From Alphaproteobacteria bacterium (GTDB taxonomy: Bacteria; Pseudomonadota; Alphaproteobacteria; Rhizobiales; JAKIUO01), in assembly GCA_024279115.1 (NCBI GenBank), contig JAJRRW010000067.1, positions 1-41,025 on the forward strand: 41,025 bases of DNA. The letters are read 5' to 3'. The notes under the pieces were generated by a model. It did not search any database. It saw only the letters and a program-made list of their open reading frames with translations, and was not told where the DNA came from. Position numbers and translations under genes: made by a program. How positions within the stretch are numbered: position 1 is the stretch's first letter; each line of letters begins with the position of its first letter. This document shows positions 1 through 41,025 of this stretch, piece by piece.

Positions 1-1
1 C

Positions 2-49
2 GATGGCGATGGCGATGGCGATGGCGATGGCGATGGCGATGGCGATGGC
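2..49. repeat. (GATGGC)8 tandem hexamer repeat
   Basis: Eight perfect copies of GATGGC run from the second base of the window, and the repeat probably continues beyond the left edge. Read on the plus strand in one frame it encodes alternating Asp-Gly. A repeat of this kind at the very edge is typical of where a short-read assembly stops. Confidence 0.95.
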
Positions 50-70
50 AAGGATAGTGAAAAGAGCTAA
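2..70 (+). CDS. Possible 3' end of a truncated gene with a (Asp-Gly)n C-terminus
   Basis: The frame starting at base 2 reads eight Asp-Gly pairs, then KDSEKS and a TAA stop at 68-70. If coding, this is the acidic C-terminal tail of a protein whose body lies outside the window. The other two plus frames give Met-Ala or Arg-Trp repeats. The choice of Asp-Gly rests only on its plausibility as an acidic tail ending in a clean stop. Function is unknown, and it may not be a gene at all. Confidence 0.25.
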   Translation, partial: DGDGDGDGDGDGDGDGKDSEKS

Positions 71-181
71 GCTCTTACAGGCCTGAACGGCTTTGGACTG
101 TGTTGACCCGCAGTCGACCATTGCGCGGTGATCGCCAATGACACGTGGCGCGGGTTCAGCTCGCGCCATTTCAGGGGATCT

Positions 182-343
182 AGAGCGGTTTGCATTTAGT
201 CGTGCTCAAAATCAGTTGAGCAGTTTTGCTTCGGTTTCAAGTTAAGAAATGCAGGATATATCGAGATATTTTCAAATTTCTTGACGCCGAAAACGGTGCA
301 AAAATATCGGCTGGAATGATTGCGGGTGAACGCAAACGGCTCT
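182..343. repeat. Nested inverted-repeat intergenic element (about 160 bp)
   Basis: Outer arms GAGCGGTTTGC (183-193) and GCAAACGGCTC (332-342) are inverted copies with one mismatch, and weaker pairing continues inwards. Inside, TGCTCAA (203-209) and TTGAGCA (216-222) form a perfect 7-bp hairpin. A longer imperfect pair runs from about 226-250 to 275-301. No reading frame fills it. It resembles the short palindromic or MITE-like intergenic elements of alphaproteobacteria, but copy number cannot be judged here. It ends 3 bases from the murJ stop, so it could also act as a 3' structure on that transcript. Apart from this element and the hexamer repeat I see nothing in 71-181. Confidence 0.55.
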
Positions 344-345
344 CG

Positions 346-1908
346 TCACCGACGCCGACGCAGCTTACGCTTTAGCGTCTCGACACTGAAGCCACCAATA
401 AGACCGGCCACGAGAAAATAGATGACCATTCCCGCCAGCACCAGCAGGGCCAGAGCGCCTGCCTGAGTGAGAAAGGGCTGGGTGCGCGAAAACCACGGCG
501 ACAAAATCGGCAGCAGAGCCAGCAGCGCCCCGCCCATCACAAAGCTGGCCAGCAAAATCCGCGGAACAGCCCGCCGTGCCTGGGCATCAAGTACATAATG
601 ACCGCGCTTGCGCAGGGTCGACCAAAGAAGCAAAGCATTGACCCAGCCCGCAATGGTGGTGGCAATGGCAATGCCGATATGGCCAAGCGAAGAGAATAAT
701 GCGAGGCTGATCACCACATTGGTCACCATCGAAATAGCGGCAAAATGCATGGGCGTTCTGGTATCTTCGCGGGCAAAAAATCCGGGCTGAAAAACCTTGG
801 AGAGCACAAAGGCCGGCAGGCCAAAGGCAAAGGCCAGCAAGGCGGTCCCGACCATTTGCGTATCTTGCGCACTGAACTGGCCGCGCTCGAACAAAACCTG
901 AATGAGCGGCTCGGGCACCACGACCAGGGCAACAGAGGCGGGCAGCGTCAAAAGCAGGGAAATCTCCAGCGAACGGTTCTGACTGTCATGGGCCTCGGCA
1001 TCCTTGCCAGCCCGCAGCAAGCGCGAAATATCTGGCAGCAAAACCACGCCAATGGCGATGCCAATCACCCCAAGCGGAAGCTGGTAAAGCCGGTCGGCAT
1101 AGGCCAGCCAGGCAATGGCCCCATCCTGCATGGACGCGATCAGCGTGCCAATGACAATATTGATCTGCACAACGCCGCCGGCAATGACGCCAGGAACACC
1201 GAGCTTCAGCAACGCCTTCACCCTCGGGGTGAGGCGCGGTAATTTCAGCTTCAGCCCCATGCCAATGCGGCGCGCCGCAAACACAACCACAAGCAACTGC
1301 AACAGGCCGGCAAAAGAGACGGCCCAACACAGGATTATTCCGGTTTCAGGCGTGTTGCCATATCCCAGCGCCAGTAGCACAGCAAGAACGCCGATAAACA
1401 CCACATTCAGCAAAACCGGTGCCGCCGCAGCCACCGCAAATTTGTGGAAAGCGTTCAAAATGCCCGAAAACAGCGCCAGCAGGGACACAAACAAAAGATA
1501 GGGCATGGTGATGCGGGTCAGCAAAACGGCAAGGTCAAACTTTTCAGGCGTATCGGCAAACCCACCAGCCAGACCAAACATCAAAAAAGGCATGAAAAAT
1601 TCGGCCAGCGCCGTCACAATAATGAGGGCAAATATCAGCACCGCCATGGCTTCTTCGGCAAATTTCTTCGCCTCTGCCTTGCCCTCCCCCTCAAGCTGTT
1701 TTGAAAACAGCGGAATAAAGGCCGAGTTGAAGGCCCCTTCGGCAAACAGCCGTCGGAACAGGTTGGGAAAGCGAAAGGCCACAAAAAATGCTTCGGCCAC
1801 CGGTCCGGTGCCCAGAGCCGCCGCCAGCAAAATCTCGCGCATAAAGCCAAGAACACGGCTGATTAGCGTAAAGCCACCAACGGTTGCAAAGGATTTAAAA
1901 AGTTTCAT
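346..1908 (-). CDS. murJ: Lipid II flippase MurJ (MviN family)
   Basis: The 520-residue product is the usual length for MurJ and is hydrophobic throughout, with about 14 membrane segments expected for this MOP-superfamily exporter. The N-terminal stretch FATVGGFTLISRVLGFMREI and the following AFFVAFRFPNLFRRLFAEGAF are family hallmarks, the latter holding the conserved Arg-rich loop facing the lipid II cavity. MurJ moves the undecaprenyl-linked peptidoglycan precursor from the cytoplasmic to the periplasmic face of the inner membrane. The protein ends in a basic tail (KRKLRRRR) and a TGA stop. It stands alone: upstream is the chemoreceptor gene on the same strand, about 190 bases away, and downstream is the inverted-repeat element. 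The alphaproteobacterial partner glnD is not seen next to it. Confidence 0.95.
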   Translation of the reverse strand: MKLFKSFATVGGFTLISRVLGFMREILLAAALGTGPVAEAFFVAFRFPNLFRRLFAEGAFNSAFIPLFSKQLEGEGKAEAKKFAEEAMAVLIFALIIVTALAEFFMPFLMFGLAGGFADTPEKFDLAVLLTRITMPYLLFVSLLALFSGILNAFHKFAVAAAAPVLLNVVFIGVLAVLLALGYGNTPETGIILCWAVSFAGLLQLLVVVFAARRIGMGLKLKLPRLTPRVKALLKLGVPGVIAGGVVQINIVIGTLIASMQDGAIAWLAYADRLYQLPLGVIGIAIGVVLLPDISRLLRAGKDAEAHDSQNRSLEISLLLTLPASVALVVVPEPLIQVLFERGQFSAQDTQMVGTALLAFAFGLPAFVLSKVFQPGFFAREDTRTPMHFAAISMVTNVVISLALFSSLGHIGIAIATTIAGWVNALLLWSTLRKRGHYVLDAQARRAVPRILLASFVMGGALLALLPILSPWFSRTQPFLTQAGALALLVLAGMVIYFLVAGLIGGFSVETLKRKLRRRR

Positions 1909-2030
1909 GGCGTGAAGATGTAGGCGGATGAAGGAGGGCTGGCAAGATATATTGGCGACAGGGGGACAATTGAGTTTAAAAACTCATTCATTTGCCTGAA
2001 ATTTTCTGCTTGCCAGCAAGTGTTCGCAAT

Positions 2031-2060
2031 TACCCCCCTACCGCGTTCGGCAGAGGGGTA
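2031..2060 (-). terminator. Candidate terminator hairpin after the chemoreceptor gene
   Basis: TACCCCCCT (2031-2039) and AGAGGGGTA (2052-2060) pair at 8 of 9 positions around a 12-base loop, about 40 bases past the chemoreceptor stop on the minus strand. No convincing T run follows, so rho-independent function is uncertain. A second small perfect inverted repeat, CTTGC-CA-GCAAG, lies at 2009-2020. Confidence 0.4.
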
Positions 2061-2101
2061 AAATGCCAGTTGCATTGGTTCTTTAGTGATCGCAAACTGT
2101 T

Positions 2102-4075
2102 CTAGCCCACTTTTTTCTGCGCAGGTGTGGACGCTGTGTCGGTAAACTGAATGCCAGCACGATCACCAGAGGCCCATCTCGCCGTGCCACTTTTGGGTCC
2201 ATCATTGCCAACGGAAACGGTGACTTCCTGGCCCGGCTGCAATCTGGCTCCTCTGATCCCGACACCGCCTTTGGAAATATCTTCAATGATAATTTCCTGG
2301 CCCGCCAGGCTACCGCTATCCAGCTTGGCACTCATCCTTGTGGTCAAACGATCGAACTGGCGCTGGTTCTCGGCTTCTTGCTCCGCATCGAGGGATAACG
2401 ACAGCTCTCCCAATAGACGAACCACGTCGAGACTAGCCTCATTCATACGGTCCACTTCAGCAATGGTTGCCTCGAAATCATTTGCGGCATGGTTGATAAG
2501 GGCCTGTTTGCCAGCGGCATGAACGATCATATGTGGCTCCACCAGCTCTTTGTAACTGGGGTGATTGACAAGTTTGCTATTGGTCAGAGCATCATACCAT
2601 TTTCCCAGTCGACAGGAATGGTGATCCGGGACTTCGTCGCTTTTCCAGTCTCCGCGATCCATCACTGTATCCAGAATGCGTTTCTTGAACAGAACATGAT
2701 CAATTTTTGCCATCTCGCAAAGCGCTTGGTCAGATCCTTCATTGAACCAGTTTTGGGCTGATGTCAAAAATTCATCATTGGTCGATTGATAGCTGTCGGC
2801 CATCTCTTCGATCAGCCCTTCATTTTGGGCAGACAGATTGGCGACATTGACGATACTTTGTGCAATCTCGTTTGTTGCGCCTTTTTGCTCTTGTAAAATA
2901 TTTGATATATCGAGCATTTTTTCATATACACCTCCCACCTGACCAGAGATCTGGTCCATGGTCTCACGAGCGCTGGCAACCGCACGCTCGCCTTCACTTA
3001 CAGCACTTTGCGAAGACGTCATGGTGGCGCGGATTTTCTCCATACCTGAGTTTAGCGCTGCGATCTTGCGGGCAATATCTTCAGTTGATTTCGACGTTTG
3101 GCTGGCGAGGCTCTTTACTTCTGAGGCGACAACAGCAAATCCCTTGCCAGCCTCTCCGGCCCGGGCCGCTTCGATCGTCGCATTCAGGGCCAGCAGGTTT
3201 GTCTGATCGGCAATATCTTCAATGGCCGTCAAGATCTGGCCGATCTCGCTGGACGCTTCACTTAATTCTTCTATGCCTTCATGGGTTTCATGAACAGCTG
3301 CCAGCATATTGTGAATGGCTTTTGTGGCTTCATTGATCGCTTCATGACCATCGCGGGCGGTCTGATTGCTTTCATTGGCTTCGGCGGCAGCGCTTTCACT
3401 GCTCATCGAAATCTGCTCGACAGAGGCGACAAGCTGCGAGGCTGCCGAGGAAATGGTTTGCGAGCCAAGCTTGGCTTCCTTGGCATTGCCAACAAGTCGC
3501 GCCAGTCGAAACGAGGTGGCGTTGACCTTGACGACCGTTTCCGCCAGCGAGCGCAGATTTTTGGTATCGGTATCGCCGTTGTGCAGGCCAATAGCGCTGC
3601 TCATTGACTTTTTCTCATAGGCCGATGTCGAGATCATGATGTCAATGGTCATGCGGGCGATGATTTGCTGCATCTGGTTTTTCATGCGCGACGGCATAAA
3701 CCGGTGTTTCGCGGCAACTCGCGGCAACAAGCGCATCATGATCCACGCATAGGAGGCAAGGTACCAGCCTTGATCAAGGCCAATGCGCTCGTGAATTTCG
3801 CCGATCTGGATGGATCTTTCCTGGAAATTTGCATCAAGACTACCCTCAAGCATGGTTCTCCAGTGATTGAGCTGTGCCGACTTCAACCCATCAATGCGTG
3901 ATTGCTCACCGATGATATTCCGCAATTCTTCGACAGACAGAATATTGCGATAAAAATCATCCATCAAAGATTTGATGATCGGCTCGCAGATCTCCCATAG
4001 CTTGTCGTTGGGCAGCAAATTCTTGCCACCACTAAATAAAAAGGCATCAATTTTTTCGATGAGTTGGTCTTGCAT
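2102..4075 (-). CDS. Soluble globin-coupled chemoreceptor with CZB zinc domain and C-terminal PilZ
   Basis: The 657-residue protein has no membrane segment, so it should be a cytosolic receptor. Residues 1-155 match a protoglobin sensor, with proximal haem histidine H95 in [17 protein letters not shown]. Residues 200-440 are an MCP signalling coiled coil with the hairpin tip [20 protein letters not shown] at about 286-305, which docks CheA/CheW. Residues 455-560 are a CZB domain with its 3-His/1-Cys zinc set: H460, C488 (HSCRLGKWY), H515 and H519. Residues 570-648 are PilZ, with both c-di-GMP motifs intact (RQFDR at 572-576, DISKGG at 599-604). The start at 4075 is preferred over an ATG 17 codons upstream because GGGGAAACGAC precedes it. 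The stop is TAG. The 289-base gap upstream is AT-rich and must hold its promoter. No cheA, cheW or cheY is nearby. The predicted role is to integrate oxygen, zinc or redox, and c-di-GMP signals. Confidence 0.93.
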
Positions 4076-4364
4076 GTCGTTTCCCCGTGTCAGTCTGCCA
4101 GGCAAAGCAATGTCGCTTGGCGGCATTTACAATACACCATCCAAAGATCGTGTATCTGGTTCATGTATTTTTGGAGCGCAATACTAGATATTTTTTTTAT
4201 TATTATTTGACACACCAATATTCGACTGCAAACAAAATATGTGGATTGAACAAGTCGGCGTTGGTCCTAAAATAGTTCTTAGTGATATTTTATTAACAAC
4301 TGACTACCAACTGTATGATTATTGCCATCTGACGTCACATCCGGCACAAACAGCCTGTCAACGC

Positions 4365-6536
4365 TTACATAAAACTATGAGGATCAATATCTATGGTCAG
4401 CTTGAGCGATCCTTTGGGGCGCGGCAATGGGTCGAGCCATTGTTTGATATAAGCCTGAATATCAACCTCGCGCTGCGCTTTGATGAGCAACCGAAAACGA
4501 GCCCGGCCACGGATCATGAAAATCGGAGCTTCGGCTGGTCCAAGCACCCGCAATTTCGACGAACGCGGGGCACTTACCGCCAGCATGCGCGCATAATTTG
4601 CGGCTTCCGAGGTCTGGTTTGACGAGACAATGATCGCCGCCAGCCGGCCATAGGGGGGCAGTGCACCTTTTTCACGGGCCTCCCCCTCTTGTTGCAAAAA
4701 CTGGTCGCGATCACCAGATACCATGGCCTGCATCACCGGATGCTCGGGCATATAAGTCTGGATCAAGCCCCGCCCGGCAATCTTGGCGCGCCCCGCCCGG
4801 CCCGTCACCTGCTGTAACAATTGATAGGTGCGCTCGCCAGCACGAGGGTCGCCATGAGCAAGGCCAAGATCACCATCCACCCCGCCAACCAGCGCCAGCC
4901 CGGGAAAATGGTGCCCCTTGGCCACTAATTGCGTGCCGATGATAATATCGATCTGGCGATTGGTGATCTTGTCCAGCAGCACACGCATTTCTTCAATGTC
5001 GGGAATGAGATCGCTTGACAAGATGGCGGTGCGGGCATCTGGAAAACGCTCAACTACTTCTTCCGCCACTCGCTCGACGCCAGGACCACAGGCCACCAGA
5101 GTGTCTTTCTCGTCGCAAGAGGGGCAGATGCGCAGCACCGGGGTGGTGTAGCCGCAATGATGGCAGGTCAGCTTGTTGTGAAAGCGATGTTCCACCAGCC
5201 AGGCGGAGCAATCGGGACATTCAAAGCGATGGCCGCAGGTGCGGCACAAGGTCAGCGGCGCATAGCCACGGCGATTAAGAAACAACAGGCTTTGCTGACC
5301 TTTTTCAAAGACGTCCTGCATTTCCCCAACAAGCTTTGGAGAAATCCATTTGCCGCGCTCGGGGGGATCGGCCCGCAAATCAATCGAGGTGATGTCAGGC
5401 AGCTTGGCCCCGGCATAACGTTCGGTGAGCTTGAGATGGGTGTAACGCCCGCTTGTCGCATTGACATGGCTTTCAATACTGGGGGTTGCCGAGCTTAGCA
5501 CCACCGGGATTTTTCCCAGCATGGCCCGCACCACCGCCATGTCACGGCCATGATAAATCAGCTGACTTTCTTGCTTGTAGGCCGGTTCATGCTCCTCATC
5601 GACAATGATCACACCAAGGTCTTTAAAGGGCAAAAACAAACTCGAACGCGCCCCGATGACGGCGCGAATGTCCCCCGAGGCGACGCCTCGCCAGATGCGC
5701 CCGCGCTGAACGGGAGAGATCTCCGAATGCCAGCCCGCTGGTTGCACGCCAAAGCGCTCATGAAAGCGTTGCAAAAACTGATTGGTCAGGGCAATTTCAG
5801 GCAGCATGAACAGGCTTTGACGGCCCTCGCGCAAAGCCTGGGCAATGGCTTCAAACGCCACTTCGGTTTTGCCAGCCCCTGTCACCCCATCCAGCAACAA
5901 GGTCGCAAATTTTCGCGCGCTGACCGCTTCATGCAGGCTTGAAGCGGCGCTTGATTGTTGCTCGTTCAAGGTTGGGACGCAAAAGTCCGGGTCCGGCAAT
6001 AGCTCAGCGTCACTGGTCATCAGCTCGGCCACCAACACGCCTGACTTCATCAAGCCACTGACCACCGCCGCCCCAACGCCTGCCGCCTGTGCTAGCGCGC
6101 TCTTGCTCCACACACGGTCCCCCGCCACCTGTAATATTTTTTGCCGCGCTGGCGTCACCTTATTGGGAATCTGGGGCCCCACGCGCACTCCCATTTTGGG
6201 CTTGTTGGGGGTAAATGCTGCCTTGGCGCTCATAACAGAGCGCAAAACCATGCCCCGTGGGGCCATGGTATAGCGGGCCACCCAGTCAATGAACTGGCGT
6301 GACACCAAAGGCATGGACGGCACCTCAAGCCGGTCAATGACGGTTTTCAGTCGCGCCGGGTCAACGGGCTTGCCCGAGCCGCCCACCGCCTCGTCCAGCA
6401 CTACGCCAAGGCGCTCTTTACTGCCAAGTGGCACGTGCACAAAATCTCCTGGTGCGAGCGCCAGTTCATCCGGCACCAGATAGTCATAAGACATATCAAT
6501 CGCCAGCGGCAAAAGAACGGGAACGGTTGTCGGCAT
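4365..6536 (-). CDS. priA: Primosomal protein N' / replication restart helicase PriA
   Basis: This 723-residue superfamily 2 helicase recognises stalled forks and reloads the replisome. Visible motifs are Walker A GVTGAGKTEVA near residue 220, the Walker B/DEAH-like box VDEEHEPAYKQ near 320, SSATPSIES, and the fork-pairing zinc region with eight cysteines (CRTCGHRFECPDC and CHHCGYTTPVLRICPSC). The N-terminal 3'-end-binding domain is present from LPLAIDMSYDYLVP. Length and motif order are typical and nothing is missing. It is divergent from xerC across 95 bases, a common alphaproteobacterial arrangement. No strong ribosome-binding site is visible before the ATG at 6536; the next Met, 15 codons in, would cut into the conserved N-terminal strand. 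Confidence 0.96.
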   Translation of the reverse strand: MPTTVPVLLPLAIDMSYDYLVPDELALAPGDFVHVPLGSKERLGVVLDEAVGGSGKPVDPARLKTVIDRLEVPSMPLVSRQFIDWVARYTMAPRGMVLRSVMSAKAAFTPNKPKMGVRVGPQIPNKVTPARQKILQVAGDRVWSKSALAQAAGVGAAVVSGLMKSGVLVAELMTSDAELLPDPDFCVPTLNEQQSSAASSLHEAVSARKFATLLLDGVTGAGKTEVAFEAIAQALREGRQSLFMLPEIALTNQFLQRFHERFGVQPAGWHSEISPVQRGRIWRGVASGDIRAVIGARSSLFLPFKDLGVIIVDEEHEPAYKQESQLIYHGRDMAVVRAMLGKIPVVLSSATPSIESHVNATSGRYTHLKLTERYAGAKLPDITSIDLRADPPERGKWISPKLVGEMQDVFEKGQQSLLFLNRRGYAPLTLCRTCGHRFECPDCSAWLVEHRFHNKLTCHHCGYTTPVLRICPSCDEKDTLVACGPGVERVAEEVVERFPDARTAILSSDLIPDIEEMRVLLDKITNRQIDIIIGTQLVAKGHHFPGLALVGGVDGDLGLAHGDPRAGERTYQLLQQVTGRAGRAKIAGRGLIQTYMPEHPVMQAMVSGDRDQFLQQEGEAREKGALPPYGRLAAIIVSSNQTSEAANYARMLAVSAPRSSKLRVLGPAEAPIFMIRGRARFRLLIKAQREVDIQAYIKQWLDPLPRPKGSLKLTIDIDPHSFM

Positions 6537-6631
6537 GGCGATATTGATGGCCTGTTAGCAAAATTTGAAGAATCAAAGAGCAGACTAGACTCATACACCA
6601 CAAGCCGCAAACCCGATGAAAGCAGCGCGCC

Positions 6632-7603
6632 ATGAACCCCGACGTCCTCGCCATTCCCGTTGCCCCCCAGGTCAATGAGCAAATCCAGCGTTTTTTGCGC
6701 CATCTCGATGCAGAACGCGGCCTGGCGGACAAGACGCTGGAGGCCTATGAGCGTGATGTGCGTCAATTCATGCTGTTTTTGTCCAGCTATCGTGGCACAA
6801 GCGTCACCATTCCAATGCTCAACGACCTTGACGTGCGCGGCTTTCGCAGCTTTCTGGCCCAAAGACGAGCAGAAAAGCCGGGGCAAACCAAAGGGGCCTC
6901 AAGTCGCTCACTGGCCCGCACCCTGTCCGCCCTGCGCAGTTTTTTCCGTTTTCTCAATCACCACAAAATCATCGAAAATCAGGCCGTACTGGCGGTGCAG
7001 ATGCCAAAAATTCCCCACAGCGTCCCCAAGCCCTTGAGCGAATTGAAGGCGGGCAATGTCATGAGCGGCGCTGATCTCGTGCAACGAGAAGGGGCTGATC
7101 CGTGGGTTCTGGCCCGTGACAGCGCGGTGCTGTTATTGCTGTATGGCTCGGGTCTGCGCATATCAGAAGCCCTCAATCTCAATATCTGTGATGCCCCGAC
7201 CCTCACGAAGGATGTCTTGCGGATCAAGGGCAAAGGCGGCAAAGAGCGCATCGTGCCAGTGCTGCCCGTGGCCATCCAGGCGATCGCCGATTACCTCGCG
7301 CTTTGTCCCTATGGCTGCGAGGGGGATGACCCCTTGTTCCTGGGCGAAAAAGGCAAACGCCTCTCCCCTCGCATCATCCAGCTGGTCATGCAGCGCTTGC
7401 GCGGCGCTCTGGGCCTTGCCGATACAGCAACGCCGCACGCTCTACGCCACAGCTTTGCCACCCACCTGCTCGGCAATGGTGGTGATCTGCGCGAAATTCA
7501 GGAATTGCTGGGTCACGCCAGTCTCTCCACCACGCAGATCTATACGCAGGTCGATCAAAAACATTTGCTCAAGACCTATCAAGGCGCCCACCCAAGAGCT
7601 TGA
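6632..7603 (+). CDS. xerC: Tyrosine recombinase XerC
   Basis: The 323-residue protein has an N-terminal SAM-like core-binding domain (about 15-120) and a C-terminal catalytic domain. All six catalytic residues can be placed: R176 (SGLRISEAL), K201 (KGKGGKERIVPV), H269 and R272 (HALRHSFATHLL), H295 (LGHASLSTTQ) and nucleophile Y304 (IYTQ). XerC, with XerD, resolves chromosome dimers at dif during division. Synteny with priA and the long N-terminus favour XerC over XerD or an integrase. The stop TGA is followed within 5 bases by an arm of an inverted-repeat element. No dif-like site is obvious nearby, which is normal because dif lies at the terminus. Confidence 0.93.
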   Translation: MNPDVLAIPVAPQVNEQIQRFLRHLDAERGLADKTLEAYERDVRQFMLFLSSYRGTSVTIPMLNDLDVRGFRSFLAQRRAEKPGQTKGASSRSLARTLSALRSFFRFLNHHKIIENQAVLAVQMPKIPHSVPKPLSELKAGNVMSGADLVQREGADPWVLARDSAVLLLLYGSGLRISEALNLNICDAPTLTKDVLRIKGKGGKERIVPVLPVAIQAIADYLALCPYGCEGDDPLFLGEKGKRLSPRIIQLVMQRLRGALGLADTATPHALRHSFATHLLGNGGDLREIQELLGHASLSTTQIYTQVDQKHLLKTYQGAHPRA

Positions 7604-7607
7604 TCAA

Positions 7608-7776
7608 TCTCCCGGCTATTCTTCGCTTCGCGAAGGCCTCCCGTTGGTCGGAATTCCTTTGCTGATTGACGATTTCATTTGTATCAAGAATTCCGATGTA
7701 ACCATCGGCAAGCGTGACCACGCGCCGGGCATTGCCCGCCCGTCGGAGGCCGTGCGAAGCACGAATAGCCGCGAGA
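7608..7776. repeat. Inverted-repeat element between xerC and the GMC gene
   Basis: The left arm (7608-7643) and right arm (7745-7776) are imperfect inverted copies. When the left arm is complemented, both read GGAGGCC, then GCGAAGC, then GAATAGCCG and GAGA, with a few mismatches and small gaps. Between them a second pair, TCGGAATTC (7648-7656) and GAATTCCGA (7688-7696), is perfect. No convincing coding frame is seen in 7604-7879. It could be a non-autonomous mobile element or a structured 3' RNA. It is similar in size to the element at 182-343, but their sequences do not match. Confidence 0.5.
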
Positions 7777-7834
7777 CCGATAAAGTCCTCCGCCCGACCG
7801 CCCTCAAATAGCGAAGCGATAGGGCAACGATAAA

Positions 7835-7848
7835 GCAGGCCCGCCTGC
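7835..7848 (-). terminator. Candidate terminator of the GMC oxidoreductase gene
   Basis: On the minus strand GCAGG-CGGG-CCTGC forms a compact GC-rich hairpin followed by TTTATC, about 32 bases after the GMC stop codon. The stem is short and the T run weak, so confidence is limited. Confidence 0.4.
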
Positions 7849-7879
7849 GGCGAGACAGCAGCGAGATATATCAACAAGA

Positions 7880-9520
7880 TCAATCTACATCCAGCTGCCA
7901 GCCACGGTCTTTGGCGAGCAGGATCATGGCGCGCTCGGCCAGAGCCGTGATGGTCATCAAAGGATTGGCCCCCAGCGAACTTGGTACCACAGAGCCATCG
8001 CAAATATACAGCCCCTCATGCACCTCTTCGCTTTCACCATCAAACACCTGGCATTTGTGATTGACGACACCGCTTGACTTGTCATCACCCATCACACAGC
8101 CGCCAAGAGGATGGGCCGTGGCCTGGGTGTTTCCCATCATGCTTTGCGCCAGCGGGTTCTTGATATATTTTCCGCCAATAGAGCCTGCAAGCCTGGTCAA
8201 CATCTCATCAATGCGCTGATAGACGGGTTCGTCATTGACACCAGGCCAATCAATAACCAGCTTTTCTTTTTCAAGGCGTATCTTGCCCTTGCCGCTATCG
8301 TGAGACACCGCAAAATAAGTCTGGGTGCGCGCCAAAGGCCCGGCATAGACACCGCGCAACAAGGATTTTAGCGCCCCCGCCAGACGCCCGCCTGGAATAA
8401 ACATCACCGGCATCAAGGGACCAAGCGCCGATGGCATGACCCCCTCCTCCACCATCAGCTGATTTTCCAGCACCTCCTCATCGGAATAGGCGATATGGCC
8501 AGAAACCGATGCGCCCACCGGTTCCACTTTCACCTTGGCCGGGTGCCCAACACCAATAGCATTGACCGGAATATCGGCATCATAATTAAAAGCAATAATA
8601 TCGCCATTGGCCGTGAAATTTTCGCCCAAACGCTCTGACACAGACAGGCCTTGTTGCCGCGAGCGCAATAAAATAGCGGTCGAGCCAAGCGTCCCGGCTG
8701 ATAGCACGACATTTGTAGCCGCGACCTTATGAACCTCATCCAGCGGCCGGCCTTTGGCATCAAAACTGTGAAAGTAAACCAGCCACTGACCGTCTTTCTT
8801 CTCGATATGGGTCACTTTGGTTTGCGTAAATATCTGCGCCCCAAACCGCACGGCATCTGGCAGATAGGTCAGGTCAACGGTATTTTTAGCCCCAACATTG
8901 CAACCCGAGCAACAATCTCCGCATTGCGTGCAGGCGGGCTGATCGACGCCGGCGGGATTGATTTGATCCTCGAAACTGATCGTGACGGGAGAAGGATGCA
9001 TCTCGCCCCCTGTTGCCTTCGCACCCTTTTCGAGCGCCTGATATTTGATATAATTGCTGGCTTTTTCATCTATTGCGGGGCGCAGCATCTGACCGGCGCG
9101 TCTGAAGCCTTCGTCAAGTTCATCGCCCTTGCATATCTCATCAGGCCATTGGCTTTTTTGGAACACTCTTGGATCCGGTCGCAAGGCCACCGCCGCATTG
9201 ATCAAGGAACCACCGCCAAGCCCCGTGCCGGTCAGCACATGCATGTCCTTGCCATGACAAAAATCAAACAAGGCCGTCTCGGAGCCAACCGCATGTTTCT
9301 TGCCATGAATATAAAGTTCATTTTTTAGTTCCGGCAAGCGGTCTGGAAAATCGCCGATCAAGAATTCGCGTCCGCGCTCCAAAACGCAAACACTTTGTCC
9401 AGCTCTGGACATGCGTGATGAGGCCACGCCGCCGCCATAGCCAGAGCCGATGATAACCGTATCATAGTGAGATTTCATTTCTTCGTGCGCAAGAGCCAAA
9501 GGCGTGTTGGGGGGAGGCAT
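7880..9520 (-). CDS. GMC-family FAD oxidoreductase, cholesterol-oxidase/ChoD-like subgroup
   Basis: The 546-residue protein begins with a Rossmann FAD site (VIIGSGYGGGVASSRMSRAG, about 22-41) and the strand end VCVLERG. TGLGGGSLINAAVALRP is the second FAD motif, and HPLGGCVMGDD near the C-terminus is the GMC active-site motif. Around residue 207 lies the Cys-rich stretch CTQCGDCCSGCNVGAKNT, found in the ChoD-like branch and resembling an iron-sulfur ligand set. Substrate cannot be named; alcohols and sterols are known for relatives. The product looks cytoplasmic, with no signal peptide. Two starts are possible: the ATG at 9520, or a Met 14 codons downstream that immediately precedes the FAD strand and has GAAGAA upstream. 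The gene stands alone. Confidence 0.85.
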   Translation of the reverse strand: MPPPNTPLALAHEEMKSHYDTVIIGSGYGGGVASSRMSRAGQSVCVLERGREFLIGDFPDRLPELKNELYIHGKKHAVGSETALFDFCHGKDMHVLTGTGLGGGSLINAAVALRPDPRVFQKSQWPDEICKGDELDEGFRRAGQMLRPAIDEKASNYIKYQALEKGAKATGGEMHPSPVTISFEDQINPAGVDQPACTQCGDCCSGCNVGAKNTVDLTYLPDAVRFGAQIFTQTKVTHIEKKDGQWLVYFHSFDAKGRPLDEVHKVAATNVVLSAGTLGSTAILLRSRQQGLSVSERLGENFTANGDIIAFNYDADIPVNAIGVGHPAKVKVEPVGASVSGHIAYSDEEVLENQLMVEEGVMPSALGPLMPVMFIPGGRLAGALKSLLRGVYAGPLARTQTYFAVSHDSGKGKIRLEKEKLVIDWPGVNDEPVYQRIDEMLTRLAGSIGGKYIKNPLAQSMMGNTQATAHPLGGCVMGDDKSSGVVNHKCQVFDGESEEVHEGLYICDGSVVPSSLGANPLMTITALAERAMILLAKDRGWQLDVD

Positions 9521-9680
9521 TGCAGTTTACTTTCTGATTTTTTTTCAATTTGATATCGCCTATCTCTCTTTAGCGCCAACCCGTTAAGGGATCAAATCAT
9601 TCTCACCAAAAGCACGATTATACCGCGCCATCTATGCGACACGACACTAAGGCAACACCTTAAAGCAGCCCTGATCCATG

Positions 9681-9700
9681 CTCACTGATTTGTCAGTGAG
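9681..9700. terminator. Perfect 8-bp hairpin over the apbE stop codon
   Basis: CTCACTGA (9681-9688), a TTTG loop, and TCAGTGAG (9693-9700) form a perfect inverted repeat that includes the last codons and TGA stop of apbE. No T run follows on the minus strand, so it may be a weak terminator or an mRNA-end protecting hairpin. Confidence 0.4.
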
Positions 9701-10737
9701 CCCGGAGCAAGCGGGTCCCTCACTTCGATGATTTTGGCTTTTGCGTCCGACAATACAAGGCGTTGCTGCATTTGGGGGGTCAGATAAAGCCCACCATTCT
9801 TGTCGACCAGCAAGACATGCCTCAGGCCCATATTGCGGGCCGTGTCCACCCAGCCTTTTGGCCCGGCAACGCTAAGCGCAGTCGCGGCCGCATCCGCCAG
9901 AGCGCCGTTGTGATGGATCACTGTGGCCGAGATAATATGATCAACCGGCCAACCGGTGCGCGGATCAAGTATATGAGAGTAGCGCTTGCCCTCATGCTCC
10001 TTGAAGCGAAAATAATTGCCAGAGGTATAGAGCGCCTCCCCTGGTTTGAGATCGAGGGTTGCAATCACCCCCCAATGTTTGGGGTGACGAATTCCCGCCC
10101 GCCACAAGCGCGCGCCGTGACGGCCAATCACGTTGAGGTCGCCCCCCGCATTGAGAACGCCATTTTTGATGCCGCGATGACGCAAAAGCTACGCGCCCCA
10201 GTCGAGCGCCGCGCCCTTGGCAAAGCCACCAACATCAAGCTGCACAGATTTGTTGCGCGATAATACAAGCCCGTTTTTGATTGTCAGATCTTGCAGGGAG
10301 GGACGAGCAGTAACCAGCTTTGCGATCAGCTCCTTGTCCGGGGGCGGACCCGTTGGCTTGTCGCTGGAATGAAAGCCCCATGCGGCAATCAGCCTGCCGA
10401 TGGCGGGGTTGAACAAGCCAAGGCTCAGCCGCTCGAACTGTTGGGCCTGAGCCAGGAGGGCCGCCATCTCTTTGTCGATCTTGTGGGGGGTGCCGTTGCC
10501 AATGGCCTTGTTGAGATCTCCCAGCTTGCCACGTTCCCAGGCATGCCAGTCCTTGTGGCGGCGCTGAAAACCCTGGGAGAGCAGCGCAATCGCCTGGTCA
10601 CTGGTCTGCTTGTCAACGCCATAAAGGGTCACCTCGACCAGCGTGCCAAAAACATAAAGTGAGTATTTGTGTTCGGCCTGCCGGGCGCAGGATGATACAA
10701 GCGTCGCAAGCGCCAGAAGAACGGCCAGAACCCTCAT
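9682..10737 (-). pseudogene. apbE: FAD:protein FMN transferase ApbE, interrupted by an in-frame amber codon
   Basis: Read through one TAG, the frame gives 351 codons covering a full ApbE. There is a lipoprotein signal with cysteine at residue 17 (LVSSC), the flavin-binding core LDVGGFAKGAALDWG, then VLNAGGDLNVIG, the segment RYSHILDPRTGWPV, and ADAAATALSV, which carries the metal-binding Asp. ApbE attaches FMN covalently to Thr or Ser of periplasmic or membrane partners such as RnfG and NqrC. The TAG is codon 183 (10189-10191), between ALDWGA and LLRHRGIKN, with no frame change on either side. CAG to TAG (Gln) would be the simplest origin. Translation could restart at TTG (10185), but that lacks the signal and half the active site. 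Its ATG overlaps the rseC stop (ATGA), so it is translationally coupled. It is a nonsense mutation, a sequencing error, or a suppressed codon. Confidence 0.85.
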
Positions 10738-11207
10738 GAACCGCAGGCCTTTGACGCAAGGGCAAAAGGGGTGCGGCGTAAATATATGGGGCGAAAGCGC
10801 TGACCCGCTTTGTTGGTGAGGTGTCCAGCCAAAAACAGGCCACCGCCTAATCCAGCAAACGCAGAAAGACCGGCAACCACATCACCAAAACCAAGGGAAA
10901 GCGCCAAGAGCGACAGTCCGATCATGGCCAGCAATGGCAGCATATAAACGGCAAGCGAGGCCAGGACCAGATCGCTTTCTGGCATGCCGATTATTACCTG
11001 TTCGCCGGTTTGCGCGTCAAAATCATTTTTGATATGCAGCAGATTGCGCTTGCGCCCGAAAAACTCCCCGAGCGCGAAGGTGCCACAGCCTTTGGCCGCA
11101 CCACAGCCATTGCAGGCACTGGTGCGCCGGGCTTCCAACACCGCCATGTCCCCCTCAATGGCAACAATGGTAGCGGTTGCTTCTATCAATGCCTGTTCTT
11201 CACTCAT
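10734..11207 (-). CDS. rseC: SoxR-reducing system protein RseC family
   Basis: The roughly 157-residue protein has an N-terminal beta-rich part with the cysteine cluster ACNGCGAAKGCGTFALGEFF (about 32-51) and two membrane segments near residues 80-130 (VLASLAVYMLPLLAMIGLSLLA and VVAGLSAFAGLGGGLFLAG). This is the RseC/MucC pattern. In E. coli RseC works with the Rsx/Rnf complex to reduce SoxR. The ATG at 11207 with GTGGGG just upstream is preferred over the GTG one codon earlier. It lies 9 bases after gluQ and overlaps apbE by 4 bases, forming a gluQ-rseC-apbE operon. ApbE flavinylates Rnf subunits, so the pairing with rseC is functionally coherent, but no rnf/rsx genes are in the window. Confidence 0.85.
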   Translation of the reverse strand: MSEEQALIEATATIVAIEGDMAVLEARRTSACNGCGAAKGCGTFALGEFFGRKRNLLHIKNDFDAQTGEQVIIGMPESDLVLASLAVYMLPLLAMIGLSLLALSLGFGDVVAGLSAFAGLGGGLFLAGHLTNKAGQRFRPIYLRRTPFALASKACGS

Positions 11208-11216
11208 CACCCCACT

Positions 11217-12092
11217 TTAAAGGATCAAGGGCGGCAGTTGCAAACAAAGTTCCGCAGCACTGATACCGGTGGCACGGATCGTTTTGAGGCTGGTCTCGTC
11301 ATCGCTCTTTGACAGCTTGCGCCCCGTCATGTCCACCAGCAGGGGATGGTGGAAATAAAGCGGCTGGGGAAGTTCAAGCAATATTTGCAACAAGCGCTGC
11401 ATGCTGGTGGCAAAATAAAGATCTTCGCCGCGCGTCACATGCGTGATGCCTTGCAAGGCATCATCCACCACAACGGCAAGATTATAACTGGTCGGCATTT
11501 CGCGGCGGGCCAGCACCATATCCCCCCACTCCAGAGGCGACACGGCGACCAATTGATAGCTGCCATCTTTCTGGCGTTCGCGAAAGCTGATTTCTGGCGT
11601 TTTTTGCAAGGCCAGCGCCACGGCTTTTTTCATATTGAGGCGCAGCGTGTGAGGTTCACCAGCGGCAATCCGGGTGGCGGCTTTTGAGGGCGAATAATCG
11701 CGATAAATGCCGGGATAGATGGGGTAGCCATCGGGGGTCTGCGGCATGGATTTGGTCAGCTCATGCTCGGTAATCTCGCGGCGGCTGGCGAAACAGGGAT
11801 ACAGAACATCAAGCTGTTTGAGTTTATCCAGAGCCTTGGCATAATTTTGCATATGGTCCGATTGTTTCCAGACCGGCATTTCCCAGCGAAGGCCAAGCCA
11901 GGCGAGGTCGTCATAGATCTGCTCAACGAACCGGTCGCGCGCCCGGCCCCCGTCGACATCTTCAATGCGCAGCAAAAACCGCCCGCGCTGCTGCCTCGCC
12001 AGATGGTCAGTGACCAGCGCCGAATAGGCATGGCCCAGATGCAGCTCGCCATTGGGGCTTGGCGCGAAACGAAAAACCGGTGGATTGCTCAT
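11217..12092 (-). CDS. gluQ: Glutamyl-Q tRNA(Asp) synthetase
   Basis: The 291-residue protein is a shortened glutamyl-tRNA synthetase catalytic core without an anticodon-binding domain, the hallmark of GluQ-RS (YadB). It charges glutamate onto the queuosine base of tRNA-Asp. Class I signatures are present: FAPSPNGELHLGHAYSAL holding HLGH at 18-21, and KLSKSDDE at 259-266 for KMSKS. The zinc site of the E. coli enzyme (C-x-C ... Y-x3-C) is degenerate here: C100 remains, but the second Cys is A102 and the fourth ligand is Y130 after Y126. It is the first gene of an operon with rseC and apbE and is divergent from the glycosylase gene across 35 bases. The stop is TAA. Confidence 0.93.
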   Translation of the reverse strand: MSNPPVFRFAPSPNGELHLGHAYSALVTDHLARQQRGRFLLRIEDVDGGRARDRFVEQIYDDLAWLGLRWEMPVWKQSDHMQNYAKALDKLKQLDVLYPCFASRREITEHELTKSMPQTPDGYPIYPGIYRDYSPSKAATRIAAGEPHTLRLNMKKAVALALQKTPEISFRERQKDGSYQLVAVSPLEWGDMVLARREMPTSYNLAVVVDDALQGITHVTRGEDLYFATSMQRLLQILLELPQPLYFHHPLLVDMTGRKLSKSDDETSLKTIRATGISAAELCLQLPPLIL

Positions 12093-12127
12093 TGTGCTTT
12101 CAATGCACTCCTCTTAAATAATGATCC

Positions 12128-12778
12128 ATGTCCTATCACATAATCGAAACCAGCCAAGATATTGCGCAAGGTGTACAAGGTCTGAGCGCCTCATGCCCTT
12201 TGATGCGCACGGCCTTTGAGACCGCCGGCCTGCCCCCATTGCGGCGTCATGAAAACAGCTATGCCTCGGTGGCGCGCATCGTCACCGGGCAATTATTATC
12301 GGTGGCCAGCGCCCGCGCCATCTGGGCCCGGGTGGAAGCATTGGCACACCCTTTTGACCCGTTGAGCGTTCTGGCGCTTGATGATCGGCAGCTCAAAAAA
12401 GCGGGGCTTTCCAACGCCAAAATCCGTACGCTCAAGGCGCTTGCCAACGCCACACTACAAGGCGACATTGATTTTAGACGCTTTGCGAGGCAAGACGATG
12501 ATCTGGTGCGCCAACAGCTTAAGACCGTGCATGGCATCGGCCCGTGGACTGCTGATATATATGTCATGTTCTGTCTGGGGCGCGCCGATGGGTTCGCGCC
12601 AGGCGATGTGGCTTTGGCCAATGCCACGGGCCTGTTGAAAAAACTGCCAAAACGGCCTACACCAGCGCAACTGCAAGAGATCGCTCTGACATGGCGTCCG
12701 TGGCGCGGTGTCGCCGCCAGATTGCTCTGGCATTATTATGGTGTGGTCAAAAACATCAAAACCGAAACCAGCAAATAA
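12128..12778 (+). CDS. HhH-GPD DNA glycosylase, AlkA-like 3-methyladenine glycosylase II
   Basis: The 216-residue protein carries the helix-hairpin-helix VHGIGPWTADIYVMFCLG (about 137-154), followed by the catalytic Asp in FAPGDVAL. This matches compact AlkA-type glycosylases that excise alkylated purines in base-excision repair. SYASVARIVTGQLLSVASA is the conserved N-terminal helix region. The E. coli AlkA N-terminal extra domain is absent, as is normal for the short form. It is followed after 15 bases by a carboxylesterase gene on the same strand, so the two are probably cotranscribed. No ada-like regulator or methyltransferase is close by. The very short divergent gap from gluQ must contain overlapping promoters. 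Confidence 0.88.
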   Translation: MSYHIIETSQDIAQGVQGLSASCPLMRTAFETAGLPPLRRHENSYASVARIVTGQLLSVASARAIWARVEALAHPFDPLSVLALDDRQLKKAGLSNAKIRTLKALANATLQGDIDFRRFARQDDDLVRQQLKTVHGIGPWTADIYVMFCLGRADGFAPGDVALANATGLLKKLPKRPTPAQLQEIALTWRPWRGVAARLLWHYYGVVKNIKTETSK

Positions 12779-12793
12779 GGTTGAAAATATCCT

Positions 12794-13462
12794 ATGGATC
12801 TCCAACGCCTCGACGGCCCGCGCATCAACCCCTTGTCCGGAACAACCAAACAGCTGGTCATTATTCTGCATGGCTACGGCGCGGACGGGGCCGACCTCAT
12901 TCCGCTTGGGCGGCAATGGCAGCAATTATTGCCAGACGCCGAGTTTATCGCGCCCAATGCCCCGCAATTTTGCCAAAACCCTCCCATGGGCTATCAATGG
13001 TTCCCGTTGAATATCACCATGCAAGGGGTTGTTTCGACCCCCAAAGAGCGCTGGGACGGGGCGCAGGCCGTCACCCCCTCGCTAAACGCGTTCATCGATG
13101 CCGAACTCGCCCGCACCGGGCTTGAGGCCTCGAACCTCGCACTGGTGGGGTTTTCGCAAGGGGCCATGATGGCGCTCCATACTGGTTTGCGCCGCACCCC
13201 CGCCCCGGCCTCGATTGTCAGTTTTTCCGGCATGCTGCTGGGGCCCGATCATCTGGACACCATCACCGCCAAACCGCCCGTATTTCTGGCTCATGGATCT
13301 GTGGATGAAATCGTCCCGTTCGAGGCTATGGCGTTGAGCAAACAGGCTCTCACCAGCCTCAACATAGAGGTCACAGACTATGTGGAACAGGGCGTGGGAC
13401 ACGGTATAGATGGCGAAGCGACCTGGCTGGCGGGAGAATTTCTGGCCACAAACTTTATCTGA
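12794..13462 (+). CDS. Alpha/beta-hydrolase, phospholipase/carboxylesterase family
   Basis: The 222-residue cytosolic hydrolase has the oxyanion-region motif LVIILHGYGADGADLI, the nucleophile elbow GFSQGAMMAL (catalytic Ser), the Asp in LAHGSVDEIVP, and the His in GVGHGIDG. All are in the order of the Abhydrolase_2 family, whose members are acyl-protein thioesterases and short-chain carboxylesterases. Substrate cannot be inferred. It follows the AlkA-like gene by 15 bases. The stop TGA is followed by a strong hairpin at 13482-13524. Confidence 0.9.
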   Translation: MDLQRLDGPRINPLSGTTKQLVIILHGYGADGADLIPLGRQWQQLLPDAEFIAPNAPQFCQNPPMGYQWFPLNITMQGVVSTPKERWDGAQAVTPSLNAFIDAELARTGLEASNLALVGFSQGAMMALHTGLRRTPAPASIVSFSGMLLGPDHLDTITAKPPVFLAHGSVDEIVPFEAMALSKQALTSLNIEVTDYVEQGVGHGIDGEATWLAGEFLATNFI

Positions 13463-13481
13463 GAGTCCGATTCAAAACTCA

Positions 13482-13524
13482 TTGCTTGATTTTATTGCGT
13501 TTTTTCCGGTTCAGAATCAAGCAA
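13482..13524. terminator. Perfect 10-bp inverted repeat between convergent genes
   Basis: TTGCTTGATT (13482-13491) and AATCAAGCAA (13515-13524) pair perfectly around a 23-base loop containing a run of six T. It sits 20 bases past the esterase stop and 75 bases from the convergent lipoprotein gene. It may act as a shared terminator, although the long loop and AT-rich stem are not typical. Confidence 0.45.
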
Positions 13525-13598
13525 ATCGTCGCAGAACGGGGCTGGCGTCCCTTGCAAGGCGATTTGCGCCGATAATGGAGCGGAAAAAGCCGTTAAAA

Positions 13599-14132
13599 TC
13601 AGTGAGGAGTTTTGAATTGGGCTCTGAAGGGGCGATTGCCGCAATAGTTTTGATGGGCTTCGCGCGCCACCAGAACCAGCGGTTTATAGGCCCGCCCCAA
13701 ACGGTTAGCGCCGCGACAAACTTTGTTGTCAAGGCTGGCCATGAAACAGGCATCGCTGGTTCGATCAACCACACGATCCAAATGATAATCGGTCAGCTGG
13801 TACAGTCCGCGGATCTGATTATTCCTCATGGTTCGCGATAAATTTCCTGTAAATGTCAGATAGATAGCGGCCTGTTCTCGCCGCAGTGCCCTGGCATATT
13901 TTTTATGCGCCGCGCCCATGCGCTGTTCTATTTCCGAGCAATCAGGAGAAGAAGAGCTGCTTGAACCGCCAAAGCCAAACGAGGGCAATGAAGAACTCGA
14001 AAAACTGGTACATCCAGAAACACCAACGGCAATAATCATCATTGGCGCGAGCAAGAAACGGCCAATAACTCCAAAACACAAAAATGTTTTAAGGCAGGTT
14101 TGCAAATATATAAAAAGATGCGATAAATACAT
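13599..14132 (-). CDS. Hypothetical lipoprotein
   Basis: The 177-residue product has a hydrophobic N-terminus ending in a lipobox (AVGVSGC, cysteine at 41), then a Ser/Gly-rich linker (FSSSSLPSFGFGGSSSSSS). The remaining domain of about 115 residues has four Cys (DCSEIEQRM, SDACFMASLDNKVCRG, QNYCGNRPF). It should be anchored to a membrane facing the periplasm, with the cysteines perhaps disulfide-bonded. The ATG at 14132 has GGGGGG upstream; the signal would then be unusually long, and a start further in (such as the Met pair at 31-32) cannot be excluded. I do not recognise the family. It is convergent with the esterase gene and divergent from the HNH gene across about 275 bases, in which I see only a short AGGTC-ATA-GACCT palindrome (14354-14366). 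Confidence 0.75.
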   Translation of the reverse strand: MYLSHLFIYLQTCLKTFLCFGVIGRFLLAPMMIIAVGVSGCTSFSSSSLPSFGFGGSSSSSSPDCSEIEQRMGAAHKKYARALRREQAAIYLTFTGNLSRTMRNNQIRGLYQLTDYHLDRVVDRTSDACFMASLDNKVCRGANRLGRAYKPLVLVAREAHQNYCGNRPFRAQFKTPH

Positions 14133-14408
14133 GAACGCCCCCCAACCCTCACATTATCTGTACCCTGCTTTATTAGCCTGTGGCAAGTGTTCGCCCCGGC
14201 CTGCTCATCCACAACGGACAACTGACCTTTGCTGATCCAGCCAGGTGTGCTATTCAGGCGAGGTGCGATAGGTACAATGAGGAGAATTTGCCGCCGCCAG
14301 GCGGATCAAAGACAAGACCATGAAACACAACGATAACTTTCTCAACAGATCCAAGGTCATAGACCTGTAAACGGATTTGCGCTGTGTTTGCCTTGAAGGG
14401 AGCTTGAT

Positions 14409-14975
14409 GTGAAAATGATCGCCAAGGGAACTCCGCCGGAAAACTGGCCGGCTTTGGTGCTGAACGCCGATTATCGGCCGCTTAGCTACTATCCCTTGTC
14501 CTTGTGGAACTGGCAGGCAACCGTCAAAGCGGTGTTTCTCGACCGTGTCAATATCGTGGACAGCTATGATCGCAAAATTCACAGTCCAAGCTTTGAACTC
14601 CAGCTGCCTAGCGTGGTGGCCCTTAAAACCTATGTACGCCCGGCCCTGTATCCAGCTTTCACGCGCTTCAATGTGTTTTTGCGGGACCGGTTTTCCTGCC
14701 AATATTGCGGTGATCTTGACGATCTGACCTTTGATCATCTAATCCCGCGTTCAAAGGGCGGGCGCACCCGCTGGGATAATGTGGTCACCGCCTGTTCGCC
14801 CTGCAATCTCAAAAAAGGGGCACGTAACGCCAGAGATATTGGCATGCTGCCCATGCAGGCGCCCTATCGCCCCACAGTCTATGAATTGCATCGCAATGGC
14901 CGTGCTTTTCCGCCTAACTTTCTGCACCAGAGCTGGATCGATTTTCTGTATTGGGATAGCGAGCTGGAGGAATAG
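14409..14975 (+). CDS. HNH endonuclease family protein
   Basis: The 188-residue protein has the HNH/McrA-like domain at about 95-140: CQYCG and CSPCNLKKG provide the two zinc CxxC pairs, and the active-site part is LTFDHLIPRSKGGRTRWDNVV. The N-terminal region (WPALVLNADYRPLSYYPLSLW) is typical of a conserved family present as a single stand-alone gene in many alphaproteobacteria. The cellular substrate is not established, and no restriction or defence partner is next to it. The start is GTG at 14409, with AAGGGAG 7 bases upstream; an ATG two codons later is the alternative. It stops with TAG, and family members end at about the same place, so this TAG is a true stop. Confidence 0.9.
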   Translation: MKMIAKGTPPENWPALVLNADYRPLSYYPLSLWNWQATVKAVFLDRVNIVDSYDRKIHSPSFELQLPSVVALKTYVRPALYPAFTRFNVFLRDRFSCQYCGDLDDLTFDHLIPRSKGGRTRWDNVVTACSPCNLKKGARNARDIGMLPMQAPYRPTVYELHRNGRAFPPNFLHQSWIDFLYWDSELEE

Positions 14976-15104
14976 GGTTGGCGGCCATACACAAACTATC
15001 CACATGAGCCGGCGCTCGTTTGAGCAAACCCGTTGGCGCTCATTGACCTTACTCATTGTTCCGCGCATAGATGCCCTCTCAATTGCAAACCAGGGTCACA
15101 GCAC

Positions 15105-16442
15105 ATGGCAAAAGACACGCAAATCACTCCCAACACAAAGCGCCAGGAACACCAGTTACAAGTCACGCGCACGCTGTTTTCCGAAGTCGGTGAGCAGCTC
15201 AATGTCGATCTGTGCGTGAAATTGTGGGATGGCTCGATTGTGCCGCTTGGCGAGGATCAGACCAGTGACCTGATGATCATTGTCAAACACCCCGGCGTCA
15301 TCACATCGCTTTTGCGACGCCCCGGACTCGATGGCATTATCCGCCATTACATCAAAGGCATGATTGATATTGAGGGGGGCACATTGCTGGATGTGGGTGT
15401 TCGTCTGGCCTTCAAACACACCAGAGGGCGGCTCAAGAAAATCCCCAAGCGCCATGTTTTTAATTTCGCCCGTGCATTCTTGTTTGCGCCCACTCTCAAA
15501 CCAGGGGACATCCGAGGATTTGACGGCGATGAAACCGGCCAACCGCAAAAGCGCACCAAGCAGGACGACAAGGCATTTATTGAATTCCACTACGACCTTT
15601 CAAACGACTTTTACGAGCTCTTTTTAGGCGAGCATATGGTCTATACCTGCGCCTATTTTACCGATTGGGAAAACACGCTGGACAAGGCCCAGTTCGACAA
15701 GCTTGACATGATTTGCCGCAAGTTACGACTGACAAAAGGGGAGCGTTTCCTGGATATTGGCTGTGGTTGGGGGGGGCTGGTCTGCCATGCGGCGAAGCAT
15801 TATGGGGTCAAGGCCCACGGGGTCACCTTGTCAACCGAACAATATGACTATGCGAGCAAAAAAATTGCTGATCTTGGACTGCAAGATCTGGTGACCATTG
15901 AGCTTAAGGACTATCGCGCGCTGGATTTGCAATTTGACAAGATCGCCTCGGTTGGCATGGCCGAAGCGATCGGCGTCGCCAACACCGACGAATATTTTTC
16001 CACCGTCAACAGGCTACTCGTTGACAAGGGGCTGTTTCTCAATCATGCCATTTCACGCAAGGCCAAGAAGAAAAAGAGCCGGTTTTCGGCCCGCCCCGAG
16101 CAGCGCGCCTTGCAAAAATATATTTTTCCCGGTGGCGAACTCGACGATCTTGGTCATACCATCGAGGCGATGGAGCGCCACAAGTTCGAGGTCATGGATG
16201 TGGAGGGCTGGCGCGAACATTATCAGCTGACCACCCAGCTTTGGTGCGAGCGACTGACCGCGAACAAAGACCAGGCCATTGAACTGGTTGGGGAAGAAAC
16301 CTACCGGATTTGGGTTGCCTATCTTGGCGGCGTTTCGCTGGCATTCTTGCGAGGGTCCGCGCGGCTCTATCAAACCCTGGTCAGTAAAAACCCCAAGGGG
16401 CCAACCAAACTGCCACCTAGCCGGGCTGACCTCTACAAATAA
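15105..16442 (+). CDS. cfa: Cyclopropane-fatty-acyl-phospholipid synthase
   Basis: The 445-residue protein has the CFA synthase layout: an N-terminal lipid-binding region (to about 130), then a class I SAM methyltransferase with motif I FLDIGCGWGGLVCHAAKHYG near residue 220, preceded by FIEFHYDLSNDFYELFLGEHMVYTCAYF, the signature before the SAM site. YIFPGGELDDL is the conserved later motif. It converts unsaturated acyl chains of membrane phospholipids to cyclopropane rings, which protects against acid and stationary-phase stress. The ATG at 15105 follows AGGG by 9 bases. The frame is open further upstream, but that extension does not look like protein. The stop is TAA. It lies 129 bases after the HNH gene. 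Confidence 0.94.
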   Translation: MAKDTQITPNTKRQEHQLQVTRTLFSEVGEQLNVDLCVKLWDGSIVPLGEDQTSDLMIIVKHPGVITSLLRRPGLDGIIRHYIKGMIDIEGGTLLDVGVRLAFKHTRGRLKKIPKRHVFNFARAFLFAPTLKPGDIRGFDGDETGQPQKRTKQDDKAFIEFHYDLSNDFYELFLGEHMVYTCAYFTDWENTLDKAQFDKLDMICRKLRLTKGERFLDIGCGWGGLVCHAAKHYGVKAHGVTLSTEQYDYASKKIADLGLQDLVTIELKDYRALDLQFDKIASVGMAEAIGVANTDEYFSTVNRLLVDKGLFLNHAISRKAKKKKSRFSARPEQRALQKYIFPGGELDDLGHTIEAMERHKFEVMDVEGWREHYQLTTQLWCERLTANKDQAIELVGEETYRIWVAYLGGVSLAFLRGSARLYQTLVSKNPKGPTKLPPSRADLYK

Positions 16443-16555
16443 AAACGGCGCTCTATTCCCTCCTTGCGCCTATAGCGTGGCCCTTGTGCCCGCATTCCCG
16501 TTAGCACTTTAATTATATTTAAGGATTAAACTGTAGGCAGGAAGGACTTTTACTC

Positions 16556-17062
16556 ATGTTTACACACAAACCGTTCACTTTTGTTACCTTGTTCTGGGTC
16601 TTTTTGATTCCCACTGCGCTTCCAGCGGCCAACGCACAAGTAACAACGATGACTGATTGCGAGAAATCCCGGTTCAGCGGCTCATGGGTCTCAACGGATA
16701 AAACTGTGCCATTTTTATCAAAACTCGACATCACTGACCTGTGTAAACAGATCACCACCAAGCCTGTGGCGACCAATAATCCCTGGGCGGGTTCGCTGGG
16801 ACGGGAGCGAAATTATATCTATCGCGAATACCGGCTTCGCCCCTCCAGCACGTGCTCGCCCGTTGATTGTGTCTGGGGTCGCGCCAAAGCCCAGATCGAC
16901 ACCAATGGGGTTCTGACAGCAAGATTCAGTATGTTCTTTTCACAAAGATATTTAAAGTTAACCTGGAAAAAACAGGCACTTCTCGTCAATTGGCGGATAC
17001 AATATCTCGGCGGGAAAAAGCCTGATCAGGTCGGTGAAACCGTGCTGGTGCGCGCCAATTAG
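16556..17062 (+). CDS. Secreted protein of unknown function
   Basis: The 168-residue product has a clear Sec signal peptide (hydrophobic core FVTLFWVFLIPTAL, likely cleavage after ANA at about residue 27). The mature domain of about 140 residues contains cysteines in TDCEKSRFSGSWVS, TDLCKQ and STCSPVDCVWG. The sequence alternates polar and hydrophobic residues, which suggests a small beta-rich periplasmic domain. FSGSW ... GETVLVRAN is mildly reminiscent of lipocalin-like folds, but I cannot assign a family. The ribosome-binding site GGAAGGAC precedes the ATG. The stop is TAG. It sits between cfa and the large L,D-transpeptidase gene, each more than 100 bases away. Confidence 0.75.
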   Translation: MFTHKPFTFVTLFWVFLIPTALPAANAQVTTMTDCEKSRFSGSWVSTDKTVPFLSKLDITDLCKQITTKPVATNNPWAGSLGRERNYIYREYRLRPSSTCSPVDCVWGRAKAQIDTNGVLTARFSMFFSQRYLKLTWKKQALLVNWRIQYLGGKKPDQVGETVLVRAN

Positions 17063-17258
17063 TCTCCCTGCCCCTCTTTTAAGGTCATTTAACACCCTCC
17101 GGCCCCGCCATCTGCGGGACGGGAAAAATATTCAAAAATCCCCTTAAAACAATCGTTTATTTTAATATTCTGGCTACCTTGCCACCGTTATTTCCTTGTC
17201 ATTTCAAACCCGCCTTACTATTCTTACCCTTCGTAATTAACGTGAGGGCTGATCCCGC

Positions 17259-18989
17259 ATGGACCTGATCAGAAAACGCCAAGCAAGTACTCTTCAGGCA
17301 CGGACCAGTTTTGCTGGTGTTCTCACGGCCTATTTGTTGTTTGCCCTGTTTACCTCGCTTCCCCTGCAAACAACGGCCCGATCCCTCTCCGCTCCTGCCC
17401 CGCTGGCCCTGGCGACAAGCCTGCCTGCGCCCTCCTCTTCCCCCTTGAAGCAACCGGCAGATAGGGGCAAATGGTGGCAACAGCATCAAGAAATGGCTTA
17501 TTTGCACGAGAAATGGTGGCAGCGCCATTCTTTGGCCAGTGCCGGGGCCGATCCTATGGCTCTCGCTCCAAAGCCTATCACGCCGCGCCAAACCGCCATT
17601 GCCGCAAACAACCAGGCAGCCACCTTACAGCTTACGAAAAGTGAGAACAGGCCCGCGCTCGTCGCAGCCCCGACAATCGCCCTTGCGGGCGTGTCGGCCT
17701 TGTCTTTGATCAAGCCGCTGGCACTTGCAAAAATCAGCCAATCTGCCCAAAATATACTTGCCGATAGAGCTGAATACGCAAACGCCGATCTTGAGGCTGA
17801 ACTACCAGCATTCAGCAAACGAGCGTTTGAATACCGCGAAAAACGCCCTTTGCGCGAACAGTACTCTGCCAAGCCGCCAAAAGCTGCTCAATGTGTTGCT
17901 GACAATATTGCCGGATGGTCTGGTTTAACACTGTCACCGCGCCAACAAGAATTGCTGAAAAAGCCGCGCCCTCCCTCTTCGCAGATTTCTCTGGAGCTGG
18001 CCGCGCGTTTGGATTTGAAGGGCTTTACCCCTGGCTCATCAATTTTCATACGCATCTTCAAGGACCGTTCTGAACTGGAAGTCTGGTTGAAAAAGGGTGA
18101 GCGCTACGCCCTTTACCACACCTATAAAATATGCCGATGGTCAGGATCATTTGGACCAAAACTCTATGAAGGGGACAAACAAAGCCCCGAAGGGTTCTAT
18201 ACGGTCAACAAGCAATTGTTCACGCGCCCCAGCTGGAAATGGAAAGGCAGTTTTTCCATCGGCTATCCCAACGCCTATGACAAGCTGCATGGCCGCACAG
18301 GATCGCTGATCCTCGTGCATGGCGGTTGCACCTCATCTGGTTGTTTTGCCATGACTGACCCGGTGATTGGCGAAGTTCGCGAACTAGCGCAACAGGCCAG
18401 AGACGCCGGACAACAAAAGTTCAACGTGCATGTCTATCCCTTCAAACTGACCACCGCCAATCTTGTCAGGCACAAAGACAGCCCCTGGCTGCCGTTCTGG
18501 AATAATCTCAAAGAAGGCTATGATCTGTTTGAAAAAACCGGCCTGCCACCAATCGTGCGGGTCTGCAACAAACGCTATGTGTTCGCGGCCAATGGTAGCG
18601 ATCAAGCATCTGTCGAGGGAGCCGACAAGGGATGTTATGGGCTCACAGCCGCTATTCCAGGCTGGAAACCGGCCAGCCGGATCGCCAGCAAAGCCGTGCA
18701 AACACGAGCCCGGCGCGCAGCCCGCAAGGCCAAAAGAACCGCTGCCCGCTCTCGTTGCAAGCTCAGCCGGGCCAGTTGCCGCAAATACGCCGCCCTGAAG
18801 CGAAAGAAAATCTCTAAACGGCGCGCCAGATTGAACAAGAAAAAACGCCTGATCAGAAAAAAACGGCTCGCCAGAAAAAAACACCTGGCCAGCAAAAAAC
18901 GCCGGGCCGCTAAACGCCGCGCTACCATGCGCCGCGCCAAATCCATTGGTGCCAAGCGCAAGGCCTATCAGTTCGGAGGTGGTCAGTAG
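17259..18989 (+). CDS. L,D-transpeptidase (YafK-like) with long polycationic C-terminal tail
   Basis: The 576-residue protein has three parts. Residues 1-45 are a signal sequence (AGVLTAYLLFALFTSLPL). Residues 46-215 form a low-complexity linker with two KWWQ-x-H motifs near 70 and 86. Residues 220-450 are the YkuD/YafK transpeptidase domain, with the active-site motif HGGCTSSGCFAMTD: H354 and nucleophile C362. The last 97 residues (from about 480, nucleotides 18696 onward) contain about 45 Lys/Arg, in repeated KKRLxR-type units, with two cysteines and almost no acidic residues. The family makes or trims 3-3 peptidoglycan crosslinks, or attaches or releases proteins from peptidoglycan. The tail may bind anionic envelope polymers or nucleic acid; that is inference. 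The stop is TAG. Confidence 0.88.
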   Translation: MDLIRKRQASTLQARTSFAGVLTAYLLFALFTSLPLQTTARSLSAPAPLALATSLPAPSSSPLKQPADRGKWWQQHQEMAYLHEKWWQRHSLASAGADPMALAPKPITPRQTAIAANNQAATLQLTKSENRPALVAAPTIALAGVSALSLIKPLALAKISQSAQNILADRAEYANADLEAELPAFSKRAFEYREKRPLREQYSAKPPKAAQCVADNIAGWSGLTLSPRQQELLKKPRPPSSQISLELAARLDLKGFTPGSSIFIRIFKDRSELEVWLKKGERYALYHTYKICRWSGSFGPKLYEGDKQSPEGFYTVNKQLFTRPSWKWKGSFSIGYPNAYDKLHGRTGSLILVHGGCTSSGCFAMTDPVIGEVRELAQQARDAGQQKFNVHVYPFKLTTANLVRHKDSPWLPFWNNLKEGYDLFEKTGLPPIVRVCNKRYVFAANGSDQASVEGADKGCYGLTAAIPGWKPASRIASKAVQTRARRAARKAKRTAARSRCKLSRASCRKYAALKRKKISKRRARLNKKKRLIRKKRLARKKHLASKKRRAAKRRATMRRAKSIGAKRKAYQFGGGQ

Positions 18990-19017
18990 CCGGGCAGAAA
19001 TTCGCGCTCGATATTGC

Positions 19018-20028
19018 CTATTTGGTCAAAATGGACCCATCAGGCTCAAAAGCATGGAACGCAAAAGCAAACGTCACTTCATAAACGACATCTTGCCATT
19101 TGCCATCGACCTTGCGTTGCACCACGACATTTCCCACGTCGCGGCCCTTTTTAATGACCGAATGACCAAGCGCCGTGTTTTGCCCGGCCTCCCAGCCAAG
19201 GGTCACATCGCCAACTCTGAGCGCTCCTTTTTTGCGCAACAGCTCAAGCGCCACAGCATGTTTTTTGCCACCGCTTTTTATCACCACCACGCGCGCCATG
19301 GGAGAAATACCCTCTGGCATCGCGCCGCGATACATGAAGGGTTTGGCGGCCAGGTCATAGTTTGCGTAAGGATTGCGACCATAGTCGCGCCTTGCCGCTG
19401 GATCACCGCGCAATATTTTGCCGCCCGGAAATCGTTTCTTGAAATTATCAAATGATTCCAGCCGGGAGGGCACGGTCACAAGTTTGCTGCCCAGCTGTTT
19501 GCCTACAATGGCCTGACCTGAAAACTGCTGCCACCAGCTCTGCGTCTGGCGATCATACATGACAAGATCGGAATAGCGCAATTTGCCTGTGGTGCCAAAA
19601 TCATAGAGCGTGTCGCCGAGCTTGCGCTCGAACACAATGGACGTGTTGCACAAGGGGCAATAGGTGACGCTCACCGGCACCCCGCCAACCACATCATTGA
19701 CGATCTCGTGCCACATCAAGATGCGCAAAGGATAAGCGCGCGCATCGCCATTGATCGACAGGCCAATCACCGGCTCTTGAGGCCCCAGTTTGGTCTCCTT
19801 GTCGATGGCATGAAACAAGGGCTTGTCAATGGAGGGGATGCCATCTTTTGGCGGCCCCCCTGATATGATGTCAGCAAAATCAATGGAACTTTTCGAAAAG
19901 TCCGTTTGCTTCCATTCTTGTTGCCACCATTCCACATCAGATTGCGCGCGGCTTTGCGCGGGGGCGTTGAGGACGCCAAACGGCACCAGCGCAACCAGTA
20001 ACAAAAATTTTGAAAATACTGACATCAT
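19018..20028 (-). CDS. DUF3179 domain-containing secreted protein
   Basis: The 336-residue product starts at one of two adjacent ATGs (20028 or 20025). It has a signal peptide (SVFSKFLLLVALVPFGVLNAPAQSRAQ) and then a DUF3179 domain. Hallmarks are FHAIDKE, PVIGLSINGDARAYPLRILMWHEIVND, PVSVTYCPLCNTSIVFERKLGD with its CPLC pair, and LVMYDRQTQSWWQQFSGQAIVG. The function of DUF3179 is unknown; it is exported and may use the CxxC pair for metal or redox chemistry. It is divergent from glpD, with about 90 bases between starts, and convergent with the transpeptidase gene, whose TAG stop lies 29 bases away. It also stops with TAG. Confidence 0.87.
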   Translation of the reverse strand: MMSVFSKFLLLVALVPFGVLNAPAQSRAQSDVEWWQQEWKQTDFSKSSIDFADIISGGPPKDGIPSIDKPLFHAIDKETKLGPQEPVIGLSINGDARAYPLRILMWHEIVNDVVGGVPVSVTYCPLCNTSIVFERKLGDTLYDFGTTGKLRYSDLVMYDRQTQSWWQQFSGQAIVGKQLGSKLVTVPSRLESFDNFKKRFPGGKILRGDPAARRDYGRNPYANYDLAAKPFMYRGAMPEGISPMARVVVIKSGGKKHAVALELLRKKGALRVGDVTLGWEAGQNTALGHSVIKKGRDVGNVVVQRKVDGKWQDVVYEVTFAFAFHAFEPDGSILTK

Positions 20029-20117
20029 GCAATGACTATAGGGATTTGCAGCCAGATTAGCCAATCACAACCCATACACTGCTTGTGATGTTGACATTGA
20101 GAGATTTAATCTCGACG

Positions 20118-21641
20118 ATGCAGCCCATGTATGACATTGCCATCATCGGTGGGGGCGTAAACGGCTGTGGCATTGCCCGCGATGCGGCTGGTCGTGGCCT
20201 GAAAACCGTGCTGCTCGAAATGAACGATCTGGCCAGCGGCACCTCGTCGCGCTCTACCAAGCTCATTCATGGTGGCCTGCGCTATCTTGAACATTATGAA
20301 TTCGCGCTGGTGCGCAAGTCTCTGATTGAGCGAGAAGTTCTCTACAAAATCGCCCCTCATATCATTTCGCCCCTGCGCTTCATATTTCCGCACCACCAGA
20401 AAATGCGGCCAATCTGGCTGATGCGCCTTGGGCTGTTTCTCTATGATCACATTGGTGGCCGTAAAATTCTGCCCACCAGTAGGAGCCTTGATCTCACGCG
20501 CGATGAGGCCGGTAAGCCGCTCAAATCCGCCTTTACAACAGGATTTGAATATTCCGACTGCCGGGTTGATGACGCCCGACTGGTTGTGTTGAATGCCATG
20601 GATGCCTTTGAGCGCGGCGCCGACATTTTTGTTGGCACAAAACTGATCAGCGCCCACCGCGATGATCAGCACTGGTCGTTGCAACTGCGCGATGCCAACA
20701 GCAAAAAACTGCGCACCATAAAAGCCCGCACGCTGGTCAATGCGGCGGGGCCCTGGGTCGATGAAATCGTTGCCAATCGTCTGCACATCCAGTCCGCCAG
20801 CATGGTGCGCCAGGTCAAGGGCAGCCATATTGTCGTGCCAAAACTGTTCGACCATGGGCGCGCATATATTTTCCAAAACCCAGATCAGCGCATCATCTTT
20901 GCCCTTCCCTATGAGCAAGAGTTCACATTGATCGGCACCACCGATGTGGATGTGACGGGGGATCCCGGCCAAGTGGAAATCAGCCGCGATGAAATCAGCT
21001 ATTTGTGTAAGGCGGCCAGCGAATATTTTACCAAGCCCGTTGCCCCCATAGATGTGGTCTGGAGCTTTGCCGGGGTGCGCCCCTTGTTTGGCAACGAAAA
21101 AACCTCCGCCAGCAAGCTGACCCGCGACTATGTACTGGAGCGCAATGGCGATAAGGATGAGCCCGTGGTCATCAGTATTTTTGGCGGCAAAATCACCACC
21201 TATCGCCAACTGGCCGAAAAGGTGCTGGCGAAACTTGAAGATCAGCTTCCTGTCAACACTGGAAAACCGTGGACCAGCACCAGCCCCCTGCCCGGCGGCG
21301 ATTTTGAGATCGACCAATTCGGCAGGCTGGTTGAAAAACTGAGGCATCAATGCCCGCCCATGACGCAGGCGCAAGCGGTCCGCTTGATCAGCGCTTATGG
21401 TACGCGCTGCTTTGAGATTTTTGCGCCCGATGGAACATGCCGCACCGTTGGCGAAGATTTTGGCGGCGGGTTGACGCAAATCGAAGTGGAGCATCTGATT
21501 GAGCAAGAATGGGCCAGAGGCGCCGACGATATTTTATGGCGGCGCAGCAAGCTGGGGCTGACCCTGTCGGATACTCAAAAAAGACATCTCGATCAATGGT
21601 TGCAAGGCCGTAAAAAGAACGCTGATGGTTTGACAGGTTGA
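20118..21641 (+). CDS. glpD: Aerobic glycerol-3-phosphate dehydrogenase GlpD
   Basis: The roughly 507-residue flavoprotein oxidises sn-glycerol-3-phosphate to dihydroxyacetone phosphate at the inner membrane and passes electrons to ubiquinone. The N-terminal FAD site IIGGGVNGCGIARDAAGRG is followed by SGTSSRSTKLIHGGLRYLE, the GlpD/DAO signature. Further in are VNAAGPWVDEI, GSHIVVP and GTTDVDVTGDP. A C-terminal DAO_C helical domain runs from about 390. The start at 20118 or the Met three codons later fits the FAD strand; an ATG at 20085 is also in frame. None has a good ribosome-binding site. GAGAT-TTA-ATCTC lies just upstream (20099-20111). The usual glpK, glpF and glpR partners are absent. 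The stop is TGA. Confidence 0.93.
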   Translation: MQPMYDIAIIGGGVNGCGIARDAAGRGLKTVLLEMNDLASGTSSRSTKLIHGGLRYLEHYEFALVRKSLIEREVLYKIAPHIISPLRFIFPHHQKMRPIWLMRLGLFLYDHIGGRKILPTSRSLDLTRDEAGKPLKSAFTTGFEYSDCRVDDARLVVLNAMDAFERGADIFVGTKLISAHRDDQHWSLQLRDANSKKLRTIKARTLVNAAGPWVDEIVANRLHIQSASMVRQVKGSHIVVPKLFDHGRAYIFQNPDQRIIFALPYEQEFTLIGTTDVDVTGDPGQVEISRDEISYLCKAASEYFTKPVAPIDVVWSFAGVRPLFGNEKTSASKLTRDYVLERNGDKDEPVVISIFGGKITTYRQLAEKVLAKLEDQLPVNTGKPWTSTSPLPGGDFEIDQFGRLVEKLRHQCPPMTQAQAVRLISAYGTRCFEIFAPDGTCRTVGEDFGGGLTQIEVEHLIEQEWARGADDILWRRSKLGLTLSDTQKRHLDQWLQGRKKNADGLTG

Positions 21642-21728
21642 GTCACGCGCTCGCAGCGAAATATGCTATGCCATTGACGCCCTGCATTCCCTGTCTTTAT
21701 GCAGCATATAGCCTATCGGTGGACGCCC

Positions 21729-24266
21729 TTAGGCCTCGCGTAAATGCGCCGTGCTTTTCTGACCCAGAATACGCCAGGTGCCCAGCAGCCCGAGCGGCAG
21801 GATAAGCAAAACAACAATGCCGATAATTTCCGCCAGCACCCAACCAGAAAACACAAATGGCAGCTCCATGGCATAGGTGACAATCGCGTAGGCCGCCAGC
21901 CCGCCAATCAGTAACGCCAACACCGAGCTTAACAGGGCAAGCACCAGATATTCCATGAAATGAACCCCCAATATGCGCTGCCTCGTCGCCCCCAGCACCT
22001 TGAAAATCACGGTCTCGCGCAGTCTGGCATTGTGGGTCGCCGCCATGGCACCAGCAAGCGCCACCGCCCCCACCAGCAACAAAACCAGATTGGCGGCCTT
22101 TACAGCCACCAAAATACCCTTCAGGACCCGGTCAATACTGGCCAGCACTTCACGCACCGCAATCGGCGTGACATCTGGCAGGGCGGCAACAAGATTGTGG
22201 ATCAAGCGCCCCTCCTGCTCCACATTGTTGCGCTCGCGCAAAGACAAGGTGGCTAATAATTTGTAGGGGGCATTTTGCAAACTGTTGGGCGAGAAAATCA
22301 TCACGAAATTGATCGACAGACTTTTCCATTCAACGCGCCGCATATTGGCGATTTTGGCGACGATATCGCGGCCCAGCACATTGACGGTTACCTCATCGCC
22401 GATATTCAGCCCCAGGCCTTTGGCGATTTTTTCTTCAAATGACACCAGCGGGGGACCGCTATAATCTTCTGGCCACCATTGCCCCCTCGTCAGCACCGAG
22501 CCCGCCGGTATTTTCGGCGCGAAGGTCAGGCCCCGGTCACCGCGCAGCACCCAGCCTGTGCCGGGCGCCGGCTTGATCAATTCCGCCGGAGTGCCCGCTA
22601 TATTGGTCAAACGGCCACGCAGCATGGGCGCATCATTGAGCGTCACCCCCGGGGCGGTCTCGCTGGCAATTTTCTTGAATTTGGCAAGGTCTGATTTATC
22701 AATATCAACGACAAAGAAATTTGGCGCGTCGGCAGGCAGGCCGGTTTCCAACTGGCTCATCAGTGCACTTTGCACAAAGGAAACCGTGGTCAGCAGACTA
22801 AGGCCAATGCCAAGCGACAAGATGGTGGTGGTCAGCAAGGGGGTGGGACCAGCCAGCGAGGAGCGCACCATGGCTAAGCGGCTGTTTTCGGGGCGCGGCA
22901 TCGCCTCGAAACCACGCTTCAATAAAGCAGCGATACCTTTGAAGGAAAAATATAAAATCACAAATCCAATACATACGAACAGCGACACAAATCTCATATT
23001 CGAGAGATAAATAACTAAGGCGGCAAGCCCGAGAACCAGCACAATCGTCACCCCGATGACCAGCCAGTCAGGGCCTGCTTTGGTCGCCTCGATTTGGGCA
23101 CGATAAAGCTCGGCAGCGCGTATTTTTTGGGCCTTGCCAAGCGGCCATAGCGTAAAGATCAGTGCCACCAGAAACCCGTAAAGACTGGACAATAACAAAA
23201 CCGCGAGCGGTAAGCCAAACTCAAGCTTGATCGGCAGCATTGAGGCAATAAAAACATTCAATAGCGGCGGAAGTGCTGCCCCCACCATAAGTCCCAAAAA
23301 GATACCAAGCGCCGCCAGCATCAAAATCTGCAACAGATAAATGAGAAAAATCAACTGCCCCGAGGCGCCAAGTGATTTGAAGGTGGCGATCACTTCTCGC
23401 TTGCGCGAGATATGCGAGGTGACTGCATTGGCGACCCCGACACCGCCGATAAACAAAGCCGCCAGCGACAACAGTTCGAGAAACTGGCTGAACCTGTTGA
23501 TGGCGCGAGAAACCCCCGGCGTTGGATTGGCGCGATCCAGAACGATAAACCCGGCTTGCGGGAATTGCTCGATGACACGGTTTTTCGCATCGCGCACCTG
23601 TTCGATTTTGCTATCCTTGTCGGCAAGCGCCAGACGCACGGAATAGCGAATAAGACTGCCGGGTTGTTCCAGTCCGGTCTTTATCAAGGTTTGGCGCGAT
23701 ATTAAAACGCGGGGGCCAAAATTGAGACGCCCGGACAATCTATCGGGTTCAAGAGCCAGAACGCCGCGCACGATAATTCTGGCGTCACCAAGCATAAACG
23801 AGCCGCCTTGCCTGATACCAAGGCGTTCCAGCAAAAGCTGATCGACAATCGCATTGTTTGGTTGATGCAACAGGCCATCGAACCGGCCCTCCCGGACCTG
23901 CAATTCTCCCACCAGCGGATAGGCTTTGTCCACGGCCTTGATATCAACAAGCACCGAGCGATCCGGCTTTTGCGAGCGGGCAATGGAGCGCAATCTGGCA
24001 ATCGAGCTGATGGCCCCAAATTTAGCGATATAGTCGCGCTGCTGGCTGGTTGGGGCTTTATGCACCAGCGCAAAGGACAGATCGCCGCCAAGCAGCACCC
24101 GTCCTTGCGCATCAAGCCCCGTTTTAAGAGCCGTTGACAACACCCCCACCGTGGTAATCGCCGTCACCCCCAGCATGATACACGCCACAAGCACGTAAAA
24201 CCCGGTGAGCCCGCCACGCAGTTCACGCATCGCCAGTTTTGCCGCCAGGCCAACATTGCTGATCAT
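21729..24266 (-). CDS. ABC transporter permease, FtsX/MacB type (YbbP-like)
   Basis: The 845-residue membrane protein has one N-terminal membrane helix, an extracytoplasmic domain (about 45-240), a first FtsX helical core (about 255-380), a central helix pair (about 400-460), a second periplasmic domain, and a second FtsX core near the C-terminus (AANLVLLLVGAVALAGAMAATHNARLRETVIFKVLGATRQRI). This is the YbbP layout of lipoprotein/lipid-type mechanotransmitting ABC exporters. Its start overlaps the ATPase stop by 4 bases (ATGA). Together with divergent tesA it reproduces the tesA-ybbA-ybbP neighbourhood of E. coli and many proteobacteria. Substrate is unknown; relatives act on envelope lipids or lipoproteins. 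The stop is TAA, and glpD is convergent. Confidence 0.9.
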   Translation of the reverse strand: MISNVGLAAKLAMRELRGGLTGFYVLVACIMLGVTAITTVGVLSTALKTGLDAQGRVLLGGDLSFALVHKAPTSQQRDYIAKFGAISSIARLRSIARSQKPDRSVLVDIKAVDKAYPLVGELQVREGRFDGLLHQPNNAIVDQLLLERLGIRQGGSFMLGDARIIVRGVLALEPDRLSGRLNFGPRVLISRQTLIKTGLEQPGSLIRYSVRLALADKDSKIEQVRDAKNRVIEQFPQAGFIVLDRANPTPGVSRAINRFSQFLELLSLAALFIGGVGVANAVTSHISRKREVIATFKSLGASGQLIFLIYLLQILMLAALGIFLGLMVGAALPPLLNVFIASMLPIKLEFGLPLAVLLLSSLYGFLVALIFTLWPLGKAQKIRAAELYRAQIEATKAGPDWLVIGVTIVLVLGLAALVIYLSNMRFVSLFVCIGFVILYFSFKGIAALLKRGFEAMPRPENSRLAMVRSSLAGPTPLLTTTILSLGIGLSLLTTVSFVQSALMSQLETGLPADAPNFFVVDIDKSDLAKFKKIASETAPGVTLNDAPMLRGRLTNIAGTPAELIKPAPGTGWVLRGDRGLTFAPKIPAGSVLTRGQWWPEDYSGPPLVSFEEKIAKGLGLNIGDEVTVNVLGRDIVAKIANMRRVEWKSLSINFVMIFSPNSLQNAPYKLLATLSLRERNNVEQEGRLIHNLVAALPDVTPIAVREVLASIDRVLKGILVAVKAANLVLLLVGAVALAGAMAATHNARLRETVIFKVLGATRQRILGVHFMEYLVLALLSSVLALLIGGLAAYAIVTYAMELPFVFSGWVLAEIIGIVVLLILPLGLLGTWRILGQKSTAHLREA

Positions 24267-24952
24267 TGAACCTTCGCAATCTTGTTATCGGCACTTGTTG
24301 TTATGCGCCCGTCTTCGATTTTGATTTGTCGCTGGCAACGGCTTGCCAGGGCTTCATCATGGGTGATCAAAACCAGCGTCGTATTGTGGGCCTTGTGAAG
24401 ATCAAACAACAGATCAATCACCTCCCCGCCGGTTTTACCATCCAGATTACCCGTTGGTTCATCGGCCAGCAACAGGCTTGGTTTTGGGGCCAGCGCGCGG
24501 GCCAGCGCCACCCTTTGTTTCTCCCCCCCCGATAATTGCGCCGGGAAATGATCATGGCGATGCGACAGCCCCACATCTTCGAGTAACGCGCGAGCCCGCT
24601 CAAAGGGTTCACTGGCTCCCGAAAATTCCAGCGGCAAAGCGGTGTTTTCGAGCGCCGTCATGGTGGACACCAGATTAAACGATTGAAAAACAATACCGAT
24701 ATGTTCGCCGCGGATCAGCGCCAATTGATCCTCATTCAGCGTCGACATCTGATGATCCGCAAACATCACGCGGCCACTGGTCACCTGTTCGAGCCCTGCC
24801 ATCACCATCAGTAACGAGGTTTTTCCAGATCCCGACGGCCCGACAATCCCCACCGTTTCACCGCCATGAATGGTAAGATTGATGTCGCGTAAAATTTCCA
24901 CCGGCCCGGCCCGGCTTGAAAGGGTCAAATTGGTGTCCGATAACTCGATCAA
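24263..24952 (-). CDS. ABC transporter ATP-binding protein (YbbA/LolD-like)
   Basis: The 229-residue ATPase has Walker A VGPSGSGKTSLL (about 36-47), Q-loop region VFQSFNLV, signature LSGGEKQRVALARALA, Walker B LLLADEPTGNLDG and the switch His in LVLITHDEALA. It energises the permease encoded immediately downstream. The recognisable frame begins at TTG 24952, with no clear ribosome-binding site. An ATG at 24975 precedes a run of nine A and is out of frame by one base; ten A would place it in frame. Either the TTG is used, the A run is miscounted, or slippage links the two. It is divergent from tesA. Confidence 0.9.
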   Translation of the reverse strand: MIELSDTNLTLSSRAGPVEILRDINLTIHGGETVGIVGPSGSGKTSLLMVMAGLEQVTSGRVMFADHQMSTLNEDQLALIRGEHIGIVFQSFNLVSTMTALENTALPLEFSGASEPFERARALLEDVGLSHRHDHFPAQLSGGEKQRVALARALAPKPSLLLADEPTGNLDGKTGGEVIDLLFDLHKAHNTTLVLITHDEALASRCQRQIKIEDGRITTSADNKIAKVQ

Positions 24953-25025
24953 CGCTGATTTTTTTTTGTCGTCATAAAAGCCTGTCTCATATTCTTGACG
25001 CTGTGATAAGGTTCACTGGTTTTTG

Positions 25026-25039
25026 CGGGTTACAACCCG
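25026..25039. promoter_or_regulatory. Operator-like palindrome between the ABC operon and tesA
   Basis: CGGGTT-AC-AACCCG is a perfect 6-2-6 palindrome in the 116-base divergent gap, 30 bases before the tesA ATG. Its place between two outward-facing starts fits a regulator site, but no regulator is known and chance is possible. Confidence 0.35.
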
Positions 25040-25068
25040 TTTATCTCTCGTCCCATATAGGTCATAAC

Positions 25069-25736
25069 ATGTCGATTTTAAGCCATAGCATCTTTTCCTC
25101 CCCAAAAACATTTCTGTACTCAATGGGAATAATCTCTCTGCTTTTCATAAGTCCAGCCTTTGCCGATACGGTAAAACTTGTCGTACTGGGGGATAGCCTG
25201 TCGGCTGGCTATCGCTTGCCCCGGGGGGCAGGCTTTACAGAACAATTGCAAAGACGCCTCAAAAAAGAAGGCCACGACGTCACGATCATCAATGCCGGGG
25301 TCTCTGGAGATACCACGGCGGGCGGCTTGGCGCGTCTTTCATGGTCCGTCCCCAAAGGCACGCATGCGGTGATTGTCGAGCTGGGGGCCAATGATGCCTT
25401 GCGCGGTGTTGATCCAAAGCAAACCTATAAAAATCTCGACAAATTGATCGGCAAATTGCGCAAACGGGGCATCAAGGTGCTGCTGGCGGGGATGGAAGCG
25501 CCGCGCAATCTTGGCGTGCCCTATGTCAAGGCGTGTGGGGCGATCTATCCAGCGCGCGCCAAAAAATACCGTGTGGCTCTTTATCCATTTTTTCTCAAAG
25601 GCGTCGCCCTGCAAAACAGTTCATGCTGGCAGATGGCCTGCACCCCAATGAAAAGGGCATTGCCGTTATGGTCAAAAATATCAAACCCCATGTCTTGCGC
25701 CTGCTGCAACAAGCAAAGAAACCGGCAACCCGCTAA
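25069..25736 (+). pseudogene. tesA: Arylesterase/lysophospholipase TesA (GDSL), frameshifted near the 3' end
   Basis: The first 182 codons give a signal peptide (SMGIISLLFISPAFA) and an SGNH/GDSL hydrolase: GDSLSAGY (nucleophile Ser), AGVSGDTTAGGLARL (Gly block) and VIVELGANDALRGVD (Asn block). After YPFFLKGVALQ the frame runs into unrelated sequence. The expected end, QFMLADGLHPNEKGIAVMV with the catalytic Asp-His, is encoded one base off and ends at 25736. Adding one A to the AAAA run at 25613-25616 restores CTG CAA AAA CAG TTC ATG and the family's usual spacing. Without repair the enzyme lacks its Asp-His pair, so it would be inactive. The cause is either a homopolymer read error, a real single-base deletion, or frameshifting. 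TesA hydrolyses periplasmic acyl esters and thioesters. It is divergent from its usual ABC partners. Confidence 0.85.
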
Positions 25737-25871
25737 ACATTTTGACGCTATCTGCCATCCCTTCTCCCTCTCGATTATCTGCTCGCAACGTTTGGCATTT
25801 TTTTTAAATGACCAACCACATCAGATTTGTTAGCTTGCCTGCAAATATGGATACCTCGCGGGAGTTGATGG

Positions 25872-28250
25872 ATGATCAAGCACATAATCTGGTTCGACGA
25901 GCTGGGCATGGACGATGTTCCTCTGGTGGGCGGCAAGAACGCCTCGCTGGGAGAAATGGTCGGCGGCCTGAAAAGCAAGGGGGTGCGTGTGCCGTTTGGC
26001 TTCGCCACCACGGCGGACGCCTATCGCCAGTTTATCGCCCATAATGATCTGGCCGCCAAAATCGACAGTGAACTTGCCGAGCTTGATGTGGATGACATCA
26101 AAGCCTTGCAAAAAGCCGGGGCAGCGATCCGCGCGATGATCCTAGAGGCGCGCTTTCCGCAAGATTTTGAGGACGAATTGGCCAGCGCTTACTCCCGCCT
26201 TCATTAGCTTGGCGGCGAGGATAGCTCCGTTGCCGTGCGCTCTTCTGCAACCGCCGAAGATTTGCCCGATGCCTCGTTTGCGGGACAACAAGAAAGCTAT
26301 CTCAATGTGGTCGGTCTGGCCAAAGTGCGCCTTGCGGTGCATGAGGTTTTTGCCTCGCTCTATAATGACCGGGCCATCGCTTATCGCGTCCATAAGGGCT
26401 TTGATCACAAGCTGGTTGCCCTGTCGGCTGGCGTCCAGCATATGGTGCGCTCCGATCGCGGTAGCTCGGGGGTGATGTTCACGCTTGATACCGAATCCGG
26501 ATTTCGCGAAGCGGTGTTTATAACCGCCGCCTACGGGCTGGGGGAAACCGTCGTGCAAGGAGCCGTCAATCCCGACGAATTCTATGTCTTCAAGCCCAAT
26601 CTGCGCGCCAATCGCCCCGCCATCCTCAAACGGGTGCTGGGGGAAAAAGCCATTAAAATGATCTATGCTGACAAGGGCAGCAATGACAAGGTGGCGACCA
26701 TTGATGTGCCCATAAGCGAGCGCCAGCGTTTTTCTTTGAGCAATGAGCATGTTGAAGAACTGGCCCGTTATGCGGTTTTGATCGAACAGCATTATGGCCG
26801 CCCGATGGATATTGAATGGGTGCTGGATGGCACAGATCACAAGCTCTATATCGTGCAGGCGCGGCCCGAAACCGTAGAAAGCCGCACCGATAGCGCGATC
26901 AGCACCACCTACAAGCTGAAAGAAACTGGACAGGTGCTGGCAACCGGGCGCGCCATTGGCCAACGCATTGGCGCGGGTACCGTGCGCGTGCTCGATAGTC
27001 TTGTTGAGATGGACAAGGTCAGGCCGGGGGATATACTGGTCACTGATATGACCGACCCTGACTGGGAACCCATCATGAAGCGAGCGGGCGGCATTGTCAC
27101 CAATCGCGGCGGCCGCACCTGTCACGCGGCGATCATTGCGCGCGAGCTGGGCGTTCCCGCCATTGTTGGCTGCGGCGATGCCACAAGCGCCATTGCTGAT
27201 GGCATCAAGGCAACCGTCTCATGTGCTCAAGGCGAAGAAGGCCAGGTTTTCACCGGCAAACTCGATTTTGAAATCCTGCACGCGGATGCCGGCGAGATGC
27301 CGCAATTGCCGGTCAAAATCATGATGAATGTGGGCAATCCAAGCCGCGCTTTCACCTTTTCACAAATGCCCAATGAGGGTATTGGTCTGGCCCGTCTTGA
27401 GTTCATGGTGAGCAACACCATCGGCGTGCATCCACGCGCCCTGCTCGAATATGAGGACCAGGACGAGGACATCAAGCAACAGATCGATCGCAAAATTGCG
27501 GGCTATGAGGGACCCGTTGAGTTCTATATCGAGAAGCTGGTGGAGGGCATCTCGACACTGGCTGCCGCCTTTGCCGGCAAACCGGTGATCGTGCGTCTGT
27601 CGGATTTCAAATCCAACGAATATGCCAATCTGCTGGGCGGCAAGCGTTATGAGCCCGACGAAGAAAACCCCATGATCGGTTTTCGCGGCGCCTCGCGCTA
27701 TATCGCGCCAAGCTTTCGCCCTTGTTTCGAGCTGGAATGTCGCGCCGTAAAACGGGTGCGAGAACAGATGGGACTGACCAATCTGGAGATCATGATCCCG
27801 TTTGTGCGCACCCTTGATGAAGCCAGACAAGTGATAGACCTGCTGGCCGAAAATGGCTTGCGGCGCGGTGAAAACGGCCTGCGCGTCATCATGATGTGCG
27901 AGATCCCCTCCAACGCCTTGCTGGCCGACGAGTTCTTGCAATATTTCGATGGCTTTTCCATCGGCTCCAACGATTTGACCCAGTTGACGCTGGGACTGGA
28001 CCGCGACAGTGCGCTGGTGGCCAGCAGTTTTGACGAGCGCAACAGCGCCGTCAAAGCCTTGATGCTCATGGCCATCAAAGCTTGCCAGAAACAGGGCAAA
28101 TATGTCGGCATCTGCGGACAGGGCCCCTCCGACTATCCAGACCTTGCCGAATGGCTGGCCGATCTTGGCATTGATAGCCTGTCGCTCAACCCAGATACGG
28201 TGACCGATACCTGGCTGCAACTGGCAAAACATCTCAAAATAGAGGCGTGA
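25872..28250 (+). pseudogene. ppsA: Phosphoenolpyruvate synthase PpsA, interrupted by an in-frame amber codon
   Basis: The frame has 792 codons, the length of E. coli PpsA, and one internal TAG at codon 112 (26205-26207). Upstream is the N-terminal ATP-grasp start, IIWFDELGMDDVPLVGGKNA. Right after the TAG come [20 protein letters not shown] and [13 protein letters not shown], the nucleotide-binding signature. [21 protein letters not shown] contains the phosphorylated His, and [19 protein letters not shown] is the PEP-binding C-terminal motif. PpsA makes PEP from pyruvate and ATP for gluconeogenesis. There is no frame change around the TAG, and Gln (CAG) would fit SRLH-x-LGGED. Restart at GTG 26235 would lose about 120 residues of the ATP-binding lobe. 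GGGAG precedes the ATG. The stop is TGA. Confidence 0.88.
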
Positions 28251-28348
28251 ATATCCTCGCCGGCCCCCTTCTCTTTGCGAGGCGGGCCGCTTGGGCAACG
28301 GGCGAAAAAGGGCAAGCCCCTTTCATCCCCAAATTGTTGAATTGGGTA

Positions 28349-28364
28349 CAGGGACCAGTCCCTG
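28349..28364. terminator. Hairpin between convergent ppsA and lutC
   Basis: CAGGGAC-CA-GTCCCTG is a perfect 7-2-7 inverted repeat in the 150-base convergent gap. No T run follows on either strand, so it is only a candidate bidirectional terminator. Confidence 0.35.
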
Positions 28365-28400
28365 CTGCCAACTGCACAAGCGGCCCGTCCGGCGAGGACA

Positions 28401-29063
28401 TTACCCGACAATAATAACATGCAGGCGGCGCGGACCGTGGGCACCGGTGATGAGGGTTTGTTCGATGTCGGCGGTGCGCGAGGGTCCAGAAATCAAATTG
28501 ACTGTACGGGGCATTTGCGGGCCGCGCGCTCCCCATGGCAGTTTCAACCAGGCGTCTTCATAACAACCGACTATATCCCTGGCCCGGATCAATATAATAT
28601 TGGTCTCGGGAAGAAAGCTCAAGGTCACCGGATTGTCGGGACCAGAGGCCACAAACAAGGTGCCGGTTTCAGACGCGCCCGCAAACGCTCTGGTCAGGGA
28701 GATCGCGTCCGCACCGGTGGCCGGGCCTGATAATATTGTCAGATCAGATTGTTCGCTCCAGTCGATGTCGGCGATCAGCGCATCAGCTCCACATTTAACC
28801 ACATGGGGCAAATCATTGACAATCTGGTAGCGGGCGATTTCACTGGCCACATCTACCAGATCGTTGACATGAGCAACGGTCGTCTCGACGTTTTCGAGCA
28901 TCTGGATGAATTGATCTATAAGCTCTTGATGGCAGCGCAAGGCACAGGCCGGGATCAGATTGCGCCCGTGATCATCAAGATGTTTGCGCACCATCTCAAG
29001 GCGCTCAAAGTCGCCTGCCTTGACGCCAAGCGCCCGCCGGATATTACTTGCAAACGGGTTCAC
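28401..29063 (-). CDS. lutC: Lactate utilization protein C (LUD domain)
   Basis: The 220-residue LUD-domain protein (LutC/YkgG) is the non-metal subunit of the LutABC L-lactate oxidation complex, which converts lactate to pyruvate. Family features are NPFASNIRRALGV at the start, ADALIADIDWS, ETGTLFVASGPD near the middle and the C-terminal INLISGPSRTADIEQTL-type stretch (here VNLISGPSRTADIEQTL), followed by GAHGPRRLHVIIV. The frame is open far upstream, but the start is GTG at 29063: AGGGAGGGG precedes it by 8 bases and it overlaps the lutB stop as GTGA. It is the last gene of the lutABC operon. The stop is TAA. Confidence 0.92.
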   Translation of the reverse strand: MNPFASNIRRALGVKAGDFERLEMVRKHLDDHGRNLIPACALRCHQELIDQFIQMLENVETTVAHVNDLVDVASEIARYQIVNDLPHVVKCGADALIADIDWSEQSDLTILSGPATGADAISLTRAFAGASETGTLFVASGPDNPVTLSFLPETNIILIRARDIVGCYEDAWLKLPWGARGPQMPRTVNLISGPSRTADIEQTLITGAHGPRRLHVIIVG

Positions 29064-30487
29064 AAGCGCCCCTCCCTTTGATGCTTTTTCAACAAGGACA
29101 TGAAGGTCTTGCCGCTCGGCGCTGGCAGATCGCGGCTTGTGGTCCAGCCGCTGGCCAGTGGCAACCAGCGAAAATGATGTTTGCGGCCAGCAAACTTTGC
29201 CAGCAAGGGCATCATCATGCCGGTCAACAACTGATAAAGCCAAGGCCTTTTGGCAACAAAGGCCCAGGCGGTCAAAGAGGTGCGCACCATGGCAGGTGGC
29301 CCCCCTGCGGCATGGTGTTTTTCGCGCCATTTACGCATCAGATCGGGCAGCTTGATACCCATGGGGCAAACCTCCTCGCAGCGCCCGCAAAGGGTCGAGG
29401 CGTTTGGCAGGTCGGCAGTTTCTTCAAGGCCTAGAAACGAGGGGTTCAACACCGCCCCAATGGGCCCGGGATAGACCCAGCCATAGGCATGGCCACCGAT
29501 CGATTGATAGACCGGGCAATGGTTCATGCAGGCCCCGCAGCGGATACAGCGCAAGGCATCCGAAAAATCCCCCGCCAATTGCTCCGTGCGGCCATTATCC
29601 AAAAGCACCACATGATATTGCTGGGGACCATCCAGATCTTGAGGGCGTCTTGGTCCCGTTGAAAACGTCGTATAGGTGGTGATTGATTGACCCGTCGCCG
29701 AACGGGCCAGCACCCGGATCAGCGTGCTGGCATCATTCAAGGTCGGCACCAGCTTGTCGATGCTGGCAATAACGATATGCACGGGGGCCAGCGATTGCGT
29801 CAAATCACCATTGCCCTCATTGGTGACGATCACCGATGTGCCGGTTTGGGCGACCAGAAAATTGGCGCCGGTTATGCCAATATCGGCATTGATAAATTCA
29901 TGGCGCAACATGTTACGCGCTTCAAACACCAAAGCGGCGGGGTCGCTTAAGTTACGGTTTGGCGGCAAATTCTGGTGCACCCGGCGAAAATCGGCTTCCA
30001 CCTGATCGGCCCCCACATGCACGGCTGGTGCTACGATATGGCTGGGAGGTTCCTTGCGCAACTGGATGATATATTCGCCAAGATCGGTTTCGACAACCCT
30101 TAAACCCGCCTCTTCCAGATGCTCGTTGAGACCGATTTCTTCAGCCACCATGCTCTTGCCCTTGGTGACCAGGCGGGCGTTACTATTGCGGCAGATTTGC
30201 AAGATCTGCTGGCAGGCCTGTTGCGCCGTTTGCGCCAGATGCAAGTGCCCACCGCTGGCGGCCAACTGTTTTTCATAGACCTCCAGATAGAGATCGAGAT
30301 GCTCCAGCGTATGGGTTTTTATCGCTTGCCCCTGCTGGCATAGCGCATCAAATTCTGGCAAAGCGGCCCGTGCTTTGGCGCGTTTTTCAACGAAGCCACG
30401 GCCCATGACTTTCAGGGATTTTTGCAAGCGCTGGTTTTTGAGGGCCTGACGGGCATTTTCCTTAAAAGAGCGAGCGGTCGACTTCAT
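29060..30487 (-). CDS. lutB: Lactate utilization iron-sulfur protein B
   Basis: The 475-residue protein joins a LUD domain (about 60-290, with ARLVTKGKSMVAEEIGLNEHL and GITGANFLVAQTGTSVIVTNEGN) to a dicluster ferredoxin region (about 300-390). CIRCGACMNHCPVYQSIGG and LCGRCEEVCPMGIKLPDLM supply the 4Fe-4S ligands. It is the central electron-transfer subunit of LutABC. It overlaps lutA upstream (ATGA) and lutC downstream (GTGA) by 4 bases each, so the three are translationally coupled. Length and motifs are normal. Confidence 0.95.
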   Translation of the reverse strand: MKSTARSFKENARQALKNQRLQKSLKVMGRGFVEKRAKARAALPEFDALCQQGQAIKTHTLEHLDLYLEVYEKQLAASGGHLHLAQTAQQACQQILQICRNSNARLVTKGKSMVAEEIGLNEHLEEAGLRVVETDLGEYIIQLRKEPPSHIVAPAVHVGADQVEADFRRVHQNLPPNRNLSDPAALVFEARNMLRHEFINADIGITGANFLVAQTGTSVIVTNEGNGDLTQSLAPVHIVIASIDKLVPTLNDASTLIRVLARSATGQSITTYTTFSTGPRRPQDLDGPQQYHVVLLDNGRTEQLAGDFSDALRCIRCGACMNHCPVYQSIGGHAYGWVYPGPIGAVLNPSFLGLEETADLPNASTLCGRCEEVCPMGIKLPDLMRKWREKHHAAGGPPAMVRTSLTAWAFVAKRPWLYQLLTGMMMPLLAKFAGRKHHFRWLPLASGWTTSRDLPAPSGKTFMSLLKKHQREGRL

Positions 30488-31284
30488 TTCTGCTTCCCTC
30501 GGTCTGGTCGGCTCTCACCGGCAATCGGCGGCTCATCAGCCATACCAGCCAATATTTCGGCCACATGCCGGACCTCGACAGGGCTCCCGTCGCGAGACAG
30601 TTTGCCCGCCATATTCATCAAGCAGCCCAGATCACCGCCGAGCAATGTCGGCGCATTTGCAGCCGTGATATTGGCGCATTTTTTACCGACCATGGCATCG
30701 GAAATGTCGGGATATTTGATGCAGAACGTGCCCCCGAACCCACAACAGGCCTCCCCGTCAGGCATCTCGCACAGCTCAAGGCCACGCATGGAGTGGAGCA
30801 ATTGACGCGGCTGCTGCCTGACGTGCAGTTCGCGTAATCCAGCGCAGGCATCATGATAGGTAATGCGTCCGGGAAAATCCCGATCAACGGTTTGCAACCG
30901 GCATATATCAACCAAAAAGCTCGTCAGTTCGAACACCTTGTCAGCAAACAGCAAAGCCTGCTCAGCGTGATCCGTTTCTTTCAACAAGTCGGGATAATGG
31001 GTCTTGAGCATGCCAGCACAGGACCCGGACGGTGCCACAACATAGTCAAAGCGATCGAAATTCTTGATGACCTCGATCGCCAGCGCTTGCGCCGCGCGGC
31101 GATCACCCGAATTATAGGCGGGTTGACCACAACAGGTCTGGGCCAGCGGCACCGATACGTGGCAACCAGCTTCTTGCAGCAGTTTCATCGCCGCAAATCC
31201 GACAACCGGGCGAAACAGATCCACAAGGCAGGTGACAAACAAACCGACTTGCGGGGCTTTGTCGGAGTTGGTATTTTCGGTCAA
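30484..31284 (-). CDS. lutA: Lactate utilization protein A (CCG-domain)
   Basis: The 266-residue protein has two CCG domains. The first includes GLFVTCLVDLFRP and PLAQTCCGQPAYNSGD; the second includes YHDACAGLRELHVRQQPR and DGEACCGFGGTFCIKYPDIS. These cysteine motifs bind iron-sulfur clusters in the GlpC/HdrB/LutA group. The start is TTG at 31284 with GAGGA 9 bases upstream, and no in-frame ATG lies near the conserved N-terminus. The TTG overlaps the TGA of a 62-codon frame upstream (TTGA). No LutR/LldR-type regulator or lactate permease is in the window. Confidence 0.93.
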   Translation of the reverse strand: MTENTNSDKAPQVGLFVTCLVDLFRPVVGFAAMKLLQEAGCHVSVPLAQTCCGQPAYNSGDRRAAQALAIEVIKNFDRFDYVVAPSGSCAGMLKTHYPDLLKETDHAEQALLFADKVFELTSFLVDICRLQTVDRDFPGRITYHDACAGLRELHVRQQPRQLLHSMRGLELCEMPDGEACCGFGGTFCIKYPDISDAMVGKKCANITAANAPTLLGGDLGCLMNMAGKLSRDGSPVEVRHVAEILAGMADEPPIAGESRPDRGKQK

Positions 31285-31469
31285 GGCAAAAAGTCCTCTT
31301 GCATGGTTTCCCTCGCACGATAGGTTAGGTCGATTTCATAAACAACCGATTTATCGATCAAATTCGAACAGTCGACGCGGATTTTCGGCCCGGCATACGG
31401 GATCATCGGCAAATGATGTTGCAAAGGGTGAGCACCCAAAAAGCCATTGCGGCGCAACGGCAACCGCAT
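31281..31469 (-). CDS. Doubtful 62-codon frame just upstream of lutA
   Basis: An ATG frame at 31469 runs 62 codons and stops in a 4-base overlap with the lutA TTG start, the arrangement used for coupled genes. Its product (ending SVVYEIDLTYRARETMQEDF plus two residues) resembles nothing I know, and no ribosome-binding site precedes the ATG. It could be a leader peptide controlling lutA or chance. It occupies most of the 286-base gap between lutA and manC. Confidence 0.25.
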   Translation of the reverse strand: MRLPLRRNGFLGAHPLQHHLPMIPYAGPKIRVDCSNLIDKSVVYEIDLTYRARETMQEDFLP

Positions 31470-31570
31470 TAGGGATTTGTTAATCTCATTGACAAACTTT
31501 ACCTTCGATTGTCGCTCTGTTAGTTTTTCGACACTATCATTTCAGATAGGATAAACGTGGCGGGAAATCA

Positions 31571-33001
31571 ATGAGTTCTAAAGATAAACAATTCGTACAT
31601 CCCTATATTTTATCGGGGGGATCGGGCACGCGTCTGTGGCCGCTCTCACGAAAATCCTATCCCAAGCAGTTTTTGAAACTTGTTGGCGAAGACAGTCTGC
31701 TGCAGCAAACAGCCCAACGTCTGCACGGCCCGCATTTTTCCGCCCCTTGCGTGCTGGCCAATAATGATCACCGCTTTATCATTGCCGAGCAGATGCAATC
31801 GATCGGCGCGAAACCCAAGGACATAATTCTTGAGCCGGTTGGTCGCAACACCGCCCCGGCCGCCTTGATTGCCGCCCTGCGCAGCGCGCAGACAGATGAC
31901 AATGCGCTTATTTTGCTGTTACCATCCGACCATGTCATCAAGGATGTGGAAAAATTCCAACAAACCATTTTGACTGGTGTCAATGAGGCCGCCAACGGTC
32001 ATCTCGTCACCTTTGGCATCAAGCCAACGGCCCCCGAAACCGGCTATGGCTATATCGAAACCAGCGGCGAGGCCGGGCAGCCTCTTGATGTAAAGCGCTT
32101 TGTCGAAAAACCCGAGCGCGCTACGGCAGAGCAATATCTGGCGGCTGGCACCTTTTTCTGGAATGCCGGGATCTTCATGTATCGCGCCGGAGCAATGATC
32201 GAGGCCTTCGCGTGCCATGCCCCGCAGATCCTCGCCCATTGCCAACAGTCTCTTGAAAAAGCCCAAGACGATCTTGATTTTTTACGCCTTGAGGAACAAT
32301 CATACGCCGCGTGCGAAAGCATTTCCCTTGACTATGCCATTATGGAAAAAGCCAGTGGAATCAAATGCATCCCGCTTGAAACAGACTGGAGCGACCTTGG
32401 CGCCTGGTCGGCTATCTGGGACGTCATGGACAAAGACCAAAACGGCAATGTCATCAAGGGCGACGTCGTGGTTCACAATACCAAAAACAGTTTGATCCAA
32501 AGCGCCCACGGCACCTGCCTGTCGCTGGTGGGACTGGACAATGTGCTGGCCATCGCCACCAAGGACGCGATTTTGCTGGCCAACAAAGACCATGCCCAGG
32601 ACGTCAAGGTCATCGTCGATGAACTGCAAGCAAATGGGCGGGTGGAAGCCACCGAACACAGGCGCGTTTATCGCCCGTGGGGCTGGTACGAACAATTGAG
32701 CGCTGGCGAGCGCTTTCAGGTCAAGGCGCTGATGGTCAATCCCGGTGCCCGGCTTTCCTTGCAAAGCCATTATCATCGTGCTGAACATTGGGTTGTTGTC
32801 TCTGGCACCGCAGAAGTGCAGGTTGGCGACAAGGTCTCTTTACTATCAGAAAACGAGAGCACCTATATCCCCATCGGCACCGTGCACCGTCTTGGCAATC
32901 CTGGCAAACTGCCAGCCATGCTGATCGAAGTACAGTCCGGCTCTTATCTTGGCGAAGACGATATTGAACGCTATGAAGATGATTTTGGTCGCCATGATTA
33001 A
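31571..33001 (+). CDS. manC: Bifunctional mannose-1-phosphate guanylyltransferase / mannose-6-phosphate isomerase
   Basis: The 476-residue protein has the type II fusion layout. The N-terminal nucleotidyltransferase carries YILSGGSGTRLWPLSRKSYP, followed by KQFLKL, VEKP (about 178) and FFWNAGIFMYRAGAM. A C-terminal cupin isomerase (about 350-476) has RPWGWYEQLSAGERFQVK, the metal-binding SLQSHYHRAEHWVVVSGTA, and YIPIGTVHRLGNPG. It makes GDP-mannose for exopolysaccharide, O-antigen or capsule. It stands alone here, without a polysaccharide cluster. The ATG follows GCGGGAAATCA. CTATC-ATTTCA-GATAG lies about 20 bases upstream of the start, and a TTGACA occurs at 31489-31494 without a clear -10. 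The stop is TAA, and ETF-QO is convergent 60 bases away. Confidence 0.94.
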   Translation: MSSKDKQFVHPYILSGGSGTRLWPLSRKSYPKQFLKLVGEDSLLQQTAQRLHGPHFSAPCVLANNDHRFIIAEQMQSIGAKPKDIILEPVGRNTAPAALIAALRSAQTDDNALILLLPSDHVIKDVEKFQQTILTGVNEAANGHLVTFGIKPTAPETGYGYIETSGEAGQPLDVKRFVEKPERATAEQYLAAGTFFWNAGIFMYRAGAMIEAFACHAPQILAHCQQSLEKAQDDLDFLRLEEQSYAACESISLDYAIMEKASGIKCIPLETDWSDLGAWSAIWDVMDKDQNGNVIKGDVVVHNTKNSLIQSAHGTCLSLVGLDNVLAIATKDAILLANKDHAQDVKVIVDELQANGRVEATEHRRVYRPWGWYEQLSAGERFQVKALMVNPGARLSLQSHYHRAEHWVVVSGTAEVQVGDKVSLLSENESTYIPIGTVHRLGNPGKLPAMLIEVQSGSYLGEDDIERYEDDFGRHD

Positions 33002-33061
33002 GGGCTTGTGATCCAAAAGCCATCGCCCGACCCACCAGATCTGGCGATCCATATTTGGGCG

Positions 33062-34699
33062 TTACATATTTGCATAGTTTGGCCCCTCGCCGCCATCTGG
33101 CGTCACCCAATTGATATTTTGCGTGGGGTCTTTGATGTCGCAACACTTGCAGTGAATACAGTTTTGCGCATTGATCAACAGCTTGTTTTGAGCGCTTTGA
33201 TTGTCCGTCACAAATTCATACACACCGGCGGGACAATAGCGCGTTTCGGGCCCGTCATAGCGGTCCAGATTAACCGCCACCGGGACCTGCTTGTCTATAA
33301 TCTGCAAATGGCAGGGCTGCTCCTCCTCATGGCTGACCCCCGAAAATGCAATATTGGTTGCCTTGTCAAAACTGATCACACCATCATATTTGGGATAGCT
33401 GATTTCCGGCATGTCAGCTGCTGGTTTCAAACGCTCATGGTCGGCCAGATGGTTCAGGGTCCATGGGGCGCGGCCAGCCAGTATATAGGTATCAAGAGCG
33501 GCATGGGCGAGACCACCCCATAAGCCCCATTTGGCAAAACCGGGGCGGATATTGCGCGCTTTTTCAAGTTCGCTCCAGATCCAGGAGCTTTCAATCCTTT
33601 GTTGTAAATCGAGTTCGAGCGCTGGTTGATCGCTGATGATGGCCGCAAAAGCTGCCTGCGCCGCCAGCATGCCCGATTTCATCGCCGTATGAATACCTTT
33701 GATCTTTGCCACATTGAGGAACCCTGCCTCACAACCGATCAGGCAGCCACCTGGAAATGCCAACCTGGGAACCGACTGCAAGCCGCCTTCATTCAACGCC
33801 CGCGCGCCATAAGTGAGGCGCGTCCCCCCCGCGAGGATCGGTTTGATTTTGGGATGGCTCTTGAAGCGTTGCAACTCGGCATAGGGTGATAGATGCGGAT
33901 TGGCATAATCAAGGCCGACGATCAACCCAAGCGATAGCAGATTATTGTCTTGATGATAGAGAAATGAGCCACCATAGCTGTCGGATTTCAACGGCCAGCC
34001 AACCGTGTGCATCACATGTCCAAGCCTGTGGTTCTCCGGCTTGATCTGCCAAAGTTCCTTAAGACCGATGCCATAGGTTTGCGGATCGCTTTTGGCGCGC
34101 AGATCAAACCGCTTCATCAGCTGCTTGCCCAGATGGCCGCGACTGCCCTCGGCAAAAAATGTGTAAGTGGCATGCAGCTCCATACCCGCAGCAAAACTGG
34201 CGCCCTTGCTGCCATCGCGCAATCGTCCCGTATCACCCGTCGCAATCCCTTTGAGTGTACCATCCTCATGATAGAGCAATTCGGCAGCGGCAAAACCGGG
34301 GTAGATCTCCGCCCCCAGTGCCTCTGCCTGGTCGGCCAGCCAACGGCAAAACTCCCCAAGGCTGATGATATAATTGCCTTCATTGTTCATCACTGCCGCA
34401 ACCGGCAGGCGAAGCGCATTTGACTTTGACAATATCAAGAATTGATCATTGCTGACCCTTGTTTTGAGCGGCGCACTCTTTTGCCGCCAGTCAGGAATGA
34501 GTTCATCAAGCGCCCGTGGTTCAAGGACCGCACCAGACAAGATATGAGCCCCTACCCGAGCGCCCTTTTCGACCACGCAAACGCTTATTTCGCGCCCTTT
34601 ATCCAAAGCCAGTTGCTTCAGCGCGATGGCCGCAGACAAACCTGCCGGCCCCGCACCAACAATCACAATATCAAATTGCATGCTTTCGCGACGTGTCAT
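33062..34699 (-). CDS. Electron transfer flavoprotein-ubiquinone oxidoreductase
   Basis: The 545-residue protein passes electrons from reduced ETF to ubiquinone at the inner membrane, linking fatty-acid and amino-acid dehydrogenases to respiration. FAD motif FDIVIVGAGPAGLSAAIALK is near the start, and GAHILSGAVLEPRALDEL is the conserved second motif. CLIGCEAGFLNVAKIKGIHT and the membrane-associated middle part follow. The C-terminal ferredoxin domain has CPAGVYEF and NCIHCKCCDIKDPTQNINW, giving the single 4Fe-4S cluster. The ATG at 34699 (MTRRES) with AAGGGG upstream is preferred over a TTG nine codons earlier. ETF subunit genes are not in the window. The stop is TAA. Confidence 0.95.
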   Translation of the reverse strand: MTRRESMQFDIVIVGAGPAGLSAAIALKQLALDKGREISVCVVEKGARVGAHILSGAVLEPRALDELIPDWRQKSAPLKTRVSNDQFLILSKSNALRLPVAAVMNNEGNYIISLGEFCRWLADQAEALGAEIYPGFAAAELLYHEDGTLKGIATGDTGRLRDGSKGASFAAGMELHATYTFFAEGSRGHLGKQLMKRFDLRAKSDPQTYGIGLKELWQIKPENHRLGHVMHTVGWPLKSDSYGGSFLYHQDNNLLSLGLIVGLDYANPHLSPYAELQRFKSHPKIKPILAGGTRLTYGARALNEGGLQSVPRLAFPGGCLIGCEAGFLNVAKIKGIHTAMKSGMLAAQAAFAAIISDQPALELDLQQRIESSWIWSELEKARNIRPGFAKWGLWGGLAHAALDTYILAGRAPWTLNHLADHERLKPAADMPEISYPKYDGVISFDKATNIAFSGVSHEEEQPCHLQIIDKQVPVAVNLDRYDGPETRYCPAGVYEFVTDNQSAQNKLLINAQNCIHCKCCDIKDPTQNINWVTPDGGEGPNYANM

Positions 34700-34847
34700 T
34701 GATATGAGGCCCCTTCTTTCGACCAAAACCTACCGGCAGCTCGGCAGCTCCCCGTGGTTCTTATACACAAATTTTGCAGATTTTTGATCATAAAAAGGCC
34801 CGCTTGAAGAGCCGGCTTCTTGGCAGTTGTGATAAGGTAAAACAGGC

Positions 34848-34885
34848 AAAAGCCGCCCCCATCACGCAAGATGAAAGCGGCTTTT
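34848..34885 (-). terminator. Rho-independent terminator of the small L,D-transpeptidase gene
   Basis: AAAAGCCGC (34848-34856) and GCGGCTTTT (34877-34885) pair perfectly. On the minus strand the stem ends in TTTT, 60 bases after the transpeptidase stop. The symmetrical A/T flanks would let it work on either strand. Confidence 0.7.
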
Positions 34886-34944
34886 AACTCAAAGTTCAAA
34901 CGTGACCCTAGCCGCTCGAAACTGCTATTCGAGGGCCAGGCTGG

Positions 34945-35388
34945 CTAATGCTGCACCGAGACATGGGTGCCCCATTTGCCGTATTTTCCAACCAGATTGT
35001 AAAATGTGGCGGCATTGCTGACGCTAAGGCGGATACAACCATGAGAGCGCGGTGTGCCCATCGGGCCTTTTGAGCCGTGAACAGCGATGCCACCGGATGT
35101 GAGAACCACCGCATATGGCAAGGTCATGTTCCATCTTTTTACATAGCGGGAGCGGTACGTGGTGATCGGCGTAAAGTTACCCGTTGGGGTCCGCCAGCCT
35201 TTTTTGCCGGACGCAATGCTCCAGCTATATCTCTTTTTACCATTTACATAGACATTCATTTTCTGACTGGACAAATCGACTTTGGCCACCAGCGGAGCGG
35301 CATTGGCGGATTGATAGCCTCCGCCAACCAAAAATATCAGACCTAAACAACATAGTGAAATCATTCCACGCAAGCTAGTGCTCGACAT
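34945..35388 (-). CDS. Small exported L,D-transpeptidase (YkuD family)
   Basis: The 147-residue protein has a signal peptide (LRGMISLCCLGLIFLVGGG) and one YkuD domain. The domain starts at VAKVDLSSQKMNVYVNGKKRY, has WSIASGKKGWRTPTGNFTP, and ends with the active site HGSKGPMGTPRSHGCIRLS (catalytic Cys in SHGCIR). It should form 3-3 peptidoglycan crosslinks, or link protein to peptidoglycan, in the periplasm. The ATG at 35388 with AAGGGG upstream is preferred over a TTG seven codons earlier. It has its own terminator and stops with TAG. It is unlike the larger transpeptidase at 17259, which belongs to another branch with the HGGCTSSGC motif. Confidence 0.92.
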   Translation of the reverse strand: MSSTSLRGMISLCCLGLIFLVGGGYQSANAAPLVAKVDLSSQKMNVYVNGKKRYSWSIASGKKGWRTPTGNFTPITTYRSRYVKRWNMTLPYAVVLTSGGIAVHGSKGPMGTPRSHGCIRLSVSNAATFYNLVGKYGKWGTHVSVQH

Positions 35389-35502
35389 AACTATTCCCCT
35401 TTTACGCAACTACTGAATTGACACAAACTAACCTAACAAACCTGACAGTAGCAATTATCACGCCAGAGCTCCAGTAACTTTGATTTGAAGCGTATATAAA
35501 GA

Positions 35503-35727
35503 CTAAACAGCTTTCTTTTCTTGTTCTTTCTCATAGACCAGAATATCTCCTGGCTGACAATCAAGCACTTCACAAATCAGCGCCAGTGTTTCAAACCGCA
35601 CTCCCTTGACCTTTCCCGATTTCAACAAGGAGATGTTCTGTACGCTTATGCCAACCCGCCGGGACAGCTCCTTGGAACGCATTTTTCGTTTCGCAAGCAT
35701 CACATCAAGCGTAATAATAATAGGCAT
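35503..35727 (-). CDS. Small XRE/Cro-type HTH transcriptional regulator
   Basis: The 74-residue protein is almost entirely one helix-turn-helix domain: MRSKELSRRVGISVQNISLLKSGK is the HTH, and LALICEVLDCQPGDILVYE the closing helices (YozG/HipB-like small XRE group). The ATG at 35727 has GGGGAG 6 bases upstream. It begins 27 bases after the DUF2975 gene on the same strand, so the two form an operon. This DUF2975-plus-XRE pairing recurs in many bacteria. It is the natural candidate to bind the palindrome in front of the operon. The stop is TAG. Confidence 0.9.
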   Translation of the reverse strand: MPIIITLDVMLAKRKMRSKELSRRVGISVQNISLLKSGKVKGVRFETLALICEVLDCQPGDILVYEKEQEKKAV

Positions 35728-35754
35728 GAGGCTCCCCAATGCTTGTTATGCAGC

Positions 35755-36315
35755 TTATACAAAGCTCTCGTTCTCATCTGAAATACGAACGGCTTCATAC
35801 ATCACATAGCCAACCACAACGATCAGCAAACCAAAAACAATGGCGTAAACATCACTGTCTTCAATCGACACATCGACACGCATACGCCCGGGAGTGACAA
35901 TCTGTGTGAAGTACAAAATACCGGCGGTTTGTGCCAGCTGGGAAACCGGAGCCAGCAACACAACCACCCATCCAATGAGTTTCAGCCGCGTTGCCGCCAG
36001 TGCTGTGAACACATCCCCACGCTGATACCCCGCAAACAGTCGGCGCGCCGTATAAAGCCCCAAAAGCCCCAGACAATCCGACGCCAATGCAAACATCACC
36101 CCCACCAAGCGTTGAGAACTGGTAAAATCGGCCTGCGTCCCGTCTTTTAGGTACTGTTTGACAATATGGGCATCCGCCAACCCGCCATTGCCGAACAAAA
36201 AATAGACAGCATAAAAGATAACGGCAGCAATGAGAACCATACCTATGAGCGCAGCAATCTCCGCGGCACGGGCTATGGTTACGATTTTTCTGGCGACAAG
36301 GCTGGTTTTAGTCAT
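35755..36315 (-). CDS. DUF2975 membrane protein
   Basis: The 186-residue protein has four membrane segments: about 18-40 (AEIAALIGMVLIAAVIFYAVYF), 70-88 (VGVMFALASDCLGLLGLY), 108-130 (KLIGWVVVLLAPVSQLAQTAGIL) and 155-172 (YAIVFGLLIVVVGYVMYEA). DUF2975 proteins have no established biochemical role. They are usually encoded beside a small XRE regulator, as here. GGAG precedes the ATG. It is the first gene of the pair and is driven by a recognisable promoter with a palindrome over the expected transcription start. The stop is TAA. Confidence 0.9.
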   Translation of the reverse strand: MTKTSLVARKIVTIARAAEIAALIGMVLIAAVIFYAVYFLFGNGGLADAHIVKQYLKDGTQADFTSSQRLVGVMFALASDCLGLLGLYTARRLFAGYQRGDVFTALAATRLKLIGWVVVLLAPVSQLAQTAGILYFTQIVTPGRMRVDVSIEDSDVYAIVFGLLIVVVGYVMYEAVRISDENESFV

Positions 36316-36336
36316 GACATCAACTCCAATAAATGT

Positions 36337-36355
36337 ATTATCGTATAACGATAAT
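36337..36355. promoter_or_regulatory. Palindromic operator in front of DUF2975-XRE
   Basis: ATTATCGT-ATA-ACGATAAT is a perfect 8-3-8 palindrome, 21 bases upstream of the DUF2975 ATG and immediately downstream of the -10 box, over the predicted transcription start. Its position and symmetry fit binding by a dimer of the small XRE protein encoded in the same operon, that is, autorepression. Binding is inferred. Confidence 0.65.
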
Positions 36356-36359
36356 TTTT

Positions 36360-36389
36360 ATTATGTTAATGATATTTATTTCATGTCAA
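36360..36389 (-). promoter_or_regulatory. Sigma-70 promoter of DUF2975-XRE
   Basis: On the minus strand TTGACA (36389-36384) and CATAAT (36365-36360) are separated by 18 bases in very AT-rich DNA. The -35 is a perfect consensus match and the -10 matches five of six. It is the clearest promoter in the window. Confidence 0.65.
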
Positions 36390-36439
36390 TAGTTTTTATA
36401 ACAATGAGGATGACACGGGCCCGGCCCCCGTTTGGAGCC

Positions 36440-37480
36440 CTACTCCTCAAACAGGCCGAACTGGCCCTTGCTGCTGGCGGGTGGGGTGAGACCCATATGT
36501 TTGAAGGCATGGCCGGTGAGGACGCGGCCGCGCGGGGTGCGCGCAACAAAGCCTTGCTGGATCAAATAGGGTTCGATGATTTCTTCCAGCGCATCACGAG
36601 GTTCAGACAAAGCCGCCGCAATGGTTTCGATGCCCACCGGTCCGCCGCCATAGTTTTTGGCAATGCAGGTCAAATAGCGATGATCCAGCGCATCGAGGCC
36701 ACGCGCATCGACTTCGAGTTTCGACAAGGCGCGATCGGCCACCGCCTTGTCGATCTTGCCAGCTTTTTCAACCAGCGCGAAATCACGCACCCGGCGCAAC
36801 AAACGCCCCGCAATCCTTGGTGTGCCTCTGGCGCGGCGGGCAATCTCCAGCGCCCCATCCTTGCTCATCTCAACGCCGAGCACCCGCGCGCCGCGCGAGA
36901 CGATAAATTCCAACTCATGTTCTTCATAAAAATTAAGGCGCACCGGGATACCAAAGCGGTCACGCAAAGGGGTGGTCAGCAACCCGGCCCTTGTGGTGGC
37001 GCCAACCAGCGTGAATTTGGCCAGATCAATGCGCACAGAACGCGCCGCCGGTCCCTCGCCAATAATCAGATCAAGCTCGAAATCTTCCATGGCCGGATAG
37101 AGAATTTCCTCTACGGCTGGATTAAGGCGATGGATTTCATCAATGAACAAGACATCACGGTCTTCCAGATTGGTCAGCAAGGCGGCAAGATCGCCCGCCT
37201 TTTGAATGACGGGGCCTGAGGTGGCGCGAAAATTCACCCCCAGTTCGCGGGACATAATCTGCGCAAGCGTCGTTTTACCAAGGCCGGGCGGTCCATGAAA
37301 CAACACATGATCCAGCGCATCCTGGCGCTGCCTGGCACTTTCGATAAACACCCGCAGATTGGCCCGCGCCAACTCCTGGCCGACAAAATCGTCCAGCACC
37401 TGTGGCCGCAAGGAGGCTTCCAGCTCGTCCTCGTGCGAGCGTTCCCCATCCAGCAATTGTCGATCTGTTTCTTCCACCAC
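36440..37480 (-). CDS. ruvB: Holliday junction ATP-dependent DNA helicase RuvB
   Basis: The 346-residue AAA+ motor drives branch migration with RuvA. Visible are [19 protein letters not shown], Walker [16 protein letters not shown] (about 60-74), Walker [16 protein letters not shown], the sensor region [20 protein letters not shown] with its Arg finger, and the C-terminal winged helix [20 protein letters not shown]. The start is GTG at 37480. The stop is TAG after GLFEE, a normal place for the family. It is separated from ruvC and ruvA, which usually precede it and are not in the window. Confidence 0.96.
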
Positions 37481-37644
37481 GAGCAGTCACCTTTTCCAGA
37501 ATTTCCAGTTGCCCCCCCATCGACACGGGGAGGACACAAAACAAAACCCCACCACAAGGTTTCCTTTTTGTTCTTACACACACCATGCCAGCGACAAGTT
37601 AAAGAGGCGTTGCTATTGTGCGCTACTATTGTCGCTATCAGCGG

Positions 37645-38085
37645 TCAGGACCGTCCCTTATGATCCTCCTCAAGCAGCCGCGAACGCTCCAATAGAGGCA
37701 TAAACATCAACGCCACGACAGTCGAAATAGACCCGACAATCAATGCCAGGAGCACACTGCGATAGATCGGGCTGAAATCCCCCTCCAGCAGTCCAGCGAT
37801 CGAAAACACGGCCCACAGGGAGACAAAACCACTGGCAAAGGCAATTTTCAGCACCTGACGAGAAGAAATGACGCCACGGCGATAAATGCGATAGGACAAA
37901 AGAGTCCCGGCAATCAGCGCCGGACCCAGCCCCACCAGATAAGCCGCGCCGATGGTAAATATCGCCGCCTTTTCTCCTCCAAACCAGAACGGCAGAAAAA
38001 GCAGGCTTCCACAAAACGGGCCTGCAAGCACGACAGACAGGAAAACCTTTATTGCCCGTCTCCTATATGGCCCTTGTTCATGCAC
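37645..38085 (-). CDS. Hypothetical four-helix membrane protein
   Basis: The product of about 146 residues has four predicted membrane segments (FLSVVLAGPFCGSLLFLPFW, FTIGAAYLVGLGPALIAGTLL, IAFASGFVSLWAVFSIAGLL, LLALIVGSISTVVALMFM) and a charged C-terminus (LLERSRLLEEDHKGRS). I do not recognise a family. The frame is open to TTG 38178, but that extension looks non-coding and overlaps the preceding gene. GTG 38085, with AAGGGG upstream, is my preferred start. It follows the other small membrane protein gene on the same strand with 70 bases between them, so they may be cotranscribed. Confidence 0.65.
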   Translation of the reverse strand: MHEQGPYRRRAIKVFLSVVLAGPFCGSLLFLPFWFGGEKAAIFTIGAAYLVGLGPALIAGTLLSYRIYRRGVISSRQVLKIAFASGFVSLWAVFSIAGLLEGDFSPIYRSVLLALIVGSISTVVALMFMPLLERSRLLEEDHKGRS

Positions 38086-38155
38086 CAAAATTCTCGCTAT
38101 ACCCCTTGTCCCACCCTGTTCGCAACTGTCTCCAGAACCGCAGTCCAATATTGCC

Positions 38156-38605
38156 CTACCCGACCGCCATGACGCCAAAACTTTGATAGGCGCGGCGCAA
38201 TCGTGGCACCAGATAAAGCGAACAAATCAGCATGATCGCCGCCAGACCCGCCACATACAGCCATTGATTTTGAGGAATGGTGTTGAAAATTTCAAAGGAC
38301 CAGACGGTCACGGGGAGGATGAAAGCACAGCCAACAAATATCGCAAAGCCGCGCGCAGACAAGGTTTTGCTGGAGCCGACAAATATCATCGCCAGCAATC
38401 CAGCTCCAATAGCCCCCATAAGCAGGGCCAGCGTCGATATGATACCAACAAGGATGATCTGCTCGTTCAGCAGGGCCAGTCCCGCCACGACCAGCAAGAT
38501 GAAAAAAAACAGATTTATGGGGTTCGCCATTTTCAGCATGACGGCACCGCCTGCCGACAGGGATTTGCGGATTTTACAGGACAGCTTTGACGTTTCCGTT
38601 GACAT
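38156..38605 (-). CDS. Hypothetical four-helix membrane protein
   Basis: The 149-residue product from ATG 38605 (AAGGTG upstream) has a short polar N-terminus with one Cys (LSCKIRKSLSAGG) and four membrane segments: NLFFFILLVVAGLALL, ILVGIISTLALLMGAIGAGLL, AIFVGCAFILPVTVWSF and WLYVAGLAAIMLICSLYLV. No known family or motif is evident, and it has no clear similarity to its neighbour beyond topology. A Met 14 codons upstream is in frame but lacks a ribosome-binding site. The stop is TAG. Confidence 0.7.
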   Translation of the reverse strand: MSTETSKLSCKIRKSLSAGGAVMLKMANPINLFFFILLVVAGLALLNEQIILVGIISTLALLMGAIGAGLLAMIFVGSSKTLSARGFAIFVGCAFILPVTVWSFEIFNTIPQNQWLYVAGLAAIMLICSLYLVPRLRRAYQSFGVMAVG

Positions 38606-38756
38606 GATGCACCTTGCAAGCAGTGGTTGAGATATTCTTCCTAGCACAGCCCGGCCTCACTGCCAAACGGATGGCCCAGACTCTTTGCCTCACATCCTCA
38701 CCACGTTCAGGCGCACCAGAAAAGTCAGCAAAAACAGGCCTGAAACTTAATCAACA

Positions 38757-39284
38757 CTATTCGAAGATCTCTCCGGGATAGACCCCCCAGAGTTTTGCTT
38801 GCTCTATCCAGCCCTTGAAGGCGTCCACCGACACAAAGCACCAGGCACCGCGACAAGATTTGATCAGGACTTTGACACCCGGCTCCAGTCGCACCACCGT
38901 CGCAGAAGCGGTGTTGGCCTTTTTAAACAATGAGATTGTTATTTTTTGTTTCTTCCAGGGACTAATGAGGCCCATGCGAAGCGCCGATAATAGGCGAAAA
39001 TACACCCAGCCTTCCGCCCCGGTGCTGTCGCGTACCCGTCGCCAATGCTCATGCTTGGCGGTCACTTCAAGCGGCAAGCCAAGCGAGCGATAGGTCCACA
39101 AAATATCGTATTTGCGTCCCGGGCCCTTGCGCACATGCACTTCATCGGATTTGAGCGCCGCAAAATGCGGTGTATAGGGGGGGCTGGCAGCGCTCAAGGG
39201 CCGCGCTCCGGCAAACAGGCTACCAACCAGCAAACTCATCGCCAGCGCCATTGAAAAAGACCGATAATAGCCATTTGAATTCAT
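38757..39284 (-). CDS. Exported bacterial SH3-domain protein
   Basis: The 175-residue product has a signal peptide (FSMALAMSLLVGSLFAGARPLSA) and two bacterial SH3 modules. The first (about 44-100) has EVHVRKGPGRKYDILWTYRS and GAEGWVYFRLLS; the second (about 115-165) has TASATVVRLEPGVKVLIKSC and FKGWIEQAKLWGVYP. Such proteins bind peptidoglycan or act as envelope adaptors. GGGGAG precedes the ATG by 7 bases. It is divergent from the 2-hydroxyacid dehydrogenase gene, an arrangement I recall from other alphaproteobacteria. The stop is TAG. Confidence 0.87.
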   Translation of the reverse strand: MNSNGYYRSFSMALAMSLLVGSLFAGARPLSAASPPYTPHFAALKSDEVHVRKGPGRKYDILWTYRSLGLPLEVTAKHEHWRRVRDSTGAEGWVYFRLLSALRMGLISPWKKQKITISLFKKANTASATVVRLEPGVKVLIKSCRGAWCFVSVDAFKGWIEQAKLWGVYPGEIFE

Positions 39285-39467
39285 CTGATAACTCCCCGTG
39301 AGCCCCCCTTCCTAAGGCAGGCTTTACCGCTTTTCAACATTTCTTCTATCATGTCTGATGAATGATGTTATGAATGACTGATTATCTGAATAACTCAAAG
39401 CTGTGATGCAAATGAGACCGCGCTGAGCGAGGGGATCGTGACGAAACGAGCGGGGAGAGAAGAACTG

Positions 39468-40460
39468 GTGAGCACAAAAAAACCACTCGTCATTGTGACA
39501 CGCAGATTGCCTGAACGCGTTGAAACACGCATGTGCGAGCTGTTCGATACCGAGCTCAATATCAAAGACCAGCCGATGAGTGAAAAACAGCTTCTCGATG
39601 CTGTCGCGCGCGCCGATGTGCTGGTGCCCACCGTCACCGACCATATCGACAAAAAAATCCTCAATGCGGCTGGAAAAAATCTCAAACTGATTGCCAATTT
39701 TGGCACTGGCATCGATAAGATCGATCTCAATGCGGCCAAGCAGAACGGCATTACCATTACCAATACGCCTGGTGTGTTAACCGAAGATACCGCCGATATG
39801 ACCATGGCTCTCATTCTTGCGGTGCCGCGTCGTCTGGTGCAGGGCGCGGCTTTTTTGCAGCAGCGCACCGATGAATGGGAGGGCTGGTCGCCGACATGGA
39901 TGCTTGGTCATCGCATCACCGGCAAGCGTCTTGGGATTGTTGGCATGGGCCGCATCGGCACAGCGGTTGCGCAACGCGCCCGCGCCTTTGGTATGCAGAT
40001 CCATTATCACAATCGTCGCCCTGTCCCCGAGGAACTCGAGAACAGCCTGGAGGCAACCTATTGGGACAGCCTCGACCAGATGCTGGCGCGCATGGATATT
40101 GTTTCGGTGAATTGCCCCCACACCCCGGCCACCTTCCATCTGTTGTCCAAACGCCGTCTCGCCTTGATGAAACCCCCCAGCTATATCGTCAACACGGCCA
40201 GAGGCGAGGTGATTGATGAAAACGCCCTCACCCAGCTACTCGACAAAGGCCTGATCGCCGGCGCTGGTCTTGACGTCTTTGAGCATGAACCCGCCATCAA
40301 CCCCAAACTTCTCAAAAACGATAATGTTGTGGTGCTTCCACATTTGGGATCTGCGACCCTTGAAGGGCGTGAAGCGATGGGCGACAAGGTGGTCATAAAT
40401 ATTAAAATGTTCATGGACGGACACATGCCCCCAGACCGTGTACTGCTTGACGCCGTGTAA
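39468..40460 (+). CDS. D-2-hydroxyacid dehydrogenase (glyoxylate/hydroxypyruvate reductase-like)
   Basis: The 330-residue protein has the catalytic-domain start KPLVIVTRRLPERVETRM, the NAD site LGIVGMGRIGTAVAQRARAF (about 147-166), and the catalytic set: Arg in NTARGEVIDE, Glu in DVFEHEP, His in LPHLGSAT. It should reduce glyoxylate or hydroxypyruvate, or oxidise D-glycerate, with NAD(P)H; the substrate cannot be fixed from sequence. GTG 39468, preceded by GGGGAGAGAAG, is preferred over another GTG ten codons upstream. It is divergent from the SH3 gene across about 180 bases. The stop is TAA. Confidence 0.9.
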   Translation: MSTKKPLVIVTRRLPERVETRMCELFDTELNIKDQPMSEKQLLDAVARADVLVPTVTDHIDKKILNAAGKNLKLIANFGTGIDKIDLNAAKQNGITITNTPGVLTEDTADMTMALILAVPRRLVQGAAFLQQRTDEWEGWSPTWMLGHRITGKRLGIVGMGRIGTAVAQRARAFGMQIHYHNRRPVPEELENSLEATYWDSLDQMLARMDIVSVNCPHTPATFHLLSKRRLALMKPPSYIVNTARGEVIDENALTQLLDKGLIAGAGLDVFEHEPAINPKLLKNDNVVVLPHLGSATLEGREAMGDKVVINIKMFMDGHMPPDRVLLDAV

Positions 40461-40552
40461 TGACCTGCCCATACTCCCCTAAACTTATTTACCTGAAACT
40501 GGAACCAACCTCACAATAGCTATATTCTGCTGGCAAATTACCCGTCCGCATC

Positions 40553-40993
40553 ATGAGTTACGAGAACAATAATATGGCACTTCTTGAATGGTCAGATGAA
40601 CTAAGTGTTGGTATCGATACCATCGATAAACAACACATGATCCTCGTGCGCGCGATCAATCTGCTTGCCATGGCAATTGAAAAAAACAGCGAGCAGGAAT
40701 TATTAACGGCGATTTTCGAAACCCTGGCCAACTACACAATCACCCATTTTTCCTATGAAGAAGAGCTGCTTGATCACTTTGGCTATCCAGAGTCTGTTGA
40801 GCATAAAAAGAGCCACCAGGCCCTGGTCGACGAGCTCAAAATACTTAAGGAAAAATTTGACACGGGCGAAGATCATCTTGGTCCGCAAGTCCTCAAATTC
40901 CTCGTCGACTGGCTCACCAAGCATATTATGGGCACCGACAAGCGCTATGCCCCCTTCATTCTTGATGGCATGAAGCGCCAGCGCAATTCTTGA
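40553..40993 (+). CDS. Bacteriohemerythrin
   Basis: The 146-residue protein is a single hemerythrin domain with the complete di-iron ligand set: H28 (IDKQH), H65 and E69 (HFSYEE), H84 and H88 (HKKSH), H124 and D129 (HIMGTD). It binds oxygen in the cytoplasm and may store, deliver or sense it. Family members usually begin at the equivalent of MALLEWSDEL, so the Met at 40574 is an alternative start; neither has a strong ribosome-binding site. The final codons fall inside the 28-bp unit that is duplicated at the end of the window. The stop is TGA. Confidence 0.95.
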   Translation: MSYENNNMALLEWSDELSVGIDTIDKQHMILVRAINLLAMAIEKNSEQELLTAIFETLANYTITHFSYEEELLDHFGYPESVEHKKSHQALVDELKILKEKFDTGEDHLGPQVLKFLVDWLTKHIMGTDKRYAPFILDGMKRQRNS

Positions 40994-41025
40994 TAGCATG
41001 AAGCGCCAGCGCAATTCTTGATAGC
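40968..41025. repeat. Two tandem 28-bp repeats at the right edge
   Basis: The 28-base unit starting GCATGAAGCGCCAGCG occurs at 40968-40995 and again identically at 40996-41023, followed by the first two bases of a possible third copy. The first copy covers the hemerythrin C-terminus and stop. It is either a real minisatellite or an assembly-end artefact. Confidence 0.9.

Follow-up and report, generated by a model that had tools for sequence, protein, structure and literature searches.

A soluble alphaproteobacterial chemoreceptor that joins protoglobin, MCP, CZB and PilZ modules in one chain

Cue integration by chemoreceptors is usually studied across mixed arrays, and one gene in the 41,025-nucleotide stretch of alphaproteobacterial DNA analyzed here (contig JAJRRW010000067.1, positions 1 to 41,025, hereafter the window) raises the question of whether oxygen, zinc and c-di-GMP could act on CheA through a single receptor chain. 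An earlier note on this DNA placed a 657-residue protein at 2102-4075, and that length and those coordinates are right; the strand, which was not given there, is minus. The gene, P0001, and its parts are as follows:

2102..4075, minus strand: P0001, globin-MCP-CZB-PilZ receptor gene, 657 residues (ATG at 4075, TAG at 2104-2102)
4082..4086, minus strand: likely Shine-Dalgarno sequence GGGGA, preceding the ATG at 4075
3605..4003, minus strand: Protoglobin domain, residues 25-157 (Pfam E 3e-26; proximal H95, codon 3791-3793, and distal Y42)
2834..3328, minus strand: MCP signalling domain, residues 250-414 (Pfam E 3.9e-39; tip around R305-E308)
2498..2698, minus strand: CZB domain, residues 460-526 (Pfam E 7.1e-14; putative zinc ligands H460, C488, H515 and H519)
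2345..2476, minus strand: final helix of the CZB bundle, residues 534-577 (from the models; predicted to run unbroken into the PilZ RxxxR segment)
2135..2368, minus strand: PilZ domain, residues 570-647 (Pfam E 4.3e-5; strands at 581-644)
2348..2362, minus strand: RxxxR motif, RQFDR, residues 572-576 (both arginines in every one of 34 aligned tails)
2264..2281, minus strand: [D/N]xSxxG motif, DISKGG, residues 599-604 (D in 27, N in 7, S in 28 and G in 34 of the 34 tails)

The stretch GGGGAAACGAC-ATG at 4075 is invariant in the congeners L009 and L010. An alternative in-frame ATG at 4126 would give a protein of 674 residues, and L009 and L010 have an ATG at the matching place, but this longer start is disfavoured: the 17 added residues show little conservation, and congener L011 lacks an ATG at that place. 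Protoglobin, MCPsignal, CZB and PilZ each score above their Pfam curated cut-offs in P0001, so that the HMM domain search which the earlier note had set as a test left no module missing, and no membrane span was found in the protein (maximum 19-residue hydropathy 0.8), which indicates that it is soluble. The residues named in that note (H95, H460, C488, H515, H519, RQFDR at 572-576 and DISKGG at 599-604) are all where it put them, and both c-di-GMP motifs are intact, as it stated. Its central claim, four modules in one soluble chain, thus stands, and on the sequence and the models we conclude that P0001 is a real four-module soluble protein. The AF2 models are of single chains (pTM 0.45 and 0.58), so that the hairpin, its dimer and a helix continuing into PilZ are predictions; the C-terminal model covers residues 440-657 with a mean pLDDT of 84. 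Confidence is low (pLDDT <50) at residues 575-580 in the full model and 573-578 in the C-terminal model. The fold matches of the full-length model were to globins and rods, and those to PilZ and CZB came only from the C-terminal model.

What might such a chain do? From sequence, models and analogy with characterized receptors, we think it reasonably probable that P0001 is a cytosolic aerotaxis and redox receptor in which oxygen at a haem, zinc at the CZB domain and c-di-GMP at the PilZ domain all inform CheA. The N-terminal globin would hold a haem through H95, with Tyr42 on the distal side, and bind oxygen or a related gas there; in the CZB domain, which follows the return of the hairpin, H460, C488, H515 and H519 would bind labile Zn2+, expected to be lower under oxidising conditions; and the C-terminal PilZ domain would bind c-di-GMP through R572, R576, D599, S601 and G604. 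The antiparallel course of the MCP hairpin should bring the globin, CZB and PilZ modules together at the end of the rod opposite the CheA/CheW tip (R305-E308), and since the models predict that the last CZB helix continues into RxxxR, c-di-GMP should reset the packing of that helix and so bias the oxygen and zinc signal to CheA. The step that would achieve this is a reordering of the RxxxR segment upon c-di-GMP binding, which would reset the CZB helix. Output would pass through the only CheA detected in the genome, and the expected behaviour is an aerotaxis or redox taxis that is weakened or shifted in threshold when c-di-GMP signals attachment. The analysis shows the domains, the key residues, the predicted folds, their conservation, purifying selection and the presence of che and flagellin-like genes; for P0001 itself we infer the binding of haem, zinc and c-di-GMP, the hinge coupling and the direction of the response. 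Precedents are on record: in the available portions of the reports, the globin receptor Atu1027 requires His100 for aerotaxis (PMC10851874); a 2026 preprint (PMC13370339) has the CZB domain reading labile Zn2+, whose level stands in for redox potential and oxygen, with direct Cys oxidation as an added route, and the CZB receptor McpA mediating attraction to oxygen; the soluble MCP-PilZ receptor Cbp1 binds c-di-GMP through RxxxR with a KD of 14.9 uM (PMC6454048); and aerotaxis by Azospirillum Aer requires its PilZ domain (PMC6406031). The earlier note's proposal that oxygen, zinc or redox state, and c-di-GMP act on the same CheA output is compatible with this anatomy and with a single CheA; the "hypochlorite-type redox" input that it included is the least secure part of the proposal.

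The PilZ domain is the weakest Pfam call in the chain (24.2 bits against a cut-off of 22.5, i.e., 1.7 bits above), and at E ≤ 0.01 Pfam detects PilZ in 11 of the 32 members of alignment A1 (22 with the tail, 10 without it) and in 5 of 17 in A2; a PilZ scan of P0001's own genome missed the P0001 copy and listed three other matches, in two frames. Beyond this marginal score, its identity rests on fold matches and on the RxxxR arginines present in every one of the 34 tails, a set that was itself picked by a profile of those same tails. The PilZ model matches BcsA (Z 10.7, 2.0 Å, 72 aligned residues), c-di-GMP-bound PA0012 (Z 10.2, 1.5 Å, 68 aligned) and VCA0042 (Z 9.1). Of the 28 four-module proteins, 22 retain both c-di-GMP motifs. 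The other six, all from Hyphomonadaceae (L034, L039, L040, L042, L052 and L058), keep RxxxR and have DEGKGG, DEGTGG, DEGPRG or NENAGG in place of DxSxxG; for YcgR, the Ser of this motif is reported in the available part of PMC6454048 as not critical. As a separate observation, a close Cys pair (CC, CxC or CxxC) precedes a conserved Trp, in the same turn, in 11 of the 34 PilZ tails (L019, L020, L021, L025, L026, L029, L043, L044, L045, L053 and L064 in alignment A3) and not in P0001; judging from sequence, PilZ could have acquired a redox or metal site there.

Relatives were gathered by a scan of GTDB contigs, which gave 45 loci (cultured genera among them are Pinisolibacter, Stappia, Roseibium, Cohaesibacter and Ponticaulis), and by genome searches. 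From 78 open frames above 250 bits in the two sets, 59 distinct proteins were kept, duplicates being dropped when their first or last 300 residues were shared with a frame already kept; weaker relatives below 250 bits, such as L014, L056 and L059, were left out. By profiles built on alignment A1, so that the matches are partly by construction, 28 of the 59 (P0001 included) have globin, CZB and PilZ and 19 have globin and CZB, while the 12 without a globin comprise six with CZB and PilZ (one of these, L045, is cut at its N-terminus by a contig end) and six with CZB alone. On the MCP-CZB tree of the 59 proteins the PilZ label changes 8 times and the globin label 2 times (the globin figure omits L045), which makes PilZ the more mobile module, gains and losses being counted together. 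Behind PilZ-less genes (25 loci), a search for the remnant of a lost PilZ found no clear one behind the 19 globin-CZB genes (best E 0.49). Of the four other genomes searched in the genus, three carry the four-module chain and one, G001, lacks it. Within the order, with three candidates scored per genome, a match at E ≤ 1e-90 was found in 44 of 397 sampled genomes and a match running from globin to PilZ (residue ≤38 to ≥646) in 18 of the 397, own genome included; in the class and phylum samples 3 of 385 and 2 of 398 genomes matched, again with the own genome included. Four plasmid records matched, all from Azospirillum and all globin-to-CZB only (query 34-558 twice, 34-552 and 56-558).

These patterns bear on an alternative in which PilZ is a dispensable add-on with no part in tuning the signal (it might stabilise the protein or direct it to the pole) and the device works as a globin-MCP-CZB aerotaxis or redox receptor. 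Two facts count against our preferred explanation and are what this alternative would predict, namely that 19 of 47 globin-CZB members have no PilZ (with the 8 label changes on the tree) and that the six Hyphomonadaceae proteins retain the fold without DxSxxG; the bare margin of the Pfam PilZ score also agrees with it. Nonetheless, no tail among the 34 is without RxxxR or the Gly of DxSxxG, the receptors Cbp1 (PMC6454048) and Aer (PMC6406031) require RxxxR or PilZ according to the available text of those reports, and PilZ dN/dS is well below 1. The last point comes from Nei-Gojobori estimates for the six pairs among the P0001 gene and those of three congeners, most of which are near synonymous saturation (the sole exception is L009-L010, with 0.06 for PilZ): dN/dS was 0.10-0.20 for the globin (6 of 6 pairs), 0.03-0.06 for the MCP region (6 pairs), 0.01-0.07 for CZB (4 computable pairs) and 0.06-0.27 for PilZ (4 computable pairs), and 0.18-0.81 (5 pairs) for the last ten residues, which serve as an in-gene contrast. 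All four modules appear from these values to be kept by purifying selection, and we regard the add-on explanation as unlikely.

The globin sequence matches HemAT (1or4, E 4e-11), and in the alignment to that structure Y42 and H95 fall on HemAT Tyr70 and His123 (numbering of HemAT residues from the available part of PMC13401364); the globin model matches AfGcHK (Z 16.1, 1.9 Å, 150 aligned) and HemAT (Z 14.8, 2.3 Å, 147 aligned). H95 is conserved in 44 of the 47 globin-CZB proteins and Y42 in 45. In L047, L049 and L087, globin-CZB relatives without PilZ, the proximal haem His is missing at the aligned place, and haem sensing may have been given up in them. The CZB domain of P0001 sits C-terminal to the MCP region in a soluble protein and has 3His/1Cys ligands, a TlpD-like layout. 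It has a profile match to DgcZ (3t9o, E 0.0043), and its model superimposes on the DgcZ CZB domain with Z 11.2 (3.0 Å, 117 aligned); however, other, unrelated four-helix bundles outscore DgcZ in the same fold list (up to Z 13.0), so this fold match is weak by itself and the Pfam match and the four ligands are the stronger evidence. Could one of these inputs nonetheless have been lost, with the globin being structural and free of haem, or the CZB domain constitutively loaded with zinc, so that the receptor reads one or two cues? The distal Thr95 of HemAT is Ala67 in P0001 (and Ala in 34 of the 47 globin-CZB proteins), three PilZ-less relatives have no H95, and the HemAT-like receptor of the same genome (below) could cover oxygen sensing, all of which would suit such a loss; but every one of the 28 four-module proteins has both H95 and Y42, and none of the 47 globin-CZB proteins lacks any of the four CZB ligands, a degree of conservation that is unexpected for a purely structural fold. 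We therefore give the loss of an input little chance.

Between these inputs and CheA lies the MCP rod. In the monomer model, residues 128-443 form a single helix with fold matches to chemoreceptor rods, and the hairpin tip is conserved in alignment A1 (R305 in 32 of 32 and E308 in 25 of 32). The strict methylation consensus had zero matches in P0001, and at least one match was found in each of the 7 other MCP frames tested from the same genome (one of them a 171-residue fragment). Canonical methylation sites are common and not universal among MCPs, TlpD being described without them in the available part of PMC12871147. In A1 the N-helix site AAAVEELVSS occurs only in the six rows (of 32) that have lost DxSxxG. 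The missing consensus in P0001, in a genome with cheR, cheB and seven of seven other MCPs that match, and the confinement of AAAVEELVSS to the rows with a broken PilZ motif suggested to us that PilZ-bound c-di-GMP might partly replace receptor methylation in adaptation and so set the gain of the haem and zinc reading of oxygen. Against this, the six rows are one clade and the contrast is thus a single event, which leaves the idea with low odds, and the ten PilZ-less relatives in A1 all lack AAAVEELVSS (five match the consensus elsewhere); we consider such a role for c-di-GMP very doubtful.

The setting of the gene fits the preferred reading, in which P0001 signals to the chemotaxis kinase. In its own genome (98% complete) one cheA-cheW locus was detected, with cheR and cheB, as well as Flagellin_N matches in two frames, four GGDEF matches and a single CZB protein, which is P0001. 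The protoglobins of the genome are three: P0001, a 448-residue HemAT-like receptor and a 175-residue frame. The HemAT-like receptor (L105:1109-2455, minus strand) has globin and MCP only and carries methylation-consensus matches. The CheA of this genome (L104:885-3698) has a receiver domain at its end and is a CheA-receiver hybrid, and its cheB (L104:4600-5843, contig C89) is read as two overlapping frames, which is either an assembly error or real. An output other than flagellar taxis, with the protein serving a different CheA-dependent purpose or scaffolding clusters (biofilm control is one example), would recall Cbp1, whose deletion increased aggregation and biofilm in the available account (PMC6454048), but the single cheA-cheW locus with cheR and cheB and the Flagellin_N matches argue against it and make it highly improbable here. 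An assembly or annotation artefact that fused separate genes, or a chance fusion, is ruled out for practical purposes: the assembly is fragmented (145 contigs), but the chain recurs in three congeners and in other, distant families, with murJ and priA adjoining it in the near ones.

These two neighbours flank P0001 in the window and are not part of the device:

346..1908, minus strand: murJ, downstream neighbour, 193 bases away
4365..6536, minus strand: priA, upstream neighbour, 289 bases away

The murJ-receptor-priA trio was found in only three of 13 loci tested (L015, L016 and L017), i.e., in near relatives, and no operon partner was seen. In the clustering of neighbours, the common ones were mostly shared within lineages, and the large clusters appear to contain antisense frames of the receptor, so the clustering is a loose guide. 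Three promoter-like and three terminator-like sites were counted, where shuffled sequence averages 2.7 and 3.0, and every one of them lies on the opposite strand.

How new is this receptor? The earlier note held that globin-MCP, MCP-CZB and MCP-PilZ pairs are known, and all three are indeed published. In what follows, comparisons are with the available portions of the cited papers. HemAT and Atu1027 are, like P0001, soluble receptors in which an N-terminal protoglobin that has a proximal His and a distal Tyr precedes an MCP region, and aerotaxis roles are reported for HemAT-Bs (PMC13401364) and Atu1027 (PMC10851874); HemAT-Bs is said to consist of a globin, a linker and a signalling domain, whereas P0001 continues into CZB and PilZ. 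TlpD and McpA share with it a 3His/1Cys CZB domain C-terminal to the MCP hairpin (PMC12871147, PMC8262984), but TlpD has a PAS-like N-terminus, McpA has no PAS, and no globin or PilZ is described there for either. Cbp1 of Azorhizobium and Tlp1 and Aer of Azospirillum are likewise chemoreceptors with a C-terminal PilZ domain (PMC6454048, PMC6406031); Cbp1 is soluble like P0001 and its c-di-GMP binding has been demonstrated (PMC6454048), while Tlp1 and Aer, unlike P0001, are membrane-anchored, and neither globin nor CZB is reported in those texts for any of the three. Outside chemoreceptors, the Acidithiobacillus Protoglobin-GGDEF-EAL-CZB protein AFE_1712 ties a protoglobin and a CZB domain to c-di-GMP in one chain (PMC6416229), so the two domains have been linked to this messenger before, in an enzyme; enzymes of that type would make or break c-di-GMP, whereas P0001 would read it and signal to CheA. 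The cyclase DgcZ (CZB-GGDEF) has the CZB zinc domain in common with P0001 and uses it to control c-di-GMP synthesis.

Globin is listed among the domains observed in CZB proteins in PMC8262984, the main text of which does not mention PilZ, and globin-MCP-CZB is therefore probably not new in itself. PMC8547431, PMC7617929, PMC13401364 and PMC4331095 name these domains as separate items in their available parts. According to the accessible text of PMC12442639, several members of a selected set of eleven MCPs, a set that includes two protoglobin ones, carry extra modules such as PilZ, and globin-MCP-PilZ may occur among its Magnetospirillum protoglobin MCPs. No description of the four-part globin-MCP-CZB-PilZ chain was found in the literature searched, the scope of which excluded most subscription papers. 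The combination is conserved in some Alphaproteobacteria and apparently undescribed; the rarity suggested in the earlier note has to be toned down, given the published pairs, the globin on record among CZB-protein domains, the Acidithiobacillus enzymes and the occurrence of the whole chain in several families.

If the preferred reading is true, gas, metal and second-messenger cues meet in a single chain at the same end of its signalling rod, and three internal cues could jointly steer swimming. Three ideas would be united in this receptor: aerotaxis by means of haem, a messenger role of zinc in redox sensing and control of aerotaxis by c-di-GMP. Natural relatives without PilZ, without globin or with a broken c-di-GMP motif make such integration testable on a single protein. 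A separate arrangement was seen at L046, where an 825-residue MCP-CZB receptor without PilZ (L046:1438-3915) is followed after 80 bases by a second gene of the same orientation (3996-4553), whose product of 185 residues has a PilZ-like end with RxxxR and NxSxxG; on sequence grounds this pair is possibly a two-gene version of the fusion.
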